A DNA stretch of 64,000 bases. It comes from Serpentinicella alkaliphila. GTDB taxonomy: Bacteria > Bacillota > Clostridia > Peptostreptococcales > Natronincolaceae. Positions 1-64,000 of the stretch are shown piece after piece. How positions within the stretch are numbered: position 1 is the first letter of the stretch; each line of letters opens with the position of its first letter. The notes beneath the pieces are model-generated. The model saw only the letters and a program-made list of their open reading frames with translations, was not told the origin of the DNA and ran no database searches. The stretch spans positions 1,565,001-1,629,000 of the forward strand of contig NZ_CP058648.1 in NCBI RefSeq assembly GCF_018141405.1, read 5' to 3'. The position numbers were made by a program, and so were the translations under genes.

Positions 1-414
1 TCTAGTGGTGCTTATGTTGGGGGACAAATGCAATGGCCTGTTCCTGGCTACTCAAGAATATCTTCTCCATATGGTAACAGAATTCATCCGATTTTACGTG
101 TAAGCAGATTCCACTCAGGTATAGACGTACCTGCTCCATCAGGAGTTACTGTGGTAGCTGCGGCCCAAGGTAGAGTAGTATTAGCCGGAGACCAGGGTGG
201 ATATGGAAGAACAGTAATTATAGACCATGGGGGTGGAATTATGACTCTATATGCCCATAACTCCAGATTAAATGTTTCTGTAGGACAACAAGTAACTAGA
301 GGGCAAAAGATTGCTGCCATAGGTAGTACTGGAATGTCAACAGGGCCACATCTGCATTTTGAAGTTAGGGTTAACGGAAAAACCGTAGATCCATTATCGC
401 GTGTAAGACGATAA
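1..414 (+). CDS. M23-family murein endopeptidase, C-terminal part (5' end outside window)
   Basis: The reading frame is open from base 1, so only the C-terminal catalytic domain is visible. It is a LytM/M23 zinc metallopeptidase domain: the first metal-binding stretch reads HSGIDV (HxxxD) and the last reads HLHFEV (HxH), with the family's GGYGRTVIIDHGGG and GxSTGPHLHFE surroundings. Such enzymes cut peptide cross-links in peptidoglycan outside the membrane, in growth, division or sporulation. The missing N-terminus would be expected to hold a signal peptide and often a coiled coil, as in EnvC/NlpD-like proteins. The first ATG inside the window (28) is internal to the domain, not a start. A strong terminator follows directly, so this ends its operon. 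Confidence 0.9.
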   Translation, partial: SSGAYVGGQMQWPVPGYSRISSPYGNRIHPILRVSRFHSGIDVPAPSGVTVVAAAQGRVVLAGDQGGYGRTVIIDHGGGIMTLYAHNSRLNVSVGQQVTRGQKIAAIGSTGMSTGPHLHFEVRVNGKTVDPLSRVRR

Positions 415-431
415 AATAGTATGTATAAAAT

Positions 432-463
432 AACCAAGAAAGAGTTATCTTTCTTGGTTTTAT
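432..463 (+). terminator. Rho-independent terminator after the M23 gene
   Basis: A perfect 12-bp stem (432-443 with 448-459) closes a 4-nt loop and runs into a T-rich tract. Confidence 0.85.
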
Positions 464-521
464 CTTTAAGCAATAATAAAAAAACTAATAGTAAATTGCT
501 TAAGGTAATATTGGTAACAAA

Positions 522-550
522 TTGAGTGCTAATTATTAGAAATATATAAT
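522..550 (+). promoter_or_regulatory. Sigma-A type promoter for the redox operon
   Basis: TTGAGT at 522-527 and TATAAT at 545-550 are separated by exactly 17 bp. The start site would be near 557, leaving a leader of about 100 nt before the first gene. No Rex-type palindrome was seen. Confidence 0.6.
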
Positions 551-655
551 ATTCTACTTGTTTTTTAAAATAAAGAAATATAAAATAAAATGAAGGCTTT
601 AGGGTTTACTTTAATGTAGCGGCTAAGTATTAATTTTATAGAGGGGGGCATTAAA

Positions 656-1177
656 ATGTCTTGTTGCAGAGAAAATGACGACAAAATTGACAGAATAGTT
701 AAAAAATTTGCCAATAAACCTGGTAGCACCATAAGTATACTACAGGAAATTCAAGAACTTTATAATTATTTACCTAAGGATGTATTAGCCAAAGTGGCAG
801 AAAAGACAAATATCAATCCTGCTAAAATATATGGTGTAGCAACATTCTACAAGCAATTTCGTTTAAATCCGATTGGTAAGTATCTTATCCTTCTTTGTCA
901 GGGAACTGCCTGCCATGTAAATGGTTCAAAGAAAATAGAGGCAGGAATATATGAAGAACTTAAGATAAAAGATGGGGAAACAACAGAAGATGGTATATTT
1001 ACTTTAAATAACGTTGCATGTCTTGGATGTTGTAGTTTATCACCTGTAATGATGATTAATGATGAAACATTTGGAAACTTAACTACAGAGAGACTTGTTG
1101 AAATTATAAATGAAATAAAAGCTAAGGAATTAAAGACTGAGGTAGTAAAAAGTGAAGAAAGTAGACAGGTGGTGTAA
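656..1177 (+). CDS. NuoE/HydC-like [2Fe-2S] thioredoxin-fold subunit
   Basis: A 173-aa protein of the NuoE / HydC (HymA, HndA) family, the small [2Fe-2S] subunit of NADH-linked soluble complexes. The cluster ligands are visible as C-x4-C (CQGTAC) near residue 83 and C-x3-C (CLGCC) near residue 123. The N-terminal helical part carries the family phrase IYGVATFYKQF. It passes electrons between the flavin subunit and Fe-S chain in the cytoplasm. The start is set by GAGGGGGG a few bases upstream. It is followed after 3 bases by the NuoF-like gene and then by a large multi-domain subunit, so the three form one operon and probably one complex. About 18 residues after the domain are charged and look like a tail. 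Confidence 0.92.
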   Translation: MSCCRENDDKIDRIVKKFANKPGSTISILQEIQELYNYLPKDVLAKVAEKTNINPAKIYGVATFYKQFRLNPIGKYLILLCQGTACHVNGSKKIEAGIYEELKIKDGETTEDGIFTLNNVACLGCCSLSPVMMINDETFGNLTTERLVEIINEIKAKELKTEVVKSEESRQVV

Positions 1178-1180
1178 AGA

Positions 1181-2929
1181 ATGAAGATAGTTGTTGGACT
1201 AGGTAGCTGTGGTATTGCAGCTGGGGCACAAAAGGTTTACGATGAAATTAAAAATCAACTGAAGGCACGAGGCGTTGACAATAAAATCGAGCCTGTAGGA
1301 TGTAATGGTATGTGCTATTTAGAGCCTATTGTAGAGTTTATACATGAGGATGGAAAAAAACATACCTATACAAAAGTTACTACAAGTGCTATTGAAGAAA
1401 TTTTAGATGGAATTTTTCAAGGACAGCCCTGTGAGAAGCATCTTATAGATGCTAAACAAGGGGATAAATTATATAAGCAAAATAGGATTGCATTAAAGAA
1501 TTGTGGTGTAATTAATCCAGAAAATATTAATGAATATATAGAAAATAAGGGATATGAGGCTATAAAAAAATGCGTAAAGGAATTAACACCTATACAAGTA
1601 ATTGAGGAAATTAAAACTTCTAATATTAGGGGTAGAGGTGGGGCAGGTTTCCCAACATGGTTTAAATGGAACGTTGCTATGAAAAATAAAGAGGATCAAA
1701 AATATATAATATGTAACGCGGATGAGGGGGACCCAGGTGCATTTATGGATAGAAGTATACTAGAAGGTGACCCCCACGCTGTTATAGAGGGAATGATGAT
1801 TGCTGGTTATGCCATTGGGGCACAAGAAGGAGTTATATACGTAAGGGCAGAGTACCCTTTAGCTATTGTAAGACTTCAGAAAGCTATTGATCAGGCGAGA
1901 GAGTTAAATTTACTTGGTGTAAATATTTTTAATAGCAGCTTTAAATTTGATCTAAAGATTAAGGCTGGAGCTGGGGCATTTGTATGTGGAGAGGAAACAG
2001 CTCTAATTGCTTCAGTAGAAGGGGAAAGGGGTATGCCACGTATTAAACCACCTTTTCCAGCAGAAAAAGGTCTATGGCAAAAACCTACTAACATTAATAA
2101 CGTAGAAACACTCGCTAATATACCTTGGATCATTAACGAAGGCGGAAAGGCATTTGCTGACATAGGAATGGCAAATAGTCAGGGCACGAAAGTATTTGCT
2201 CTTACTGGGAAGATAAAAGATGGTGGTTTAGTTGAAGTGCCAATGGGAACTTCTATTAGGGAAGTTATTTATGATATTGGCGGTGGAATTAGGGATGATA
2301 AAGAGTGTAAAGCAGTACAATTAGGTGGACCATCTGGTGGGTGCGTGCCTAAAGAATTACTGGATACTTTAGTTGATTATGAGGCTATTACGAAAACCGG
2401 CGCTATAATGGGGTCAGGCGGTATGGTAGTAATGGATGATACTACATGTATGGTTGATATGGCTAAGTTCTTCCTGGATTTTACCTGTAAAGAGTCCTGT
2501 GGAAAATGTATTCACTGCCGTCTAGGGACAAAAAGAATGCTTGAAATACTAGACCGTATTACAGATGGAAAGGGACAACCAGGGGATATTGAGCTACTTG
2601 AGGATTTAGGAAATGGAATAAAAGAAGGTTCTTTATGTGGTTTAGGACAAACTGCTCCGAATCCAGTATTAAGTACTATTAAATATTTTAGAAATGAATA
2701 TGAGAAACATATAGTAGATAAAACCTGTCCTGCAAAGCAGTGTAAAGCTCTTTTAACTTATGAAGTGATTCAAGAAAAATGTATAAAATGTGGACTATGT
2801 TTTAGAAATTGTAGCGTAAAGGCTATCGCTAGGGATGAGAATAAAACTTATACAGTCCAGCATGAAGATTGTATAAAATGTGGAGTATGTGTGGATGTTT
2901 GCCCTGTTGGAGCAGTATCAGTTAATTAA
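1181..2929 (+). CDS. NuoF/HydB-like NADH-binding FMN/Fe-S subunit
   Basis: A 582-aa flavoprotein of the HydB/HndC/NuoF type. Domains in order: an N-terminal thioredoxin-like [2Fe-2S] domain (residues 1-100, with CNGMC), a NADH/FMN-binding core (GRGGAGFP near residue 151, GDPGAFMDRS near 183), a NuoF [4Fe-4S] motif (SCGKCIHC plus the later SLCGLGQ cysteine), and a C-terminal bacterial ferredoxin domain with two CxxCxxCxxxC sets. In the first set the usual Pro after the last Cys is Ser. The protein oxidises or reduces NAD(H) and moves electrons to a partner subunit. It sits between the NuoE-like gene and the large GltD-fused subunit, and shares architecture with a second copy at 17390-19186. 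Confidence 0.93.
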   Translation: MKIVVGLGSCGIAAGAQKVYDEIKNQLKARGVDNKIEPVGCNGMCYLEPIVEFIHEDGKKHTYTKVTTSAIEEILDGIFQGQPCEKHLIDAKQGDKLYKQNRIALKNCGVINPENINEYIENKGYEAIKKCVKELTPIQVIEEIKTSNIRGRGGAGFPTWFKWNVAMKNKEDQKYIICNADEGDPGAFMDRSILEGDPHAVIEGMMIAGYAIGAQEGVIYVRAEYPLAIVRLQKAIDQARELNLLGVNIFNSSFKFDLKIKAGAGAFVCGEETALIASVEGERGMPRIKPPFPAEKGLWQKPTNINNVETLANIPWIINEGGKAFADIGMANSQGTKVFALTGKIKDGGLVEVPMGTSIREVIYDIGGGIRDDKECKAVQLGGPSGGCVPKELLDTLVDYEAITKTGAIMGSGGMVVMDDTTCMVDMAKFFLDFTCKESCGKCIHCRLGTKRMLEILDRITDGKGQPGDIELLEDLGNGIKEGSLCGLGQTAPNPVLSTIKYFRNEYEKHIVDKTCPAKQCKALLTYEVIQEKCIKCGLCFRNCSVKAIARDENKTYTVQHEDCIKCGVCVDVCPVGAVSVN

Positions 2930-2966
2930 TATATAAATAAACTTTTAGTTGAGGGGAATGCTTATT

Positions 2967-5900
2967 ATGGACGTTAGATTAAATATAAATGGCAAAGAAG
3001 TGATAGCACAGAATGGCATGACCATTTTAGAAGCGGCTACTGCCAATAATATAGATATACCGACTTTATGCCATGATGAAAGAGTTGAAGCTTACGGATC
3101 ATGTGGTATTTGTGTTGTAGAGGTTGATGGAGTACCTAAATTACTTCGTGCATGTGCTACGAAAATAGAAAGTGGCATGATAATTAAAACTAAAACTGAA
3201 AGAGTTAAGAAGTCAAGAAAACTTGCCTTAGAACTATTACTTTCAGACCATGCAGGGGACTGCCGTCCCCCATGTATTACTGCCTGTCCAGGTAATACAG
3301 ATTGTCAAGGCTATGTTGGACTAATTGCTAATGGTAAATACGAAGAGGCAGTAAAACTTATTAAAGAACAATTACCGCTACCTGCAAGTATTGGTAGGGT
3401 ATGTCCACATCCATGCGAAAGTGCCTGTAGAAGGGGTTTATTAGATGAGCCTATTTCAATTGCCTGGTTAAAACGTTTTGTGGCAGATATTGATTTAAAG
3501 GATGACTCTGCTTTTATACCAGAGATTAAACCGTCTACAGGAAAACGTGTTGCTATTATTGGTGGTGGGCCTGGGGGCTTAACTGCAGCATATTATTTAG
3601 CTCAAGAGGGTCATAAGGTAGTAATTTACGATCAAATGCCTCAAATGGGTGGTATGCTACGCTATGGTATCCCACAATATAGATTACCTAAGGAGATTTT
3701 AAATAAAGAAATAGGTATAATCGAAAAAATGGGAGTTAAAATGTTAAACCATATTAAAGTAGGTAGAGATATAGAATTTAATCATATCCAATCTTACTTT
3801 GATGTTGTATATATTTCCATAGGTGCATGGATTAGCTCTGGTATTAATTGTCCAGGGGAAGATCTAGAGGGTGTTATTGGAGGTATAAACTTTTTAACTA
3901 AATTTGCTATGAATGAGCCTATTAGGACTGGTAACCGCATTGCTGTAGTAGGCGGTGGTAATACAGCTATGGATGCGTGTAGGGCAAGTATTAGATTGGG
4001 AGCTACGGAAGTAACTTCAATTTATAGAAGAACTAAAGAAGAGATGCCAGCTGATGACATTGAGATACTTGAAGCGGAAGAAGAAGGAGTTAATTTTAAG
4101 TTTTTATCTAACCCTATGGAAATATTAGAAAAAGACGGAAGGGTTTGTGGAATTAGACTGCAAAAGATGAAGCTAGGGGAGCCAGACGCTTCTGGTCGTA
4201 GAAGTCCTGTACCTATTGTTGGTGAGGAAGAAATTATTGAAGTAGATTCCGTAATAGTTGCAATAGGTCAAGACGTTGATGCAGCAGGGTTTACTGGTGT
4301 TGGTCTTTCAAGATGGGGTATGATTGAAGTAGATTCGAACTCTTTCCAAACAAATATTCCTGGTGTATTCGCAGGTGGAGATGCAGTTAATAGTAGCAAT
4401 CGTATAGCAATTCAATCAATTGGAGATGCAAAAAAAGCAGCAGAAGTTATTAATGCATATCTTCAAGGTGAACACATACCTTACAAGAAGCCAATTTATT
4501 CAGAGCAACATTTGACTAAAGAGGATTTCTTAGATTTTGAAATGATGAAAAGACCACATATGCCTCACTTAAGTCCGAAGGTTAGAAAGAACTCTTTTGA
4601 AGAAGTAGTTACTGGATATAGTGAGGAAGCAGCAGTAGCCGATGCTATGAGATGTTTAGAGTGTGGATGTCACGATGTTTTTGAATGTAAACTTGTTGCT
4701 TATGCAAATGAATATAATGCTCAGCCTAAAGCCTTTGAGGGTGAAGTTCATAATTGTAAATCTGATGATAAGCATCCGTTTATTGTTAGAGATTCAGATA
4801 AATGTATTCTATGTGGCCTATGTGTCCGTACCTGTGAAGATGTAATGGGTGTTGGGGCTATTGGTTTAGTTGATAGAGGATTTGATACTATTGTAAAACC
4901 AGGACTAGATACGCCATTAAAAGAAACAAACTGTATTTCATGTGGACAATGTGTTACAGTATGTCCAACAGGGGCACTACAGGAAAGACTTATGATAAAA
5001 AAATCAGTACCTGTTAAGCCAACAGAAACAAATACTATATGCTCCTATTGTAGTGTGGGTTGTGAAATAAATATAAACTCTGTAGATGACTTATTAATTA
5101 GGGCAGTTCCGGTTAATTCTGATAGACTCGAAAAAGGACTACTATGCGTTAAAGGGAGATTTGGTTTTAACATTGCTCAGAGCCCTGAAAAGCTAACAAA
5201 GCCTTTAATTAGGAAGGATAATGTTTTAACTGAAGTTTCATGGGAGGAGGCATTACTATATACTGCCAAAAAGGCCCAAGCTTTATCTTTACTTTATGGT
5301 AGTAATGCTCTAGCCCTATCTTTATCAGATAGATATACAAATGAGGAAATTTTCTTAGCTACACAATTTGGTCAAAAGGTATTAAAAACTGATAATATTA
5401 CGTCATTTAATAGTAAATCTGGTGGTATTATTAATGTTTTGGGATACGATGCTTCAAGTAATACATTAGATGAATTAATGTCTACAGAAACTATTATTGT
5501 TATTGGCTCTGATCTTATTAAAGAACACACAATCGTTGGTGTTAAAATAAAAGAGTCAGTAAAAGCCGGAGCAAAACTAATATCAATAAGTTCGAAGGCA
5601 ACATTCTTAGACCAATGGGCACAGTTAGCTATCGAAGATAATGATGATATATCTTTATTGAAGGAAGTACAAAAACATTTAATTGATCTAGGATGTAGGC
5701 CAAGTAATGCTAATGGATTTGAGGAGTTACAGAAAGACTTAGAATCAATTATACCTGGAGAAATTGCAAAAGAGATCGCTGCAATTTATAAAAATTCTAA
5801 AAAAGCAATGATAGTATTTGGACAAAATGATGTTACAGAGGATGCGGCTAGAATTATAGGAAATCTAAGTGTGCTATCTGGTCATATAGGGAAGCCTCAT

Positions 5901-6530
5901 AGAGGGATTATTCAATTAAAACCTCAAAGTAATAGTCAAGGACTTCGTGATATTGGTATTAAAGCTGACATAGATACGATAAAAGAAGAAATAAAGAATG
6001 ACAATATTAAAGGACTTTTAGTATTTGGTGAAGATATAAAAGATTTTGATTTAAGTAGTCTTGAGTTTTTAATGGTACAGGATGTATTTTTAACTGAAAC
6101 TGCAAAACAAGCAGATGTTGTGTTCCCAGCAGCTTCACCTTTAGAATCAAGAGGAACTTATACAAATTCAGAGAGAAAAATACAACAATTGAATCAAGTA
6201 ATAAAGCCTAGTCATGGATATGAGAACTGGCAATTAATCGTAAAGCTTGCTAATACTTTAGGTACTAATTTACTTTACAAACACTCAAAAGATATTTTAA
6301 ATAAAATCGCGTCGGTTCATAATGAGTATTTTAAAGTAGATTTAGAAAAAATGTTTAATTACTGGCCAGTTACTTGTTCACCAGTTTTATATGAAAATGG
6401 TTTTAATTTTACAGATAAGAAGGCAAACTTAGTGACAGTTGGAAATGGACAGATATTTACTGAAAAACGAACTACTGATGATTTAACTAACAGATTTTTA
6501 GAAAAACTAATAAAAGAAGAGCTTATTTAG
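2967..6530 (+). CDS. Giant fusion: NuoG-type ferredoxin + NfnB/GltD-like NAD(P)H oxidoreductase + ferredoxin + formate-dehydrogenase-like domain lacking the active-site residue
   Basis: The start is ATG 2967, about 10 nt after GAGGGG; an upstream TTG at 2949 precedes the RBS. The 1187-aa product has a [2Fe-2S] plant-type ferredoxin domain (residues 1-75), a GltD/NfnB-type Fe-S helical domain (about 95-170, many Cys), FAD (VAIIGGGPGG) and NADP (IAVVGGGNTAMD) Rossmann folds, a 2x[4Fe-4S] ferredoxin (CILCGLCVRTC, CISCGQCVTVC), and a molybdopterin-oxidoreductase-like domain (from CSYCSVGC to the end). At the position of the formate dehydrogenase Sec/Cys (normally in AR-x-U/C-H) the text reads FNSKSGG, so the Mo/W ligand is absent; the C-terminal dinucleotide-binding part is also short. 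The chain therefore looks like an electron-transfer scaffold linking NADH (via NuoF) to NADP(H) and ferredoxin. The closest concept I know is the Sporomusa-type Nfn (Stn) transhydrogenase. That assignment is inference. Confidence 0.85.
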   Translation: MDVRLNINGKEVIAQNGMTILEAATANNIDIPTLCHDERVEAYGSCGICVVEVDGVPKLLRACATKIESGMIIKTKTERVKKSRKLALELLLSDHAGDCRPPCITACPGNTDCQGYVGLIANGKYEEAVKLIKEQLPLPASIGRVCPHPCESACRRGLLDEPISIAWLKRFVADIDLKDDSAFIPEIKPSTGKRVAIIGGGPGGLTAAYYLAQEGHKVVIYDQMPQMGGMLRYGIPQYRLPKEILNKEIGIIEKMGVKMLNHIKVGRDIEFNHIQSYFDVVYISIGAWISSGINCPGEDLEGVIGGINFLTKFAMNEPIRTGNRIAVVGGGNTAMDACRASIRLGATEVTSIYRRTKEEMPADDIEILEAEEEGVNFKFLSNPMEILEKDGRVCGIRLQKMKLGEPDASGRRSPVPIVGEEEIIEVDSVIVAIGQDVDAAGFTGVGLSRWGMIEVDSNSFQTNIPGVFAGGDAVNSSNRIAIQSIGDAKKAAEVINAYLQGEHIPYKKPIYSEQHLTKEDFLDFEMMKRPHMPHLSPKVRKNSFEEVVTGYSEEAAVADAMRCLECGCHDVFECKLVAYANEYNAQPKAFEGEVHNCKSDDKHPFIVRDSDKCILCGLCVRTCEDVMGVGAIGLVDRGFDTIVKPGLDTPLKETNCISCGQCVTVCPTGALQERLMIKKSVPVKPTETNTICSYCSVGCEININSVDDLLIRAVPVNSDRLEKGLLCVKGRFGFNIAQSPEKLTKPLIRKDNVLTEVSWEEALLYTAKKAQALSLLYGSNALALSLSDRYTNEEIFLATQFGQKVLKTDNITSFNSKSGGIINVLGYDASSNTLDELMSTETIIVIGSDLIKEHTIVGVKIKESVKAGAKLISISSKATFLDQWAQLAIEDNDDISLLKEVQKHLIDLGCRPSNANGFEELQKDLESIIPGEIAKEIAAIYKNSKKAMIVFGQNDVTEDAARIIGNLSVLSGHIGKPHRGIIQLKPQSNSQGLRDIGIKADIDTIKEEIKNDNIKGLLVFGEDIKDFDLSSLEFLMVQDVFLTETAKQADVVFPAASPLESRGTYTNSERKIQQLNQVIKPSHGYENWQLIVKLANTLGTNLLYKHSKDILNKIASVHNEYFKVDLEKMFNYWPVTCSPVLYENGFNFTDKKANLVTVGNGQIFTEKRTTDDLTNRFLEKLIKEELI

Positions 6531-6536
6531 TGATAG

Positions 6537-6564
6537 AAGGTGCCCTATAGAGGGCATCTTTTGT
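6537..6564 (+). terminator. Terminator of the redox operon
   Basis: A 10-bp stem (6537-6546 with 6551-6560, one G-T pair) and ATAG loop are followed by TTGTTT. Confidence 0.8.
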
Positions 6565-6703
6565 TTAAATGAATTATAAAAAAAATTATCTCATTGTGGA
6601 AATTCTGTTATAATTAGATTTGTTATATATTTTTAGTATAATGGCAATTAGGTTATAATAAAATATTAAGACAGTAAATGTTTTTAAATGAGGGGAGAAA
6701 AAA

Positions 6704-7918
6704 ATGATCAGTAAAAGAAAAGCCTTAATAGGCGCTATTGTAATTGTTCTAGTAACAACGCTCCTAAACTTTACTATTGGTAACTTAGTGGCTGTTAAAA
6801 TGGGCCAAAAAGTAGTAATTACTAGGTCCACATTCGATTATTATACAGAAATTAATCAAAAATATAATAAGTTATTTACACTGCAAGACTATTTATTAAA
6901 TAATTACTACAAAGAAATAGATGAAGAGGCCCTTGTTGAGGGTGCTATTATCGGTATGTTTGAAAGTGTTGGAGACCCATATACGGCGTATATGACAGAA
7001 AAAGAATTTAAAGAAATGATGACAAGAACCCATGGTTCATACGGCGGTATAGGTGTTATAGTTACACCTGGGGAAGATGGACTGGTAACAGTTGTTTCTC
7101 CTATTGAGGATACTCCTGGAGAGCGAGCTGGGATTATAACTGGAGATAAAATAATTTCAGTAGACGGATCTCTGGTTTCAGGAAATAGGTTAGAAGATGC
7201 AGTTGAATTAATGAAAGGTAAGCCTGGCACCAATGTTAAGCTAGGTATAGTGAGAGAAGGCTTAAATGAGCCATTTGATGTGCAAATAAGAAGAGAAGAA
7301 ATAAGATTAAAAACAGTTCGTTCAGACGTGTTAGAGAATAATATTGGATATATACGTATTTCTATGTTCGATGAGCAAACAGCAAAGGATTTCAAAAATC
7401 ATCTAAATGATTTAATGAAAAAAAATATTAGTGGGCTAATTTTAGACTTAAGAAATAACCCGGGTGGTTTATTAAGCCAATGTGTAGAAATTGCTGATGA
7501 ATTACTAGGTGAACAGGTTATTGTTTATACAGAGGATAGACAAGGTAAAAGGGTGGAAGAAAAGTCTAAAAAAAGTCATATTGATATTCCATTAGCAGTA
7601 CTAGTTAATAAGGGAAGTGCAAGTGCATCGGAAATTTTAGCAGGTGCTATTAAAGATGTTGATAGAGGTACCATAATCGGAAGCACTACATTTGGAAAAG
7701 GGTTAGTACAACAGGTGAAGCCATTAAATGACGGTAGCGGATTTAAGTATACAGTTTCTGAATATTTCACACCAAAGGGAATAAATATACATGGAACTGG
7801 GATTGATCCTCATATATCAGTAGAATTGCCTGAAGAGGTTAGAACTGAAACTGTTGTTGACAGAAGTAAAGATACACAATTAAAAAAAGCTATAGAAGTG
7901 CTTAAAGAAAAGCTTTAA
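6704..7918 (+). CDS. S41 family carboxy-terminal processing peptidase (CtpA/CtpB-like)
   Basis: A 404-aa serine protease anchored by one N-terminal membrane helix (residues 8-30), with the rest outside. Order of domains: N-terminal helical segment, PDZ (about residues 95-185, GGIGVIV), and S41 catalytic domain. The catalytic Ser is in GSASASEI (about residue 309) and the Lys in FGKGLVQQ about 25 residues later, the Ser-Lys dyad of the family. Such proteases trim C-termini of exported proteins; in Bacillus CtpB acts in sporulation signalling. RBS is AGGGGAG. It stands alone between two terminators. Confidence 0.93.
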   Translation: MISKRKALIGAIVIVLVTTLLNFTIGNLVAVKMGQKVVITRSTFDYYTEINQKYNKLFTLQDYLLNNYYKEIDEEALVEGAIIGMFESVGDPYTAYMTEKEFKEMMTRTHGSYGGIGVIVTPGEDGLVTVVSPIEDTPGERAGIITGDKIISVDGSLVSGNRLEDAVELMKGKPGTNVKLGIVREGLNEPFDVQIRREEIRLKTVRSDVLENNIGYIRISMFDEQTAKDFKNHLNDLMKKNISGLILDLRNNPGGLLSQCVEIADELLGEQVIVYTEDRQGKRVEEKSKKSHIDIPLAVLVNKGSASASEILAGAIKDVDRGTIIGSTTFGKGLVQQVKPLNDGSGFKYTVSEYFTPKGINIHGTGIDPHISVELPEEVRTETVVDRSKDTQLKKAIEVLKEKL

Positions 7919-7924
7919 TTATAC

Positions 7925-7952
7925 GAGAGACCTGAGGTTTAAAGGGTCTCTC
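7925..7952 (+). terminator. Hairpin terminator after the S41 peptidase gene
   Basis: GAGAGACC (7925-7932) pairs with GGTCTCTC (7945-7952); the following tract is only moderately T-rich. Confidence 0.6.
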
Positions 7953-8095
7953 ATTCTAATTTATATAATATATTTCAGTGATATACGCTGGTAAAATTTT
8001 TATATGTACTATTTTATTAATAATGATATAATTATCAATTAAGGTTTAGTTGTCTATGTAAAATAGTATAATAAATGATAGCAGAAAGTGCCGTG

Positions 8096-8124
8096 TTGAC
8101 ATTAAATTTTAGTAAGGATATAAT
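8096..8124 (+). promoter_or_regulatory. Consensus sigma-A promoter of uvrB-uvrA
   Basis: TTGACA at 8096-8101, exactly 17 bp, then TATAAT at 8119-8124: a perfect consensus promoter about 45 bp before the uvrB start. The nearby GAACAAATGTTC (8133-8144) is a short palindrome resembling the Gram-positive LexA box (GAAC-N4-GTTC), placed just downstream of the expected start site. SOS control is thus likely. Confidence 0.8.
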
Positions 8125-8132
8125 ATAGATTG

Positions 8133-8144
8133 CGAACAAATGTT
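8133..8144. promoter_or_regulatory. Probable LexA (Cheo-type) operator upstream of uvrB
   Basis: GAACAAATGTTC matches the Gram-positive SOS box pattern GAAC-N4-GTTC exactly and lies 9 bp after the -10 box of the uvrB promoter, an ideal position for repression. Family knowledge: uvrBA is a standard LexA target in Firmicutes. Binding itself is inferred. Confidence 0.7.
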
Positions 8145-8170
8145 CTTGAGAAAAGTGAGGGAGATATGCC

Positions 8171-10144
8171 ATGACCCAATTCAAAATACATTCTGAATAT
8201 AAGCCAACAGGTCACCAACCAGGTGCAATAAAATTGTTAAGTAAAGGTATTACAAACAATCTTAAACATCAGACTTTATTAGGAGTAACGGGCTCTGGGA
8301 AAACCTTTACAATGGCAAATGTAATTGAAAAAGTACAAAAGCCAACATTAGTAATAGCACATAATAAAACTTTAGCGGCACAATTATGCTCAGAGTTTAA
8401 GGAATTTTTTCCAGAAAGTGCAGTGGAATACTTTGTTAGCTATTATGATTATTATCAGCCTGAGGCATATGTGGTTCAAAGTGACACCTATATCGAAAAA
8501 GATGCCTCTATAAATGATGAAATAGATAAACTTCGTCATTCAGCAACATCAGCTTTATTAGAACGAAGAGATGTTATTATAGTAGCCAGTGTTTCTTGTA
8601 TCTACGGTTTAGGAGATCCTGAGGAATATAAAAAACTTGTTGTTTCCTTAAGAACTGGAATGAGTAAGGATCGTGATCAAGTATTAAGACAGCTTGTTGA
8701 TATACAGTATGAAAGAAATGATATTAATTTTGTTAGAGGTACTTTTAGGGTAAGAGGAGATATAGTTGAAGTATTTCCTGCATCATCTACTGAAAATGTA
8801 ATAAGAATTGAATTTTTTGGAGATGAGATTGATAGGATGACAGAGGTAAATTCATTAACTGGAGAAATCATTGGTCTTCGAAGTCATATTTCAATTTTTC
8901 CAGCATCTCATTATGCAACAGGAGCAGACAAAATTGAAGTTGCAATAAAGCATATTGAAGAAGAGCTAGAAGAGAGGGTAAAGTTCTTCGTTGAAAATGA
9001 TAAACTTATTGAGGCTCAAAGGATTCAACAAAGAACTCGTTATGATATAGAAATGCTAAGGGAAGTAGGTTTCTGTCAGGGAATAGAAAACTATTCTAGA
9101 CACATTACTGGACGAGCCCCAGGAAGTAAACCATTTACATTAATGGATTACTTTCCAGATGATTATTTAATTATAATTGACGAGTCTCACGTTACAATAC
9201 CTCAAATAAGAGCTATGTATGCTGGAGACCGTTCAAGGAAAGCATCTTTGATTGACTTTGGTTTTAGACTTCCGTCTGCTTATGATAATAGGCCAATGAA
9301 CTTCAGTGAATTCGAAGGGATGGTAAATCAAATTGTTTATGTAAGTGCTACCCCTGGCCCTTATGAAATGGAAAAAAGTGAAAGTGTAGTTGAGCAAATA
9401 ATAAGGCCTACAGGTTTACTTGACCCTGTTATAGATATAAGACCAATCGAAGGACAAATTGACGATTTAGTTGGAGAGATAAACAAGAGAATAGAAAAAA
9501 ATGAACGGGTTTTAGTTACAACACTTACTAAGAAGATGTCAGAGAACCTTACTAATTACTTGAAAGAGCTAAATATAAAGGTGACTTATCTTCATTCTGA
9601 TATTAACACTATAGAAAGAATGGAGATAATTAGAGACCTAAGATTAGGAGTTCATGATGTATTAGTTGGAATAAATCTGTTGAGAGAAGGACTTGATTTA
9701 CCAGAGGTATCCTTAGTTGCTATACTTGACGCAGATAAAGAGGGATTCCTACGTTCAGAAACCTCATTAATTCAGACAATAGGTCGTGCTGCTAGAAATG
9801 TTGAAGGAACCGTTATTATGTATGCTGACAAAATAACGGATTCAATGAAAAGGGCAATTGATGAGACTGAAAGAAGAAGGAAAATACAACACGAACATAA
9901 TGAAAAGCATAATATTAAGCCAAAATCTATTCAGAAGAAAGTAAGAGAAATAATAGAGGCTACTAAGGTAGCAGAGGATAAGGCTATATATGGCTATCAA
10001 GAAAGTGAAATTAAAGATTTAGTTGATTTAGATAATGTAATTAAAAAGCTGGAAATTGAGATGAGACAGGCAGCGGAAGATTTGCAATTTGAAAGAGCTG
10101 CTGAGTTAAGGGATAAGATTAAAGACTTAAAGAAAAAAGTTTAA
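8171..10144 (+). CDS. uvrB: Excinuclease ABC subunit B
   Basis: A 657-aa UvrB, the normal length. Walker A is GVTGSGKT near residue 39, followed by the beta-hairpin region [11 protein letters not shown], the DEAD-like IIDESH, helicase motif VI IGRAARN, and a C-terminal UVR (UvrC-binding) coiled coil near residues 620-655. UvrB is the damage-verification helicase of nucleotide excision repair, loaded by UvrA and then paired with UvrC. The start has GTGAGGGAG upstream. uvrA follows after 21 bp, forming the usual uvrBA operon, and uvrC is 4 kb downstream. A consensus promoter and an SOS-box-like palindrome precede it. Confidence 0.98.
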
Positions 10145-10165
10145 AATCTACTAGGAGGAAAAAAA

Positions 10166-13000
10166 GTGGCCAGAGATAAAATTATTATAAGAGGGGCAAA
10201 GGAGCATAATTTAAAGAATATAGACTTAGAAATTCCTAGGGATAAATTTGTAGTTTTAACAGGTTTATCAGGTTCTGGAAAATCGTCCCTAGCCTTTGAT
10301 ACTATATATGCTGAGGGTCAAAGAAGATATATTGAGAGTTTGTCAGCTTATGCTAGACAATTTCTAGGACAAATGGAGAAGCCAGATGTTGAATATATTG
10401 AAGGCCTTTCCCCGGCAATATCAATAGACCAAAAAACTACGAGTAAAAATCCCCGTTCAACAGTAGGTACTGTAACAGAAATCTATGATTATTTAAGGCT
10501 TCTATTTGCTAGAGTAGGTACTCCTCATTGTCCTAAGTGTGGAATAGAAATTAGTCAGATGACAGTAGAGCAAATTGTAGATAAAATACTACTATTAGAA
10601 GAAGGGACTAAGATTCAAATGTTAGCCCCTGTCATAAGAGGTAAAAAGGGAGAACATACAAAGGTTTTAGAAGAAATTAAAAAGTCTGGTTTTGTTAGAG
10701 TAAGAGTAGATGGGGAAGTTTATGATATTAATGATGATATAAAAATTGAAAAGAATAAAAAGCATAATATAGATGTAGTAGTCGATAGAATTGTTATAAA
10801 AGAGGGGATAGCTCAGAGATTAGCAGATTCTGCGGAAACTGTATTGAAAATGTCTGAGGGCTTAGTAAAAGTAGATGTTATTGGTGGAGAAGAACTTTTA
10901 TTCTCTACGAAATTTGCATGTCCTGAGCATGGTATTGGGATCGAGGAAATGGCCCCAAGAATGTTTTCATTTAACAGCCCATTTGGTGCTTGTAGCGAGT
11001 GTAATGGTATTGGACATAAGAAAATCGTTGATGAAGATTTAGTTATTCCTAATAAAAATTTATCTTTAAGACAAGGGGCAGTAGATCCATGGAGTGGAAG
11101 CACTGGTAACAATGAGAACACATATTATTACAAGATGATATTTAGTTTAGCAGAGCAATATAATGTTGACGTGGATATGCCAGTTAAGGATTTACCAGAG
11201 GATTTTATAAAAGATTTACTTTATGGAACATCAGGAAAAAAAGTACAGTTTGAATTTGAGTCTATGTATAATGGACTAAAGATTTATTCTGCTCCTTTTG
11301 AGGGGGTAATACCTAATTTAGAAAGACGTTATATGGAAACTAATTCTGATTACTCTAGAGAAAAAATCGAAGAGTATATGAGTGAAAGCCCATGTAGTCA
11401 ATGTAAAGGGGCCCGATTAAAGGAAGAGGCTTTAGCAGTAACTGTTGGGAATCATAATATATTTCAGGTTACACAAATGTCAGTTAAGGAAGCAGTAAAT
11501 TATATGAATGGCCTACTGCTTGATGATAGAAAACAATTTATTGCAGAACAAATAGTAAAAGAGATAAAAGGAAGACTAAACTTCCTTAAGGATGTAGGTT
11601 TAGACTATTTATCCCTATCAAGAAATGCAGGGACTTTATCTGGGGGCGAAGCCCAAAGGATTCGTCTAGCAACTCAAATCGGTTCTAGTTTAGTTGGAGT
11701 ATTATATATATTAGACGAGCCTAGCATTGGGTTGCATCAAAGAGATAATGATAGATTACTAAAGACCTTGAGGCATTTAACTGATATAGGGAATACTGTG
11801 ATTGTAGTTGAACATGATGAAGATACTATGTTTGAGGCAGATCATATAATTGATATAGGGCCAGGAGCAGGAATTCATGGTGGTAATGTTATGGCCCAGG
11901 GTACAGTTCATGATATTATTGCTTGTGAAGAGTCAATAACCGGACAATATTTAGGTGGTAAGAAGTCTATAGAGGTACCTGCAGAAAGACGTAAGCCAAA
12001 TGGAAAGTGGTTACAGGTACTAGGTGCTAATGAAAATAATCTAAATAATGTTAATGTAAACATACCCCTAGGTATATTCACATGTGTTACTGGTGTATCC
12101 GGCTCTGGAAAGAGTACATTAGTAAACGAAATTATATATAGAAGAATAGCCCAGGAATTAAATGGTGCAAAGGCTAAGCCAGGGAACCATAAGGATATTA
12201 AAGGTTTAGAACATATCGATAAAATAATAAATATTGATCAATCACCAATCGGTAGAACGCCAAGATCTAATCCTGCAACCTATATAGGTCTATTTGATGA
12301 TATAAGAGATGTTTATGCACAAACTACCTATGCAAAAATGAGAGGATATTTGAAAGGTAGATTTAGCTTCAATGTTAAGGGTGGAAGGTGTGAGGCTTGT
12401 AAGGGTGACGGTATAATAAAAATAGAAATGCACTTTTTACCGGATGTGTATGTACCTTGTGAAGTATGTAAAGGGAAAAGATATAATCGGGAGACTTTAG
12501 AGGTCAAATATAAGGGCAAAACTATTTCTGATGTTTTAGAAATGAATGTAGAAGAGGCATTATTGTTCTTTGAAAATATTCCTAAATTACAAAGAAAGCT
12601 ACAAACTTTATATGATGTTGGTATGGGCTATATAAAACTTGGGCAGCCATCTACCCAATTATCAGGTGGTGAGGCTCAGAGGATTAAATTAGCTTCAGAA
12701 TTATGTAAGAGAAGTACTGGAAAAACCTTGTATATTTTCGATGAGCCCACTACAGGACTGCATATAGACGATATTCATAGACTAATAATAGTTTTACAAA
12801 GACTAGTAGAGGGTGGTAACTCAATATTAGTTATAGAGCATAATCTAGATGTAATAAAGACTGCGGATTATATTATAGATTTAGGGCCAGAGGGTGGAAA
12901 TGAAGGTGGAAAGATTATTGCTAATGGAACTCCAGAAGAAGTTGTAGAAGTTAAGGAATCTTACACGGGTATATATCTACAAAAATATTTAATGAAATAA
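10166..13000 (+). CDS. uvrA: Excinuclease ABC subunit A
   Basis: A 944-aa UvrA with two ABC ATPase modules: Walker [10 protein letters not shown] near residue 32 and GVSGSGKST near 643, two LSGGEAQR signature motifs, and zinc-finger CxxC pairs (CPKCG..., CEACKGDG...CEVCKGKR). It recognises damaged DNA as a dimer and loads UvrB. The start codon is GTG at 10166 behind TAGGAGGAAAA. Translated from the same operon as uvrB. Confidence 0.98.
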
Positions 13001-13071
13001 GATTATTTGCCTATATGCTAAATTAGCAAATTATAGTAAAATTACCTTAAAAGATTACATGGAGGAAAACA

Positions 13072-13719
13072 ATGCTTAATGACTTCATACAAAAAGGTAA
13101 TAAAATAAAAATAGATATAGAGCTTGATCCGTCTAATATTAGCATTTACGGCATAATTGACAACATTGATGATACTTTGCTAGAAATAATTATTGATGGT
13201 ACCTATATTCAAAATGCAGTTAGAAATGCAACTTGTATTATCCCAGGGGATATTAAGACAATAAAGTTTGAAACTATAATATTAGGGTCTAAAAATAATA
13301 GATTGTATCTTGCAATACCAATGAATGAAAGTATAGGAGTTCTTCAAAGAAGGAAACATGTTAGGTCTCCAATTGATCTATATGTTAATTGTTGTTTTGT
13401 AGGATTTAATGAAAAGAAAGTAGATATAGATCAATATTATACAGTGAAGCTAACAGAAATAAGTTCAGGTGGAGTACGAATAAATAGTCACTCATCTCTA
13501 CCCCTAGGTTCAATATTAGTTTTTGAAATGTTACTAGATAATGAACCTGTAATGCTTACAATTAAAGTACTACGTTGTCTAGAAAGTCTAGATCGAAAAA
13601 CATTTGAAATAGGTTGTGAGTTTGTAGGGCTAGACAATAGTATGGAGCAGAAAATTATGTCTTATTGTTTTAAACTTCAAAAAAATATGTATAAGGAATT
13701 AAAGAGTGTTGGTAAGTAA
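13072..13719 (+). CDS. PilZ-domain c-di-GMP receptor (YcgR-like)
   Basis: A 215-aa two-domain protein: an N-terminal beta-rich YcgR-N/PilZN-like domain (1-90) and a C-terminal PilZ domain. The c-di-GMP-binding RxxxR is R94-x3-R98; the second motif reads ExSxxG at 129-134, with Glu in place of the usual Asp/Asn. In flagellated bacteria this architecture acts as a brake on motility or exopolysaccharide control. It stands alone behind ATGGAGGAAA and before a terminator, inside the uvr cluster. It is relevant because the window also has an HD-GYP phosphodiesterase and five c-di-GMP riboswitches. Partner unknown. Confidence 0.88.
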   Translation: MLNDFIQKGNKIKIDIELDPSNISIYGIIDNIDDTLLEIIIDGTYIQNAVRNATCIIPGDIKTIKFETIILGSKNNRLYLAIPMNESIGVLQRRKHVRSPIDLYVNCCFVGFNEKKVDIDQYYTVKLTEISSGGVRINSHSSLPLGSILVFEMLLDNEPVMLTIKVLRCLESLDRKTFEIGCEFVGLDNSMEQKIMSYCFKLQKNMYKELKSVGK

Positions 13720-13751
13720 TTTATAGAACTTTTACCATGACTTTAAACATT

Positions 13752-13789
13752 AAAAGGATGCCTGGATAATGACAGGCAATCCTTTTTTT
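13752..13789 (+). terminator. Terminator after the PilZ gene
   Basis: AAAAGGAT/ATCCTTTT plus GCCTG/CAGGC form a long stem with one bulged A and end in a run of seven Ts. Confidence 0.88.
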
Positions 13790-13858
13790 ATGTACACCGT
13801 TAAATATTGTTATACTATTTTGGGATGTAGAAACCCGTGGCCAGGATTTTTGCTATTC

Positions 13859-14395
13859 TTATGTAAAGATTATAATACCGCTTATGACATTATTTTCATT
13901 AATAATTAGTCCAACCATATCACCAACCTTAACATCGGAAAGTTCTACAGTAAATTCTTTCTTGTTTCTATTTAATAATACTATTGCATTATTTTGAACT
14001 TTTAAGTTTTCATATAAATCTCTAGTTTCGTTGTCTAAATGTTGCTCTAAAGTTATAACCCCATCTAAATAATTCATTTTTAATATCTGTCCATAAACAA
14101 AGGTTTCTCCACTCGTTGGCTTTAATTTATCCACTTTATTTTTAATAAGTGTAGTAGTTTTATTTGAACTACTCCACTTTACCTCGTAGTCTAGGGATTC
14201 TGCTAAGTAACGTAAAGGTACATATATGTGCCCTTTATAAATAAAACTCTGGTTTGTTAAATCAATTTCTTTTTGTTCAACCTTAATTTTGATATCATTA
14301 TAATATACAGTAATTTGCTCATATAGTTCACCTGCAAAGGTTGACACAAAAGACAGAAAAACTAATATTGAAATAATAGCAAAGTATTTTTTCAT
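13859..14395 (-). CDS. Secreted protein with copper-amine-oxidase-N (stalk-like) domain
   Basis: Start at 14395 (MKKYFAIISI), because AAGGAGGT lies at 14401-14408 on the minus strand, five bases away; an upstream in-frame ATG at 14416 precedes the RBS. The 178-aa product has a signal peptide (about 20 residues, ending before GELYEQ), then a segment IYVPLRYLAESLDYEVKW typical of the Cu_amine_oxidN1 / 'stalk domain' repeat found on many clostridial surface proteins, then an uncharacterised beta-rich tail. Despite the domain name no oxidase is implied. It is divergent from uvrC, with about 110 bp between starts. Function unknown. Confidence 0.8.
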   Translation of the reverse strand: MKKYFAIISILVFLSFVSTFAGELYEQITVYYNDIKIKVEQKEIDLTNQSFIYKGHIYVPLRYLAESLDYEVKWSSSNKTTTLIKNKVDKLKPTSGETFVYGQILKMNYLDGVITLEQHLDNETRDLYENLKVQNNAIVLLNRNKKEFTVELSDVKVGDMVGLIINENNVISGIIIFT

Positions 14396-14504
14396 AGTAT
14401 ACCTCCTTAAATTCATTTTTTAGGAGTATTGTCAAAATGTATATATAGTTATACACGGATGCATTATAGCATGTAATGGCACAATTTTTAAGGAGGTGAA
14501 GATG

Positions 14505-16370
14505 ATGTTTAATATAAAGGAACAGTTAGCTATACTACCGGATAAACCAGGGGTTTATATAATGAAGGATAAGGATGATAAAATAATATATGTCGGCAAG
14601 GCTATTTCTTTAAAAAATAGGGTTAGGCAATATTTTCAATCCTTAAAAAATCAAATGCCTAAGGTACGTGCTATGGTTTCAAATATTAACTCATTTGAAT
14701 ATATAGTTACGGATACAGAACTAGAAGCATTAATCTTAGAGTGTAATTTAATAAAAAAGAATAGACCTAAATATAACATATTATTAAGGGATGATAAAAC
14801 ATATCCATATATTAAAGTAACTATTAATGAGGAATATCCTCGGGTATTTATGACTAGACAGTTTGTAAAGGATAAGTCGAAATACTTTGGTCCTTATACA
14901 AATGTAGGTGCAATTAAAGAGACTCTAGAGGTTATCCATAAATTATTTCCAATAAGAACATGTAAAAGGGATATAAATAAGTCGATTGATAGGGGCGAAA
15001 GGCCTTGTCTGTATTATCATATAAAAAAATGTATAGGTCCATGTACTGGGAAGGTTGATAAAGAAAAATATAATCAGCTAATTGATGATATAATTCTATT
15101 TCTTAATGGGAAACAGGATGAGCTAATAAAAAAAATAGAGGAAAAGATGTTTCTCGCATCAAAAGAGATGGATTTTGAAAATGCAGCTATTTATCGAGAT
15201 CAACTTATGGCACTAAACAGTATATTTGAAAAGCAAAAAGTTGTTACAACCGATGAAATAGATCAAGATGTTATAGCTATAAAGAAGGATGAAGAGGAAA
15301 GTTTTATAGAAGTATTCTTTATAAGAAAAGGAAAGTTACTACAAAGAGAAAACTTTACAGCTAAGACTGATGAGGAAGAGGGAATTGGTGATATACTATC
15401 TTCATTTTTAAAACAGTTTTATAGTGAGGCAATAGTAATTCCAAAGGAGATTCTTGTTCAGGAGAAGGTGGATGACCAGGATGTAATTGAGGAATGGTTA
15501 TCCAAGAAAAAAGGAAGTAAGGTTACGATAAAAGTCCCTCAGAAAGGTCATAAGCGATCCTTAGTAGAAATGGTTGAAAAGAATGCAGAGATAAGGATTA
15601 AGCAAATTGAGGAGATGAAAAGAAAGGAAAAAGAGAACTTTGATACAATTAAGAGGCAGCTTCAGCATGTGCTTGCTTTAGACTTCAGTCCAGATAGAAT
15701 AGAGGCCTTTGATATATCAAATATACAGGGAGTAGAATCTGTAGGCTCAATGGTTGTATTTGAGAATGGAAAGCCCTCAAAGAAGAATTATAGGAGATTC
15801 AAAATAAAGACAGTTACAGGGCCTAATGATTACGCGAGTATGGAAGAGATAATTCTAAGAAGGTTTAGACGAGGATTAGAGGAAACTCAGAATATTATTA
15901 ATGAAACTATTACTCTAAATGAAGGTAAGTTTGCTCTATTTCCAGACCTTATAATGATAGATGGAGGTATAGGACAAGTTAGCAGTGCTCAAAGATCATT
16001 GAATAGTTTGAATCTAGATATTCCTATTTGCGGAATGGTTAAAGATGATAAACATAGAACTAGAGGATTAATATATAAAGGTGAAGAAATATTTCTAGAG
16101 AAGGGGTCTCCATTATTGAACTTTATTACTAGAATTCAAGATGAAGCTCACCGTTTTGCTATAACATATCACCGAAGCTTGCGGGATGATAAATCTATTT
16201 ATTCAATATTAGAGAAAATTCCAGGTGTAGGAGATAAGAGGAGAAAAGCCCTTCTTAAACACTTTAAAGATATTAATAAAATTAAAAATGCCACTATAGA
16301 TGAACTAATGGAAGCAAGTGAAATCAACAAGTCAGTGGCAGAAAGTATATATAATCACTTTAATAAATAG
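14505..16370 (+). CDS. uvrC: Excinuclease ABC subunit C
   Basis: AAGGAGGTG at 14490-14498 fixes the start at ATG 14505 (8 nt spacing) or ATG 14502; a GTG at 14496 lies inside the RBS. The product (about 621 aa) has the N-terminal GIY-YIG endonuclease domain (PGVYIM...IIYVGKA), a Cys-rich segment (CKRD...CLYYHIKKCIGPC), a UVR domain for UvrB near residues 200-235, the UvrC RNase-H-like endonuclease domain (DISNIQG... IMIDGGIGQV) and C-terminal helix-hairpin-helix motifs. UvrC makes both incisions in excision repair. Confidence 0.97.
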   Translation: MFNIKEQLAILPDKPGVYIMKDKDDKIIYVGKAISLKNRVRQYFQSLKNQMPKVRAMVSNINSFEYIVTDTELEALILECNLIKKNRPKYNILLRDDKTYPYIKVTINEEYPRVFMTRQFVKDKSKYFGPYTNVGAIKETLEVIHKLFPIRTCKRDINKSIDRGERPCLYYHIKKCIGPCTGKVDKEKYNQLIDDIILFLNGKQDELIKKIEEKMFLASKEMDFENAAIYRDQLMALNSIFEKQKVVTTDEIDQDVIAIKKDEEESFIEVFFIRKGKLLQRENFTAKTDEEEGIGDILSSFLKQFYSEAIVIPKEILVQEKVDDQDVIEEWLSKKKGSKVTIKVPQKGHKRSLVEMVEKNAEIRIKQIEEMKRKEKENFDTIKRQLQHVLALDFSPDRIEAFDISNIQGVESVGSMVVFENGKPSKKNYRRFKIKTVTGPNDYASMEEIILRRFRRGLEETQNIINETITLNEGKFALFPDLIMIDGGIGQVSSAQRSLNSLNLDIPICGMVKDDKHRTRGLIYKGEEIFLEKGSPLLNFITRIQDEAHRFAITYHRSLRDDKSIYSILEKIPGVGDKRRKALLKHFKDINKIKNATIDELMEASEINKSVAESIYNHFNK

Positions 16371-16410
16371 TTTAGTAGATATTAAATAAAAAAAGTTAAA
16401 AAATTCCACG

Positions 16411-16449
16411 GAGTCAATGTTATAATATTAATATGTTGTATATTGACTC
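16411..16449. promoter_or_regulatory. Inverted repeat around an extended -10 promoter ahead of the second redox operon
   Basis: GAGTCAAT (16411-16418) and its exact reverse complement ATTGACTC (16442-16449) flank an extended -10 element, TG-T-TATAAT (16418-16426). The arrangement could be an operator around the start site of the hydC-like operon or a weak terminator of uvrC (the right arm is followed by TATTTTT). No -35 box is obvious. Confidence 0.45.
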
Positions 16450-16490
16450 TATTTTTATATATATTAGGGGTTCAAAAGGGAGTGAGACAA

Positions 16491-16964
16491 ATGGCAATAT
16501 TTAATTTAACAGATGAAAGCTATAATAAACTACAAAAAGTAATAGATTCTCATAAGGGTCATATGGGATCATTGATGCCAGTGCTACATGAGGCTCAAAA
16601 AATATTTGGCTGCCTGCCGATAGAGGTGCAAAAGAAGATTTCCGAGGAATTAAATATCCCATTAGCTGAAATCTACGGTGTTGTAACCTTTTATTCACAA
16701 TTTTCATTGGAGCCAAAGGGTGAGTATGTTATTTCTGTGTGTATGGGTACGGCCTGTTATGTTAAAAATGCACAGGCAATACTTGACAAAATTAGCGAAA
16801 TAATAAAAATTAAGCCAGGACAAAATTCAACAGATGGTAAGTATACACTGGAGGCTACAAGATGTATAGGGGCCTGTGGGCTTGCGCCAGTAATTACAGT
16901 TAATGAAGATGTGTATGGCAGAATAAAAGTTGAGGATATTCCTAATATATTGAAAAAATATTAA
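16491..16964 (+). CDS. NuoE/HydC-like [2Fe-2S] subunit (second copy)
   Basis: Start at ATG 16491 behind AAAAGGGAG; 157 aa. Same family as 656-1177: IYGVVTFYSQF, then CMGTAC (C-x4-C) and CIGAC (C-x3-C) [2Fe-2S] ligands. It should transfer electrons between the flavin subunit encoded at 17390 and an Fe-S partner. It is the first gene of a three-gene operon. Unlike the first locus the downstream gene order adds a stand-alone thioredoxin-like Fe-S protein and ends without any large catalytic subunit. Confidence 0.93.
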   Translation: MAIFNLTDESYNKLQKVIDSHKGHMGSLMPVLHEAQKIFGCLPIEVQKKISEELNIPLAEIYGVVTFYSQFSLEPKGEYVISVCMGTACYVKNAQAILDKISEIIKIKPGQNSTDGKYTLEATRCIGACGLAPVITVNEDVYGRIKVEDIPNILKKY

Positions 16965-16984
16965 ATGGGATTTGGGGGTATAAA

Positions 16985-17353
16985 ATGAAGTCGATAGCCG
17001 AATTAGAAAAGATCAGAAGGGAAGCATTAGAAAAAATTAATATACGAAAAGATAAAAAAGGAACGAGAATAGTTGTTGGTATGGCAACATGTGGAATTAC
17101 TGCTGGGGCAAGACCCGTATTAATCGCCTTATTGGAAGAGGCTAACATAAGAAATTTAAATGATATTACAATTACACAAACAGGCTGTATTGGGGCCTGT
17201 AGACTGGAGCCTATAGTAGAAGTATATAAAGATGGTGAAGAAAAAGTTACATATGTTGAAATGACAGGAGATAAGGCAAGGAAAATTATATTAGATCATA
17301 TTGTTAATGGTAAGATTGTTAAGGAATATACTATTGGAAATATTGAAAGTTAA
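16985..17353 (+). CDS. Stand-alone thioredoxin-like [2Fe-2S] ferredoxin (HydD-like)
   Basis: A 122-aa protein carrying only the thioredoxin-like [2Fe-2S] fold: an N-terminal Cys in MATCGITAGA and a C-x3-C in CIGAC. It resembles the small subunit seen between hydC and hydB in clostridial/thermotogal bifurcating hydrogenase loci and the N-terminal domain of the NuoF-like subunit that follows. RBS is TTGGGGGT. It probably belongs to the complex built by its neighbours, although its role there is not settled even for well-studied relatives. Confidence 0.85.
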   Translation: MKSIAELEKIRREALEKINIRKDKKGTRIVVGMATCGITAGARPVLIALLEEANIRNLNDITITQTGCIGACRLEPIVEVYKDGEEKVTYVEMTGDKARKIILDHIVNGKIVKEYTIGNIES

Positions 17354-17389
17354 TTTGGGTATAAACAGAGTAAAGGGGGGGGCAGATAA

Positions 17390-19186
17390 ATGGAACTGTA
17401 TAGATCTCATGTATTGGTTTGTGGTGGTACCGGATGTATAGCATCAGATAGTAATGAAATATTAAATAGATTTAATTTCGAGATTAATAAACATAATCTA
17501 AACAAAGAAGTAAAGACTGTTCAAACAGGATGTTTTGGTTTATGTGAAGCGGGACCAATAGTAATTGTTTATCCAGAGGGGGCTTTCTACAGTAAAATAA
17601 AGGTAGATGATGTAGAGCGGATTACGGAAGAACATCTACTAAAAGGTAGAATCGTAAAGGACCTATTATATGTTGAGTCTGATCAGAAGGATATTATAAC
17701 GTCAATAGACGAGGTAGGATTTTATAAAAAGCAAATGCGTGTAGCCCTAAGAAATTGTGGGGTAATTAATCCAGAAGTAATAGATGAATATATTGCCTTC
17801 GATGGATACCAAGCCTTAGCAAAAGTATTAACAGAGATGAATCCAGAGGAGGTAGTAGATGTAGTTAAACAATCAGGACTAAGAGGAAGAGGTGGGGGCG
17901 GTTTTTCTACTGGACAGAAATGGGAATTTACGGCTAAAGCTGAAGGGGAAGAAAAGTATGTTGTTTGTAATGCTGACGAGGGTGATCCAGGGGCATTTAT
18001 GGATCGTTCTGTTTTAGAAGGGGATCCACATGCAATTATTGAGGCTATGGCTATTGCAGCCTACGCAATAGGGGCTAGTAAAGGCTATGTATATATAAGA
18101 GCAGAATATCCTATAGCTGTTAAACGACTTGAGATAGCCATTAATCAAGCTAAGGAATATGGTCTATTAGGGGAAGGAATTTTTGGTACTGAGTTTAACT
18201 TTGATATGGAGATTAGGTTAGGTGCTGGAGCATTTGTGTGCGGTGAAGAAACAGCATTAATGAATTCAATAGAAGGTAAACGTGGTATGCCAAGACCTAG
18301 GCCACCTTTTCCAGCTATAAAAGGACTTTGGAGTAAACCAACCCTTTTAAATAATGTCGAGACATATGCAAATATTCCTCAAATATTTGTTAAAGGGCCA
18401 GAATGGTTTGCTAGTATAGGTACTGAGAAGTCCAAAGGTACTAAAGTATTTGCACTGGGTGGAAAAATTAACAATACAGGCTTATTGGAAATACCGATGG
18501 GTACAACTTTGAGAGAGGTCATTTATGAAGTTGGTGGAGGAATACCAAATGGAAAAGCATTTAAAGCTGTGCAAACCGGAGGCCCTTCAGGAGGATGTAT
18601 ACCTAAAGAATATATTGATACACCAATAGATTATGACAACTTAATAGAGCTAGGATCTATGATGGGCTCTGGCGGTATGATAGTAATGGATGAGGATAAT
18701 TGCATGGTAGATATTGCCCGATTCTTTTTAGATTTTACTGTTGATGAGTCATGTGGAAAATGTATACCGTGTAGGGAAGGTACAAAAAGGATGCTTGAAT
18801 TGCTAGATAAAATTACTGAGGGCAAAGGTACTCTCGAAGACATAGATAAGCTAGAAAGTCTAGCTAAAACAATTAAATCAGCATCTTTATGTGGGCTGGG
18901 GCAAACTGCACCAAATCCAGTGCTATCAACATTAAAATACTTTAGAAATGAATATGAAGAACATGTAAAAGAAAAGCGTTGTCCTTCAGGGGTATGCCAG
19001 TCACTACTACAATTTAAAGTGGTTAGTGAATTATGTAAGAAATGTGGAATATGTGCAAATGTTTGCCCTGTTAGTTGTATTTCCGGGGTCAAGGGTAAGG
19101 AAGTATATTCAATAACACAAGAAAAGTGCATTAAATGTGGGGCCTGTTTAAGTGCCTGTCCATTTAAGGCAATTGTTAAAGCTTAA
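17390..19186 (+). CDS. NuoF/HydB-like NADH-binding FMN/Fe-S subunit (second copy)
   Basis: A 598-aa paralogue of the protein at 1181-2929, with the same order: thioredoxin-like [2Fe-2S] domain (CGGTGC, CFGLC), NADH/FMN core (GRGGGGFSTGQ, GDPGAFMDRS), NuoF [4Fe-4S] (SCGKCIPC, SLCGLGQ) and a C-terminal ferredoxin with two full CxxCxxCxxxCP sets. AAAGGGGGGG precedes the start. It would be the NAD(H) site of an electron-bifurcating hydrogenase or formate dehydrogenase, but no hydA or fdhA gene follows; a terminator does. The catalytic partner must be encoded elsewhere or be absent. Confidence 0.93.
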   Translation: MELYRSHVLVCGGTGCIASDSNEILNRFNFEINKHNLNKEVKTVQTGCFGLCEAGPIVIVYPEGAFYSKIKVDDVERITEEHLLKGRIVKDLLYVESDQKDIITSIDEVGFYKKQMRVALRNCGVINPEVIDEYIAFDGYQALAKVLTEMNPEEVVDVVKQSGLRGRGGGGFSTGQKWEFTAKAEGEEKYVVCNADEGDPGAFMDRSVLEGDPHAIIEAMAIAAYAIGASKGYVYIRAEYPIAVKRLEIAINQAKEYGLLGEGIFGTEFNFDMEIRLGAGAFVCGEETALMNSIEGKRGMPRPRPPFPAIKGLWSKPTLLNNVETYANIPQIFVKGPEWFASIGTEKSKGTKVFALGGKINNTGLLEIPMGTTLREVIYEVGGGIPNGKAFKAVQTGGPSGGCIPKEYIDTPIDYDNLIELGSMMGSGGMIVMDEDNCMVDIARFFLDFTVDESCGKCIPCREGTKRMLELLDKITEGKGTLEDIDKLESLAKTIKSASLCGLGQTAPNPVLSTLKYFRNEYEEHVKEKRCPSGVCQSLLQFKVVSELCKKCGICANVCPVSCISGVKGKEVYSITQEKCIKCGACLSACPFKAIVKA

Positions 19187-19201
19187 TATATTAATGTGAG
19201 T

Positions 19202-19236
19202 AAAGGAGTCAGTTCGTTTTAATGACTCCTTTTATT
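19202..19236 (+). terminator. Terminator of the second redox operon
   Basis: Ten-bp stem AAAGGAGTCA (19202-19211) / TGACTCCTTT (19223-19232) followed by TATTTAT. Confidence 0.82.
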
Positions 19237-19322
19237 TATATTTAATAACCCTATTTCATATTTATATAGGACTGAGAATATTAAATAATTGACTAGAATA
19301 AACATAAATAGGGGGGATGATA

Positions 19323-20675
19323 ATGAGACGTAAAAAATACTCAGCAGGAATGATTATATTAAGCTATTTGTTGTCTTTATTTATTATAGTTGCACCGATT
19401 TACTTTTATATATTTCGTCCTACACCAATAGATTTTGATACAAAGCGAGTAGAGCCTGCATGGACAGGCATTATTACTTTATGGGACTTTCCAAGATTTG
19501 ATAGTAAAAAAGGAACAAACTTTGGATGGATATATGAGAAGATAAGTATCTTTGAAAAAAGAAATCCAGGAGTATATATTGATTTTACTCCTTTAACATC
19601 CGATAAGGGAAATGAAAAAATAGAAATAGCAATACAAAATGGGACATTGCCAGATATATTACCTATAGGAAATAATAACAGTATTTTAACAAGCAACTTA
19701 CTCGTACCTTTAAATAGCTATTTGGCTGAAGGTGAAATCAAATCATATAATCCTGCTATTTTAAAAGCCACAACATTTAACGATAAAATATATGCGTTAC
19801 CATGGATGGTTAATACTTATACTCTAATGATAAATCTAGAGATGTTTAGGGGTAGAGGGGTTGAACCACCAAAGGATGGTAAATGGACCTATGAGGAGTT
19901 TGTAGAAAAGCTTCAACAATTAACATTTGATAGCCGTGGAAGAAATAAAGCAGATCATTTTGGGTTTAATGGTGCTATTACTCCTGGGTATTATAATGTG
20001 TGGGGAATTATACTAAGTGATGGGGCAGAAATATTTGATAATAAAGGGAATTATGTTTTTAATGATGAAAAAGCCATAAGTGGAGTACAAAAATTATTAG
20101 ACTTAAGTAATAAATTTAATGTTACTCCTGAGGATTTTGGAAAGAAGAATCCAAATCAGGCTTGGCCATCATTTTATAAAGACAAAAACATTGCTGTATT
20201 TCCAGTTGGAACTTGGGGGATTAATGCTGTAAACAGACTAAACAGTAAAGGGACTGGATTTGACTATACCATCGCTAGCTTTCCTACTGGCGACATTGGT
20301 GAACCGGTTATGATGGTCAGTGATATAGGGGCATTTGGAATTAAAAATCAAGACAACGACATAGGAAAAATAAAAATGTGTGTAGAATTTTTAAAATTTC
20401 TAGGCGATAATCAATATCAAGCAGAGTTATATCGGTTAGGGGCATTTCCTGTAAAAAATAATATTGCTAACATTTATGGGAACCAAGCTGAAATGTCAAA
20501 GATTCAAGAAAATCTAAGCTTCCTCAAGGTATTGAATCCCCACCCATTAGCAAAGGAAGTTGATGAAATTTTACAAAATGAAATTATACTAGGAGTTTTA
20601 GGTAAAAAAACTGCTGAGGAAATTATAAGAGAAGCAAATATTAAGATTAATGATAGGCTACGTAAACTTAACTAA
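19323..20675 (+). CDS. Extracellular solute-binding protein, family 1 (sugar ABC type)
   Basis: Start taken as ATG 19323 (MRRKKYSAG), six nt after the GGGGGG at 19311-19316; the ATG at 19317 abuts the RBS. The 450-aa product has an N-terminal hydrophobic helix (residues 9-30) without a lipobox Cys, so it is membrane-anchored by this helix or cleaved, not a classical lipoprotein. The body matches MalE-like family 1 binding proteins (ITLWDFPRFD..., GTLPDILPIG, ALPWMVNTYTLMIN, AVFPVGTWGI). Normally such a protein feeds an ABC importer, but no permease or ATPase gene is adjacent, so its transporter is unlinked or it has a sensory role. Confidence 0.85.
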   Translation: MRRKKYSAGMIILSYLLSLFIIVAPIYFYIFRPTPIDFDTKRVEPAWTGIITLWDFPRFDSKKGTNFGWIYEKISIFEKRNPGVYIDFTPLTSDKGNEKIEIAIQNGTLPDILPIGNNNSILTSNLLVPLNSYLAEGEIKSYNPAILKATTFNDKIYALPWMVNTYTLMINLEMFRGRGVEPPKDGKWTYEEFVEKLQQLTFDSRGRNKADHFGFNGAITPGYYNVWGIILSDGAEIFDNKGNYVFNDEKAISGVQKLLDLSNKFNVTPEDFGKKNPNQAWPSFYKDKNIAVFPVGTWGINAVNRLNSKGTGFDYTIASFPTGDIGEPVMMVSDIGAFGIKNQDNDIGKIKMCVEFLKFLGDNQYQAELYRLGAFPVKNNIANIYGNQAEMSKIQENLSFLKVLNPHPLAKEVDEILQNEIILGVLGKKTAEEIIREANIKINDRLRKLN

Positions 20676-20687
20676 AATATGTATTAA

Positions 20688-20716
20688 TTGACCAGTTTTT
20701 TTAAAAAGGATATACT
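20688..20716 (+). promoter_or_regulatory. Sigma-A promoter of the murB-rapZ-yvcK operon
   Basis: TTGACC (20688-20693), 17 bp, TATACT (20711-20716). It predicts a leader of about 140 nt before murB. Confidence 0.65.
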
Positions 20717-20864
20717 TGAAGTATGGGAATTAGGGAACAATATTATAGATCTTAATTCACTGTAGAATTGTTATTTTTGCTGAACTATAGATGATGATAT
20801 TCTGTTATAAACATATACATAGGAATAATACAGTAAGTATTCTATAATAGGAGCTGATTAATTA

Positions 20865-21779
20865 ATGAATAAGGAACAATTATATATAGAGTTGACAAAA
20901 TTTATTGATAAAAAAAATGTATTAGTAGATGAATTAATGAAAAATCATACATCCTTTAAAATTGGAGGCCCAGCAGATATTTTAGTTACACCTAATTCGA
21001 TTGAAGAAGTACAAAAGGTAGTAAGACTTTGCTATGAAAATGACATCCCTACATTCTATATGGGTAATGGTTCGAACCTCTTAGTTCGCGATAAGGGAAT
21101 GAGGTGTGTAGTAATTAAAATCGGTGAGAATTTAAGTGGTGTGAAAATAGAGGGTACAAAAGTAATAGCTCAATCTGGCATTTTATTATCAAGGCTATCT
21201 AAAATGATATTGAGAGATAATTTAAAAGGCTTTGAATTTGCAGATGGCATTCCGGGTAGCCTTGGTGGCGCAGTTACAATGAATGCTGGGGCCTATGACG
21301 GGGAGATGAAAGATGTAGTAAAACGCTGTAAAGCTATAGACAAAGAAGGGAATTTAATAGAAATAAGTGATGAGGATCTACAATTAGGGTATAGAACTAG
21401 TGTGATTCAAAAGAAAAACTATTTAGTTTTAGAGGTAGAACTCGAGCTAGAAAAAGGTGATTATACGGAAATAAAAAAACAAATTGATGATCTTACATTG
21501 AAAAGAACATCAAAGCAACCTTTACATATGCCGAGTGCGGGTAGTGTATTCAAAAGACCACCGGGTTTTTTTGCTGGAAAATTAATTGAGGACTCTAATT
21601 TGAAGGGTTATAGAATTGGTGGAGCGCAGGTATCTGAAAAGCATGCAGGATTTATTGTTAACGCTGGGGGTGCTACGGCGAAAGATGTCTTGGATTTAAT
21701 TAATCACATTCAAAATACAGTAAAGACAAATTTTGATGTCATATTAGAGCCAGAAATAAGGATTGTGGGTGAAGAATAG
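20865..21779 (+). CDS. murB: UDP-N-acetylenolpyruvoylglucosamine reductase
   Basis: A 304-aa type II MurB: FAD-binding PCMH fold (GGPADILV, GNGSNLLVRD, GIPGSLGGAVTMNAGAY), catalytic Ser in PSAGSVFKRP and the C-terminal Glu in ILEPEIRIVG. It makes UDP-MurNAc by NADPH reduction in the cytoplasmic phase of peptidoglycan synthesis. Start ATG is preceded by ATAGGAGC. It leads the conserved clostridial murB-rapZ-yvcK group, tying cell-wall synthesis to the two regulators downstream. Confidence 0.97.
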   Translation: MNKEQLYIELTKFIDKKNVLVDELMKNHTSFKIGGPADILVTPNSIEEVQKVVRLCYENDIPTFYMGNGSNLLVRDKGMRCVVIKIGENLSGVKIEGTKVIAQSGILLSRLSKMILRDNLKGFEFADGIPGSLGGAVTMNAGAYDGEMKDVVKRCKAIDKEGNLIEISDEDLQLGYRTSVIQKKNYLVLEVELELEKGDYTEIKKQIDDLTLKRTSKQPLHMPSAGSVFKRPPGFFAGKLIEDSNLKGYRIGGAQVSEKHAGFIVNAGGATAKDVLDLINHIQNTVKTNFDVILEPEIRIVGEE

Positions 21780-21808
21780 TTACGTATATACTAAAGAGGT
21801 GAAGTGTA

Positions 21809-22684
21809 ATGAGATTTTTAATAATTACTGGAATGTCTGGGGCTGGGAAAAGTCAAGCGGTTAAGCATATGGAGGATTTTGGGTACTATTGTGTTGACAA
21901 CTTGCCACCTATACTAATACCTAAGTTTGCTGAATTATGTAATCAAACCCAAGGGGGCATTGATAAGGTAGCTCTAGTAATTGATATAAGAGGGGGGTTG
22001 TTTTTTCACGATTTATTTTCTAGTTTAGAAGAACTAGAAAATATAGGCATTGAATATGAAATCCTCTATTTAGATGCTATAGATGAAACCTTAATAAAAA
22101 GATTTAAGGAAACGCGACGTAATCACCCTTTGGCTGGAACAAAGGGAATAAGCGAAGGTATAAAGAAAGAAAGAGAATACTTGGCTAAGCTTAAAGCTAC
22201 GGCAAAGAATATTATTGATACTACAAAACTTACGCCTTCTATGTTAAAGGAGGAATTAAGAAATATCTATGTTGAAGGTAATGAGATGGATAATTTAATA
22301 ATATCGATTTCATCCTTTGGGTTTAAGCATGGTATACCTATAGACTCTGACCTTGTATTTGATGTGAGATTTTTACCTAATCCCTTCTATATACAAGAGT
22401 TAAAGGAATTAACAGGAAATGATATTGTTGTAAGAGAGTATGTAATGAACTCCCCAGTAAGTGTTGAGTTTTCGATTAAGCTAATTGATATGGTTAGTTA
22501 TCTAATACCACATTATATAAAAGAGGGAAAAAATCAATTAGTTATATCTATAGGTTGTACTGGGGGTAAGCATCGTTCTGTAACTATTGCTCATGTCTTG
22601 TATGCTGCTTTAAAGGAAAAAGGGTATAGGCCCATTTTAACCCATAGAGATGTAACTTTATCAGGGGAAAGGAAAAAGGAATAG
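21809..22684 (+). CDS. rapZ: RapZ/YvcJ family nucleotide-binding protein
   Basis: 291 aa. Walker A GMSGAGKS at residues 8-15, DNLPP after it, and the C-terminal domain with [12 protein letters not shown] and HRD near the end, all family hallmarks. In E. coli RapZ is an RNA adaptor for GlmZ; in Firmicutes the YvcJ homologue binds and hydrolyses nucleotides and its target is less clear. The stop codon is directly followed by the yvcK ATG, so translation is likely coupled. Confidence 0.95.
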
Positions 22685-23944
22685 ATGAGATTAAGAGATT
22701 GGTTAAAACCCGGACTCCAATTAAAAAGGTGGATCCTTCTAGGTACAATAGGGGTCTTCTTTTTATCTTTTGCTTTGGGGCGTTTATTATTTCTAATAAA
22801 CATTGAAATTAAAGGGCACCTAATTCTCATATCAGCTATATTTGGATTTTTTTTAATACTTATATCTTTTAAATTAGGAATGGATTCACTCTTTAAAAAT
22901 ATACGGTTTATTGGTTCAATTGCAGGCCCTTTAGATAAAAATAAGATAAATAAACAAATTTATGATAAAAAAATTCTCTCCAAAGGACCCAAGGTTGTTA
23001 CTGTTGGAGGAGGGACAGGACTTTCAGTTCTATTAAGAGGATTAAAGCTATTCACGTCGAATATAACAGCTATAGTTACTGTAGCTGATGATGGTGGTGG
23101 ATCTGGAAAGCTTAGGGAGGACTTGGGGATGCTCCCGCCAGGTGATATTAGAAACTGTATTTTGGCCTTAGCCGAAATGGAGCCAACGATGGAAAAGTTA
23201 CTACAGTATCGTTTTGAAGAAGGGAATTTAAAGGGGCAAAGTTTTGGTAATCTATTAATAGCTTCAATGAATGGTATAAGCTACAGTTTTGAGGAAGCTA
23301 TAAAAAAAATCAATGAGGTATTAGCTGTTACGGGAAATGTGTACCCTGTAACATTAGAAGATATTACATTGTATGGTAAGTTAGAAAATGGCATGGTTGT
23401 ACGTGGAGAATCTAATATTCCTAAAAAAAGTATCGAGGAAAATAGTAAAATAGAAAGAGTATTTATTAAACCAAAGGAAGCAGAGGCATTACAAGAAGCA
23501 AAAATCGCCATTGAAACTGCAGATATAGTAGTGCTAGGTCCTGGCAGTTTATACACAAGTATTTTGCCTAATTTATTAGTTAAAGATATTTGTAAGGCTA
23601 TAACAAAAACTAAAGCTAAGGTGGTATATATTCCAAATATTATGACTCAGCCTGGAGAAACCGACGGATATACATTGTTACAACATGTTGATACTATATT
23701 AAATCATTGTCCGAGTATAACAATTGATTACATTATTGCTAATAACGGTAAAATCTCTGTTGATGTAGGACATAAGTATAAACTAGAAGGGGCTAGGCTT
23801 GTAGATATTACAGAGGAAGAGCGTAAAGCATTGAAAGATTACAAAATAGAACTAATAGAGGATAACTTGGTTGAGATAAAAAGTGATTATGTTAGACATG
23901 ATGCAATAAAGCTTTCAAAGTTAATTACAGGTTTGTATAAATAG
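22685..23944 (+). CDS. yvcK: YvcK/GluP-type CofD-like protein with N-terminal membrane helices
   Basis: 419 aa. Two hydrophobic helices (about residues 17-38 and 42-62) precede a CofD-like Rossmann domain ([50 protein letters not shown]). The membrane extension is typical of clostridial YvcK proteins and absent in the B. subtilis one. YvcK binds UDP-GlcNAc and is needed for gluconeogenic growth and correct cell-wall PBP placement in Bacillus and Listeria. It begins on the base after the rapZ stop. Confidence 0.94.
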
Positions 23945-23975
23945 AAACATTTTCACAAAACTAAGGAGGGATATT

Positions 23976-25355
23976 ATGTCTAGAAGAAAAGCAGAGCCTT
24001 ACAAAATTAAAATGGTGGAATCTATCAAACTCATTAGTAGAGAAGAAAGGGAAAGGAAAATAATTGAGGCAGGGTATAATCAATTTGCATTAAGGGCTGA
24101 AGACATCTATATTGATTTATTAACTGATAGTGGAACTGGTGCTATGAGTGATAATCAATGGGCAGGGATAATGCTTGGGGATGAGTCTTATGCAGGAAGT
24201 AGAAACTTTTACAACTTAGAAAAAAGTACAAATGATGTAATTGGTTATAAATATTTAGTACCTACCCATCAAGGAAGAGGAGCAGAAAATGTATTATTCC
24301 CTATTTTAATTCAAAAGGGTCAGTACGTACTGAATAATATGCATTTTGATACAACTAAGGCACATGTGGAGTTAAAAAACGGGAGGGCTATAAATTTAGT
24401 TATTGAAGACGCCTTTGATACAGAAAAAGAGCATCCATTTAAGGGAAACTTTGATTTAAATAAATTAGACTCTTTTATAAATGAGCATGGAGTTGAAAAC
24501 TGTGCATTTATTATTATAACTGTTACTTGTAACAGTGCTGGTGGTCAACCGGTTTCAATGGAGAATATTAAAGGTGTAAGAAAGATTGCAGATAAATATG
24601 GGTTAAAGGTTGTATTTGACGCTGCTCGTTATGCTGAGAATGCATATTTCATTAAAAAGAGAGAAGCTGGGTATGAGGATAAGGAAATAATTGATATTGT
24701 TAGAGAAATGTTTAGCTATGGGGATGCTCTAACTATGAGTGCTAAAAAAGATGGAATTGTAAATATGGGTGGAATGATTGCTATAAAAGAAGATGAGGAA
24801 CTTTATACTCAAGTTAGGTCAATGGTAGTTCCAATAGAGGGATTCCCTACCTATGGAGGTTTATCAGGAAGGGATATGGAAGCCTTGGCCAGAGGCTTAA
24901 GGGAATCTATTGAAGAAGATTATTTGGAAAGTCGTATAGGTCAAATTGAATATCTAGGTCAACGATTAATTGATGCGGGGATTCCTATACAAAGGCCAGT
25001 GGGAGGACACGCGGTATTTGTTGATTGTAAAAAATTCTGTCCTCATATTCCATATTATCAATTTCCAGCCCAGGCTGTATGTGTAGAGCTATATAAGGAA
25101 GCAGGGGTTAGGGGAGTTGAAATAGGCTCATTCCTTTTGGGGAGAGACCCGGATACAAAGGAGCATATAGAGTCTCCGATGGAATTATTAAGGCTTACGA
25201 TACCAAGGAGAGTATATACTGATAACCATATGGATGTTGTTGCGGATGCGTTAATAGAAATATGGAAAAGAAGAGATACACTGAAAGGTTTTGAGTTTAC
25301 TTATGAGCCTGAAGTACTTCGTCATTTTACTGCTAGATTAAAACCAATAGAATAA
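23976..25355 (+). CDS. tnaA: Tryptophanase (tryptophan indole-lyase)
   Basis: A 459-aa PLP enzyme of the beta-eliminating lyase family. Choice between tryptophanase and tyrosine phenol-lyase: the site that is Thr in TPL (FTTT) is Asp here (MHFDTTKAH), and the C-terminal loop reads [12 protein letters not shown] as in TnaA rather than the MERGIISAGR of TPL. The PLP lysine is in SAKKDG. The reaction gives indole, pyruvate and ammonia from tryptophan, used for amino-acid fermentation. It starts 31 bp after yvcK with AAGGAGGG upstream; no TnaC-like leader peptide fits in that gap. A terminator follows. Confidence 0.93.
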
Positions 25356-25368
25356 TAATTAACTATAT

Positions 25369-25402
25369 AAATGGTAAATATATTATTTACCATTTATTGT
25401 TT
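25369..25402 (+). terminator. Terminator after tnaA
   Basis: An 11-bp stem (25369-25379 with 25385-25395) with a 5-nt loop, then ATTGTTTTTT. Confidence 0.88.
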
Positions 25403-25618
25403 TTTGATTTAAAGGGCAAAGTATTCACCATATTGATATCCTAGCATATTGTTTAATTGAATATTAAATATTCTAATTTATTAGGATGCTATTAAGTAAC
25501 AGGATTAAAGTTACAAACCAATTTTATTGAAATAAATACATTAATATGTTAACTTATTAATATAGTATTTTTTACAGAAAAAGTCAGTGTAAGGTTTGTA
25601 TTAAAGGGAGTGGAAATA

Positions 25619-26038
25619 GTGAGACAAGAGATTAGTGCCGGTGGCGTAGTTATTTTTGGAAATGCTATTCTACTGCTAAAAAAATATAATGGTGATTGGG
25701 TCTTGCCTAAGGGTAAAGTGGAGAACCACGAGACTCTAGAACAAACTGCTGTCCGGGAAGTTTTTGAAGAAGCTAGCGTAAAGGTTGCAATTGTTAAATA
25801 TTTAGGTGAAATTAAATATACGTATAAAAATTGTTGGGATGACAATAGTGTAGTTAATAAAACTGTTTATTGGTTTCTAATGCAATCTAAGTCAATTGAC
25901 TGTATACCCTTAAAGGAAGAGGGATTTATAGAAGCCAAGTTTATTCATATCGACAGGGCAGTGGATTTAGCAAAATATGAGGATGAAAAAGAAATAATTG
26001 TAAAAGCTATAGATGAATTTAAAAGAGACCCCATTTAG
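25619..26038 (+). CDS. Nudix hydrolase
   Basis: Start at GTG 25619 chosen because AAAGGGAG ends at 25610, eight nt upstream; a GTG at 25610 overlaps it. The product is about 139 aa with a Nudix box G-x5-E-x7-RE-V-x-EE-x-S-V starting at the Gly of PKGKVENHE; the usual Gly near the end of the box is Ser. Substrate cannot be read from sequence. In B. subtilis a Nudix gene (yvcI) neighbours yvcJ-yvcK-yvcL, so this may be the displaced equivalent. The stop lies within a hairpin that terminates the opposing small gene. Confidence 0.88.
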   Translation: MRQEISAGGVVIFGNAILLLKKYNGDWVLPKGKVENHETLEQTAVREVFEEASVKVAIVKYLGEIKYTYKNCWDDNSVVNKTVYWFLMQSKSIDCIPLKEEGFIEAKFIHIDRAVDLAKYEDEKEIIVKAIDEFKRDPI

Positions 26039-26050
26039 GTGAGGTCTCTT
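26023..26050 (-). terminator. Terminator for the small minus-strand DUF1540 gene
   Basis: AAGAGACC (26023-26030) pairs with GGTCTCTT (26043-26050). On the minus strand the stem ends in TTTT; on the plus strand there is no T-run, and the stem overlaps the end of the Nudix gene. Confidence 0.6.
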
Positions 26051-26059
26051 AAGAATATG

Positions 26060-26218
26060 TTATTGAGGTCTAAAAGTTGAACAAAGGGCTTCTTTAGAAG
26101 TATCTGCTGTATTACCTTTTTTAGCATTAACTTCAAGTTTTGGTGCGTGGCAATAATCAGACTTGTAATATTGACAGTTGTTTACGTGACACATAACTTC
26201 CATTCTTGGATGTTGCAT
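26060..26218 (-). CDS. Small Cys-rich DUF1540 protein (52 aa)
   Basis: Read by eye on the minus strand: ATG at 26218 behind GGAGGT (26225-26230), stop TAA at 26060-26062. The 52-aa product starts MQHPRMEVMCHVNNCQYY and has the spaced Cys pattern C-x4-C, C-x-A and C-x-T-F typical of DUF1540 (small, probably metal-binding, one or two copies common in Clostridia and Bacilli). Function unknown; expression in sporulation has been noted for some members, which I cannot test here. It has its own terminator and runs against its neighbours. Confidence 0.85.
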   Translation of the reverse strand: MQHPRMEVMCHVNNCQYYKSDYCHAPKLEVNAKKGNTADTSKEALCSTFRPQ

Positions 26219-26290
26219 TAAAACACCTCCAGTGAATTTGTTTATTGTACTACAAATATATTATTAGCTATTATAAAAAAAATATTAATA

Positions 26291-26318
26291 GAAAAAACTA
26301 CATATGTAGTATTTTTTT
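26291..26318. terminator. Symmetric A/T-flanked hairpin between the DUF1540 gene and whiA
   Basis: The 14-bp palindrome ACTACATATGTAGT (26297-26310) is preceded by six As and followed by ATTTTTTT, so it could terminate in either direction and insulates whiA from antisense reading. Confidence 0.55.
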
Positions 26319-26391
26319 ATAACTTAACTTAGTATTTTCGTTAAAAAAACAAATAAAAAATGTCTATTATAGACGAAAAAGGTGTGATATT

Positions 26392-27339
26392 ATGTCTTTT
26401 TCTTCAAAAACAAAAAATGAATTAGCAAGAATGGTTCCTGAAAAAGAATGTTGTCAATATGCAGAATTAGCTGCATTAATTAGAATGAGTGGAACACTGC
26501 AATTGGCTGGATTAGAAAAATTTAATCTAGTAATAACAACAGAGAATGCGTCAGTTGCTAGGAAAATTTTTAAGCTTTTCAAACTTTTATTTAAAATAAA
26601 TGTAGAAGTTATGATTAGAAAAAATCTCAAATTAAAAAAGAATAATCATTATCTAATGGTTATAACACATACAATGAATACTTGGGAGATTTTAAAAAAG
26701 TTAGGAATATTAAAGGAATACAATGATACCTTTGATATTACATATGAAATACCCAAGGAATTAATAAAAAAAAGGTGTTGTAAAAGGGCATATTTAAGAG
26801 GAGCCTTTTTAGGTGGTGGGTCAGTTAGTGATCCAGAAAAAACCTATCACTTAGAGTTTGTCACTAATAGTTTAGAACATAGTCAAGACCTAAAGCAGTT
26901 AGTTAATAGTTTTAAATTAAGCTCCAAAATAGTAGAAAGAAAAGGGAACTTTGTAGTCTACCTAAAAGAAGGAGATCAAATTGTAGATTTACTTAACATA
27001 ATAGAGGCCCATCAAGCATTATTAGATTTGGAGAATATACGGGTATATAAACAAATGAGAAATGATATTAATAGAATAGTAAATTGTGAAACTGCAAATT
27101 TGAGTAAAACAGTAAATGCTTCTATGAAGCAAATAGAAAATATAGAGTACATTAGAGATACTATTGGGTTAAATCATCTTCCAGATAATTTAAGAGAGAT
27201 TGCAGAAATAAGACTTATTTACCAGGACGCAAGTTTAAAAGAATTAGGACAAATGTTAAACCCACCTATTGGAAAATCTGGTGTTAACCACAGATTGCGA
27301 AAGATAGAAGAAGTTGCTAATAAAATAAAAAAAATATAG
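26392..27339 (+). CDS. whiA: WhiA-family DNA-binding protein
   Basis: 315 aa: an N-terminal degenerate LAGLIDADG homing-endonuclease-like fold (SFSSKTKNELAR... RGAFLGGGSVSDPEKTYHLE) and a C-terminal helix-turn-helix (LKELGQMLNPPIGKSGVNHRLRKIEE). WhiA controls sporulation in Streptomyces and cell division/chromosome segregation in Bacillus. It normally follows yvcK directly; here tnaA, a Nudix gene and the DUF1540 gene lie between. RBS AAAAGGTGTG is moderate. Confidence 0.96.
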   Translation: MSFSSKTKNELARMVPEKECCQYAELAALIRMSGTLQLAGLEKFNLVITTENASVARKIFKLFKLLFKINVEVMIRKNLKLKKNNHYLMVITHTMNTWEILKKLGILKEYNDTFDITYEIPKELIKKRCCKRAYLRGAFLGGGSVSDPEKTYHLEFVTNSLEHSQDLKQLVNSFKLSSKIVERKGNFVVYLKEGDQIVDLLNIIEAHQALLDLENIRVYKQMRNDINRIVNCETANLSKTVNASMKQIENIEYIRDTIGLNHLPDNLREIAEIRLIYQDASLKELGQMLNPPIGKSGVNHRLRKIEEVANKIKKI

Positions 27340-27354
27340 GTTATTTTTTCATTT

Positions 27355-27392
27355 CATGGTAAAATATTTATATAAATGTCGAGATTACCATG
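27355..27392. other. Hairpin between whiA and the HD-GYP gene
   Basis: CATGGTAA (27355-27362) is the exact reverse complement of TTACCATG (27385-27392) across a 22-nt loop. No T-run follows, so this may be an operator or an RNA stem in the HD-GYP leader. Confidence 0.35.
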
Positions 27393-27473
27393 AATAAACT
27401 GCATGTATATTTTTAGGTTTTTAACTAGAACAAAACAATTTTAATAGCTTGCTGACAAGGGGGGGACTCATTA

Positions 27474-28541
27474 ATGCTCAAAATTAAAACCTCAGCAATA
27501 ATGACGGGCATGAAATTGTCCAAATCTATCTTCAATAGAGATGGACAACTTTTAATAGAAAATGGTTCTACCTTAAAGGAAAGCTATATTAAAAAGCTTG
27601 TATACTACGATATTGATAATGTATATATTAACTGGGATAGTGATGTTTCACCAGAGGTAGCTGACGCAATAGTATTAGATACTAAAAATGAAGCTATGAG
27701 GGTTTTAAAAGATTCCTTCAAAGAGATTCAAGTTTCAAAAAATGTTGATATTGATAGATTAAACGAGCTAGTTGGAAGTATTATAGAAGAGCTTCTTGAC
27801 AAGAAAGGAACTTTAATAAATCTAACAAACATTAGGTCTATAGATGACTATACATTTACACATTCTATTAATGTATGTATTTTATCCTTAGTTATGGGAC
27901 TCGCCTTAAATTATGAAAAAGAACAATTAGAATACTTAGGAATTGGTTCCTTATTGCATGATATTGGCAAGGTAGGTATAGAGCCTAGTATATTGAATAA
28001 ACCAGGGTCTTTAACAATAGATGAATTCGATATTGTTAAAAATCATGCAATTATTGGTTACGATATGGTTAAATATATAGATGGAATATCTGAGGAATCC
28101 GTAACAATAATTAGAGATCATCATGAGCGTTATGATGGAAAAGGTTATCCTAACGGGAAAAAAGGAAATGAGATTCATGAATTTGCAAGGATTGTTGCAG
28201 TTTGTGATGTATATGATGCTTTAACATCAAATCGTGTATATAGATTGGGTATGCCGCCACATATAGGCATAGAATATTTATTAAGTATGGCAAATCATCA
28301 ATTTGATGAAGGGTTAGTAAAACTATTTACAAAATATATTTCTATTTATCCTAAAGGAACTGTCGTTGAATTAGAATCGGGGGATAGGGGAATAGTAGTT
28401 GACCAAAATGAATGCTTACCTACTCGTCCAGTAATAGAAGTTATTTATGATATAACGGGAAATAAACTAGGAGTACCAAAAATTGTTGACTTGGCAAAGA
28501 ACTTAAATAATGGGATAATTTCTAAGTTAGGAATAATATAA
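27474..28541 (+). CDS. HD-GYP domain protein, probable c-di-GMP phosphodiesterase
   Basis: 355 aa. An N-terminal DUF3391-like segment (about 1-110) is followed by an HD-GYP domain: HSINVCI, HDIGK, then HHERYDGKGYP, that is, the full HD and GYP signature including metal ligands. The family hydrolyses c-di-GMP to pGpG or GMP. A C-terminal extension of about 60 residues follows the domain. No receiver or PAS domain is visible, so input is unknown. The RBS is AAGGGGGGG. Together with the PilZ protein and five c-di-GMP riboswitches it places c-di-GMP signalling firmly in this genome. Confidence 0.9.
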   Translation: MLKIKTSAIMTGMKLSKSIFNRDGQLLIENGSTLKESYIKKLVYYDIDNVYINWDSDVSPEVADAIVLDTKNEAMRVLKDSFKEIQVSKNVDIDRLNELVGSIIEELLDKKGTLINLTNIRSIDDYTFTHSINVCILSLVMGLALNYEKEQLEYLGIGSLLHDIGKVGIEPSILNKPGSLTIDEFDIVKNHAIIGYDMVKYIDGISEESVTIIRDHHERYDGKGYPNGKKGNEIHEFARIVAVCDVYDALTSNRVYRLGMPPHIGIEYLLSMANHQFDEGLVKLFTKYISIYPKGTVVELESGDRGIVVDQNECLPTRPVIEVIYDITGNKLGVPKIVDLAKNLNNGIISKLGII

Positions 28542-28645
28542 ATTTATTTTACATATTACAGATTGACGGTTTATGCTCATGATAACATGAAGTAGAATCA
28601 TCAGTCTGTTTCTATTATATAGGTATTTTATTGGAGGATTTTAAT

Positions 28646-31600
28646 ATGAGCAACTTCGTACACCTACATGTTCATACGGAATATAGTTTGCTAGATGGTT
28701 TTTCAGTGATAGATAGGGTATTAGATGAAACTAAATCTTTAGGTATGAATGCTATAGCTATAACCGACCATGGGAGTATGTTCGGTGTTATAGATTTCTA
28801 TAAAAAGGCTATAAAAAAAGGGATAAAACCGATAATTGGTTGTGAGGTATATACGGCTAGTCGTAGAATGATTGATAAGGAGCCAAATTTAGACAAGTAT
28901 CAAGGACATTTAGTGTTGTTGGCTAAGGATATGACTGGGTATAAAAATTTGATGAGACTCGTTTCAAATAGCTATATCCATGGTTTTTACTATAAACCTA
29001 GAGTTGATTATATTGAGATTGAAAAATATAGTGAAGGAATAATAGCATTAAGTGCATGTCTAGCCGGAGATGTACAACAAGCTTTACTAAAAGGAAATTA
29101 TGAATTAGCTAAGGAGAGGGCTTTAAATTTAAACAGAATATTCGGTCAACATAATTTTTACTTAGAGTTACAAGACCATAATTTAAAGGAACAAAAACTA
29201 GTAAATCAACAATTAGTCAGAATTAGTCGTGAAACTGGTATTCCTCTTGTTGCTACTAATGATGTTCATTATGTTAAAAAGGAAGACTCTGAGCTTCATG
29301 ATATATTGCTTTGTATCCAAACAGGAAAAACAAAGCAGGATGAAGATAGAATGAAATTTCCTAATAGTGAGTTTTACTTAAAGTCTGTTGATGAAATGAC
29401 AGACTTATTTCCATATTCACCAGAGGCCTTATCAAATTCTGTAAAAATTGCAGCGGAATGTAATGTAGAATTTGATTTTAATACTATACATCTTCCAGAA
29501 TATAAATTACCTGAATCCCAAACACCAATAGTATATTTAAGTGAGCTATGCTATGAAGGCTTAAAAATAAGATATAGTGATATTTCTCAAAGCCTGAAGG
29601 AAAGATTAGATTATGAACTAAAGGTAATAGAGGAAATGGGGTATGCGGAATATTTCCTAATAGTATGGGATTTTATAAAATATGCAAAAGATAACAATAT
29701 AGCCGTAGGCCCTGGAAGAGGTAGTGCAGCTGGAAGTATTGTTTCATACTCCTTAGGAATTACTGATATTGATCCAATTAAATATAATCTCATATTTGAA
29801 AGATTCTTAAATCCTGAAAGAATATCTATGCCAGATATAGATATTGATTTCTGTTATGAACGTAGGGAGGAAGTTATTAATTACGTAAAAAACAAATATG
29901 GGGATGAGAAGGTTGCGCAAATAATCACATTTGGTACTATGGCCGCAAGAGCGGCTATTAGAGACGTCGGAAGAGCTATAAATATGCCATATAACGAGGT
30001 GGATTATATAGCAAAGCAAATACCTATGGCTATAGGTATGAATATTGACAAGGCCCTTGAGGTTAATCCCCAACTAAAGAAGCTATGTGACGAAGATAAT
30101 AGAGCTAGATTTTTAATAGAGATGTCCAGAAAACTAGAAGGAATTCCTAGACATGCTTCTACCCACGCAGCAGGAGTAGTTATTTCTAAGAACAACCTAG
30201 ATTCCCATGTACCTTTATATATGCATGATGGAAGTATAACAACTCAATTTACAATGGGTACTCTTGAGGAACTGGGTTTATTGAAAATGGATTTTCTAGG
30301 ATTAAGGACTTTAACAGTGATCAGAGATACAGTTGCCTTAATAGAAAAGAATCATGGTATTAAAATTGACCTGTCTTCAATGACTTACGAAGATCCTAAG
30401 GTATTCAACTTAATTAGCAAAGGGGAAACTCTTGGGGTGTTTCAGCTAGAAAGTGCAGGAATGATTCAATTTATGAAGGAGTTAAAGCCAAATTGCTTCG
30501 AGGACATTATTGCTGGGATTTCCTTATACAGACCAGGGCCGATGGATTCTATTCCAAGATATATAGAAAATAAAAATAATAGTTCTAGAATAGAATATCT
30601 TCATCCAAAATTAGAGCCAATATTAAATGTAACCTATGGATGTATGGTATATCAAGAGCAGGTTATGCAAATAGTTAGAGATTTAGCAGGTTATAGTTAT
30701 GGCAGAAGTGATTTGGTTAGAAGAGCAATGGGTAAGAAAAAAAGAGATGTAATGGAGGAAGAAAGACAGTATTTTATATACGGAAAAGTGGATTTAGATG
30801 GGAATATCGAGTTGCCTGGGTGCATACGTAATGGTGTGCCTGAGAAATATGCTAATCAGATATATGATGAAATGATAGAGTTTGCAAATTATGCATTTAA
30901 TAAGTCCCATGCCGCTGCATATGCTGTTTTAGGGTATCAGACAGCATTTTTTAAATACTATTATACTGTGGAATTTATGGCAAGCTTAATGACCAGTGTA
31001 ATGGGTAATGCTTCTAAAGTAGCACAATATATTCAAGACTGTAAAAGGATGAATATTGAAATATTACCACCTAATATAAATAAGAGTTTTAGTGTTTTTA
31101 CTGTGGAAGATAATAAAATACGATTTGGATTATCTGCCGTTAAAAATGTTGGGGTAAATATAATCCAATCCATTGTAAAATCAAGAGGTGATGGTGTTTT
31201 CACTAATTTCAGTGATTTTTGCAGAAGAATTGAGTCAAAGGATTTAAATAAGCGTGCAGTAGAAAGCTTAATAAAAAGTGGAGCCTTTGATTGCTTAGGT
31301 GCTAAGAGGTCCCAGTTGATTGGGGTTTTTGAGAAGACCTTAGATAGCGTAAATCAAGAAAGAAAAAAAAATATAGCAGGGCAAATAGGCTTCTTTGACA
31401 ATGTATTTGATAACAATGAACAACAATTCGATGCCCTACCTCAGATAGAGGAGTTTAACGACAAAATAAAACTTAATATGGAAAAGGAGGTTTTAGGGCT
31501 ATATGTTAGTGGCCATCCTCTTTCTCAGTATGAAAATGAATTAGTTGGTCTAGTAAGCAGTCAAGAGATTCTTGAGTCAGCAGATAATCCGACAGATACA

Positions 31601-32098
31601 CAACTATGTGATGGCAAAACTGTTAGATTTGGTGGAATAGTAATAGATAAAGTAACAAAAACTACAAAGCATAATCAAATAATGGCATTTATCAAAGTTG
31701 AAGATTTATACGGGATGATTGAGTGTATTATGTTTCCTAAAACCTATGAGAAATTCTCTAAGTTTACACAGGAGAATAGCTATGTGATTATTGAGGGAAG
31801 CTTAAATATTAAAGAAGATGATCAACCAAAGATATCAGTTAATAGGGTTAAACCATTAATAAAAAATAATGATAGGAGAATATATATTAAGGTAAATGAA
31901 AAAAAAGAATTAAGTCGTTGTTTAGAAAATATAAAGCCAGTATTAAAGCAAAATAGTGGTACTACACCTATATATATATATATTAAAAATACGGAAGAAA
32001 TACTAAGAGCTAATAGAGATTTATGGGTTAAATTAGATGATAAACTAATTAAGTATTTGAAGGAAATTTTTGGTGATAACAATATAGAAATTTGTTAA
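28646..32098 (+). CDS. dnaE: DNA polymerase III alpha subunit (DnaE type)
   Basis: Start at ATG 28646 (MSNFVHLHVHTEYSLLDG), 8 nt after TTGGAGG; a TTG at 28631 overlaps the RBS. About 1150 aa: N-terminal PHP domain (HLHVHTEYS), the C-family polymerase palm with PDIDIDF catalytic Asps, (HhH)2 region, and an OB-fold near residues 980-1060 (VRFGGIVIDKVTK). It lacks the exonuclease insert of PolC, so it is the DnaE-type replicase. In Firmicutes DnaE is usually the primer-extending partner of PolC. Next to pfkA and pyk as in many Clostridia. Confidence 0.97.
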   Translation: MSNFVHLHVHTEYSLLDGFSVIDRVLDETKSLGMNAIAITDHGSMFGVIDFYKKAIKKGIKPIIGCEVYTASRRMIDKEPNLDKYQGHLVLLAKDMTGYKNLMRLVSNSYIHGFYYKPRVDYIEIEKYSEGIIALSACLAGDVQQALLKGNYELAKERALNLNRIFGQHNFYLELQDHNLKEQKLVNQQLVRISRETGIPLVATNDVHYVKKEDSELHDILLCIQTGKTKQDEDRMKFPNSEFYLKSVDEMTDLFPYSPEALSNSVKIAAECNVEFDFNTIHLPEYKLPESQTPIVYLSELCYEGLKIRYSDISQSLKERLDYELKVIEEMGYAEYFLIVWDFIKYAKDNNIAVGPGRGSAAGSIVSYSLGITDIDPIKYNLIFERFLNPERISMPDIDIDFCYERREEVINYVKNKYGDEKVAQIITFGTMAARAAIRDVGRAINMPYNEVDYIAKQIPMAIGMNIDKALEVNPQLKKLCDEDNRARFLIEMSRKLEGIPRHASTHAAGVVISKNNLDSHVPLYMHDGSITTQFTMGTLEELGLLKMDFLGLRTLTVIRDTVALIEKNHGIKIDLSSMTYEDPKVFNLISKGETLGVFQLESAGMIQFMKELKPNCFEDIIAGISLYRPGPMDSIPRYIENKNNSSRIEYLHPKLEPILNVTYGCMVYQEQVMQIVRDLAGYSYGRSDLVRRAMGKKKRDVMEEERQYFIYGKVDLDGNIELPGCIRNGVPEKYANQIYDEMIEFANYAFNKSHAAAYAVLGYQTAFFKYYYTVEFMASLMTSVMGNASKVAQYIQDCKRMNIEILPPNINKSFSVFTVEDNKIRFGLSAVKNVGVNIIQSIVKSRGDGVFTNFSDFCRRIESKDLNKRAVESLIKSGAFDCLGAKRSQLIGVFEKTLDSVNQERKKNIAGQIGFFDNVFDNNEQQFDALPQIEEFNDKIKLNMEKEVLGLYVSGHPLSQYENELVGLVSSQEILESADNPTDTQLCDGKTVRFGGIVIDKVTKTTKHNQIMAFIKVEDLYGMIECIMFPKTYEKFSKFTQENSYVIIEGSLNIKEDDQPKISVNRVKPLIKNNDRRIYIKVNEKKELSRCLENIKPVLKQNSGTTPIYIYIKNTEEILRANRDLWVKLDDKLIKYLKEIFGDNNIEIC

Positions 32099-32144
32099 AA
32101 TTATTTATAAGGAAAAATTATTTTACCAGGGGGTGTAGGTCTTT

Positions 32145-32336
32145 ATGTGGACTGTAGTATATATGGCAAATACTAAGCAAGATGCAGAAAAAATAGAAGA
32201 AATTTTAAAAGAAGAAGGCTTCCTTGTAAAAATAAGATCCATTAGTAAAAATAATGTGAATGGTACATGTGAAGTTCTAGTAATAAGGTCTGAGGTAGAA
32301 GAGGCATACACAATTTTAATGCAAAATGGTTATTAA
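32145..32336 (+). CDS. Small DUF2007-like protein upstream of pfkA
   Basis: 63 aa, [30 protein letters not shown]..., an alpha/beta ferredoxin-like fold pattern similar to DUF2007 ('putative signal transducing') proteins. In Clostridia a protein like this commonly sits between dnaE and pfkA, sometimes mis-annotated as glutamate decarboxylase. Start ATG is behind AGGGGGTG. Its last codons lie about 30 bp upstream of the pfkA start. Function unknown. Confidence 0.78.
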
Positions 32337-32364
32337 ATATATTAAGCGGGGAGGTGGTAGAGCT

Positions 32365-33324
32365 TTGAAAAAGATAGGAGTATTGACTAGCGGTGGTGAT
32401 GCACCTGGGATGAATGCAGCTATTAGAGCTGTTGTACGTAATGGAGTATACAGAGGATGTGAAATAATTGGGATTAAACGAGGGTATGAAGGCTTATTAA
32501 ATGGTCAATATACCGAAATGAATTTATCCTCTGTTGCTGATATTATCCATAGAGGGGGGACTATATTAGGGACTGCTAGAAGTGAGGAGTTTAAAACCAA
32601 TGGGGGAAGAAACAAAGCTTTAGAATTTATAAAAAAGGTTGGATTAGAAGGACTTATTGTAATTGGTGGAGATGGCTCTTTTAAGGGTGCCCAGGAATTG
32701 TGTAAGCTTGGAGTACCTACTGTAGGTGTGCCAGGTACTATTGATAATGATTTAAATTATACAGACTATACAATTGGATTTGATACAGCTATGAATACTG
32801 TTTTAGATGCCATTAGTAAGATTAGGGATACATCAACTTCCCATGAACGAACAAATATAATAGAAGTTATGGGAAGGGATTGTGGTGACATTGCCCTATA
32901 TTCTGGATTAGCTGGTGGTGCTGAAAGTATTATTTTACCAGAAATAAGCTTGGATATAGAAAAAATATGTGAAAAGATACTGAATGGAATTAAAAGGGGA
33001 AAACGTCACAGTATAATAATGCTAGCAGAGGGGGCTGGTAGTGCAATAGATCTTGCAAAGTCAATTCAGGATATAACAGGCATAGAAACTAGGACTACAA
33101 TATTAGGATATATTCAAAGAGGTGGTAGCCCAACGGCCTTTGATAGAATACTTGCAAGTAAAATGGGAGCTAAGGCGGTAGACATATTATTAGATGGAGA
33201 GGAAAATAAAGTTGTAGGTGTGAATGGAAATGATATTATTGCTAAAGACATAGATATGGCATTAAAAACAGAAAAGAGATTTGATAAATCTGCTTATGAT
33301 TTAGCAGATATACTATCAAGATAG
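32365..33324 (+). CDS. pfkA: ATP-dependent 6-phosphofructokinase
   Basis: Start is TTG 32365 (read as [18 protein letters not shown]) behind GGGGAGGTGG; this gives 319 aa, the canonical PfkA length, whereas the longer frame begins inside the preceding gene. Motifs: [12 protein letters not shown] (ATP), [16 protein letters not shown] with the catalytic Asp, and EVMGRDCG. It phosphorylates fructose-6-phosphate in glycolysis. pyk follows after 13 bp, the classic pfkA-pyk operon. Confidence 0.97.
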
Positions 33325-33337
33325 GGGAGGAATTACC

Positions 33338-35101
33338 ATGACCATGAGGAAGACTAAGATTGTATGTACTTTGGGCCCATCAAGTAATAAGAAGGAAGTT
33401 TTTAAGAAATTAGTAGAGAGTGGGTTGAATGTTGCGAGATTAAATTTCTCTCATGGAATCCATGAAGAACACAAAAAAACAATTGATATAGTTAAAGAAG
33501 TAAGAGAAGAACTTTCTTTACCAATTGCCATAATACTAGACACAAAAGGTCCAGAGATAAGAACTGGAAAATTTAAAGAGTCAGAGTACATATTAAATGA
33601 GGGGCAAAGGGTAATTGTTACTACAGAGGATATACTAGGAGATAATAATAGATTTAGTGTAAGCTACGATGGACTTCCAGGGGATGTTATTCCAGGTAAT
33701 ACAATATTAATTGACGATGGACTAGTTGAATTAGAGGTATTACAGGTTTTAAATAATACTGATATTGAGTGCTTAGTTAAAAACTCCGGGGTTATAAAAG
33801 ATAGAAAAGGTGTAAATATACCAAATGTAAAAATAAACCTTCCAGCAATAACAAAAAAAGATATAGAAGATATTTTATTTGGAATAGAAATGAACATTGA
33901 CTTCATAGCTGCTTCATTTGTAAGAAAAGCTTCGGATGTATTGGAAATCAGAAAGTTACTAGAAGATAATCATGCAAATCATATACAAATTATTTCAAAG
34001 ATAGAAAATCAAGAGGGCGTAGATAATGTCGATGAAATAATAGATGTATCTGATGGAATAATGGTTGCAAGAGGGGATTTAGGTGTTGAAATCCCACCTG
34101 AAGAAATTCCTTTAGTACAAAAAGATATTATTAAGAAATGTAATAGACTTGGCAAACCAGTAATTACTGCCACTCAAATGCTTGATTCAATGATGAGAAA
34201 TCCAAGGCCTACAAGAGCAGAGGTTACGGATATAGCTAATGCAATATTTGACGGTACTGATGCAATAATGTTATCGGGTGAAACAGCAGCTGGGAAGTAT
34301 CCGGTTGAGGCAGTAAAAACAATGGCAAATATAGCTTTAAGAACCGAAAGTGCAATAGACTATAGGGAATTATTAAGGAACAAAATTATTGATAAGGAAA
34401 CAACTGTAACCGATGCCATGAGCTATGCAACATGCAGTACCGCAATTGATTTAGGTGCATCTGCAATTATTACTGCAACCTCTTCTGGCTATACTGCAAG
34501 AATGGTTTCAAAATTTAGACCTAGAGCACCAATCATAGCAACTACAGCTCAGGAAGCAGTTCAGAGAAAATTGAGCTTAGTTTGGGGAGTAAATAGCGTA
34601 CTAATTGAAGAGCTATCTTCAACTGATGATGTAATAGATAAATCTGTAGAAAAAGCATTACAGGTTGGATATATTAAACGCGGTGAACTAATAATAATAA
34701 CTGCAGGAGTACCTGTAGGGGTTTCGGGTACTACAAATCTATTAAAAGTACATATAGTAGGTGATGTGCTATTATCCGGTGTTGGAATGGGTAAAAGGGC
34801 ATACACCGGTAAAGCCATTATAGTTGATATTGATAAGGTTGATGAAGTTGAGTTTGACCATGGTAATATATTAGTTACTCAAGCAACCGAGAAGGAATTT
34901 ATGCCATTAATTGAAAAGGCAGGAGCAATTATCGCTGAGGTTGGTGGATTAACAAGTCACGCTGCTATTGTTGGGCTTAGTCTTGGCATACCAACAGTTG
35001 TTGGTGCTCATGGGGCGACTAAAAAACTCAATAATGGAGATGTTATTACAGTAGACTCAAAAACTGGATTAATATATAGCGGGAAAACCCGAGTTATGTA
35101 G
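33338..35101 (+). CDS. pyk: Pyruvate kinase with C-terminal PEP-utilising domain
   Basis: 587 aa. (beta/alpha)8 barrel with LNFSHG, the B domain (about 70-165), MVARGDLGVEIP (K+/Mg2+ site) and ATQMLDSM, then the allosteric C domain (about 340-470) and an extra C-terminal domain like the PEP-utilising phosphohistidine domain (GGLTSHAAIVG, with the His). This extension is typical of Bacillus/Clostridium Pyk. The reaction converts PEP and ADP to pyruvate and ATP. RBS AGGGGAGGA, second gene of the pfkA-pyk operon. Confidence 0.97.
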   Translation: MTMRKTKIVCTLGPSSNKKEVFKKLVESGLNVARLNFSHGIHEEHKKTIDIVKEVREELSLPIAIILDTKGPEIRTGKFKESEYILNEGQRVIVTTEDILGDNNRFSVSYDGLPGDVIPGNTILIDDGLVELEVLQVLNNTDIECLVKNSGVIKDRKGVNIPNVKINLPAITKKDIEDILFGIEMNIDFIAASFVRKASDVLEIRKLLEDNHANHIQIISKIENQEGVDNVDEIIDVSDGIMVARGDLGVEIPPEEIPLVQKDIIKKCNRLGKPVITATQMLDSMMRNPRPTRAEVTDIANAIFDGTDAIMLSGETAAGKYPVEAVKTMANIALRTESAIDYRELLRNKIIDKETTVTDAMSYATCSTAIDLGASAIITATSSGYTARMVSKFRPRAPIIATTAQEAVQRKLSLVWGVNSVLIEELSSTDDVIDKSVEKALQVGYIKRGELIIITAGVPVGVSGTTNLLKVHIVGDVLLSGVGMGKRAYTGKAIIVDIDKVDEVEFDHGNILVTQATEKEFMPLIEKAGAIIAEVGGLTSHAAIVGLSLGIPTVVGAHGATKKLNNGDVITVDSKTGLIYSGKTRVM

Positions 35102-35205
35102 TATAGGATAAAATTATTTATATAAAGTGACACCAAAAATATATCCTATCATATAATATACTAAAGAATCTCCCCTTTTATATAATCGAATAAGATTATA
35201 GTTCC

Positions 35206-35235
35206 GAGTTTGCTATTAAGCAAACTCTTTTTTTT
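35206..35235 (+). terminator. Terminator after pyk
   Basis: GAGTTTGCT / AGCAAACTC, 9-bp stem with 4-nt loop (35206-35227), then eight Ts. It lies about 100 bp after the pyk stop. Confidence 0.88.
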
Positions 35236-35268
35236 ACATATAGTAAATTAGAATGTAGAGGTGGTCGT

Positions 35269-35664
35269 ATGCTTTTTAAATTAATGCTTTTATTTACCGT
35301 TGTACCTATTGTTGAACTGATGATCCTATTCAGGCTAGGTCAGTATATTGGTTTCCAATATACAATAATCATTGTGTTGGTAACTGGCGTTGTAGGGGCG
35401 TTTTTATCAAAAAGTGAAGGCAAAGGTATAATTAGAAGAATTAAACTTGACCTTAGTAATGGAAGGGTTCCAGCGGATGAATTGATTAATGGATTATGTG
35501 TGATTGTAGGTGGGGCTATGCTACTAACTCCTGGAATATTAACAGATACAGTTGGATTTATACTAGTAATTAGTCCGACAAGACAGGTAATTATAGCTAC
35601 TATAAAGAGGAAAATTAAGAATATGATTCATGAAGGTACGCTTCACTTCTATTTTAGAAAATAA
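35269..35664 (+). CDS. fxsA: FxsA family membrane protein
   Basis: 131 aa with hydrophobic helices at about 3-22, 26-48 and 78-100. The family phrases PIVELMILFRLGQYIG and GGAMLLTPGILTDTVGF are clear. FxsA was named for suppressing F exclusion of phage T7 in E. coli; its physiological role is unknown. It is a single-gene unit behind GTAGAGGTGG and is the last core gene before the c-di-GMP-controlled surface locus. Confidence 0.9.
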   Translation: MLFKLMLLFTVVPIVELMILFRLGQYIGFQYTIIIVLVTGVVGAFLSKSEGKGIIRRIKLDLSNGRVPADELINGLCVIVGGAMLLTPGILTDTVGFILVISPTRQVIIATIKRKIKNMIHEGTLHFYFRK

Positions 35665-35753
35665 AAATTGTATATTATATTAAGTTTTGGTAAATAATTC
35701 ACAGATGATTATTTCTTTGGTAAAGAAGAGGTAAACTGATTCTATATTTTTTT

Positions 35754-35781
35754 GAGCACATATATTGTGCTCTCTTTTTTT
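35754..35781 (+). terminator. Terminator after fxsA
   Basis: GAGCACA / TGTGCTC (35754-35760, 35766-35772) followed by TCTTTTTTT. Confidence 0.85.
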
Positions 35782-36028
35782 GTGTCTTTATTCTTTGAAA
35801 TATAATCATATATAAGCTCCTTAAAGAATGATAAAGGATATAAAAAATATACATAAAAAAACTAAAAATATGATAGATATCAATTAAAAGGTGGTATTAA
35901 TAAAAATATAATATAAGCATATGAATAGTTATATAAGATATTAAAGTGGTTAATAATATAGCTTAAAATAATTAGTATATATTGTAGTATGAGTAAATGA
36001 TATGACAAAATAATGAATGACACAAAAG

Positions 36029-36124
36029 ACTTTTCTCCGAAATGGCAAACCATTGGAAACAACGGGACGCAAAGCTACAGGCCTAATCGATTAGTATTGC
36101 AGCTGAGCTACCGAAGGGAAAGGT
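36029..36124 (+). promoter_or_regulatory. c-di-GMP-I (GEMM-I) riboswitch, first aptamer of the adhesin leader
   Basis: Class I hallmarks in order: GGCAAACC, a GNRA-type GGAAAC loop, GGGACGCAAAGC, AGGCCTAA, then GAGCTACCGAA. P1 is ACTTTTCTC (36029-36037) with GGGAAAGGT (36116-36124). TTTTTATTAT follows P1 directly, as after the other two class I aptamers in this window. P2 has one A-C mismatch. It lies about 330 nt before the adhesin start, on the same strand and with no gene between. No intrinsic terminator with a compact stem is obvious, so its expression platform is unclear. Confidence 0.9.
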
Positions 36125-36178
36125 TTTTATTATAACTAATCAAATAATCTTTAAACTAGGGGGGTGGGCTAGTATCAG

Positions 36179-36231
36179 GTGACAGTATGGTGATTACATA
36201 TACACATTTCTTTTGTCGGACATACTATCAC
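36179..36231 (+). other. Large imperfect hairpin between the class I and class II aptamers
   Basis: GTGACAGTATG (36179-36189) pairs with CATACTATCAC (36221-36231), 10 of 11 positions, around a 31-nt loop. There is no T-run. It may be a spacer or part of the GEMM-I expression platform. Confidence 0.4.
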
Positions 36232-36260
36232 ACAAAGGATAATAGAATGATGTAGTTGTC

Positions 36261-36337
36261 AAAAAGGAAGCTATGAAACGTACTTTGTATTTGGGCACTT
36301 TAAGTACGGGGAGCGAGTAGTGCAACCGACCTTTCTT
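36261..36337 (+). promoter_or_regulatory. c-di-GMP-II riboswitch, aptamer 1
   Basis: Matches the class II aptamer: CTATGAA, TTGGGCACTT, a hairpin arm ending in AAGTACG, then GTAGTGCAACCGACC. GCACT in the loop can form the class II pseudoknot with AGTGC downstream. P1 is only 5 bp (AAAGG 36263-36267 with CCTTT 36330-36334). Its 3' arm CCTTTCTT can alternatively pair perfectly with the 5' P1 arm of aptamer 2. Confidence 0.92.
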
Positions 36338-36344
36338 GATTAGT

Positions 36345-36424
36345 AAGAAAGGGATGCTATGAAGTACACCTTTCACATGGGCACTTGAGGTTGTATGGAG
36401 CAAGTAGTGCAACCGACCTTTCTT
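36345..36424 (+). promoter_or_regulatory. c-di-GMP-II riboswitch, aptamer 2
   Basis: Second tandem class II aptamer: CTATGAAGTACACC, ATGGGCACTTGAGG, then AAGTAGTGCAACCGACC. P1 is a perfect 8 bp (AAGAAAGG 36345-36352 with CCTTTCTT 36417-36424). The 3' arm of this P1 can instead pair with AAAGAGAGG (36439-36447), which includes the start of the adhesin Shine-Dalgarno. Ligand binding should therefore free the ribosome site. Confidence 0.93.
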
Positions 36425-36457
36425 TAGACGAATTGTTTAAAGAGAGGAGAGAGATGT
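36417..36457 (+). promoter_or_regulatory. Shine-Dalgarno switch of the adhesin gene
   Basis: CCTTTCTTT (36417-36425) and AAAGAGAGG (36439-36447) are complementary over 9 positions with one G-T pair and a 13-nt loop. The second element overlaps the purine-rich ribosome site (36441-36453) before the ATG at 36458. This hairpin competes with P1 of aptamer 2. Confidence 0.75.
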
Positions 36458-38095
36458 ATGAGAAAGAATAAATCAATTATCAAATCTATGTTAGCAGTAA
36501 TTATGACTTTAATTCTAACATTTGGTAGTACACTAAGCGTATTGGCTGCTAGTCCAACTTTGATCATTAGAAAAAATTGGAGTTGGCAGGAAGGAACATT
36601 CAAAATAAATGGTGTACCACAGGAAGGAATATATGAAATGTTCTCTGGAGAAACTTCGCCAGGCAATTTTAATGCTCCTTTCGGTAAAACAGTAATTGGG
36701 ACAGTGTATATGCAAAATACTACAAGTCAACAGTTTGATTGGTCTTTAATCTCAGGACCCCCAATTTCTAGAATTTGGGTGAAGGGTGGACCTAACGCTC
36801 TAGAATATGATTATGGAAGTGGAGCAACTAGTGGGTTTGGGCTAGTAGCACCAGACAACAAAGATATAAGTCATGTTGTTTTCTTCTTTGGGCAAACACC
36901 GGTAGATGACGATGATGATGATTCTCCTGCAATTATTTTTGTAGAAAACTCGGAAGGGCAACTGGTATCCATCTACACTATTTCGGGCTTCAAGTTTGAA
37001 GAAATAACTGGTGAAACAAATAAACCTTTGGAGGATTGGAAAATCATACTCACAGGACCTGGAGAAATAAAACACGAAACTCAGACAAATGAAGACGGCA
37101 AATATCAATTCACTTTGAATAATGCTCCAACGGGAACTTACATTGTAACAGAAGAAATCCCTAGTGGATGGCAGAATATAACTGAATTATCTCAAACTAT
37201 TAATTTAGGATCTGGACTCTATACTATACCTTACGAAAAAGGAACACTACAGCTGGGGTTAGATCAAAATATGACAAGTATATTTACTGAAACATTTGTA
37301 GCTGAAGGTAGAATAGGAGATCTTGGTGGAAACGCAACCCATGAAATTAATATTCATACGCCAAATCAAGGCTCTGTTCAGTCACAAGGAAACTTTAGCT
37401 GGGCAAATGGTGGAGAAAAAGTACCTTTCGAATTAAGATACGATAATGGTCTAGTTAGTTTTACGGTAGGTAACGCAGGTACCTTGACCTACAGTACAGG
37501 CGAATCAGTTAAAGATATTGTCATACGGACAAGAGCCACGAAACCTGATTCTGGAATAAAAATCTCAGATATTGTATTAAACGGAGAAAGCATTTCTGAG
37601 ACATCTGTAGCTATTGGAAACGGAGTGGGTGTCGGAAATCTATGGATTAGAGGATATAATTTGGATAATGGATTTATATTAACTGGAAACTCCCAAATGT
37701 ACTGGGACGCAAACTCAATTCCGACTAATTCACAACTTGCATTCCAAATAAAAGTAGGAGAGGCAGAACGAGTAAATGAATCCTATCAAATTGATTTTGT
37801 TAATAAACGGCTACAAGTGGTTGATCCTCCGGTAGTTGATCCTCCGGTAGTTGATCCTCCGGTAGTTGATCCTCTTGATCCAATAATAGATTTATTAGAT
37901 GAAGAAATCCCATTAGCAATAGTAGACTTTGATATAGATGGTGATGACGAGGAAGAATTGATTCTTTTAGATGAAGAAATTCCTCTTGGAATAGTTACAT
38001 TACCAAAAACAGGGGAAATAAATCCATTAGAGTTTGTGATTTTCGGATTACTACTTGCAGTAGTTGGATTTAAATTAAGAAAAGAATCGATCTAA
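36458..38095 (+). CDS. Sortase-anchored surface adhesin with Cna-B domain (LPKTG)
   Basis: 545 aa. Signal peptide at 1-30 (cleavage around VLA-AS), an N-terminal beta-rich domain (about 32-155) resembling the ISHVVFFFG module of clostridial surface proteins, an acidic DDDDDDS linker, a SpaA/Cna-B domain (about 176-265: LEDWKIILTGPGE, NEDGKYQFTL, GTYIVTEEIPSGW), another beta domain (about 280-430), a VVDPP repeat, two copies of LDEEIPL flanking an acidic stretch, then the sorting signal LPKTG at 515-519 with a hydrophobic helix and RKESI tail. It would be covalently fixed to peptidoglycan. The sortase gene follows at 65 bp. The leader carries three c-di-GMP aptamers, so expression should follow c-di-GMP. 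The start ATG 36458 is 8 nt after GGAG; ATG 36454 is out of frame. Confidence 0.9.
   Translation: MRKNKSIIKSMLAVIMTLILTFGSTLSVLAASPTLIIRKNWSWQEGTFKINGVPQEGIYEMFSGETSPGNFNAPFGKTVIGTVYMQNTTSQQFDWSLISGPPISRIWVKGGPNALEYDYGSGATSGFGLVAPDNKDISHVVFFFGQTPVDDDDDDSPAIIFVENSEGQLVSIYTISGFKFEEITGETNKPLEDWKIILTGPGEIKHETQTNEDGKYQFTLNNAPTGTYIVTEEIPSGWQNITELSQTINLGSGLYTIPYEKGTLQLGLDQNMTSIFTETFVAEGRIGDLGGNATHEINIHTPNQGSVQSQGNFSWANGGEKVPFELRYDNGLVSFTVGNAGTLTYSTGESVKDIVIRTRATKPDSGIKISDIVLNGESISETSVAIGNGVGVGNLWIRGYNLDNGFILTGNSQMYWDANSIPTNSQLAFQIKVGEAERVNESYQIDFVNKRLQVVDPPVVDPPVVDPPVVDPLDPIIDLLDEEIPLAIVDFDIDGDDEEELILLDEEIPLGIVTLPKTGEINPLEFVIFGLLLAVVGFKLRKESI
37821..37873 (+). repeat. 15-bp tandem repeat coding VVDPP
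   Basis: TTGATCCTCCGGTAG is repeated three times without change (37821-37865) with a partial fourth copy. It encodes a proline-rich stalk just before the cell-wall anchor and is a likely site of length variation. Confidence 0.9.
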
Positions 38096-38160
38096 TTTAG
38101 TTATTTAATCAACTTCATAGAGGGGAGAAATACCCCTCTATTTTTATATGGGGGATCGTT

Positions 38161-38787
38161 ATGAAGAAAATGAGTTATATTTTTATTACTATAGGAATCT
38201 TAACAATGTTATATCCTTTTTTTAATAATTTCTACCAATCATATTGGCAACAGAATCTTCTAAATCAAGTAGATATTGCAGAGTCTGTAATAGAGGATTA
38301 TCAGTTGTTAAATGAATTTTTCTATGAAGAGTTAGATTATTTTGAAGAACAAGAAGTTGATACTATTGAAAGAATGGAAGAAGTTGTAAATAATAGTAGC
38401 AATTTGCTTGGAACTATAGAAATTGCTAAAATTAATCTTAGATTACCTATTTTACTTGGTACAAGCAGTAGTAATTTAAGAAAAGCTGCAGGTCATTTAA
38501 GTGGAACAAATTTTCCGGGAGAAATAGGTAATAGTGTCATTGCAGCTCACAGGGGACGTAAATACGGGGTGTTGTTTAATAGACTAGAGGAGTTAGAAGC
38601 AGGAGATAAGATTGTTATAACTACAAAAGGTGAAAAACATGAATACACAATATATCTAAAAAAATTTGTAGAACCTACAGATTTGTCTGTGCTTAATCGT
38701 AATAGCAAAGATAGAATATTGACACTAATTACATGCGACCCTATAAATAATCCAACACATCGAATAATTATTCATGCAAAAATGTAA
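38161..38787 (+). CDS. Sortase (class D-like)
   Basis: 208 aa. One N-terminal membrane helix (about 4-22), then a sortase fold: IGTIEIAKINLRLPILLG-type opening near residue 82, catalytic His in AAHRG, catalytic Cys in TLITC, and the Arg in THRIIIHAK. The order and the lack of a lid motif (DPW/F-G) suggest class D or E rather than pilin-polymerising class C, but the HRG and LFNRLEELEAGD stretch is also class C-like. It should anchor the LPKTG adhesin encoded immediately upstream. The 3' end of the gene is duplicated beyond the IS element that follows; this copy is complete. Confidence 0.9.
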   Translation: MKKMSYIFITIGILTMLYPFFNNFYQSYWQQNLLNQVDIAESVIEDYQLLNEFFYEELDYFEEQEVDTIERMEEVVNNSSNLLGTIEIAKINLRLPILLGTSSSNLRKAAGHLSGTNFPGEIGNSVIAAHRGRKYGVLFNRLEELEAGDKIVITTKGEKHEYTIYLKKFVEPTDLSVLNRNSKDRILTLITCDPINNPTHRIIIHAKM

Positions 38788-38863
38788 AAAGCAATGTAAA
38801 AAATTTAATTATATTGTAGAAAAATATTTGATTATTTTCAAAAATATATGGTATAATTATCAT
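38552..38863 (+). repeat. Left copy of 312-bp direct repeat flanking the IS element
   Basis: Bases 38552-38863 reappear at 40812-41123 with a single difference seen (A at 38722, T at 40982). The repeat covers the last 236 bases of the sortase gene and the intergenic promoter. Confidence 0.93.
38828..38857 (+). promoter_or_regulatory. Promoter (left copy), now reading into the IS element
   Basis: TTGATT (38828-38833), 18 bp, TATAAT (38852-38857). Identical to 41088-41117, which serves the transglutaminase-like gene. Confidence 0.6.
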
Positions 38864-38895
38864 TTATCCCATCTTTGACAGTTAATAAAGAAAAA

Positions 38896-38933
38896 AAGCT
38901 TGTAACCTGTTATAAATAGTAGGTTACAAGCTT
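38896..38933 (-). terminator. Terminator of the IS1634 transposase gene
   Basis: A 13-bp perfect stem, AAGCTTGTAACCT (38896-38908) with its complement at 38921-38933; on the minus strand it is followed by a run of seven Ts. Confidence 0.85.
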
Positions 38934-38964
38934 TATATATTTGTCCAAAAAGTGCGTAATTTTT

Positions 38965-40677
38965 TTATCTTTTCGTATCTTTAAAAATATTTTTCATATG
39001 TGTGTTTTTTATTATTTGATAATCCGTTCTGAAGCCAAAAGCCTCATGAAGTGCATCTGTAAAATCTGTGCGTGTGTAAGTTGGAATATAGCCATCGCCA
39101 AGGATTTCATAAAAATTCATACCCCTTAACTCTCGTATGATTTCAGTACAGGTGAACTTGTTATCTAAGTGTTTTTCAAGATATCTATAAAGCACCATTG
39201 CCAAGAAACAAGTTGTAAAGTGTGCTTCTATACGATCATCTCTTGTTAAGTACACTGGTCTTGCCTTAAATTCACTTTTCATAATTCTAAAGCATTCTTC
39301 AATCTCCCAACGTTTATGATTAACTTTAATAATTTCAGAAGCTTCATCTTCTAAATTTGTGCATACAGCATAAAAACCATCATATGCCTCTTCTTTTGAT
39401 ATAATATCTGAATCCAGTCGATAGAGGTCCTTTTCTGCCACCTCACCATCTGATGTAACGCTTGTTTTTCCTATAAATCTTTTGTAATCGTTCTGATTAC
39501 ACTTGTTGAGTTTTGATGGATTGTTTTCTATTACCTTAACAGCACGCTCAATTTGTTTATTTCGAATTTTTCTTTGATAGTCTCTATATTTAATTGAATA
39601 AGTTACAATTAGCTTTTGTTCCAAACCATTTTCTTTAATCCATCGCTCTTTATAAAAAGTAATATCTGCAAAATTGTCTTCTTCAATATCAGAGATATCG
39701 AAAACCTTACTACTACCACTTAAACTCCATCCTTCGCTAGAAAGTGCCCATTCTTTAAGATGTTTTTTAAGTTTTTTGATTGACTGAGTGGTTATAAAAG
39801 CACGTCCACCTTGATCATTAAATTTCCTATTGTCATTTGACGCTAGTCCAGCATCTGTGCATACGACAAACTTTGAGAGTTTGAAATCATTAAGTATCTT
39901 CTGTTCTAAAGGCTTTAAAGTGAGCTGTTCATTAGTATTACCTTTAGTAATGCTAAATGCTAGTGGAATACCATCCCCATCCATAAAAAGACCCATTTGT
40001 ACGATAGGATTAGGTTTGTGTTCCTTTGAATACCCATACTGTTTTAAGCCTTGCTCTTGCTCAATCTCAAAGAAGTAATTCGTACAGTCATAATAAAGAA
40101 TTCCTGAATTACGCTTAGAAAGTTTATAACTATTATTATAAAGCTCCGATTGAATATAATCAGTTTCCTTAGAAATAACTTCAAGTGCTCTATAAATATG
40201 TTGAATATCAAAATCAGGTTTTTCTAAAAATCTAGTAGATAGGTTATAGGTGGAAAGCTTAGAACCAGGAAAGATAATCCTACCATATAAAAGTCTAGAT
40301 AGTATGGAGTCAAGATTAAAAGTGAATTTATGGCGATTGGAAATCTCTTTACAGATTTTGTGAATTCCTAGATCATGATAAATCTTTTGAAGAAATAGAT
40401 AGCCTCCATTAAAAGACTGTTGCTTATCTTTACCAATAAGTTTTGTAGGCGAGTATTGAACCATGATTGTACTATTTTCTTCTTTTTCTTTTTTATTAAG
40501 TTCATCGATATATTTCTTAGCCCATTCAATAGGGTCTTCCCCGTTTAATTTGTTAAGAAGCTCATCATATGTACCTAGTTTTTCAACAATTTTAGTAGTA
40601 CGCTTATTTTTTTCAATTATATCCTTTATCACATAAAGTGAAGTAGCATTTTTAGATTTAGAAAGTGATAATCTCAT
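38965..40677 (-). CDS. IS1634-family transposase
   Basis: 570 aa, full length and uninterrupted. A DDE transposase of the IS4 superfamily: YYDCTNYFFEIE (first Asp), VVCTDAGLASNDNRKF (second Asp) and, near the C-terminus, HKRWEIEECFRIMKSEF (Glu, Y/W-2-R/E signature). GGGGGTG precedes the ATG at 40677 on the minus strand. As the gene is intact and the flanking repeats are almost identical, the insertion is probably recent. Confidence 0.93.
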   Translation of the reverse strand: MRLSLSKSKNATSLYVIKDIIEKNKRTTKIVEKLGTYDELLNKLNGEDPIEWAKKYIDELNKKEKEENSTIMVQYSPTKLIGKDKQQSFNGGYLFLQKIYHDLGIHKICKEISNRHKFTFNLDSILSRLLYGRIIFPGSKLSTYNLSTRFLEKPDFDIQHIYRALEVISKETDYIQSELYNNSYKLSKRNSGILYYDCTNYFFEIEQEQGLKQYGYSKEHKPNPIVQMGLFMDGDGIPLAFSITKGNTNEQLTLKPLEQKILNDFKLSKFVVCTDAGLASNDNRKFNDQGGRAFITTQSIKKLKKHLKEWALSSEGWSLSGSSKVFDISDIEEDNFADITFYKERWIKENGLEQKLIVTYSIKYRDYQRKIRNKQIERAVKVIENNPSKLNKCNQNDYKRFIGKTSVTSDGEVAEKDLYRLDSDIISKEEAYDGFYAVCTNLEDEASEIIKVNHKRWEIEECFRIMKSEFKARPVYLTRDDRIEAHFTTCFLAMVLYRYLEKHLDNKFTCTEIIRELRGMNFYEILGDGYIPTYTRTDFTDALHEAFGFRTDYQIIKNTHMKNIFKDTKR

Positions 40678-40811
40678 AATAACACCCCCAGTTATCTATA
40701 TTATAACACAATACGATAAAATACGAAAGAAATATTTGAGAAAATTTACAAAAAAATAAAGCCTTTTCAAAGCTTTAGCGATTTTTTTTATTATTCAACT
40801 GTCAAAGACCC

Positions 40812-41047
40812 GGGGACGTAAATACGGGGTGTTGTTTAATAGACTAGAGGAGTTAGAAGCAGGAGATAAGATTGTTATAACTACAAAAGGTGAAAAACAT
40901 GAATACACAATATATCTAAAAAAATTTGTAGAACCTACAGATTTGTCTGTGCTTAATCGTAATAGCAAAGATAGAATATTGTCACTAATTACATGCGACC
41001 CTATAAATAATCCAACACATCGAATAATTATTCATGCAAAAATGTAA
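40812..41047 (+). pseudogene. Duplicated 3' fragment of the sortase gene
   Basis: Encodes the last 78 residues of the sortase from GRKYGVLF onward, without the catalytic His and with no start signal, so it is inert. The Thr of the catalytic TLITC motif has become Ser (SLITC) through the one base difference in the repeat. Confidence 0.9.
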
Positions 41048-41087
41048 AAAGCAATGTAAAAAATTTAATTATATTGTAGAAAAATAT

Positions 41088-41117
41088 TTGATTATTTTCA
41101 AAAATATATGGTATAAT
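41088..41117 (+). promoter_or_regulatory. Promoter of the tandem riboswitch and transglutaminase-like gene
   Basis: TTGATT (41088-41093), 18 bp, TATAAT (41112-41117). The start site would be near 41124, about 24 nt before the first aptamer. This copy was recreated by the IS target duplication. Confidence 0.65.
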
Positions 41118-41147
41118 TATCATATATAAGAAAATAATACTAAGTTG

Positions 41148-41250
41148 AACTTGTCAACGACAATAGCAAACCATTCGAAAGGATGGGACGCAAAGCTATA
41201 GGGCCTAAAGCACATAGTGCAATGGTAGCCAAGCCACCGAACGGGAAGTT
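41148..41250 (+). promoter_or_regulatory. c-di-GMP-I riboswitch, first of tandem pair
   Basis: Class I hallmarks: AGCAAACC, TTCGAAAGGA loop, GGGACGCAAAGC, AGGGCCTAA, then GGTAGCCAAGCCACCGAA. P1 pairs AACTTGTC (41148-41155) with GGGAAGTT (41243-41250), one mismatch. A TTTTTGTTATT tract follows. Confidence 0.95.
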
Positions 41251-41277
41251 TTTGTTATTATAAAATAGAATATATTT

Positions 41278-41296
41278 GGTGAAAAAGCTTTTCACC
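41278..41296 (+). promoter_or_regulatory. Anti-P1 hairpin between the tandem class I aptamers
   Basis: GGTGAAAA (41278-41285) and TTTTCACC (41289-41296) form a perfect 8-bp stem with a 3-nt loop. The right arm is the same CTTTTC that pairs with the Shine-Dalgarno in P1 of the second aptamer, so the two structures exclude each other. Confidence 0.75.
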
Positions 41297-41390
41297 GATA
41301 AAGGCAAACCACTCGAAAGGGTGGGACGCAAAGCCATAGGGCCTAACGCATTTAATGCTAAGGCAGCCGTGTTACCGAAGGAGGAGTTTT
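41282..41390 (+). promoter_or_regulatory. c-di-GMP-I riboswitch, second of tandem pair, P1 contains the Shine-Dalgarno
   Basis: Class I hallmarks: GGCAAACC, CTCGAAAGGG loop, GGGACGCAAAGCC, AGGGCCTAA, GCAGCCGTGTTACCGAA. P1 pairs AAAAA-g-CTTTTC (41282-41293) with GAGGAG-TTTTT (41381-41390 and on). GGAGGAG at 41380-41386 is the ribosome site of the gene starting at 41395. Ligand-stabilised P1 should block translation. Confidence 0.92.
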
Positions 41391-41394
41391 TATT

Positions 41395-42174
41395 ATGAAA
41401 AAAAGTATATTTATTATCGCATTACTTTTTATGCTTTCAGCAAACAGTGTTTTGGGACAAGCTGTTATAAATATTAGTAACTTAGGAAATGGTATGCTAG
41501 TTGTAAATAGTAACAGTATAGATAATAAAGACGTACGTGTTTTGGTTGAAAAGGGACAAGCTCGTTATCAATATAACATAAAAGAAAAAGAAACAAGAAT
41601 ACCACTACAAATGGGAATTGGCTCATATCAAGTAAGTGTAGTAGAGAATGTTGGCGGAAATAGATTTAAAGTTATTTCAAAAGAAACAGTAAATGTAAAT
41701 TCAATAGATGAAACAAATTTATTTCTTAGTTCAATACAGATGGTTAACTGGGATCAATCAATGAAGGCAGTACAAAAAGCTCAAGAATTAACAAAAGGAC
41801 TAAGTAACGATGAAGCAAAAGTAAAAGAAATTTATAACTATATAATAAATAATTTGGTCTATGATTTCGATAAAGTAGCTACTTTAACTTCTAATTATTT
41901 ACCAAATATAAATAAAATCTATGACGAAAACAAAGGCATTTGTTATGATTATTCATCTTTATTTGCAGGAATGTTAAGAAGTGTAGGAGTACCTACAAAA
42001 CTAGTAATGGGTTATGCTCCAAATGTGAATGAATACCATGCATGGAATGAAGTATATATTAATGGTAAGTGGGTAACAATAGACACTACTACAGATGCAG
42101 TATATAGACAAAATAATAGAAAATATGAGATGGCAAAAGATAAAAGCTTATTTAATGTAATGAAAGAATACTAA
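41395..42174 (+). CDS. Secreted transglutaminase-like (cysteine protease fold) protein
   Basis: 259 aa. Signal peptide at 1-22 (cleavage near VLG-QA), a beta-rich region to about residue 105, then a transglutaminase-like domain: catalytic Cys in NKGICYDYSSLF, His in EYHAWNEVY and Asp in WVTIDTTTD, so the triad is complete. Members of the superfamily act as peptidases or cross-linking enzymes on extracellular proteins. No anchor or SLH domain is seen, so it is likely released. Expression is controlled by two tandem class I c-di-GMP aptamers, with the second covering the ribosome site. Its neighbour is the adhesin-sortase operon. The substrate is unknown; the adhesin is an obvious candidate, by analogy with c-di-GMP-controlled surface proteolysis in C. 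difficile. Confidence 0.88.
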   Translation: MKKSIFIIALLFMLSANSVLGQAVINISNLGNGMLVVNSNSIDNKDVRVLVEKGQARYQYNIKEKETRIPLQMGIGSYQVSVVENVGGNRFKVISKETVNVNSIDETNLFLSSIQMVNWDQSMKAVQKAQELTKGLSNDEAKVKEIYNYIINNLVYDFDKVATLTSNYLPNINKIYDENKGICYDYSSLFAGMLRSVGVPTKLVMGYAPNVNEYHAWNEVYINGKWVTIDTTTDAVYRQNNRKYEMAKDKSLFNVMKEY

Positions 42175-42195
42175 AAAATAAAAGGAAAAAAGTTT

Positions 42196-42224
42196 AGCAG
42201 GTATTTTAAGATACCTGCTATTAT
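42196..42224. terminator. Bidirectional terminator between convergent genes
   Basis: AGCAGGTAT (42196-42204) / ATACCTGCT (42211-42219). On the minus strand it is followed by AAACTTTTTTCC-type sequence, serving the GerMN gene; on the plus strand by ATTATTAT. Confidence 0.75.
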
Positions 42225-42254
42225 TATGTGTATATATAATTTAGTTGATTTGTA

Positions 42255-43532
42255 TTATTGTTCAATATTGATTAAACCGGAGGCATTTAAAGGTGTATTT
42301 AAAATATTAAGTCTATCAGTGGATACATTTTCAGTTGTAAATATTACTGATTGAATTTCTGGATATGAAGTGTAACTATAAATTAAAGAATCTATCATTA
42401 AATTACTTAAGTCATTTTCGTTTTTAATAATACTAACAAAAGCATCATTAAATTTTAATTTTAAAACCCCATCTATTAAGCTATAATCTAATAATTCAAC
42501 ATCTTCTGGTATTGGTGGGTATATACGGTTACTATATAAATTGTTATTTGTAGATATTTTTAGAATTTTGAAAATATCTATTGCTGAGAAATTAGAAACT
42601 GTGCTAGTAATTGGATATAGTAGCAACCTATCAGAATCAGTTCTATAAGCTACATAAGCTTTCGGAGAATTATCCTTACTAATAGGTTTATCTATTGATA
42701 CACCATGAAAATCATCTGTAGTTATCTGCCAATTTATATAGAATTGAACAGCAGATACTTCATTTATTGATGTTAGCGAACTAATAAAGCTATCTAAGGC
42801 TATTCGTGCATTTGAAGAATATGTATTATACACTCCAATATCTTTAGGAAGATACACTCTGGCAATGTCATTATTTAGGTTTAAATTTAGAACTGTAGGT
42901 ATTGGAGATCCAGTTGGTAATCCTAAAGATTTACTTGGTCCCTTGTATAATTCGTTAACAGTAGATCTAAGAGGAATATTAGTGTATGGTACAACTCTGG
43001 TAATTGGTATTAATCTATTAAAATCATTGTCAGGGAAGTATAGGGTCAATGCAGTTCTATTTGTGGGTACAGTTTGGACTGCAGGAATATATTTAACGTT
43101 CTTGTTAAAGTTGAAATTGATTGGTATTGGATCGATTGGTGATTTAATATTAATAATATTAGGCGTAACCTCAAGTATGTAATTGCCATTTGGTAAATCA
43201 AGTCTTTCAGGTGTTAAAATAAATGAAAATTTATAAGGGTCATTACTTTTTTCTATTACTTCTAATTCAAGATTTTTTATTTCTTGATCACCTAAAAATA
43301 GTTTAAAATTTAATGGAGTATCATCGAATTCAAGAGGTAAACTATTATGACTTGATTCAAATGTAATATCCACTTCGTATTTTTCTGAGGAATGAGTAAG
43401 TAGATCAACATTATATTCTACATAATCTTCAGAAATAATATAGTTAAAAAGAAAATTTGCATAAACAGGTATTCCGGTGGCAGTAAAACAAATAATTACT
43501 ATTAAAACTAAGCTCTTTAACGTTCTTAACAT
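42255..43532 (-). CDS. Exported protein with two GerMN domains
   Basis: 425 aa. Signal peptide (about 1-25, ending PVYA-NF), an N-terminal beta-sandwich region (about 30-150), then two GerMN domains: the first about 160-275 (LTLYFPD, NELYKGP, ALDSFISSL), the second about 285-410 (LLLYPI, LIYSYTSYPEIQSVIF). GerMN domains occur in the spore-germination/cortex protein GerM and in lipoproteins of sporulating Firmicutes. No lipobox Cys is seen. GGGGGGAA lies before the ATG at 43532. It is transcribed alone and divergently from the rlmD-like gene. Confidence 0.85.
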   Translation of the reverse strand: MLRTLKSLVLIVIICFTATGIPVYANFLFNYIISEDYVEYNVDLLTHSSEKYEVDITFESSHNSLPLEFDDTPLNFKLFLGDQEIKNLELEVIEKSNDPYKFSFILTPERLDLPNGNYILEVTPNIINIKSPIDPIPINFNFNKNVKYIPAVQTVPTNRTALTLYFPDNDFNRLIPITRVVPYTNIPLRSTVNELYKGPSKSLGLPTGSPIPTVLNLNLNNDIARVYLPKDIGVYNTYSSNARIALDSFISSLTSINEVSAVQFYINWQITTDDFHGVSIDKPISKDNSPKAYVAYRTDSDRLLLYPITSTVSNFSAIDIFKILKISTNNNLYSNRIYPPIPEDVELLDYSLIDGVLKLKFNDAFVSIIKNENDLSNLMIDSLIYSYTSYPEIQSVIFTTENVSTDRLNILNTPLNASGLINIEQ

Positions 43533-43708
43533 TTTGATTCCCCCCTATATGCTTGTCCAATATCCATATTTATCTATATTATAATTTATTATACATAATT
43601 GGTAAACTATAAGCATATAACAAAAGTTAGCAAAACTAGATAAAAGTAGTGTAGAATAATATGTATAACAATTAATTCGACAAATTTAATAAAAGGAGTT
43701 TAAAGTAC

Positions 43709-45061
43709 ATGTTGATTTTAGGAGAACAATATAAAATTACTATAGAAGATTTAGGGCATAATGGAGAAGGGATAGGAAGAGTTGACGGCTTTACAGTTTT
43801 TGTAGATGGTGGAATTCCTGGAGACATAGTATTAGCGAAAATCCAAACCTTAAAGAAAAACTATGCAGTTGGGGAAATACTAGAAATAATTGAATCATCT
43901 AGTGATAGAATTAAGCCAGTATGTTCGTTATCATCAATATGTGGCGGATGTCAAATCATGCATATGGATTACCAAGCCCAATTGGAAATGAAGAGAAAAA
44001 GAGTAAAAGAAAATATACAAAGAATAGGTAAGATAGATACAATTGTTCACCCTACAATAGGAATGGACAATCCATATGAATATAGAAATAAGGCCCAAAT
44101 TCCAGTAGGTATTGTCGATGGAAAATCAATATTAGGCTTTTATAAAAGAGGCAGTCATGATATTGTTGGAACAGATAATTGTCGTATTCAGTCAGCAATA
44201 AATACTGATGTAATTCAAATAATAAAAAAATATATTGATGATAATAAAGTCAGTGTTTATAATGAAAAGACTAGAAAAGGTTTAATTAGACATATAGTAA
44301 CAAAGGTAGGATTTACTACTGGTGAAGTAATGGTAGTAATAATAACAAATGGAAATGAATTGCCTTTCAAAGAAGAATTAATAATGGCTTTGAAAAAGAA
44401 GATTAGTGGCTTGAAAAGTGTAATACATAATATTAATGATAAGAATACAAATGTTATTTTTGGAAAAGAAACTAAAGTTATTTTTGGCGAAGACAAGATA
44501 GTAGATTATATTGGAGATTTAAAATTTAATATATCAGCTCATTCTTTTTATCAGGTAAATTCAGTACAAACTAAAGTCTTATATGGAAAAGCATTGGAGT
44601 ATGCAAATTTAACTGGGTCGGAGAATGTTTTCGATATTTATTGTGGCATAGGTACTATATCTTTATTTGTTGCCAAAAAAGCAAAACAAGTATGGGGTGT
44701 TGAGGTTGTACAAACAGCAATTGATGATGCAAAGGAAAATGCTGTTATTAATAACATAAATAATACGGAATTCTACGTAGGTAAAGCGGAAGATATCGTA
44801 CCGAAATTGTATAAGCAGGGAATAAAAGCCGATGTAGTTATAGTGGATCCACCAAGAAAAGGTTGTGAACAGTCTGTTTTAGAAACAATAGTAAATATGA
44901 ATCCAGAAAGGGTAGTATATGTTTCATGTAATCCAGCTACTTTGGCTAGAGACCTAGCCTTCTTAGATGAAAACGGATATAAGGTTATTGAAGTACAACC
45001 TGTAGACATGTTTCCACACACGGCTCATGTTGAGTGTGTGGTGTTAATAGAGAGGGTTTAG
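43709..45061 (+). CDS. rlmD: 23S rRNA (uracil-5-)-methyltransferase, RlmD/RlmCD type
   Basis: 450 aa. N-terminal TRAM domain (1-60), a [4Fe-4S] site (C-x6-CGGC near residues 73-82, then C), SAM-dependent Rossmann methyltransferase (VFDIYCGIGTISL), the DPPRKGC motif and the catalytic nucleophile in VSCNPATLARDL. It methylates a uridine of 23S rRNA at C5. In Firmicutes one enzyme (RlmCD) may modify two uridines, so the exact site is not certain. AAAAGGAG is about 10 nt before the ATG. Confidence 0.93.
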   Translation: MLILGEQYKITIEDLGHNGEGIGRVDGFTVFVDGGIPGDIVLAKIQTLKKNYAVGEILEIIESSSDRIKPVCSLSSICGGCQIMHMDYQAQLEMKRKRVKENIQRIGKIDTIVHPTIGMDNPYEYRNKAQIPVGIVDGKSILGFYKRGSHDIVGTDNCRIQSAINTDVIQIIKKYIDDNKVSVYNEKTRKGLIRHIVTKVGFTTGEVMVVIITNGNELPFKEELIMALKKKISGLKSVIHNINDKNTNVIFGKETKVIFGEDKIVDYIGDLKFNISAHSFYQVNSVQTKVLYGKALEYANLTGSENVFDIYCGIGTISLFVAKKAKQVWGVEVVQTAIDDAKENAVINNINNTEFYVGKAEDIVPKLYKQGIKADVVIVDPPRKGCEQSVLETIVNMNPERVVYVSCNPATLARDLAFLDENGYKVIEVQPVDMFPHTAHVECVVLIERV

Positions 45062-45182
45062 AGTGCTTTACATACTTCTTCCGAGTAGAAATGTAAGTAA
45101 ACTGTTTTTATCTATCGAAGGATTAATATTTCCATAGAGGACGTCATATGACAAATGTATATATAAAAGGATGATTTGTTAA

Positions 45183-45830
45183 ATGAATAATCAATATGAG
45201 ATTTATTTCTATCATAAAGCCCACGGCTATAACTCATTAGACATATTTATAGATGGACAACTGGTAGATAATAAAAAAGGAAAATATACTTGGAGGGGTA
45301 GTGACGGTAAGCACCAAATAAGAATAACTCAGGTTAAAATGCATCAATCTAAATGGTATTGGATTACTTCACCAGTATTTTTTCTTTTGGGAGTTCTAGC
45401 TTATGATCTAGAAGGATTTGATGATAAGACCCCATTTTATGCTGTATATGAGGCTAATATTTTAGTAGATAAGGATATGATAGTTAAAGTATCGCTAAAA
45501 GACATTAATAAACATAAGGGGGAATCCAAAGAAGGGTATGAATATAAGATAAAAGTTGATTTTCCTGAAGAAGCAAACATTGAAGTTACTAAAGAAGAAT
45601 TTGTGGCAACAAAAAAGGAAAGGGTAAAATGGTTTTTAACCCATGCTGCTTTACTGTCTGTAGTTTTCAGCTTTGTGATGTTTATAGGAGTGGGTGTAGG
45701 AATTAGTAGCCTTAAAACAGATGGAGAGATATTTGTTGCTATGCTTTCATTGCTAATATCTGCTGGAGTCATGGTGGGATGGATTTTCATAATATATAAA
45801 ATGTATAGGTACTCACAGGGGAAATATTAA
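45183..45830 (+). CDS. Membrane protein of unknown function
   Basis: 215 aa. An N-terminal beta-rich part (IYFYHKAHGYNSLDIFIDGQLV, resembling a small carbohydrate-binding or PEGA-like fold), one hydrophobic segment at about 60-78, a charged middle, and two C-terminal membrane helices at about 155-178 and 185-208. The ribosome site (AAAAGGATGA) is fair. I do not recognise the family. It lies alone between rlmD and a 480-bp non-coding gap. Confidence 0.7.
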   Translation: MNNQYEIYFYHKAHGYNSLDIFIDGQLVDNKKGKYTWRGSDGKHQIRITQVKMHQSKWYWITSPVFFLLGVLAYDLEGFDDKTPFYAVYEANILVDKDMIVKVSLKDINKHKGESKEGYEYKIKVDFPEEANIEVTKEEFVATKKERVKWFLTHAALLSVVFSFVMFIGVGVGISSLKTDGEIFVAMLSLLISAGVMVGWIFIIYKMYRYSQGKY

Positions 45831-46313
45831 AAGAATAGACACTAAGGGGCGCACTCCTGCAAACCCCCGGGGGTTATCCCATTATTTCAGCGAAATAGTA
45901 TCATCTTTCTATCAAAACCCATGTGGAGAGTGTTGTGTTGATAGAGAAGAAGTAGGTTGGAATCAGTGGTTTGGAAGGTTTTAGATAAAAATGCATAATG
46001 TATATATGTTCCCCTAGACTATAAGTTTAGGGGATCTATCTTTAGCCGGGGAAGAAATTTCGCAGAATAGAATATTATGCGTAAAAGTAACTGTCTAGAG
46101 AGTAAAAATATATACAAGTAGAAACCGCTATAGTTGACTTTTCATGAAATGCAGAAGAAACCGTCTCCAATGATTTATAAAAAAGATGTTGACTGATAAC
46201 AGGAACGGAGAAATTGACTTTTGGATTTTGATTGATGCTCATTCCTTCTTTGTACTAAATAGGATTCTACTGTTTCTAACAGGCGGCTTTGAAGAAAAGT
46301 ATGTTTTCAAGTT
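45831..46313. other. Non-coding gap of about 480 bp
   Basis: Contains a short GC palindrome (CCCCCGGGGG near 45877) and a TCCCCTA/TAGGGGA hairpin (46010-46034). No convincing ORF, RNA or transposon remnant was seen. Confidence 0.5.
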
Positions 46314-47255
46314 CTATAAGTTTTTATAATGACTTTCTAAAATAGAAATCTTATCTTGCAATAGCTTTTTAAGCTTTTGTGGTTTGATGGAAATAATATT
46401 GACTGTGTAGTTGAGAAAATAGTTTGCAATAAAATTCTCTTCCCCTTTATTATAGAACCCCCGAATAATATACTGATGTCCCTCAATGTGAAGTTGCATT
46501 GAGGGGTAATGTTCCTTATAGAATAAATCGATTCCTTTGGATAGGATACTAACTTCAAAATCGGTGGCTCCCTTGTGTTTAAAGGTATTAGCTGAAAGAT
46601 TTGTTAATTCCTTTATTGGCTTTGAGGAATAGACAGTGCTTTCGTCGAGGGTAATAATTTTATCACAACGAAATACTTGAACTTTATTTGTGTCAAAGTT
46701 AAATGCAGTTACATACCACTGACCGTAGCTAGCAGAAATATTAAAGAACTGCACAAAGAATTGTGTTACTGTTTCTCTTTTGTTGTAAGTAATTTTGCAA
46801 ACTGTTTCTTCTACTGCCATCTTTAAAATATTTTTTAAAAGAGGGCTACTATTATGGTGCTTTGAAACTTCAAAACTTAATATTTGTTCCATTTTACGAA
46901 TTGCATTTATATGTTCATCAGAAATACAAGTTTCAAATTTATGCTTTAAGTTTGCTACACTTAAATGAAATGGTGTTGATTCATAGGAATTCAATGTAAT
47001 CATTGCAAAATATAGAGCATACATTTCATCAATTGTAAAAACGATAGGTGATAACAATCTATTTCTTAAGATGCCATATCTTCCATTTCTCCCGGCTTCA
47101 GAAAATATGGGCATACCAATTTTTTCAAGAGATTGTATATCCCTTAACGCAGTACTTTTTGATATACTATATCTTTCCATAACATCTTTTAGATTAAAGT
47201 AGTTTTTGTTATTTAAATATATCATCATGTCGTTTATTCTTTCTGATTTTCCCAT
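46314..47255 (-). CDS. HTH/WYL-domain transcriptional regulator (YafY-like)
   Basis: Start at ATG 47255 (MGKSERINDMM), preceded on the minus strand by GGAAGGAA (47263-47270); ORF extension upstream has no RBS. The 313-aa product has a DeoR/HTH_11 helix-turn-helix (DVMERYSISKSTALRDIQSLE) and a WYL domain (about 135-230; QWYVTAFNFDTNKVQVFRCDKI) followed by a WCX-type C-terminus. WYL domains sense ligands, often nucleic acid or small molecules. It is divergent from a flavin-binding protein gene 96 bp away, its probable target. Confidence 0.88.
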   Translation of the reverse strand: MGKSERINDMMIYLNNKNYFNLKDVMERYSISKSTALRDIQSLEKIGMPIFSEAGRNGRYGILRNRLLSPIVFTIDEMYALYFAMITLNSYESTPFHLSVANLKHKFETCISDEHINAIRKMEQILSFEVSKHHNSSPLLKNILKMAVEETVCKITYNKRETVTQFFVQFFNISASYGQWYVTAFNFDTNKVQVFRCDKIITLDESTVYSSKPIKELTNLSANTFKHKGATDFEVSILSKGIDLFYKEHYPSMQLHIEGHQYIIRGFYNKGEENFIANYFLNYTVNIISIKPQKLKKLLQDKISILESHYKNL

Positions 47256-47351
47256 ACTTAATTTCCTTCCAGAATAATTAAAAGGTATCAAATAATGACA
47301 CTTTTTAATAGTATACTATAAATAACAAATAAAATCAAAGGAGATATCAGT

Positions 47352-47771
47352 ATGAATACTAAGAGTGAATTTGAAAGAATTATGGCTACCCAAACGGAAA
47401 TTGCTTTAGCCACAAGTGTCAATGATGTGTGTAATGTTAGGATCGTTAATTTCATTTACGATGAGACTTCTCAAACTTTGTTTTTTGCAACCTTTGGAGA
47501 TAATGATAAGGTTAAAGAATTTGAGCAAAATCGTAATGTAGCTTTTACAACGGTTCCTCATAAAGGGAATGAACACGTTAAAGCAAAAGCGCAGGTTAAT
47601 AAAAGTAACCTCAGTATTTTTGATGTAAAAGGCAGCTTTATATCAAAGATTCCAGACTATAAAGATACGATTAATCAAGTGGGGCAATTTCTTGTACTTT
47701 TTGAAGTCAAATTTAATACTGCTATAGTTACATTGGACTTTGAAAATATTGATATAATATCTTTAGCATAG
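47352..47771 (+). CDS. Pyridoxamine 5'-phosphate oxidase-like flavin-binding protein
   Basis: 139 aa, split-barrel PNPOx-like fold (IALATSVNDVCNVRIVNFIYDE, LFFATFGDNDKVKEFEQNRNVAF). Family members bind FMN or heme-related ligands and act in redox or stress functions; the exact reaction cannot be assigned. AAAGGAGAT precedes the ATG. It is divergent from the WYL regulator. The region immediately downstream turns into decayed mobile DNA. Confidence 0.85.
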   Translation: MNTKSEFERIMATQTEIALATSVNDVCNVRIVNFIYDETSQTLFFATFGDNDKVKEFEQNRNVAFTTVPHKGNEHVKAKAQVNKSNLSIFDVKGSFISKIPDYKDTINQVGQFLVLFEVKFNTAIVTLDFENIDIISLA

Positions 47772-47862
47772 CTTAATAGCAAAAAGTAAAGGGATTTTTT
47801 CGTGCCCTTCGTTTTAGTAATTTTATGTCTTTCATAATTATGTATTAACTGCCCCTAAGGGG

Positions 47863-48333
47863 CTGCCAGCTTCAAACGGCACATTAAGAGAGAAAAGCGA
47901 AAGCGGTATATATCACGTAATAATTAGAGGTGCAAATAGGCAGGAGATATTTCATGATGATGAGGACTGCTTAAGATTTCTTGAAACATTAGAAAAATAT
48001 AAAGTAAAAAGTGCAATTAAGATATATGGTTGGTGTTTGATGAATAATCATATTCATTTACTTATTGAAGAAGGTAAAGAGGAACTTTCAACAACTATGA
48101 AAAGGATAGGTGTAAGCTTTGTAGGGTATTATCACCTAAAGTATGATACTACAGGACATTTATTTTAAGACAGGTATAAAAGTGAGAAGGTGGAAAGTGA
48201 AGAATACCTGATAACGGTAGTACGATATATACATCAAAATCCTGTGAGAGCTGGTCTTGTAAATATGCCTCAGGATTGGAAATGGAGTAGTTGTACAGAA
48301 TACTATGGTGAAACACCTTATCAACAAGTATAA
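47863..48333 (+). pseudogene. Y1/REP-associated tyrosine transposase (IS200-like) remnant
   Basis: Translating from CTG 47863 gives PASNGTLREKSESGIYHVI, then NNHIHLLI (the HUH motif) and GYYHLKYDTTGHLF followed by an in-frame TAA where the family has Gln (QDRYKSE). The start codon is CTG instead of ATG and the 3' end is joined to an IS3 fragment at about 48331. It is therefore inactive. Confidence 0.85.
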
Positions 48334-49131
48334 TGGACCTGTATTCAAGAAAAATAATATCTTGGGTGCTCAGTACTACCCTAGAAGCAAAATGGGTAAT
48401 AGAAGCAATTAATAAAGCCAAAGTATCACGTAATATAAATAAGCCATTAGTAATGCATTCAGATTATGCTGAAGAAAAAACTATGCCGAATAATCTTCCA
48501 AGATCACTTGGATATTGGCTGTAATATATTTTCTTCGGCATAGTATTTATAAATTGAAGTACCAAATATAAAGGAGGTACTTCAAAATGAACATTGACAT
48601 GGTCTGCAACGTATTATTGGATGCACTAGCTGAATGTACATGCAATGCTTCCTTATTTAATGAGATATATGGGGCACACTTCTTTGGAAAGCACCTATTA
48701 CTATATCCATCTTATACCTGATTATTCTCCAAAGTATTTAGGCAATGAATAAAGCAGCTCCCAAGTTCGGAGATGCCGATAAAATATGAAAGCACGAAGC
48801 AACTAGAAAAGCCATTTGATCTCTGGATTAAGTGCAATATACATGTGAAGCGTATCAAAAATCTACAGAAAAATTTATAAATAGTTATTCTAGGAAAGCT
48901 AATCCATGGGACAATGCATGTATAGAATCATTCCATGCATTAATTAAAAGAGAGTGGATAAATAGATTCAAGATATTAGATTATAATCATGCATATCGAT
49001 TGGTTGTTAACTATATAGAAGCAGTTTATAATACAGTAAGAATACATAGCCATTGTGGATATTTATCTCCAAATCAGTATGAAGCTGACTATAACAAGGA
49101 GCTAAGGAAATTATACCAAGAAGCGAGTTGA
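48333..49131 (+). pseudogene. IS3-family transposase (OrfB) in two pieces
   Basis: The 5' piece (48333-48466) encodes MDLYSRKIISWVLS...VMHSD, including the second catalytic Asp. The 3' piece (48832-49131) continues QYTCEAYQKS...NPWDNACIESFHALIKREW with the catalytic Glu. The two are separated by about 360 bp of foreign DNA exactly at HSD/QYT. The first catalytic Asp and everything upstream are missing. Confidence 0.88.
48469..48831 (+). mobile_element. Unidentified ~360-bp insertion inside the IS3 remnant
   Basis: Contains an 11-bp inverted repeat ACTATGCCGAA / TTCGGCATAGT (48480-48490, 48534-48544) and, behind AAAGGAGGTAC, a 44-aa ORF at 48587-48721 (MNIDMVCNVLLDALAEC...). I do not recognise either. 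It may be the truncated end of another IS. Confidence 0.5.
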
Positions 49132-49199
49132 CATAATGTCGAATGGTAAGTATATTAAGAAAATCCTAATTTAACTTGTACTTTTTCTTGACATAGTAC

Positions 49200-49872
49200 C
49201 ATATACACGCACTAATTGCAGAAGGAGCATTAGATAAAGACAATAAATTTAAAGCAGTGAAATATATTCCGTATGAATTTCTAAGGAAATCATGTCAGAA
49301 GGTGCTACTGGATATAGTAAAAAATAAATTAGTACCTAAAAAGCCAAAGCTAGGAAAACTAATTAATGAGCTAAACAAGAGATATCGAGAAGGATTTTAT
49401 GTACATGCTGAAACTAAAATGGATAGCGCGAAGAAAGCAGCGGAATATATAGGTAGGTACCTAGCAAGACCGGCAATAGCAGAATATAGAATAATTAAGT
49501 ATGACGGTGAAGTAGTAAAGTTTTGGTATGAAGATCATAAGACAGGAGAAGTTGTTGAAAGAGAATTAACAGCATTGGAATTTATAGGGAAAATAATCAT
49601 GCATATCCCTAAAAAACATTTTAAGATGGTAAGAAGATATGGACTATATAGAAGAGATTTAAATAAGATAGCAAAAGAGTCAATAAGTCTTCAAATGTAT
49701 TATAAAAGGAAAAAAGAAAAAGGAAAAAAAGCTAGAGAAAAAAACATGGAAAGAAAGAATAATAGAGAGCTTTGGAAAGAATCCAATAAAATGTCCAAAG
49801 TGCAATAAGGAAATGGAGTTGTGGGAAATTTGGAGTGATAAAATATGGTACAATTTATCAGATGCTAGATGA
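49200..49872 (+). pseudogene. IS91-family (HUH, Y2) transposase remnant
   Basis: The reading begins abruptly at HIHALIAEGALD (49200), keeping the HUH metal motif but losing the N-terminal zinc domain. It continues through AAEYIGRYLARPAIAEYRI and LTALEFIGKIIMHIPKKHFKMVRRYGLYRR, typical of IS91. A +1 frameshift in the A-rich stretch near 49740 is needed to reach the natural end (CPKCNKEMELWEIWSDKIWY, stop at 49870-49872). Confidence 0.88.
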
Positions 49873-49904
49873 ATTAAAATCCCAAAAGGAGGGACCACAA
49901 CAAA

Positions 49905-50147
49905 ATGGTAAGAAAAAAGAGAAAGAGCTTATACGATACAATCCCATTCGACGACCCGAAGGAAATACAGAGAGATATGTACAAATATCAATGTATTCAT
50001 TGTAGATATGAAGAAGAAGTACCTGGATATGTAGTAGAAGAGTTTGTCTGGTGGGAAGAAATGGATGAAGAGTATGCAAAAACAAAAGAAGATCGCATGC
50101 CTACTTTGGTATGCCCTAAATGCGAAGGAATGCTTAAAAGTAAATAG
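49905..50147 (+). CDS. Small zinc-ribbon protein linked to the IS91 element
   Basis: 80 aa, MVRKKRKSLYDTIPFDDPKE... with one CxxC pair in YQCIHCRYEEE and one in LVCPKCEGML, a typical zinc ribbon of 4 Cys. AAAGGAGGG precedes it. It follows the IS91 transposase remnant by 32 bp and ends in a terminator, so it was probably the second gene of that element. I know of no assigned function. Confidence 0.75.
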   Translation: MVRKKRKSLYDTIPFDDPKEIQRDMYKYQCIHCRYEEEVPGYVVEEFVWWEEMDEEYAKTKEDRMPTLVCPKCEGMLKSK

Positions 50148-50180
50148 GCGGTAGGATATGAAAACTACCGCACTAGTTTT
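50148..50180 (+). terminator. Terminator after the zinc-ribbon gene
   Basis: GCGGTAG (50148-50154) / CTACCGC (50165-50171) then ACTAGTTTTTT. A second small hairpin TTGCCC-GAA-GGGCAA follows. Confidence 0.8.
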
Positions 50181-50717
50181 TTAAAATTGCCCGAAGGGCA
50201 ACTTTGTTCTTGGATGTGTAATTGAGTAGATATATGGGATCTAATATCTTAAATAGATTGCAAAAATCCCAACTACCGCATTGCTTCCTTAACGCACTTT
50301 TAGTTAATTGCTGGGGGGATCTAGAGTCTCGTAATTCTGTATCAGGTTAAAGCAATTAGACTCCACTACTATTCTAATTACTTTAGAACACATTTGTAAT
50401 ATTATTTATATCTTGCCTCAAATTCTTTTTTTAATATATATATAATACTATAATAGCTTATTACTAATACAACTGGAGTTACTAATTTTAAAGGATTTTG
50501 CTGAATACTTGTTATAGAACGGCATTTTATGTGCAACTCAATTGACAAAATCTATTTGAAATAAATAAAGGATAAACATCAAGTAGTTGACTAAATTCTT
50601 GTCAACCTATTTAATGGTTATCCTTTTTATGTTATTATTACAGTCTATATTTATTTAGAAAGAAAGACAGAAGTCTCCTCTACCACAATTCAACTTCTGT
50701 CCCCATAAAACAATATT
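50181..50717. other. Non-coding junction between two mobile elements
   Basis: No gene seen. Holds a long imperfect stem at 50568-50625 (AAGGATAA...GTTGAC / GTCAAC...TTATCCTT, followed by TTTTTAT) and the hairpin GACAGAAGT / ACTTCTGTC (50666-50674, 50693-50701) just before the next ORF. These may mark the left end of the following DDE/AAA element and its insulation from outside transcription. Confidence 0.5.
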
Positions 50718-51233
50718 ATGATAACTCTAATTACAGATAAAATCAATACATTTAATCAAATTTCATATAATAAATTTCTTGATACTATAAACCTCTACCA
50801 ATTATCTTGCTCCTGTACCTTGTCTGGCTGCCTTATTAAACATGGTTACTATAACCGTTCTATTAAGACACCCGAAGGTTTCATTACACTGTCCATTTTG
50901 CGCATGAAATGTAAACGCTGTGGCAAGACGCATGCCATATTCCCTAAGTTTATCGTTCCTTACTCCCAAATACTTCTTAATGACCATATATCAATTATAA
51001 GAGCATATATTTCCAATGATTCATTTGAATCCATTATGACTACCAATGAATATATAGATGAAAGTAACATCAGATATGTTATCAGTATGTATTTAAGGTA
51101 CTGGAAGGAAGCTCTTGCTGCTTTCGGATTTTCTATTGCCGATGATATCGTATCCATCATAAGACACTGTCTTTCTACATTCAAACGGCAGTTTATGCAG
51201 ATTAAATGCATACCAAATATTATATTTACATAA
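50718..51233 (+). CDS. DUF6431-type zinc-finger protein of a transposon
   Basis: 171 aa with CSCTLSGC near the N-terminus and CKRCGK further on, a transposon-associated zinc-binding domain (DUF6431-like) that often precedes a DDE transposase and an AAA ATPase. The remainder is helical (DDHIS... LRYWKEALAAFGF). Translation begins at ATG 50718 without a clear RBS, so the start is uncertain. It may provide DNA binding for the element. Confidence 0.65.
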   Translation: MITLITDKINTFNQISYNKFLDTINLYQLSCSCTLSGCLIKHGYYNRSIKTPEGFITLSILRMKCKRCGKTHAIFPKFIVPYSQILLNDHISIIRAYISNDSFESIMTTNEYIDESNIRYVISMYLRYWKEALAAFGFSIADDIVSIIRHCLSTFKRQFMQIKCIPNIIFT

Positions 51234-51314
51234 AACCACATAAGCCTGTTTTACCATTTGTTTTTTATATTCTAAACTCTAAATATACTTTAAATAGAAG
51301 GAGGATTTTAAAGA

Positions 51315-52560
51315 TGAATGATGAAGCAAGAAGAAATATTGCGCTTTTTAGATACGGGATCATCGCTCCAATAGTAAGTGGAACCTACGATGAAGATAAA
51401 AGTATAAAAGAGTTTTTTTCTGATACGGCTAAAAAAACCTATACCAATCCAAGAGGTGAAGATACAAAAATTTCTGCCTCAACTCTTGAACGGTGGTACT
51501 ACAGTTATAGGCAAAGTGGCTTTGATGCCCTTATTCCACAACGAAGGCGTGACACCGGACAGCCCAGAAAAATTGACGAAGATATAATGGAGCAGGTTCG
51601 CTTTCTAAAAAAGGAATACCCACGAATACCTGCAACTTTAATACATCAGAAGTTAATTGATAATAAGCACCATAAATAAAGGTGATATATCTCTCTCCAC
51701 AATCAATAGATTTGTAAATCAAATTAAAATTGAAAATAAATATACAGGTAACAAAGATATGAGGCGATATGAAAGAGCCCACATAAATGAAGTATGGTGT
51801 GGCGACAGTAGTGTTGGTCCTTATATTAAAATAGATGGAACAAAAAAACGCACCTATATCATTGCACTACTTGATGATGCTTCAAGATATATTGTTGGAA
51901 TTGATATCTTTTTTAATGATACTTCATAAATCTTATGTCTATCATGAAAACAAATTTGTCACAAGATTTGGAAGACCAAAGATTTTAAATTTTGATAATG
52001 GATCATGCTATAAAAATAAACAGATGGAACTTCTAGTTGCAAGGATAGGTTCAACCATAAATTACTGTGCTCCATACACTCCAACCAGTAAAGCGAAAGT
52101 AGAAAGGTGGTTTAAAACATTGAAAGATCAATGGATGTCTCAGCTAAACATGAGTGATTACTCATCTATTGCTGAACTTCGTGAAGCCTTACTAAACTAT
52201 GTTAATCATTATAATCAGAGCATACATAGTTCTCTTAACGGGTTGTGCCCCCAAGATAGGTTCTTTAATGAATCATATCTTATAAAAAGATTACCTGAAG
52301 AGTTGATTGAAACAACATTTCTTCTTGAGTACGAGAGGCGTGTATCTGCTGATAACGTAGTAATGATAGATGAAATTGAGTATGAGGTGCCTTATCGTTA
52401 TTCAAAACAGAAAGTTACCTTAAGGTATTCACCTGACCTTAGTAAAATCTATGTAGTTGACAAGCATACCGGTGAACTTACAGCTATAAAACTGTTAAAT
52501 AAGCAGGAAAATTCACTGATAAAAAGAGAAAAAGTAAAATTTACGGGAGGCAAATATTAA
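51315..52560 (+). pseudogene. DDE (rve) transposase with two frameshifts
   Basis: Begins at ATG 51315 behind AAGGAGGA. Frame 1 gives a helix-turn-helix part (SASTLERWYYSYRQSGFDALIPQRR), the frame changes near 51670, then INEVWCGDSSVGPYI (first Asp) and a second change near 51925, after which GRPKILNFDNGSCYKNKQM (second Asp) and SKAKVERWFKTLKDQW (Glu) follow. The DDE triad is spread over three frames, so the gene is dead unless recoded. Confidence 0.85.
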
Positions 52561-52561
52561 A

Positions 52562-53369
52562 ATGATCGATTACATTAGCAGATATGGGCTTGACTTTAAC
52601 CCATTCATAAAGAACACAAAAGATATCGTAGTGGAGACATCTGAATACAATGAAATAATCTACAGGCTTAATTATCTTTTAAACAATAAAGGTTTCGGAG
52701 TAATTACAGGTGGTCCAGGACGGGGTAAGACTACAGCAATTAGGAGCTGGGTTAATGGGCTTAATAACTCTTTATACAAGGTTATATATACTTCACTGTC
52801 AACACTTACAGTGAGTGAGTTCTACAAACATCTGTCATCAGAACTAGGCCTTGAGCCAATGCATAAAAAAACAGACAACTTTAAAAATATACAAGCAGAA
52901 ATAAACAGGTATTCCATTGAGAAACGTATAACCCCAGTAATAATAATAGATGAAGCTAACTACATCAACAATGCTGTACTTAATGACCTTAAAATGCTTT
53001 TTAATTTTGATATGGATTCAAAAGATAGAGCCGTAGTTATTCTTGTAGGCTTGCCTCAGCTTAATAATACTTTAAGATTAGTTGCTAATGAACCATTAAG
53101 ACAAAGAGTTACTATGAACTATAATCTCGATAGTCTCAAAGAGAGAAGAATCACTTTCTTATATAAAAGGAAAACTTTCGGGTGCAAAATCTACTTTGGA
53201 AATCTTTAACGCCAATGCACTAGAAGCTATAATAAATGCATCAAATGGTATACCAAGACTTATTAATAAGATATGCAATTCAAGTCTTATTATTGCTAAT
53301 AGCAAAAATGCCAATATAGTAGATTCTGACATAGTAATGCTTGCAGTAAATGAAATTGAATTAGGATAA
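52562..53369 (+). pseudogene. AAA ATPase of the transposon (TniB/ExeA-like), frameshifted
   Basis: Walker A is GGPGRGKTT, Walker B VIIIDEAN, and the arginine-containing sensor region is LRQRVTMNY. The frame breaks near 53150; the other frame continues YIKGKLSGAKSTLEIFNANALEAI...NGIPRLINKICNSSL to TAA at 53367. It would be the target-selection/transposition ATPase for the adjacent DDE protein. Confidence 0.85.
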
Positions 53370-53528
53370 TAATAAATCCATGGATGTCTTTAAAGATGTT
53401 CATGGATTTAAGCGAAATAACATATAACTTAACCTTATTTATTGTGATTATGTTCCATTAAGTACGTTGAATAATGTAAAGATTGGTCTTAAAGTAAACA
53501 TTAAATAAAACGAAGAAGTTAACCGCAT

Positions 53529-54143
53529 TTAATTTGAAGAACAACAACTTGTAATCTTTGAGAAAAAAAAAGTATAAATAAACGTTCCTGGAAGCATGCC
53601 AAGTGTACTGGCTAGCATATATTTCTTGAAGGGTATAGTTGTGACACCTAACAAATAATTAGTCAGGGCGAATGGGAAGAAGTATATATTCCTTAAGATA
53701 AAAATATGAGTAGAACTAAAATCATTGATTTTTTCTAAGTACTTTCTTGTATCTATGCTTAGTTTTTTACTAAAATGCTTATTATATATATGGTTTACTA
53801 TATCTTGTCCTAATATCCTAGCAATCATAAAGGACACACCACAACTGATAGTTGCAGATATCATGGAGTAAAAAAAGGCTTTTTCAACACCAAAATAAGC
53901 ACCTGCCAATGCTTTTAACCAAGAAATAGGAATACATAAGATGCTGCTAAATATAGTTATAATGATAAAAGTAAAGCCAATATTTTTATTGCCAGAAATT
54001 TCATCAAAATAGTCCAAAAGTTCTCCCTTGTCATGGTAGGGTATGTATCTATGCAAAATTAAAACAAGCACCAAAAATAAAATTAGTAATGAACCTTTTA
54101 GGATTCGCTTCTGCTTTCTTTTATATAATTTAAATATCTTCAT
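53529..54143 (-). CDS. TVP38/TMEM64 (VTT/DedA-like) membrane protein
   Basis: 204 aa with a charged N-terminus (KLYKRKQKR) and about five hydrophobic segments. The family sequence F-x3-G-x-D/Q-like region is visible as SWLKALAGAYFGVEKAFFYS and FPFALTNYLLGVTTIPFKKYMLAS. Related proteins act in lipid scrambling or membrane homeostasis. GAGAGGT lies before the ATG on the minus strand. It ends in CCSSN, close to transposon DNA, but looks intact. Confidence 0.85.
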   Translation of the reverse strand: MKIFKLYKRKQKRILKGSLLILFLVLVLILHRYIPYHDKGELLDYFDEISGNKNIGFTFIIITIFSSILCIPISWLKALAGAYFGVEKAFFYSMISATISCGVSFMIARILGQDIVNHIYNKHFSKKLSIDTRKYLEKINDFSSTHIFILRNIYFFPFALTNYLLGVTTIPFKKYMLASTLGMLPGTFIYTFFFSKITSCCSSN

Positions 54144-55111
54144 AAGGATACCTCTCAGTTTTTTTTGTTAACCACGACTCTTCTTAATTCTTATCACTAG
54201 AATATATCAAATTTTTATAGACAATTGATGTCAAAGTTCTCAAATTTCTCATATATAATCCCTGCTCTGTAAACTTAGCCCCAAGGAATCCAATTGCTCA
54301 ATTAGTGGAGATCAATATGAATTATTTTTTGGAATTCTTCCCCATATGAATTACATCTAATTAGATCGAACTGATAAAAGGTTATGACGTTCATTCAAAC
54401 TACTGTATATTGAAGTCCTGATTTGTTAGATATACTTTATACTGTGGAGTATAATCTGTTGAATTGAATTTATCAGCTTAAACTAGTTAACCCTTCGAAA
54501 GGAGAGGTTAGAGGTCGTAGTATCAGTCGCATTACATATAAATATTAATCTTGATTAGAAAGATCATTTAGCCTTTTAAAATCGTTTTCTGTAACCGTTC
54601 CGATACAAAGATTATAATTACAGTTATAATATTTACTTATTAGCCTCAGGGGTCATGCTTCTCTTCATATACACTGATTGATGCTAAGTTTATCTACTCG
54701 TTTTAAATATGATACCTACAGGGGTTTTGGTTACTCCAAAATTATATACATTCATAAAAAAATAAACCCACCGAAATACAGTGATAACGAAAATCATTTT
54801 TATTATATCAGATATAAGCTTTATTTTCCATAAAGAATAGATTTAATAAAGGCGAGTTAGTAAGAGATTTAGTTATTGCGAATTTTGAAACAACTGCTGG
54901 AGACGGCAAAACATATTAAGTTACAACTTCGAGTATTGCTCACAACATTATTTTTAGTATAATCTTAATAAGAGATCCCGCCAGCAGCTCTTAACAATGT
55001 GTCCCAGGGTGGGACGTATTATTTTTAAAGGACTACCCCGTAGGGGAGTATTATATAAATATATAAAGGCAGTAAAAATTATATGTTGAAACTGAGAAGT
55101 AAGTGTAGGTG
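54144..55111. other. Decayed intergenic DNA, about 970 bp
   Basis: No open reading frame or recognisable domain. Contains a GTCCCA-GGG-TGGGAC hairpin near 55001-55016 and the short ACCCCGTAGGGG element near 55036. Probably eroded coding DNA. Confidence 0.45.
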
Positions 55112-55450
55112 TTGAGGTTGGATCAAAGGATACAGGATGAATTGCAAATGCTTATTGACAGTATTACAGGAATTGTTGCTTTTGAGCAGATATTTCTTTT
55201 GGATTATATGCAACAGGAAAACCACATGCTGACTCAGACTTAGATATCTTTATTGAAATTAAAGAGGATGCTGATATTCGTGAAATTGATGCAATGAAAC
55301 TGATAAACAAAGCAATTAGAGATAAAAAAACAATTAGACATAAAAAAACAAGTGATAGTTAGCAAAAAAAGTAAATTTAATTAACGTAAATATATTCCAT
55401 CTATAGAGCGTCAAATAGCGCAGGAAGTATGGTGCTCTATGGATAATTAA
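55112..55450 (+). pseudogene. MNT-type minimal nucleotidyltransferase (antitoxin) remnant
   Basis: RLDQRIQDELQMLI... then, after a one-base shift near 55190, FGLYATGKPHADSDLDIFIEI, which is the nucleotidyltransferase GSxxxG-x-DSD-x-D motif with the Ser mutated to Leu; the C-terminal IERQIAQEVW segment follows. Start and frame are broken. Confidence 0.8.
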
Positions 55451-55456
55451 ACAATT

Positions 55457-55805
55457 GCAAAAGAATGGCAAAGGTTTCCAGAAATGGACTTAATGAGTGC
55501 AGAATATTTTCTGAAGATGCGTCCTATTCCTATTGAAATTATCTTTATCATTTTCAACAGTCAGCTGAAAAATATCTAAAGGGAAATCTAGTAATGCCTG
55601 GGATGAATCACCGAAGACTCATGACCTAAATCAATTACAAAAGCTATGTGCCAATATATCTGATAGTTTTTCAACTATAGCAGATCATTGTTCAGATTAA
55701 CGTCTTATGGGCTACAACGGGTATACGAGTAATTAATGCTAGAGAAAAGAGATATGCAGGATGCCTTAAAGTGTAAAGACAATTAGGAATTTTATTATCA
55801 ATATA
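55457..55805 (+). pseudogene. HEPN-domain toxin remnant
   Basis: AKEWQRFPEMDLMSAEYFL opens a HEPN domain (A-x-D-L-x-x-A), and in a second frame YHFQQSAEKYLKGNLV gives its central helix. Further pieces of the C-terminal TRYP-like and KTIRNFI helices appear in another frame. The MNT gene directly upstream makes this a dead MNT-HEPN module. Confidence 0.78.
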
Positions 55806-56259
55806 GTATAGCACCACAAATGGTAGGAGAAGAGTAGGAGTATATATAATAATAGAACTATAAACCCTGTAGGGGATTATTTTTTTAGAGAGAAAGCGCT
55901 ACTCTGATTTGAATTTGTTGTCACTATCAACTCCAGAGTTGTGAAGCTGTCGCTAAACTATGTAGAGTATAGAAAGGTTTAAGCGGTTATAAAAACTAAA
56001 ACAACACTACTTTGCCACCCGTTATTACACCAGGGTAGCAGAAATGTTACATTCTTTGAAAGCCCTTTCACAAAATTGTTGATTTTGACAATCTGCTTCC
56101 AGGTGTACAAGAAAATAGAAATATATAGATGACCTAATATCTTATGTAAATTGATGTTATTCTAAAAGTTCGATACAGTAAAAATAATATCTAGATTGTT
56201 AAAAAAAAGGAATAGATTATTATCTAGGACTTAGAGGATAGTTAGGAGAAGAATTAAGC
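55806..56259. other. Non-coding gap of about 450 bp
   Basis: Only a CCCTGTAGGGG-type hairpin with a T-run (55865-55890) was seen. No gene or RNA recognised. Confidence 0.45.
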
Positions 56260-56475
56260 ATGAAGAAGATAAAAGAGAAACGAAAAACTCGAAAAAAACA
56301 AGAAGAGAACTTCAATGATTACATAGATTCTGATGAAAACTATTATTTCATTGTTGGATATACATCTGGAGGAGCACCATATGGAATTACATGGGAAGAG
56401 GCTAGTAAAGATGGATTAATTGAAAAGGACAGCTCAAGTGACAAAAGCAAAGAAGATGATGAGATTCCATTTTGA
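56260..56475 (+). CDS. Small acidic/basic protein with GYTSGGAPYGITWEE motif
   Basis: 71 aa: a lysine-rich start (KKIKEKRKTRKKQEE), then YYFIVGYTSGGAPYGITWEEA and an acidic tail ending DDEIPF. The central phrase recurs in short uncharacterised Firmicute proteins. TTAGGAGAAG precedes the ATG. No function is known to me. Confidence 0.65.
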   Translation: MKKIKEKRKTRKKQEENFNDYIDSDENYYFIVGYTSGGAPYGITWEEASKDGLIEKDSSSDKSKEDDEIPF

Positions 56476-56599
56476 TTTGAAAATAAAGCAGAAGAACTTA
56501 GACAGGATAAAATATAAAAATGTAGCTTGCCATTTTATGATAAACTCCTTAAAAAATATTAAACTTTGGTAGTTGACAATAGAGCTTGAAAGGAAAGGG

Positions 56600-58288
56600 A
56601 TGAGAAAAGGAATGAATTATAATGAGTTTATGAAATCTGTTGATGAAAAATTATCTTCTATGTCTGAAATGGAAAAAGCTGAATGGATACATAATATGGC
56701 TCGGACTATAAATGAGAATCAGCGAATTATATTTTTAAACTCCTTAACAAAAAAACAAGAGTATTGTCCGGATATTTCTATAAAAAAGGAGATAAAAGAG
56801 CTCGAAGAGTGGTGTAGAAAAATAGAAGATGCAGAAATCTATTTTCAGTGCACCGGTTACGAAGAGTATGGAGAAGGTTATTGGGGGAGGGATTATACTT
56901 ACGAGTATTCTGATATCTTTGAAATAGGAAAAGAGCTTTCTAGAGCATTTCAGATTGCAGAAGACTTGTTGTCTCAAAAAGAATACCAGCAGGCGGCAGC
57001 ATTATATGATGTGCTTTGCAGTATAACCTTTGCGACATTGGATAGTGAAATAGAAGAGTGGAGTGAGCTGGGACTGGAGGAACTTGTAGAAGAAAAGTTG
57101 GTAATTCTGGATTTAAAAAGTATTGCTCTGAATATGATGTATGCAAAATATCAGGTTACTGAAGGGGAAGAAAGAGCAGCTGCTCTGTACCGGCATCTTT
57201 CATGGGACATGTGTAAAAACATAAAAGCAGAAGAAATGTTTACTGTAGGTCCTGAAGAGCTTAAAGGAATAGACAGATTTATGGAGGATTGGATTTCTTT
57301 TCTGAAAAATATAGATGGGGACCTAGCAGGAGATTTGCTGACGGAGGCATGTATATATCAGGGGGGTATCACCCGACTATGTGAAGAAGCTAGGGAGGCA
57401 TGGGCGAGACATCCAATTTTATATAAACATGTTTGTAAGCATTTGTTACATGATAATAAGGAGTTTGAGTGTATAAAGCTAGGAATGGAGGCTATTAAAG
57501 TATTACCTGAAAAGTTAATTATTCGAGGAAACATTGCAAACTTAGTTGCAAAAGTTGCTGTACAGTTGAACGACACAGATATAATTAATCAATGTTATGA
57601 AGCGGCTTTTTATTCTGAATCAAACCTGTACCATTATTTAAGGTTGTTTGAGCTTTCGAATTACCTTAATATAGCAGATAGAGCGGTAAAATATGCACAA
57701 ACATTACCAGAGAACTCTATGTGGGAAGGATATCATAAAAATAAACAGATGATGGTGAATAGTATTTCAAAGGAACATAAGATGCTCCTCCGGTTTTTTA
57801 ACGGAGAGTTTGATTATATTTATGAAGAATGCAAAAAAGATAGAACTACACTAGGTTGGAGTAGCAGTTTTAAGGGAACTGTTGTACCACTGTTTATTTT
57901 GCTATTAGACAAGAATAATAAGATTACAAAAGCTGGGCAACGATTGATAGATGGAATAGAATACAAAATGGGATTCACTGGAGACTATAGACAAAGCTTT
58001 ACGGATCAATTTTTATACTGGAAAGAAAAAGTAATCCTCAGAAGTGAGCAATATGAAAAGTATATTGGGTGGCTGAAGGAAGAAATAGAAAAAAGAACTG
58101 AGTCTGTGGTAGGGGGAAGTCACCGGAAAAGCTATTACAAGGTAGCTGCACTAATAACAGCATTAGGTGAAACATTGGAGTCAAATGGGAAGTTACATGG
58201 AAGAATGGTTACAATAGAACATTATAAGAAAATGCATCCGAAAAAAAGAGCATTTAAAACAGAATTTGGGCAGCTTAATGAGGAGTAA
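56600..58288 (+). CDS. Large alpha-helical repeat protein, unknown function
   Basis: Start at ATG 56600 (MRKGMNYNEF), six nt after AAAGG; a TTG at 56573 has no RBS. The 562-aa product is acidic and almost wholly helical, without membrane segments or Cys clusters. Paired helices of about 34-40 residues (FQIAEDLLSQKEYQQAAALYDVLC, NKEFECIKLGMEAIKVLPEK) suggest a TPR-like solenoid. The C-terminal YYKVAALITALGETLESNG and KKRAFKTEF resemble the ends of proteins found beside SWIM-type zinc-finger genes, but no such gene is near. It lies among transposon remnants but is intact, so it is probably an acquired cargo gene. Confidence 0.7.
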   Translation: MRKGMNYNEFMKSVDEKLSSMSEMEKAEWIHNMARTINENQRIIFLNSLTKKQEYCPDISIKKEIKELEEWCRKIEDAEIYFQCTGYEEYGEGYWGRDYTYEYSDIFEIGKELSRAFQIAEDLLSQKEYQQAAALYDVLCSITFATLDSEIEEWSELGLEELVEEKLVILDLKSIALNMMYAKYQVTEGEERAAALYRHLSWDMCKNIKAEEMFTVGPEELKGIDRFMEDWISFLKNIDGDLAGDLLTEACIYQGGITRLCEEAREAWARHPILYKHVCKHLLHDNKEFECIKLGMEAIKVLPEKLIIRGNIANLVAKVAVQLNDTDIINQCYEAAFYSESNLYHYLRLFELSNYLNIADRAVKYAQTLPENSMWEGYHKNKQMMVNSISKEHKMLLRFFNGEFDYIYEECKKDRTTLGWSSSFKGTVVPLFILLLDKNNKITKAGQRLIDGIEYKMGFTGDYRQSFTDQFLYWKEKVILRSEQYEKYIGWLKEEIEKRTESVVGGSHRKSYYKVAALITALGETLESNGKLHGRMVTIEHYKKMHPKKRAFKTEFGQLNEE

Positions 58289-58324
58289 GTGAATAAATAA
58301 TATTCCAAATGAAGGAGATACTGG

Positions 58325-58588
58325 ATTAATAAGACTAACCCAGAGAAAGCAATTAAAGAATTGACTATAGTGCTTATGTATTTAACAAGATATAATGAAG
58401 CAGATCGTTTCGGCTCGAATTATGATTTGTCTTGGAAGGGATATGATTTTGATATTATTAATGAACTAGATGAGGAAGATTATATTCGACAAGGTAGCCA
58501 TCGATCCAAGTCTGTAGCAATTACGGAAGATGGGATAAAATTAGCAAAAAAACTATTGCATAAATACAACGTAATGGATTGGAAGTAG
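58325..58588 (+). CDS. DUF6429 family protein with unusual start
   Basis: Similarity runs from NPEKAIKELTIVLMYLTRYNE to the end (DLSWKGYDFDIINELDEEDYI, SHRSKSVAITEDGIKLAKKLL), the DUF6429 pattern: a small winged-helix-like fold. There is no ATG at the expected N-terminus. An ATT at 58325 sits 7 nt after GGAG and gives about 87 aa; the next option is TTG 58361, which would delete conserved residues. Either ATT is used or an ATG has mutated. Confidence 0.7.
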   Translation: MNKTNPEKAIKELTIVLMYLTRYNEADRFGSNYDLSWKGYDFDIINELDEEDYIRQGSHRSKSVAITEDGIKLAKKLLHKYNVMDWK

Positions 58589-58677
58589 GAGGGTAGACAT
58601 GGTTTTTAAATACATATTAAAACCTACTAAAACATATTGAAGCATTAAGGGTTTTATATTATCATAATACGTGTAAA

Positions 58678-60060
58678 GAGACTAACTATATGAAGTCAAG
58701 AAAAATTTCGTATTTAAAGAAGTCATGAAGAAAATAATTTTAAAGACATCTATTACAAAAAAATGCATGACAAACAGAGCAACTCAGTTGCTCTGAAAAA
58801 AATAGATTAAATTAGACTTGTGGAACAAATGCAGTATTGTTTTTTAGGAGGTAGTAAATTACCCTAATTAACTTTTTACCGACATGGCATCTGGCAACAT
58901 TGAAGTGTTTGCCTTCAGAACGCTTTTTGACCATATAATCACTAAAGACTTTATCGCGCATAGCAACAAGTCTAGATGCTTGCATAATAGCCCACCTAAG
59001 GTATGTAGAGCCTCTCTTAACCATTGGAGTTTTAGATGCATTGTAAGTCCCAGATTGGTAAGTAGAAGGATCCATACCTGCAAATGCAAGAAGTTTAGTG
59101 GGTTGGAGAAACGATCAATATGACCAATTTCGGCTAATATAATGGCGGCTAGAGTATATCCAATGCCAGGAATAGTAATGAGTGGGGTATTGAGTTCTTG
59201 TACGACTAATTTAATTTGATTATCTAATGCATCTATTTCTGTTTGTACAGATTGTATGAGGCGAATAGTTTGTTGTAATTCGAAGGTCAGAGCGATTGCT
59301 TGACCCAATAGATTTGATAGCAAGCTCTTTTAAAGCAATTGCTTTCTCTTTGCTATATTTACCTTTAGAGGTCGTTCTTATTAGGTTTGTCAACTTTGTC
59401 AGATTGCAGTTGTAAATACTATAGGGGTTGGTAATTCAATTAATAATGCATATTTGGAACTTTGGTGTATAGACCAAAATAAGCTTGGCAATTCAGGAAA
59501 AATGATATCTATTAAGCGACTAACTGAAAGTTTAAGTCTAGAACGGTAACTAACCATTCTATGACGGTGTCTTGTTAGTGACTTTAGCTCCTGAATCTGA
59601 TATGATACTGGTGAATAGGATTTAGATTCATCAGTAAAGAGCATAGTTGCAATGACCTTAGCGTCGGTCTTATCTGTTTTAGTTTTCCTAAGGGTTTGAG
59701 CCTTACGGAAAAGATTAGTAGCCAATGGATTTAGGATGGTGACCTGAAAGCCTTTGGAATACAGATAATTTGTGATATTTGTCTTTGTAATGACCTGTTG
59801 ATTCAAGTCCTATTTTTACGTTGTTAATACTCTTGAGCCAAGAGCAGAAAGGATAGAAGAATATAGGGTATCAAAACCTTCCTTAGAATTAGAAATACGT
59901 AAAGAATTAGTATGAATAACACCATCAGAGTCTAAGATACAAAGCAATCGTGTTTAGCTTTGGCAACATCAATGCCCACAAATAACATAGTAATCAACTC
60001 CTTAAATATAGTACGCTATGTTTCCACAAACCCTATGTTAAATGTATCCTTGCTATATAT
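58678..60060 (-). mobile_element. IS110-family element, copy 1 (decayed)
   Basis: Shares its 3' flank and transposase with copy 2 at 63148-64000 (offset 4470), beginning at GAGACTAACTATATG. The upper boundary is approximate because copy 2 runs off the window. Confidence 0.8.
58812..59988 (-). pseudogene. IS110-family transposase, frameshifted
   Basis: From ATG 59988 (AAGGAG upstream) the minus strand reads MLFVGIDVAKAKHD, the first DEDD Asp, then runs into stops and frame changes. Later pieces include LKSLTRHRHRMVSYRSRLKLSVSRL, PGIGYTLAAIILAEIGHIDRF and the C-terminal KRGSTYLRWAIMQASRL (Transposase_20 with the conserved Ser). At least four indels separate it from copy 2, for example one base missing near 59098. 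Confidence 0.88.
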
Positions 60061-60264
60061 AAAACGTCAAAGCGTTATCTAACTAATTAACAAATGAACA
60101 TAGAGCTGTGGTTATAGCCTCAAAAGAAACAGTCGGCTGTATAGGGACAGCTGCCGTAGGTGAACAAACTAATCCACAGCGCCTATAAAGATTATATAGA
60201 AAATAATCTAGAAAGGAAAATGTATAATGACTTCCCCTATGTTTTCATTATACAAGGTGATAAC

Positions 60265-60342
60265 ATGAAGTATTATACAATTGGTCAATTTTCAAAATTG
60301 GTAGGGAAAAGTATCCAAACTATAACATTAAATGATAGCTAA
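60265..60342 (+). pseudogene. N-terminal fragment of an IS607-type recombinase or MerR-like protein
   Basis: MKYYTIGQFSKLVGKSIQTI matches the start of the MerR-like DNA-binding domain of IS607 serine recombinases, then ends within 6 residues. Only 25 codons remain. Confidence 0.65.
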
Positions 60343-60600
60343 TAAATACGATACGATTGAGACAATCCAAATTTCTAGGTTGATATCAGATGCCTTTCGT
60401 GAATACTTAGTTGAGACAAAGAACAAAACTTCTATTGATTTTGGGTGTGGAATTGGTCTTATAGGATTGAACTTGTTAAATGATTTCAATTCTATGCTTT
60501 ATCTGGATACCTCGCAGAAAATGATCAATATAATACATAAAAAATTAATGGCTTAGATGGTCAGGATGCTTCTTTATTTATACTTGATTCTCAAAAATAA
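60332..60600 (+). pseudogene. SAM-dependent methyltransferase fragment
   Basis: IANKYDTIETIQISRLISDAFREYLV, then SIDFGCGIGLIGLNLL (SAM motif I) and MLYLDTSQKMINIIHKK, stopping at 60556. A second frame keeps GLDGQDASLFILDSQ to about 60598. About 90 of the usual 210 residues survive. Confidence 0.75.
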
Positions 60601-60754
60601 ACTTATTGATAGAGAGAAAATAGGATGATATCAAAAATTTGATGCTTTTAAAAAAATTAAAATGTGGCAAAGAGTAGGTGTATATGTTACCAAGGCCGTA
60701 AAAAATAATACTGAGTATAAATACGGATAAACCTATATTATAGTAGGATATTTT

Positions 60755-60883
60755 ATGGCAGTACAAGCTTATATTAATTTATACGGGAATTGTCGAGAAG
60801 CAGTGGAGTTTTACTCGGATGTATTTAAAACTAGAAAATCACTGTTAATGCTATTTGGAGACCATGATGAATCTTGTTTTTGA
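60755..60883 (+). pseudogene. VOC/PhnB-like protein, truncated after 42 codons
   Basis: MAVQAYINLYGNCREAVEFYSDVFKT is the clear N-terminus of a PhnB-like VOC protein, behind AGGA. A TGA appears at 60881 after ESCF; the rest has eroded. Confidence 0.72.
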
Positions 60884-60970
60884 CTAATGAGACAGAAAAA
60901 GAATTAGTTATGTTACTAGTCTTATAATTAATGGAAGAAAGTCCCTCAATAACAATATAAAACAAAGAAG

Positions 60971-61010
60971 AAAAAATAAGAAAAAATAAGAAAAAATAAG
61001 AAAAAATAAG
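60971..61010 (+). repeat. Four exact copies of a 10-bp A-rich repeat
   Basis: AAAAAATAAG is repeated four times head to tail. Confidence 0.95.
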
Positions 61011-61020
61011 AATGAAAAAA

Positions 61021-61068
61021 CCTATCGTAATCTAGTGTCTATGCACTAAATATTGATAGGCCTTTTTT
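61021..61068. terminator. Bidirectional terminator, mainly for the universal stress gene
   Basis: CCTATC (61021-61026) / GATAGG (61055-61060) with an inner TAGTG/CACTA stem, flanked by six As on the left and CCTTTTTT on the right. Confidence 0.75.
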
Positions 61069-61134
61069 AGTGCTATTATTTAGGCAAAAATAAAATTTCC
61101 TGAAAGCACCACTCTATATCTTAATTTAACATAA

Positions 61135-61590
61135 TTACTTTACAATCAGTACGCTAGTAGTTGCCTGTTGCAATACAGCATTACTTACACTTCCTAAGAA
61201 TAGTTTTTTCATTCCAGTTATACCTCTTCTACCCATTATAATAAGGTCGAAGCCCTCAACCTCTGCAAACTCAGAAATTACTTCAGCAGGAGAACCTTGC
61301 TTTAATATGGTATTTACTTTTATGTTCTTTTCTTCAAACATTTTTTCAGCCTCTAACAAATTCTTCTTACCTACCTCTTTAGCCTCTTCTCGTGCCTTTA
61401 GGAATCTTTCTACATCCTCTTTAGTAGGATGATCTACGTCACTCCAAGCCCCTATAGGTAAATCTAGTTTACCTTCATCTACACTTATTACGGAGACTTC
61501 ATTTACATTGCAACCTTCAGCAATTTTACATGCCTTTTCTACTGCTCTTAAACTTTCCTTGGACCCGTCAGTACAAACTAAAATTTTCAT
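61135..61590 (-). CDS. Universal stress protein (UspA family)
   Basis: 151 aa. MKILVCTDGSKESLRAV opens the Usp fold and the ATP-binding motif G-x2-G-x9-G-S is complete as GRRGITGMKKLFLGS near the C-terminus. AAAAGGAGGAA precedes the ATG at 61590. Usp proteins accumulate under starvation and other stresses. It lies between two copies of an IS110 element, divergent from a MarR-NmrA operon. Confidence 0.93.
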   Translation of the reverse strand: MKILVCTDGSKESLRAVEKACKIAEGCNVNEVSVISVDEGKLDLPIGAWSDVDHPTKEDVERFLKAREEAKEVGKKNLLEAEKMFEEKNIKVNTILKQGSPAEVISEFAEVEGFDLIIMGRRGITGMKKLFLGSVSNAVLQQATTSVLIVK

Positions 61591-61732
61591 ATTAATTTAT
61601 TCCTCCTTTTTATTTGGCTTCTGCCTATTAAAATGAGCAACTGGCTGTCCTATCGTTATCTGTATTCAGTTTATTACCCTAAAAAAAACAAAAAGAAACA
61701 TTTATTTTTATACTTTTGTTGATAGATAAAGA

Positions 61733-61761
61733 TTGACAGAGCAGAGAAATAATTATAATAT
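61733..61761 (+). promoter_or_regulatory. Promoter of the marR-nmrA operon
   Basis: TTGACA (61733-61738) with TATAAT (61754-61759, 15-bp spacer) or TAATAT (61756-61761, 17-bp spacer). Confidence 0.6.
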
Positions 61762-61783
61762 TTAGTTAGCTAAACTAACTAAA
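61761..61783. promoter_or_regulatory. Palindromic MarR operator
   Basis: TTTAGTTAG (61761-61769) and CTAACTAAA (61775-61783) are exact inverted repeats around 5 bp. They lie right after the -10 box and 20 bp before the marR start, so the encoded regulator should repress its own operon. Confidence 0.75.
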
Positions 61784-61802
61784 TATAAATGGGGTGATAT
61801 GG

Positions 61803-62228
61803 ATGCAAAATAAAATTGATATAGCTGCTGAAGAAATAGCAATGTTTTGTAGATTACAAATGTACGTAAAAAAAGAATTACCTATTCGATCTAGTGAGAT
61901 GGGGGTACTTATTTATATTCATAAGCAAGACGGGGACGTTACTCCATTAATGATTAGCAACTTTTTTCAAATCGCAAAGCCTTCAGTGACAGCTATGATC
62001 AGCGAGCTCATTAAAAAGGGTTATTTAATTAAAGTACCATCTGTTACCGATAGGAGAAGTTATACAGTTTCTATTACTAATGAAGGTCATGAATTAGTTC
62101 AATCAACACGTGATGAATACTATAAAATCATAGAACTGCTTAAAGAAAAAATGGGACCAGAGAACTTTGAAGCATTTCTAAAGCTTATTCACAGTGCAAA
62201 TCAAATACTTAAGGAGGTTAGAGGTTAA
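61803..62228 (+). CDS. MarR family transcriptional regulator
   Basis: Start at ATG 61803 (MQNKIDIAAEEI), about 7 nt after GGGGTG; upstream GTG lies in the RBS. 141 aa, winged helix with LMISNFFQIAKPSVTAMISELIKKGYL and the wing VTDRRSYTVSIT. The stop overlaps the ATG of the next gene. A perfect palindrome in the promoter suggests autorepression; inducer unknown. Confidence 0.92.
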   Translation: MQNKIDIAAEEIAMFCRLQMYVKKELPIRSSEMGVLIYIHKQDGDVTPLMISNFFQIAKPSVTAMISELIKKGYLIKVPSVTDRRSYTVSITNEGHELVQSTRDEYYKIIELLKEKMGPENFEAFLKLIHSANQILKEVRG

Positions 62229-63082
62229 TGAAAATACTTGTAACCGGTGCTTCTGGTAATGTAGGAAGTTATGTTGTAAAAGAATTACTGAATAAAGGAG
62301 AAAAGGTAGTAGTAGCTGGAACTGATATTGAAAAATTAACGAGAATGTTTGGAGATAATGTTGAAGTAGTTAAATTTGATTTTGAAGATGAAGGAACGTT
62401 TAATAATGCATTAGAAGGAGTAGACCGTGTATTCCTTATGCGACCTCCACATATCGGTGAGCCTGAGGGAATATATCCCTTTGTTGATGCTATGAGGTCT
62501 CATAATATAAAATTGGTATCTTTCTTATCATTAATGGGTGTAGAAAAAAATACAATACCACCTCACCATAAAATAGAAAAATATATTGAAAAAATTGGTG
62601 TTCCATATGCACATGTTAGGCCTGGATTCTTTATGCAAAACTTATCTGGGATTCACTCAGTTGAGATTAAAGAAAAGGGTGAAATATTTATCCCCGCTGG
62701 AAAGAGTAAAACGAGCTTTATCGATACAGCAGATATTGGTCTTATAGTGGCAACTTTACTACATGAATCAGAAACCTATGCAAATACTGCCCATACTATA
62801 ACTGGATCAGAGTCTTTAGATTATTATGAAATAGCTGAAATTTTAAGTAAGGTCACTGGGAAGAAAATAACATACAAAAAACCTGGATTTTTTAAGTATA
62901 GAAGCTACTACATTAATAATAGGGGTTTAGATAAAAAATATGTCAATGTGACCGTAGCACTGTATTTCATGACAAGGATGGGTACCGCAAAGATGGTGAC
63001 TGATGAGTTCTATAATATAACAGGAAGAAAACCTAGATCTTTTTATGATTTTGCTAGGGATAACGTAGATTGTTTTATGTAA
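62228..63082 (+). CDS. NmrA-like NAD(P)-binding protein
   Basis: 284 aa, atypical short-chain dehydrogenase: MKILVTGASGNVGSYVVKELL at the N-terminus (GxxGxxG), AHVRPGFFMQNLSG in the middle. There is no canonical YxxxK catalytic pair, typical of NmrA/HSCARG redox-sensing proteins or quinone reductase-like QorB. The TAATG overlap with marR indicates translational coupling, so this is the regulator's target, possibly responding to reactive electrophiles. Confidence 0.88.
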   Translation: MKILVTGASGNVGSYVVKELLNKGEKVVVAGTDIEKLTRMFGDNVEVVKFDFEDEGTFNNALEGVDRVFLMRPPHIGEPEGIYPFVDAMRSHNIKLVSFLSLMGVEKNTIPPHHKIEKYIEKIGVPYAHVRPGFFMQNLSGIHSVEIKEKGEIFIPAGKSKTSFIDTADIGLIVATLLHESETYANTAHTITGSESLDYYEIAEILSKVTGKKITYKKPGFFKYRSYYINNRGLDKKYVNVTVALYFMTRMGTAKMVTDEFYNITGRKPRSFYDFARDNVDCFM

Positions 63083-63147
63083 GGATTTTTACCCATATTA
63101 ATTAAAAAAAGTGTATTTAATAAAATAAATTTGCCTTTAGGTGCGAG

Positions 63148-64000
63148 GAGACTAACTATATGAAGTCAAGAAAAATTTCGTATTTAAAGAAGTCATGAAG
63201 AAAATAATTTTAAAGACATCTATTACAAAAAAATGCATGACAAACAGAGCAACTCAGTTGCTCTGAAAAAAATAGATTAAATTAGACTTGTGGAACAAAT
63301 GCAGTATTGTTTTTTAGGAGGTAGTAAATTACCCTAATTAACTTTTTACCGACATGGCATCTGGCAACATTGAAGTGTTTGCCTTCAGAACGCTTTTTGA
63401 CCATATAATCACTAAAGACTTTATCGCGCATAGCAACAAGTCTAGATGCTTGCATAATAGCCCACCTAAGGTATGTAGAGCCTCTCTTAACCATTGGAGT
63501 TTTAGATGCATTGTAAGTCCCAGATTGGTAAGTAGAAGGATCCATACCTGCAAATGCAAGAAGTTTAGCTGGGTTGGAGAAACGATCAATATGACCAATT
63601 TCAGCTAATATAATGGCAGCTAGAGTATATCCAATGCCAGGAATAGTAATGAGTGGGGTATTGAGTTCTTGTACGACTAATTTAATTTGATTATCTAATG
63701 CATCTATTTCTGTTTGTACAGATTGTATGAGGCGAATAGTTTGTTGTAATTCGAAGGCTGTAGAGCGATTGCTTGACCCAATAGATTTGATAGCAAGCTC
63801 TTTTAAAGCAATTGCTTTCTCTTTGCTATATTTACCTTTAGAGGCTGTTCTTATTAGGTTTGTCAACTTTGTCAGATTGCAGTTGTAAATACTATCGGGG
63901 GTTGGTAATTCAATTAATAATGCATATTTGGAACTTTGGTGTATAGACCAAAATAAGCTTGGCAATTCAGGAAAAATGATATCTATTAAGCGACTAACTG
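63148..64000 (-). mobile_element. IS110-family element, copy 2 (runs off the window)
   Basis: Identical in layout to copy 1 and in the same orientation, starting at GAGACTAACTATATG. Copy 2 lacks the indels of copy 1 over the visible part. Confidence 0.85.
63282..64000 (-). CDS. IS110-family transposase, C-terminal part (5' end outside window)
   Basis: The frame is open to the window edge. Visible: VSRLIDIIFPEL, a coiled segment (LQQTIRLIQSVQTEIDALDNQIKLV), the Transposase_20 domain (NTPLITIPGIGYTLAAI, DRFSNPAKLLAFAGMDPS) and KRGSTYLRWAIMQASR with the conserved Ser. It contains the intact version of the sequence that is frameshifted at 58812-59988. It may be active. Confidence 0.9.
   Translation of the reverse strand, partial: VSRLIDIIFPELPSLFWSIHQSSKYALLIELPTPDSIYNCNLTKLTNLIRTASKGKYSKEKAIALKELAIKSIGSSNRSTAFELQQTIRLIQSVQTEIDALDNQIKLVVQELNTPLITIPGIGYTLAAIILAEIGHIDRFSNPAKLLAFAGMDPSTYQSGTYNASKTPMVKRGSTYLRWAIMQASRLVAMRDKVFSDYMVKKRSEGKHFNVARCHVGKKLIRVIYYLLKNNTAFVPQV

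Follow-up and report, generated by a model that had tools for sequence, protein, structure and literature searches.

Introduction

A survey of tandem riboswitches published in 2022 counted 347 doublets and 12 triplets for c-di-GMP-I, and 59 doublets and 9 triplets for c-di-GMP-II (PMC9481103). This survey lists no mixture of c-di-GMP-I and c-di-GMP-II, and its stacks of two classes for one ligand are SAM combinations only. A 2025 survey pooled both c-di-GMP classes as one family and reported class I tandems before COG1305 genes (PMC12452182). In C. difficile, the class I riboswitches tested are OFF switches and the class II riboswitches are ON switches; of the seven class I genes that respond, one is up-regulated by c-di-GMP (PMC6200980).

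In this study, we analysed a leader of Serpentinicella alkaliphila in which both classes precede the same gene. The author of an earlier note on this DNA knew of no described leader stacking the two classes, and no published report of a mixed I/II leader was found in the main texts, mostly of open-access papers, that were searched.

Results

Three aptamers of two classes precede an adhesin gene

The analysed DNA, hereafter the window, is a stretch of 64 kb. It was searched by cmscan with Rfam 15, for which the gathering cut-off of RF01786 is 53.5. The aptamers and the genes around them are as follows.

35754-35786, + strand: intrinsic terminator after fxsA, 7-pair stem then T-run
36034-36115, + strand: class I c-di-GMP aptamer (GEMM-I), RF01051, 69.1 bits, gathering cut-off 35
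36258-36340, + strand: class II c-di-GMP aptamer 1, RF01786, 76.7 bits, E 3.2e-16
36343-36427, + strand: class II c-di-GMP aptamer 2, RF01786, 70.9 bits, E 1.3e-14
36445-36449, + strand: Shine-Dalgarno AGGAG, 8 bases 5' of the start codon
36458-38095, + strand: ORF of the putatively regulated gene, LPXTG-anchored adhesin, 545 aa
38161-38787, + strand: sortase gene, PF04203, E 3.2e-34
41155-41379, + strand: class I tandem before the transglutaminase gene, the element type closest to the leader class I
41395-42174, + strand: gene of a transglutaminase-like protein, PF01841, E 3.7e-24

The earlier note had proposed three aptamers from two unrelated classes in one leader; the covariance models score all three above cut-off, and the coordinates it gave agree with the Rfam matches to 3-9 bases per end. 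The only other c-di-GMP aptamers in the window are the two copies of the class I tandem (41155-41241 and 41293-41379), about 5 kb downstream. Because the whole genome (3.26 Mb, one contig) has just seven aptamers of class I and three of class II, a cluster of three within 400 bases before one gene is not due to chance. Binding of c-di-GMP and control of expression by this leader are predicted from its sequence.

The variant model RF03167 also matched the leader class I aptamer (61.6 bits at 36035-36116, cut-off 59) and was favoured by cmscan. The pocket letters are canonical, the window having GACGCAAAG versus GACGCGAA in the RF03167 consensus. A variant with an altered ligand was dropped, as GACGCGAA in place of GACGCAAA is absent. 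When the sequence is read at the positions that we take, from the Vc2 structure, to contact the ligand, the G of GGCAAAC, the middle A of GACGCAAAG and the C of ACCGA are all in place.

Upstream of the leader lies fxsA (FxsA, PF04186), which ends at 35664, and the terminator that follows it would separate the leader from upstream transcription. The adhesin has a choice-of-anchor W domain (E 2.1e-45) and an LPXTG anchor above cut-off, and a SpaA-like match under the cut-off. The transglutaminase-like protein (a cysteine protease or cross-linker) is a possible partner of this adhesin.

Further features of the neighbourhood were observed. An IS transposase-like ORF, judged by reading, lies on the minus strand at 38965-40677 between the sortase and transglutaminase genes, and is missing from that place in the relatives read. 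At 27474-28541, 7.5 kb upstream of the leader, lies the gene of an HD-GYP-type protein with an HD_5 domain, which may be a c-di-GMP phosphodiesterase. Adhesins under mixed leaders carry the motif (D/E)EE(I/V)PL(G/A), often repeated, directly before LPKTG at their C-termini (window 36458-38095, L040 4546-8427, L041 4929-8738, L042 5441-7408), and the transglutaminase-like protein could recognise them at this motif.

Mixed leaders recur in related genera

We searched for mixed leaders in the same family (20 genomes) and the same order (394 genomes, 110 with class II). The class II model R2 has a poor consensus structure underneath and works mainly by sequence. The I-II-II order of S. alkaliphila (linker 142 bases) was also found in Anaerovirgula multivorans (linker 230) and Geosporobacter ferrireducens (linker 153), and a I-II order in Alkaliphilus peptidifermentans (linker 189). 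In every I-II case, an LPKTG adhesin gene lies downstream, a sortase gene is close by, and a transglutaminase gene under class I control is found a few kb away.

In one reversed leader (L043 3722-5093, genome G019), class I follows class II at a distance of 133 bases. This leader precedes a secreted protein, and a nine-codon ORF (MIKYGLTNS) with a strong ribosome site lies between the two aptamers. A class II and class I pair 731 bases apart in another genome (G109, locus partly masked) was rejected: it belongs to two C. difficile-type adhesin/protease genes and not to one leader. The matches listed for a class-wide sample of 391 genomes, 51 of them with class II, added no mixed leader, and among the matches listed for about 160 class II-bearing genomes no mixed stack appeared beyond the five named genomes. 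The count of at least four I-II(-II) leaders and one reversed leader is a lower bound, positions having been compared by eye, so that weak or unlisted sites could be missed.

Conservation differs sharply along the four I-II(-II) leaders. Mean pairwise identity is 0.66 for class I (0.27 when shuffled), 0.76 for the last class II aptamer with the Shine-Dalgarno (0.27 shuffled), and 0.62 for the 16 bases 3' of class I, which hold the P1 3' strand and U-tract (0.37 shuffled). The remaining linker is at the shuffled level:

36132-36257, + strand: linker without detectable conservation or promoter, mean identity over the four leaders 0.22 versus 0.23 shuffled, fold z = 0.50

Selection thus appears to maintain both aptamer blocks and not the linker, which argues against an accidental juxtaposition and against a conserved linker promoter.

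A Shine-Dalgarno hairpin overlaps the last class II aptamer

Two alternative pairings involve the P1 strands of the class II aptamers.

36330-36352, + strand: inter-aptamer helix CCUUUCUU/AAGAAAGG, cross helix -11.4 versus own P1 -7.6 kcal/mol; excludes both class II P1s
36417-36447, + strand: anti-Shine-Dalgarno hairpin CCUUUCUUUAGAC/GUUUAAAGAGAGG, 13 bp, -15.9 kcal/mol; excludes P1 of aptamer 2

The Shine-Dalgarno hairpin is present in all four leaders (13-16 pairs, -15.9 to -20.9 kcal/mol), with the common pattern CCUUUCUUU(A/G)-AC...GUUUAAAGA(G/A)AGG-AG 3' of the last class II aptamer. Its 5' arm is the P1 3' strand of that aptamer and its 3' arm takes in the first bases of the Shine-Dalgarno; no U-run follows it in any of the four. 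In a folding model that leaves out the class II pseudoknot, enforcing P1 of aptamer 2 raised the opening of the Shine-Dalgarno in the whole window leader from 0.19 to 0.80. A translational ON switch formed by the class II pair is well supported by these pairings and by the model. Without ligand, the CCUUUCUUU strand would pair with the Shine-Dalgarno; as ligand stabilises P1, this strand would be drawn into P1, so that the hairpin would be broken and the ribosome site freed for translation.

Both class II aptamers of the window share this one Shine-Dalgarno platform. The helix between the P1 3' strand of aptamer 1 and the P1 5' strand of aptamer 2 was found in all nine close-packed tandems of class II aptamers (nine genomes, gaps of -1 to 9 bases), and in each it is stronger (-8.6 to -12.5 kcal/mol) than aptamer 1's own P1 (-4.3 to -8.7 kcal/mol). 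Eight spaced tandem pairs (family f3) show no comparable helix excess, and most of these have U-runs of their own. The helix sequences co-vary (CCUUUCUU/AAGAAAGG versus CCUUUCC/GGAAAGG); some complementarity would also be expected from duplication alone.

Since the P1 3' strand of the first aptamer can pair with the P1 5' strand of the second, the two might open jointly and give a steeper response. Partition-function coupling is clearly negative, i.e. cooperative, in five genomes (G123, G120, G175, G067 and G160), about zero in the window and in Anaerovirgula (G010), and slightly positive in G127; among the few computable controls, none is clearly negative. For the window itself the value is -0.2, or +3.8 in a cruder model, and the need for both aptamers to be bound for the Shine-Dalgarno to open is model-dependent. 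Cooperativity of the window's own pair is thus unsupported by the partition function, though the strand-exchange helix is present, and because the modelled coupling is near zero there, cooperativity may be regarded as a lead and not as a result.

The class I stem ends in a U-tract

The class I aptamer of the leader is flanked by the following elements.

36030-36037, + strand: class I P1 5' arm CUUUUCUC, preceded by AAAAGA, which can pair with the U-tract
36116-36123, + strand: class I P1 3' arm GGGAAAGG
36124-36131, + strand: U-tract UUUUUAUU directly 3' of P1, proposed aptamer-stem terminator

A U-tract directly follows class I P1 in all four mixed leaders (UUUUUAUU in the window, UUUUUAUUUU, UUUUUUUU and UUUUUAUUUUUU in the others). 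The same feature is found in class I tandems, where the P1 of the first copy ends in a U-tract (at least 7 U in 8) in 29/34 cases, Paenibacillus included (AAAGC...GCUUUUUUU). In the last copy of transglutaminase tandems, the Shine-Dalgarno lies inside the P1 3' strand (GGAGGAGUUUUUAUUAUG in the window), and bound ligand should therefore hide it. Both designs of the transglutaminase tandems read as OFF. P1 arms of class I tandems match their own partners better than those of others (3/20000 permutations, kinship included); the arms of the four adhesin leaders alone show no significant covariation (4056/20000).

The window itself combines the two designs at 41155-42174, copy 1 having a terminator-like P1 and U-tract and copy 2 the Shine-Dalgarno within P1. 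The same two-level OFF arrangement is seen again in Paenibacillus and in many Clostridia.

A terminator made of P1 and the U-tract in the leader is plausible. For a terminator stem, P1 of the window is poor in G-C pairs, and the whole aptamer would form the loop; in Geosporobacter, P1 is interrupted. In a tree whose forks are partly weak, the class I aptamers of all four leaders are placed among transglutaminase-type elements. The Alkaliphilus (G007) leader aptamer stands beside its own first tandem copy (98/98) and the Geosporobacter aptamer falls among its own genus, and on these placements the leader class I appears to have been copied more than once or homogenised.

This kinship would suit a leftover copy of a transglutaminase leader, one that still binds ligand yet no longer controls the adhesin, as would the resemblance of U5AUU to an SD-U5AUU-AUG start region minus its AUG, of which the U-tract could be a relic. 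We nevertheless consider such a leftover unlikely, because it should not stay conserved beside a drifted linker: the aptamer and its P1/U-tract are kept in four genera, whereas identity in the linker next to them is down to the shuffled level.

In another reading, class I is also ON, and three successive ON checkpoints give a steep digital response; the earlier note had suggested that the leader could show steep ON behaviour. Stacks of a single class are frequent and are considered to make the response steeper (PMC9481103), and the one up-regulated gene among the seven responsive class I genes of C. difficile (PMC6200980) offers a precedent. In P1 of class I, the pyrimidine 5' arm UUUUCUCC has a complement in GGAGAGAG, which belongs to the Shine-Dalgarno region, and this arm could be an extra anti-Shine-Dalgarno strand, hidden upon ligand binding. 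However, enforcing class I P1 left the opening of the Shine-Dalgarno unchanged (0.19 to 0.19), the folds being independent. A scan of the window linker gave no terminator that class I P1 could prevent, and its class I relatives before the transglutaminase gene are designed as OFF switches. A common ON sign therefore seems rather improbable. An energetic interplay between the two classes was likewise rejected for the three leaders modelled, in which the coupling is -0.9 to 0.2 kcal/mol.

Candidate promoters lie upstream of class I

A possible promoter precedes the class I aptamer of the window:

35884-35912, + strand: possible promoter TTAAAA-17-TATAAT (weak), upstream of class I

Promoter-like sites are no more numerous in the searched window region than in shuffles. 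In each of the four leaders, the best consensus matches on the sense strand precede class I, among them TTTACA-17-TATAAT in Alkaliphilus (11/12 consensus letters) and TTGATT-17-TG-TAAAAT in Geosporobacter, with an extended -10. The consensus scan, the one method applied to this question, found no site in any of the four linkers. On the sense strand of 36124-36261, where a transcription start would have spoken against the earlier note, it likewise gave no sigma-70-like site. As site counts are near chance, this placement is suggestive, and we infer one transcript spanning all three aptamers.

Conserved linker structure or a hidden promoter was rejected, with identity at the shuffled level and fold z values of 0.50, -2.66, -0.84 and 0.89, mostly unremarkable. 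Each linker has a G-rich or Shine-Dalgarno-like stretch (GGGGGGUGGG, AGGAGGUG, GGAGGGGGGG; window 36157-36169, L040, L041, L042), for which no ORF or role was found in the four leaders. An imperfect dyad, GTGACAGTATG...CATACTATCAC, lies in the window linker at 36179-36233; at the matching place in Anaerovirgula there is a long hairpin that differs from it.

It is very unlikely that the locus makes a short RNA ending at class I (possibly a small RNA) and, separately, an adhesin mRNA starting just before class II: TTGTCG-19-GATAAT, seen by eye and with a spacing outside the usual 16-18, does end 14 bases before class II in the window, but the linkers of the four leaders are unconserved and hold no consensus site, and better promoters are found upstream of class I in Alkaliphilus and Geosporobacter.

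Discussion

Aptamer identity, conservation, strand complementarity and gene context were established directly, and from them we infer how the leader may work. Our main reading, to which we give a probability of about 0.5, is that it combines an OFF gate on transcription (class I) with an ON gate on translation (class II), both obeying one ligand. The single transcript would begin upstream of class I and run through all three aptamers. Class I would act co-transcriptionally: with c-di-GMP bound, P1 would be stable and, together with the adjoining U-tract, cause intrinsic termination. For RNAs that pass this point, the class II pair would open the ribosome site. Of the two gates, the Shine-Dalgarno hairpin is clear in 4/4 leaders and the P1/U-tract terminator is plausible.

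Opposing signs are more likely than a common ON, since this type of class I element is OFF at the transglutaminase locus and since C. difficile uses class I as OFF and class II as ON (PMC6200980). The earlier suggestion of a steep ON response or a wider range thus survives in part. A steep ON suits the class II pair, which shares one platform and can exchange strands; all three aptamers adding to one ON, or a widened range, does not fit a class I of the OFF type.

Because the same ligand would close one gate and open the other, the adhesin might be expressed at intermediate c-di-GMP, or in a pulse, as mRNA already made is translated upon a rise in c-di-GMP. Whether the output would be a band-pass at steady state or a pulse would depend on affinities and kinetics. 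Taken as a whole, a single-RNA incoherent feed-forward loop, in which the class I stem is the terminator and a coupled class II pair opens translation to give a band-pass or pulse of adhesin, is put forward tentatively and is more doubtful than the two opposing gates. If the signs do oppose, this leader would be a natural protein-free RNA with a non-monotonic response to one ligand, and would offer a reason for bacteria to keep two unrelated folds for the same messenger.

Published surveys contain stacks of one c-di-GMP class and stacks of two SAM classes, but no stack of two unrelated classes for c-di-GMP. The SAM-II/SAM-V and SAM-II/SAM-I-IV leaders (PMC9481103) likewise join aptamers of two classes that differ in structure and share one ligand, and in SAM-II/SAM-V the first element is transcriptional and the second translational, as proposed here. 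SAM-II and SAM-V are both OFF and bind their ligand alike, whereas the mixed leader has two unrelated folds for c-di-GMP, probably of opposite sign.

Several aptamers before one surface-protein gene are also found in tandem c-di-GMP-I and -II systems (PMC9481103) and in the triple class I array Bc3-5 of Bacillus thuringiensis (PMC4759541), and known c-di-GMP-II tandems precede surface anchor proteins, as here (PMC9481103). Each of these is of a single class, in contrast to the mixed leader of the window. Moreover, tandem c-di-GMP-II riboswitches were classed as multiple-platform systems (PMC9481103), whereas the window pair shares one Shine-Dalgarno platform.

Another parallel is the pairing in C. 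difficile of the class II ON adhesins CD2831/CD3246 with the class I OFF protease ZmpI/PPEP-1 (PMC6200980, PMC11477304). There, as here, class II precedes sortase-anchored adhesins and class I a nearby enzyme gene; however, the C. difficile classes sit on different genes, while in the mixed leaders both precede the adhesin and the neighbouring enzyme is transglutaminase-like. Tandem c-di-GMP-I riboswitches before yebA/COG1305 transglutaminase-like genes of Bacillota (PMC12452182) are of the same kind as the locus at 41155-42174. Those loci carry class I only, whereas the adhesin leader has placed a related class I aptamer before a class II pair.

What the first reader, a model, noticed from the sequence alone, without database searches (positions are those of the whole stretch)
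36029..42174. Opposite-sign c-di-GMP control of an anchored adhesin and a secreted transglutaminase-like enzyme
An LPKTG adhesin and sortase are predicted ON and a released enzyme with a full Cys-His-Asp triad is predicted OFF at high c-di-GMP. This parallels the C. difficile logic where c-di-GMP raises adhesins and lowers the protease that frees them, but the enzyme type is different. The enzyme may release, trim or cross-link the adhesin.
Basis: inference. Interest (0 to 1): 0.85.

Follow-up and report, generated by a model that had tools for sequence, protein, structure and literature searches.

The report
Riboswitch-controlled adhesin and likely release enzyme
A gene cluster shared by many Gram-positive bacteria appears to build a cell-wall-anchored surface protein when the signal c-di-GMP is high and, when it is low, to make instead a secreted transglutaminase-like enzyme that probably cuts that protein off, a counterpart of two known adhesin-release systems with a different mix of parts.

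Summary
The window carries tandem c-di-GMP-II aptamers before an LPKTG surface protein and sortase, and tandem c-di-GMP-I aptamers before a secreted transglutaminase-fold enzyme (TG) with an invariant Cys-His-Asp triad. Leader anatomy supports opposite signs. The surface-protein Shine-Dalgarno (SD) is locked in a 13-bp hairpin unless ligand-stabilised P1 claims one arm (ON). The TG SD lies inside aptamer P1, and the first TG aptamer ends in a U-run (OFF). In relatives, 104 of 112 c-di-GMP-I aptamers before TG are OFF-type, whereas those before LPXTG genes carry an ON-type terminator (7 of 9).

Linkage is conserved in Natronincola, Anaerovirgula, Alkaliphilus, Geosporobacter and Paenibacillus. 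A sortase lies just upstream of TG in at least 28 of 43 genomes. Surface proteins with a doubled acidic motif before LPXTG occur almost only in TG genomes (24/25 versus 82/272); one has five tandem copies.

Most likely TG is a LapG-like cysteine protease that sheds the surface protein when c-di-GMP falls; substrate and cleavage are inferred. Prior art: tandem c-di-GMP-I before COG1305 is tabulated (PMC12452182); I found no published adhesin link. Unexplained: an OFF-looking c-di-GMP-I aptamer precedes the ON pair.

The parts
36035..36116 (+). c-di-GMP-I aptamer at the head of the surface-protein leader; P1 followed by a U-run (OFF-type anatomy)
   Evidence: Rfam; same order in L062, L097, L116
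36258..36340 (+). c-di-GMP-II aptamer 1
   Evidence: RF01786, 76.7 bits
36343..36427 (+). c-di-GMP-II aptamer 2
   Evidence: RF01786, 70.9 bits
36417..36449 (+). SD-sequestering hairpin (36417-36447) plus SD; its 5' arm is the 3' strand of aptamer 2 P1: translational ON switch
   Evidence: SD unpaired probability 0.00-0.01 without ligand; conserved in 4 loci
36458..38095 (+). LPXTG surface protein, 545 aa, probable adhesin
   Evidence: TIGR01167, NF041928, weak SpaA
37898..38014 (+). stalk with DEEIPLA (37898-37918), DEEIPLG (37970-37990) and the LPKTG sorting motif (38000-38014): candidate cleavage region
38161..38787 (+). sortase, class C-like, TLITC motif
   Evidence: PF04203 117.8 bits; NF033745 145 bits, below its cut-off of 160
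38552..38863 (.). left copy of the 312-bp target-site duplication
38864..40811 (-). IS1634-family insertion sequence (transposase 38965-40677)
   Evidence: NF033559 383.8 bits; ends
40812..41123 (.). right copy of the duplication: truncated sortase 3' end plus the promoter-like sequence before TG (TTGATT...TATAAT, 41088-41117)
41155..41241 (+). c-di-GMP-I aptamer 1 of TG; P1 followed by a U-run (transcriptional OFF, inferred); A before GCAAACC
   Evidence: RF01051 74.4 bits
41278..41296 (+). anti-P1 hairpin GGUGAAAA/UUUUCACC that frees the SD without ligand
41293..41379 (+). c-di-GMP-I aptamer 2 of TG
   Evidence: RF01051 79.2 bits
41380..41391 (+). P1 3' strand that contains the TG SD (GGAGG): translational OFF switch
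41395..42174 (+). TG: secreted transglutaminase-fold enzyme, 259 aa; C183 (41941), H215 (42037), D230 (42082)
   Evidence: PF01841 85.5 bits; invariant triad; model pLDDT 89

Best explanation
This is a c-di-GMP-controlled attach-and-release module. At high c-di-GMP the tandem c-di-GMP-II switch opens the ribosome site of the LPKTG surface protein-sortase operon, so the protein is made and anchored. Meanwhile c-di-GMP bound to the two c-di-GMP-I aptamers stops the transglutaminase-fold enzyme: at the first by transcription termination at P1 plus U-run, at the second by burying the Shine-Dalgarno in P1. When c-di-GMP falls, synthesis of the surface protein stops and the secreted enzyme is made. 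It acts as a LapG-like Cys-His-Asp cysteine protease on the acidic stalk just outside the LPXTG anchor, probably at repeated [DE]EE[IV]P[LQ]G motifs, and sheds the surface protein. Shown here: the parts, the conserved linkage, the conserved opposite-sign leader anatomy, and the association of the doubled motif with the enzyme. Inferred: the ligand response, the adhesive role, proteolysis and the exact site.
For: Mutually exclusive pairings in both leaders. ON hairpin in 4 of 4 c-di-GMP-II leaders and terminators overlapping the aptamer in c-di-GMP-I leaders of LPXTG genes. 104 of 112 aptamers before TG are OFF-type versus 7 of 9 ON-type before LPXTG genes (L127 by inspection). P1 covariation z -8.0 and -5.2. 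Sortase directly upstream of TG in at least 28 of 43 genomes; aptamers within 600 bp of TG in 64 of 80 loci. Doubled-motif LPXTG proteins: 24 of 25 genomes have strong TG versus 82 of 272; motif copies in TG-linked tails versus controls p 1e-5. Relative G103 lacks both TG and riboswitch. Fold similar to LapG, Z 11.3. Same logic proven in C. difficile and, with a TG-like protease, in Pseudomonas.
Against: No expression, binding or cleavage data. The c-di-GMP-I aptamer at 36035 looks OFF-type and heads the surface-protein leader. In most relatives the TG SD is predicted paired even without ligand (median unpaired 0.28), so the switching range is unknown. Fold similarity to LapG is no higher than to true transglutaminases, and LapG's own family (PF06035) is not matched. 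The motif next to LPXTG could serve the sortase. Co-occurrence tests ignore relatedness beyond genus. Some TG loci have no LPXTG gene or sortase nearby.
Confidence: 0.6

Rival explanations
1. The enzyme is a true transglutaminase or deamidase that cross-links or modifies the surface protein or matrix rather than cutting it.
For: The fold matches TG3 and factor XIII about as well as LapG (Z about 11). Some motif copies contain Gln (IPQG, L197).
Against: Predicted to be made only when c-di-GMP is low, when cells leave surfaces; most motif copies have Leu, not Gln.
Confidence: 0.15
2. The enzyme is a co-regulated exoenzyme with another target (matrix, peptidoglycan or an isopeptide anchor bond), and linkage reflects a shared dispersal programme.
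For: Similar fold to pseudomurein endoisopeptidases PeiP/PeiW (Z 10.4-10.6). Some TG loci lack LPXTG or sortase neighbours.
Against: Repeated linkage in several gene orders, and genome-level co-occurrence with doubled-motif LPXTG proteins, including an isolated occurrence in another family (G235/L197).
Confidence: 0.15
3. The surface protein is not simply ON at high c-di-GMP: the leading c-di-GMP-I aptamer terminates transcription at high ligand, so the leader is a band-pass that gives expression only at intermediate levels.
For: P1 followed by a U-run at 36035-36125, like TG aptamer 1; same order in four genomes.
Against: Function of this aptamer is unknown; promoter position is uncertain; most LPXTG leaders elsewhere lack it.
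Confidence: 0.3

Closest known systems
Clostridioides difficile CD2831/CD3246 with PPEP-1 (ZmpI, CD2830)
   Same: LPXTG-type surface proteins under c-di-GMP-II ON control, releasing protease under c-di-GMP-I OFF control, adjacent genes, repeated sites next to the anchor (PMC4591827, PMC11477304)
   Different: PPEP-1 is a zinc metalloprotease cutting Pro-Pro sites; here the enzyme is a transglutaminase-fold cysteine enzyme, the sortase is in the cluster, the aptamers are tandem, and control is largely translational
Pseudomonas LapA/LapG/LapD
   Same: Transglutaminase-like Cys-His-Asp enzyme that cleaves an adhesin when c-di-GMP is low (PMC3032545); related fold, Z 11.3
   Different: LapG (PF06035) is periplasmic and held by the receptor LapD; here a PF01841 secreted protein is controlled by riboswitches and the adhesin is sortase-anchored
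Tandem c-di-GMP-I upstream of COG1305 (yebA) in Bacillota
   Same: The riboswitch-TG half of this module is tabulated as enriched (PMC12452182)
   Different: Transglutaminase is mentioned there once; sortase and adhesin are not mentioned, nor is opposite control
NCBIfam NF033073 LPXTG_double
   Same: Doubled motif before LPXTG; strongly tied to the TG enzyme across genomes
   Different: The window's own surface protein has the doubled motif but gave no match to this model; the model gives no role for the doubling

Membership tests
c-di-GMP-I riboswitch (RF01051) | covariance score above gathering cut-off | tested here: met
   79.2, 74.4 and 69.1 bits against 35
c-di-GMP-I riboswitch (RF01051) | binds c-di-GMP rather than cGAMP | not testable with these tools
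   TG aptamer 1 has A, the others G, before GCAAACC
c-di-GMP-II riboswitch (RF01786) | covariance score above gathering cut-off | tested here: met
   76.7 and 70.9 bits against 53.5
Transglut_core superfamily (PF01841) | profile score and Cys-His-Asp triad | tested here: met
   85.5 bits against 23; C183, H215, D230 invariant
LapG / BTLCP (PF06035) | sequence profile | tested here: not met
   No PF06035 match among 48 members at E 0.01
LapG / BTLCP (PF06035) | cleaves an adhesin when c-di-GMP is low | not testable with these tools
   needs biochemistry
PPEP (Pro-Pro endopeptidase) | zinc metalloprotease | tested here: not met
   TG is PF01841 with a Cys-His-Asp triad and no HEXXH in its sequence
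LPXTG cell-wall protein | sorting motif, hydrophobic stretch, charged tail | tested here: met
   TIGR01167 20.3 bits against 15.9
class C sortase (NF033745) | curated cut-off of 160 bits | tested here: not met
   145 bits; the general sortase domain PF04203 is met
LPXTG_double (NF033073) | profile match by the window's surface protein | tested here: not met
   The genome's only match is another protein at 3202108
IS1634 family | transposase profile; long variable target duplication reported for IS1634 and IS1549 | tested here: met
   383.8 bits; 312-bp duplication; 8-514 bp reported in PMC2266710

The most novel reading that the evidence does not exclude
A widespread Gram-positive release system in which a LapG-fold protease, under a two-stage c-di-GMP-I OFF leader, cuts a repeated acidic [DE]EE[IV]P[LQ]G site array on LPXTG proteins; in the window's lineage the surface-protein leader joins c-di-GMP-I (OFF) and c-di-GMP-II (ON) into a band-pass sensor.
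Probability: 0.25. Interest if true: 0.88.

Novelty: new variant of a known kind. Interest (0 to 1): 0.76.

Why it matters
If right, the same logic (c-di-GMP low: cut the adhesin off) has been built at least three times with different parts: LapD/LapG in Pseudomonas, PPEP-1 in C. difficile, and here a transglutaminase-fold enzyme under riboswitch control in many Bacillota including Paenibacillus. It gives a function and a concrete candidate site to a large family of 'transglutaminase-like' exoproteins, suggests a role for the doubled motif before LPXTG that a database records without one, and offers non-pathogen models of biofilm release.

Tried and rejected
Literature searches for transglutaminase + c-di-GMP riboswitch + sortase, LPXTG + riboswitch + c-di-GMP + Paenibacillus, and S. 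pyogenes TglA found nothing. A general upstream anti-P1 hairpin was tested and is not general: mean z -0.64 in 105 aptamers; ligand-free SD open in only 7 of 60 loci, although clear in the window. The first run of the P1 test had an edge artefact from a locus starting inside the leader and was redone. The idea that any class C sortase predicts TG was rejected (11/44). That the motif is only a sortase feature is not excluded. The IS was considered as a disruption and rejected: the duplication leaves sortase, TG promoter and leader intact. Longer TG forms (about 480-520 aa) have no Pfam match in their N-terminal extension. In two loci of another family (L190, L191) the c-di-GMP-I aptamer before the LPXTG gene has no clear terminator, so its sign was left open. 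PPEP homologues in these genomes were not searched for.

Full report
WHAT IS THERE. Left to right: a c-di-GMP-I aptamer (36035), two c-di-GMP-II aptamers (36258, 36343), an LPKTG surface protein, a sortase, an IS1634-family element, two c-di-GMP-I aptamers (41155, 41293) and a secreted transglutaminase-fold enzyme, TG. All five aptamers exceed Rfam gathering scores. The genome has 7 c-di-GMP-I and 3 c-di-GMP-II sites and 24 GGDEF domains, and only two intact sortases.

SIGN OF CONTROL, SURFACE PROTEIN. Folding the leader without ligand puts the Shine-Dalgarno GAGAGG into a 13-bp hairpin (unpaired probability 0.00-0.01). The 5' arm of that hairpin, CCUUUCUUUAGAC, begins with the 3' strand of P1 of the second c-di-GMP-II aptamer. 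Ligand-stabilised P1 and the hairpin exclude each other, so ligand should open translation. The same arrangement is found in Anaerovirgula, Geosporobacter and Alkaliphilus. In Anaerosolibacter, other Alkaliphilus and Paenibacillus the LPXTG gene is instead preceded by a single c-di-GMP-I aptamer whose 3' strand (for example GACUGCCAUGA) is the 5' arm of a strong terminator. This is the ON architecture described for pilM of Geobacter, where aptamer and terminator are mutually exclusive (PMC9262584). The window's genome supplies a comparison: its c-di-GMP-I aptamer before type IV pilus genes has the same ON-type terminator.

SIGN OF CONTROL, TG. In the window the TG Shine-Dalgarno GGAGG is part of the P1 3' strand. 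Without ligand a hairpin GGUGAAAA/UUUUCACC takes the P1 5' strand and leaves it open; with ligand, P1 buries it. Across loci the last aptamer before TG ends 8-34 nt before an ATG in 58 of 62 cases, whereas the first aptamer of a pair is followed by five U within 26 nt in 40 of 42 (23 of 62 for last ones; p = 5e-10). A locus's own P1 strands pair better than strands swapped among loci (z = -8.0 and -5.2, 0 of 500 shuffles). So the pair looks like a two-stage OFF device: termination first, translation second. Termination at P1 plus U-run is my inference. The open ligand-free SD of the window is not typical: in relatives it is mostly predicted paired already (median unpaired 0.28).

CONTRAST. By a fixed motif rule, 104 of 112 c-di-GMP-I aptamers before TG are OFF-type. 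Of nine before LPXTG genes, six are called ON-type and one more (L127) by inspection; the other two are ones that precede c-di-GMP-II pairs. The opposite sign is thus kept although riboswitch class and mechanism on the surface-protein side differ between lineages.

LINKAGE. TG homologues were fetched by similarity to TG alone, so linkage was not selected for. In 297 genomes of the order, at least 28 of 43 genomes with top TG hits have a class C-like sortase within 6 kb directly upstream; chance is about 0.0014 per gene. Of 80 named loci, 64 have a c-di-GMP-I aptamer within 600 bp (45 have two or more), and 57 of 73 with enough flank have a sortase or LPXTG gene nearby. Rfam confirmed aptamers in 19 of the top 20. 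Gene order varies (TG last in clostridia; TG first in some Paenibacillus and in L197), which speaks for a functional tie. Genome G103 is a useful contrast: surface protein and sortase are present, TG was not found, and no c-di-GMP aptamer is seen before the surface protein.

SUBSTRATE CANDIDATE. TG-linked LPXTG tails carry a short acidic motif, often repeated, just outside the anchor: DEEIPLA and DEEIPLG in the window, three copies in Anaerovirgula, and five tandem copies of VEIPDEEIPQGKP in L197. In LPXTG proteins of TG-less genomes it is rare (p = 1e-5). NCBIfam has a model for doubled tails, NF033073. Genomes with a match at E <= 1e-5 have a strong TG in 24 of 25 cases, against 82 of 272 of the rest; at genus level (matches at E <= 1e-4) 24 of 24 against 36 of 111. 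Generic class C sortases do not show this (11 of 44). The only genome of its family with a strong TG, G235, also has the repeat-tail protein 0.4 kb away and the tandem aptamers. The window's genome has a second LPXTG-type protein with a doubled motif, a possible second substrate, as CD3246 is for PPEP-1. The motif next to LPXTG could also serve the sortase. These counts ignore relatedness beyond genus.

ENZYME. TG has a signal-peptide-like N-terminus, a beta-rich N-terminal part and a PF01841 core; C183, H215 and D230 are invariant in 48 relatives. The AlphaFold model (pLDDT 89) is closest to S. pyogenes TglA (9crn, Z 14.2) and a putative cysteine protease (3isr, 14.1), then LapG (11.3), transglutaminases (about 11) and pseudomurein endoisopeptidases (about 10.5). 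Fold alone does not choose between protease and cross-linker. Expression when c-di-GMP is low, the LapG precedent, and Leu rather than Gln in most motif copies favour proteolysis.

INSERTION SEQUENCE. The IS1634-family element is flanked by a 312-bp direct repeat with one mismatch. IS1634 and IS1549 are reported to make repeats of 8-514 bp (PMC2266710). The repeat carries the sortase 3' end and the promoter-like sequence before TG, so both transcription units stay whole; the second 'sortase' is a remnant.

COMPARISON AND NOVELTY. Opposite-sign riboswitch control of an anchored surface protein and its releasing protease is established in C. difficile (PMC4591827, PMC11477304), and a transglutaminase-like protease that releases an adhesin at low c-di-GMP is established in Pseudomonas (PMC3032545). 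Tandem c-di-GMP-I before COG1305 is tabulated as enriched in Bacillota (PMC12452182). The combination here, with its conserved sortase and surface protein, tail motif and leader anatomy, was not found in the held literature. I rate it a new variant of a known kind.

OPEN POINTS. The OFF-type c-di-GMP-I aptamer at the head of the surface-protein leader, present in four genomes, is unexplained and could make a band-pass response. Ligand identity is unproven for aptamers with A or C before GCAAACC, including TG aptamer 1. No biochemical step is shown.

Noticed in passing
window 38552-41123: IS1634-family insertion with a 312-bp direct duplication (one mismatch, 38722) that keeps both sortase and the TG promoter and leader intact; 40812-41047 is a truncated sortase copy.
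   Followed up: yes
window 36035-36427; L062 4340-4900; L097 4915-5400; L116 4330-4640: c-di-GMP-I (OFF-type) followed by c-di-GMP-II (ON-type) in one leader: a mixed-class arrangement that could give a band-pass response.
   Followed up: partly
window 41155-41241; L066 6329, L077 7532, L079 7440, L081 6863, L090 8027, L127 3824: The base before GCAAACC is A or C instead of G in TG aptamer 1 of the window and in several ON-type aptamers before LPXTG genes; from memory, A at this position is typical of cGAMP-sensing relatives.
   Followed up: no
genome 3202102 (L145, L177): A second LPXTG-type protein (IPKTS, 1510 aa open frame) with its own sortase nearby also has a doubled motif (IDDEGIPLG...VDDNGIPLGG); possible second TG substrate.
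   Followed up: no
genome 2675359, 3074674, 3051161, 731688 (L041-L044): Other c-di-GMP-I aptamers of the genome precede type IV pilus genes (ON-type terminator), Tad-like pilus genes, a large protein with a GGDEF match, and a response regulator gene.
   Followed up: partly
L063, L072, L080, L087, L128: TG homologues with a long N-terminal extension that has no Pfam match and, mostly, no c-di-GMP-I aptamer nearby.
   Followed up: partly
L052 7555-9491: Two TG genes in tandem, each with its own c-di-GMP-I aptamer, behind one LPXTG protein and sortase.
   Followed up: no

Follow-up and report, generated by a model that had tools for sequence, protein, structure and literature searches.

Upstream of a gene for a secreted transglutaminase-like protein, two class-I c-di-GMP aptamers follow one another in a single leader. 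In which direction would c-di-GMP move the expression of this gene, and at which step would it act? We studied the locus in a window of 64,000 nucleotides, the whole stretch of DNA analysed, which is positions 1565001-1629000 of the 3,257,581-bp single-contig genome of Serpentinicella alkaliphila (Table 1). Covariance-model scores place both aptamers in RF01051, well above its gathering score of 35, in agreement with a sequence-only reading that had proposed a tandem class-I riboswitch at 41148-41397 and whose coordinates prove right to within one or two bases. The tandem sits between the gene and a promoter-like site that, judged by consensus match alone, agrees with 10 of 12 consensus positions and carries a TG ahead of its -10 element. 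The gene product is assigned to the Transglut_core family by its match to the family model (E 3.7e-24) and by C183, H215 and D230, which are invariant in 28 homologues and fit a Cys-His-Asp triad. The predicted structure of the enzyme has a mean pLDDT of 86, and the top matches in a structure search were a putative cysteine protease (3isr) and S. pyogenes TglA, with LapG further down.

Table 1. Features of the adhesin-sortase-enzyme region, in window coordinates.
Feature	Position	Strand	Remarks
Adhesin leader	36035..36457	+	Three aptamers, the first class I and the other two class II; SD region able to pair with the 3' strand of the final P1
LPXTG adhesin	36458..38095	+	Choice-of-anchor W domain
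Sortase	38161..38787	+	Best NCBIfam subfamily class C, under that model's cut-off
Promoter-like site of the enzyme leader	41088..41117	+	Sigma-70-type (TTGATT, 18 nt, TG-TATAAT); consensus match alone
Anti-P1 hairpin of aptamer 1	41144..41158 (41144-41148/41154-41158)	+	GUUGA/UCAAC; P = 0.031 against shuffles
Aptamer 1, class-I c-di-GMP (RF01051)	41155-41241	+	Rfam, 74.4 bits
P1 3' strand of aptamer 1	41242..41256	+	GGGAAGUUU, into U-tract; no start codon
Anti-P1 hairpin of aptamer 2	41278..41296	+	8 bp, loop AGC
P1 5' strand of aptamer 2	41283..41293	+	AAAAGCUUUUC
Aptamer 2, class-I c-di-GMP (RF01051)	41293-41379	+	Rfam, 79.2 bits
SD and P1 3' strand of aptamer 2	41380..41391	+	SD GGAGGAG 41380-41386; P1 3' strand 41381-41391 (GAGGAGUUUUU)
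Regulated gene, secreted Transglut_core protein	41395..42174	+	PF01841, 259 aa

The promoter-like site lies within a duplicated segment. A 312-bp direct repeat with one mismatch (38552-38863 and 40812-41123) flanks an IS1634-family element, the transposase of which is encoded on the minus strand at 38965-40677. Elements of the IS1634 type are associated with long direct repeats of variable length, from 8 to 514 bp (PMC2266710). As the repeat duplicates the 3' end of the sortase gene together with the leader promoter, the riboswitch leader kept its promoter despite an insertion at the start of the leader.

The arrangement on which the direction of the switch depends is found in aptamer 2, where the 3' strand of P1 had been proposed to be the Shine-Dalgarno (SD) sequence itself. 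On refinement P1 comprises 11 bp, including 3 G-U pairs, and takes in six of the seven SD bases (41381-41386) while G41380 lies outside it. An 8-nt spacer separates the SD from the ATG at 41395. Upstream of the aptamer there is a perfect 8-bp stem (41278-41285/41289-41296), whose nucleotides 41283-41285 and 41289-41293 also belong to P1, and for this reason the two helices are mutually exclusive. The competition for the P1 5' strand suggested earlier is thus borne out, and the hairpin recurs in orthologous leaders. In the predicted folds the SD is paired in the ligand-bound form and the ligand-free form excludes that pairing, which is the structure of a translational OFF switch. Taking the single sequence, shuffles gave a P1 as good with P = 0.007 and an anchored hairpin as good with P = 0.005. 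These single-locus values are moderate, and pyrimidine-rich 5' strands pair readily with an SD, so that a purine-rich SD beside any aptamer might come to resemble a P1 strand by chance.

Comparison with related loci makes such a coincidence scarcely credible. A scan of genome contigs with the Transglut_core protein yielded distant relatives only; searches of whole genomes with it brought in orthologues across the family and the order, and 32 loci were inspected. Class-I aptamers lie upstream in 28, which provide 29 last aptamers as one locus has two genes; L077, L079 and L083 have no class-I aptamer within the fetched flank and L049 is a disturbed contig. Although these loci are related and the counts are not independent events, 29 out of 29 last aptamers have the SD within the 3' strand of P1 and a start codon shortly downstream, against 1 out of 32 other class-I aptamers of the related genomes. 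That single control, L039, precedes a different protein of 337 aa. An anchored hairpin of at least 4 bp was present for 19 of the 29 last aptamers, where 3.4 would be expected and the maximum in 1000 shuffles was 9; a clear one is missing in the remaining 10. The hairpin also shows compensating changes, with GGUG/CACC, GUUG/CAAC and GAUG/CAUC as alternative pairs and GGUA/UACC in first copies. Since the varying bases (CNNC before GAUAAAGG) have no matching change 3' of the aptamer, these changes favour the hairpin rather than P1.

The number of aptamers, and of aptamer-gene units, varies amongst the loci: L048 has three aptamers, and L069 and L102 have two successive transglutaminase-like genes with one aptamer each. 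In L045 and L074 the linker between the aptamers is short and offers aptamer 2 no clear anti-P1 arm; its P1 5' strand could base-pair with the 3' strand of P1 from aptamer 1, an interaction that would link the two aptamers.

Folding calculations place aptamer 2 in a range where ligand could decide between the two helices. Without ligand the hairpin is preferred over P1 by 1.0-1.7 kcal/mol, and the balance is 2.4 kcal/mol against P1 when all P1-less folds are considered, giving P1 a probability of 0.02-0.11. If ligand binding is assumed to contribute 4.3 kcal/mol, this rises to 0.96. In the same thermodynamic model, which leaves out tertiary contacts, 17 of the 29 orthologous leaders are similarly poised (median +2.0 kcal/mol) while 12 would not switch, 8 being already in P1 and 4 never reaching it. 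The coupling of ligand to P1 is not to be assumed, as the P1 helix of the C. difficile Cd1 aptamer was undetected by NMR (PMC9262584).

Folding the full tandem in the absence of ligand yields a minimum-energy structure where aptamer 1 is able to pair with the SD, and mean SD accessibility drops to 0.29; this long-range fold takes no account of tertiary structure or folding order. Such partial sequestration of the SD by aptamer 1 would suit an ON switch, in which ligand releases the SD and translation rises. We regard this as very unlikely, since the SD itself is within the ligand-stabilised P1 in every one of the 29 orthologous leaders, and the competitor of the conserved hairpin is P1 and not the SD.

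With the SD inside P1 and an exclusive hairpin upstream, loss of the ribosome site on ligand binding is predicted. Our preferred reading, which we hold with good confidence on the strength of sequence and modelling, is that high c-di-GMP would, through the tandem, repress the secreted transglutaminase-like enzyme. Without ligand the hairpin would keep the P1 5' strand, leaving the SD exposed and the Transglut_core gene translated; as the hairpin is transcribed ahead of aptamer 2, this open state would be the default. Binding of ligand would stabilise aptamer 2 and its P1, the 5' strand would quit the hairpin and the SD would be buried. The sequence-only reading had also proposed that ligand shuts off translation, and as a prediction this gains support from the conserved P1/SD and hairpin, from the ligand-responsive folding range, and from the lack of a terminator before the start codon. 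The most likely role of aptamer 1 is to increase this repression or to make it sharper.

As a U-tract follows P1, termination of transcription could contribute instead of, or besides, control of translation. Repression would then be partly or mainly transcriptional, with intrinsic termination at the ligand-stabilised P1 and its U-tract in either copy or in both; in a mixed form aptamer 1 would terminate transcription and aptamer 2 block translation. We give this a substantial chance, if somewhat less than an even one, and it is compatible with translational repression. No ordinary intrinsic terminator hairpin was found in the leader of the window (40900-41420), nor before the start codon in any of the 29 orthologous leaders, so a conventional terminator platform was rejected; 24 of the 32 other class-I aptamers of related genomes have an intrinsic terminator. 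The P1 of aptamer 1 has 8 pairs with one G-G mismatch and runs into UUUUUGUU. At least 6 U occur in the 9 nt after P1 in 16 of 17 first copies, though these have no start codon to serve, but the last copies are almost as U-rich (24 of 29), and as a discriminator between first and last copies the U-tract was discarded because it separates them weakly. Four last copies, from two genera, have lost the U-tract and kept the SD while the first copy retains its U-tract, which suggests termination by P1 in first copies and control of translation in last copies. An upstream riboswitch is also, as argued in PMC12452182, too distant from the ribosome site to control translation directly. Against termination, the stability of the P1 duplexes, about -3 to -9 kcal/mol, is low for a terminator, and the same type of P1 with a U-tract precedes the predicted ON switch of the adhesin leader, where termination by ligand would be counter-productive. 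The triple-tandem c-di-GMP-I aptamers of B. thuringiensis are reportedly transcriptional switches.

The two aptamers differ at a ligand-contact position, a point absent from the sequence-only reading. The position is A in aptamer 1 (41165) and G in aptamer 2 (41303), and we take it to be G20 in Vc2 numbering. Aptamer 1 thus has the A20 of cGAMP (GEMM-Ib) riboswitches, and the leader could be a two-ligand gate in which aptamer 1 prefers cGAMP or a mixed ligand. In a tested tandem system A20 does go with better binding of c-AMP-GMP (PMC9481103), but in Cd1 changing the equivalent G made no great difference (PMC9262584). Moreover, the orthologous first copies carry G20, so that the A at 41165 is a change in this lineage, and A20 also occurs in 7 of the 32 other class-I aptamers of related genomes. 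A two-ligand gate therefore seems improbable; from the sequence comparison the cGAMP reading of aptamer 1 is possible but unlikely, and it was set aside as the main reading since A20 is both lineage-specific and common in related class-I aptamers. Across the order an A at this position is scattered, being found at 41165 in the window and in L069, L080 and L084.

Predicted repression of the enzyme by c-di-GMP invites comparison with the adhesin leader upstream. There the final class-II P1 has a 3' strand (CCUUUCUUUA) that complements the SD region (UAAAGAGAGG), an arrangement seen in the window and also in L085 and L090, and in the ligand-free fold this strand acts as an anti-SD with pair probabilities of 0.99-1.0. 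Ligand would free the SD of the adhesin, which is an ON layout, and the suggestion that the enzyme leader is built oppositely to the adhesin leader agrees with this. In class-I adhesin leaders such as L088 and L099 the 3' strand of P1 is also able to form a terminator, which by inspection is an ON layout too. In the window (36035-36257), L085 and L090 the class-II aptamers are preceded by a class-I aptamer that ends in P1 and a U-tract and has no start codon. This aptamer could have been left behind when the leader was duplicated, or it could serve a band-pass response. The structured spacer between it and the class-II aptamers gave no Rfam match. The label c-di-GMP-I-GGC borne by some copies was not adopted as it is merely the best-scoring member of the clan, and the match at 36035 has an A at the G of the GGC consensus (ACGCGAAG).

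The gene order is itself conserved: in all 18 loci fetched a sortase gene is found upstream of the transglutaminase-like gene, in most of them with an LPXTG protein encoded before it, and most of the adhesins found have c-di-GMP aptamers of their own in their leaders, which resemble ON switches where they could be read. With 24 GGDEF domains encoded in the genome, c-di-GMP probably turns the adhesin on and the enzyme off, as far as leader sequences and predicted folds indicate. A conserved adhesin-sortase-enzyme cluster with an oppositely built adhesin leader suggests that c-di-GMP should toggle between an adhesin-making and an enzyme-making state.

Parts of this design are known from other systems. 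Vc2 of V. cholerae is a translational OFF switch governed through P1 (PMC9262584), and the leader described here resembles it in having a class-I aptamer, predicted translational repression and the stability of P1 as the switch; unlike Vc2 it has two aptamers, the SD forms part of the 3' strand of P1, and the hairpin that competes with P1 precedes the aptamer. Among the functional switches of C. difficile, those of class I are OFF and those of class II are ON, sortase-dependent adhesins being turned on by class II and an adhesin-cutting protease turned off by class I (PMC6200980). The cluster shares with CD2831/CD3246 and ZmpI/PPEP-1 a sortase-dependent adhesin that is on and a secreted enzyme that is off through reciprocal riboswitches, here as a prediction. 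It differs in having a transglutaminase-fold enzyme rather than a metalloprotease, in the predicted translational control through P1 and the SD, and in that adhesin, sortase and enzyme are together in one conserved cluster. Class-I aptamers in series, for which a steeper response is expected, are also found in the B. thuringiensis triple tandem, a system cited in PMC9481103. The association of tandem c-di-GMP-I riboswitches with COG1305 genes in Bacillota has been found by enrichment statistics (P=1.08E-34; PMC12452182), and ours is the same gene association. The accessible part of that paper describes neither sequestration of the SD nor the competing hairpin, and gives neither a direction nor the setting beside adhesin and sortase; a literature search, with subscription papers mostly outside it, found no other report of any of them.

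What the enzyme might do is suggested by its neighbours. In the LapG/LapA system a periplasmic protease frees a surface adhesin at low c-di-GMP (PMC3032545). The protein encoded here is like LapG in its transglutaminase-like cysteine-protease fold, in its predicted availability at low c-di-GMP and in having an adhesin as neighbour, although other transglutaminase-like proteins (3isr, 9crn) are closer structural matches. LapG is controlled by protein sequestration, in contrast to the riboswitch here, and the adhesin as substrate is putative. Opposite regulation of adhesin and enzyme would make release of the adhesin likelier than joint assembly. More tentatively, and with less likelihood than the alternatives taken together, the cluster could be a Gram-positive riboswitch module for attachment and release, in which high c-di-GMP turns the sortase-anchored adhesin on and a putative transglutaminase-fold protease off, and at low c-di-GMP the protease cuts the adhesin off the surface. 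It would then be an independent counterpart of LapG/LapA and PPEP-1/CD2831, with a two-step tandem switch, of transcription and then translation, on the enzyme.

The analysis offers a mechanism and a direction for the tandem c-di-GMP-I/COG1305 association, which was known statistically and had gone unexplained. The predicted design is compact, as the ribosome site doubles as one aptamer strand and the hairpin that competes lies upstream, and it suggests that across an order of bacteria the same signal may switch an adhesin and an enzyme in opposite directions.
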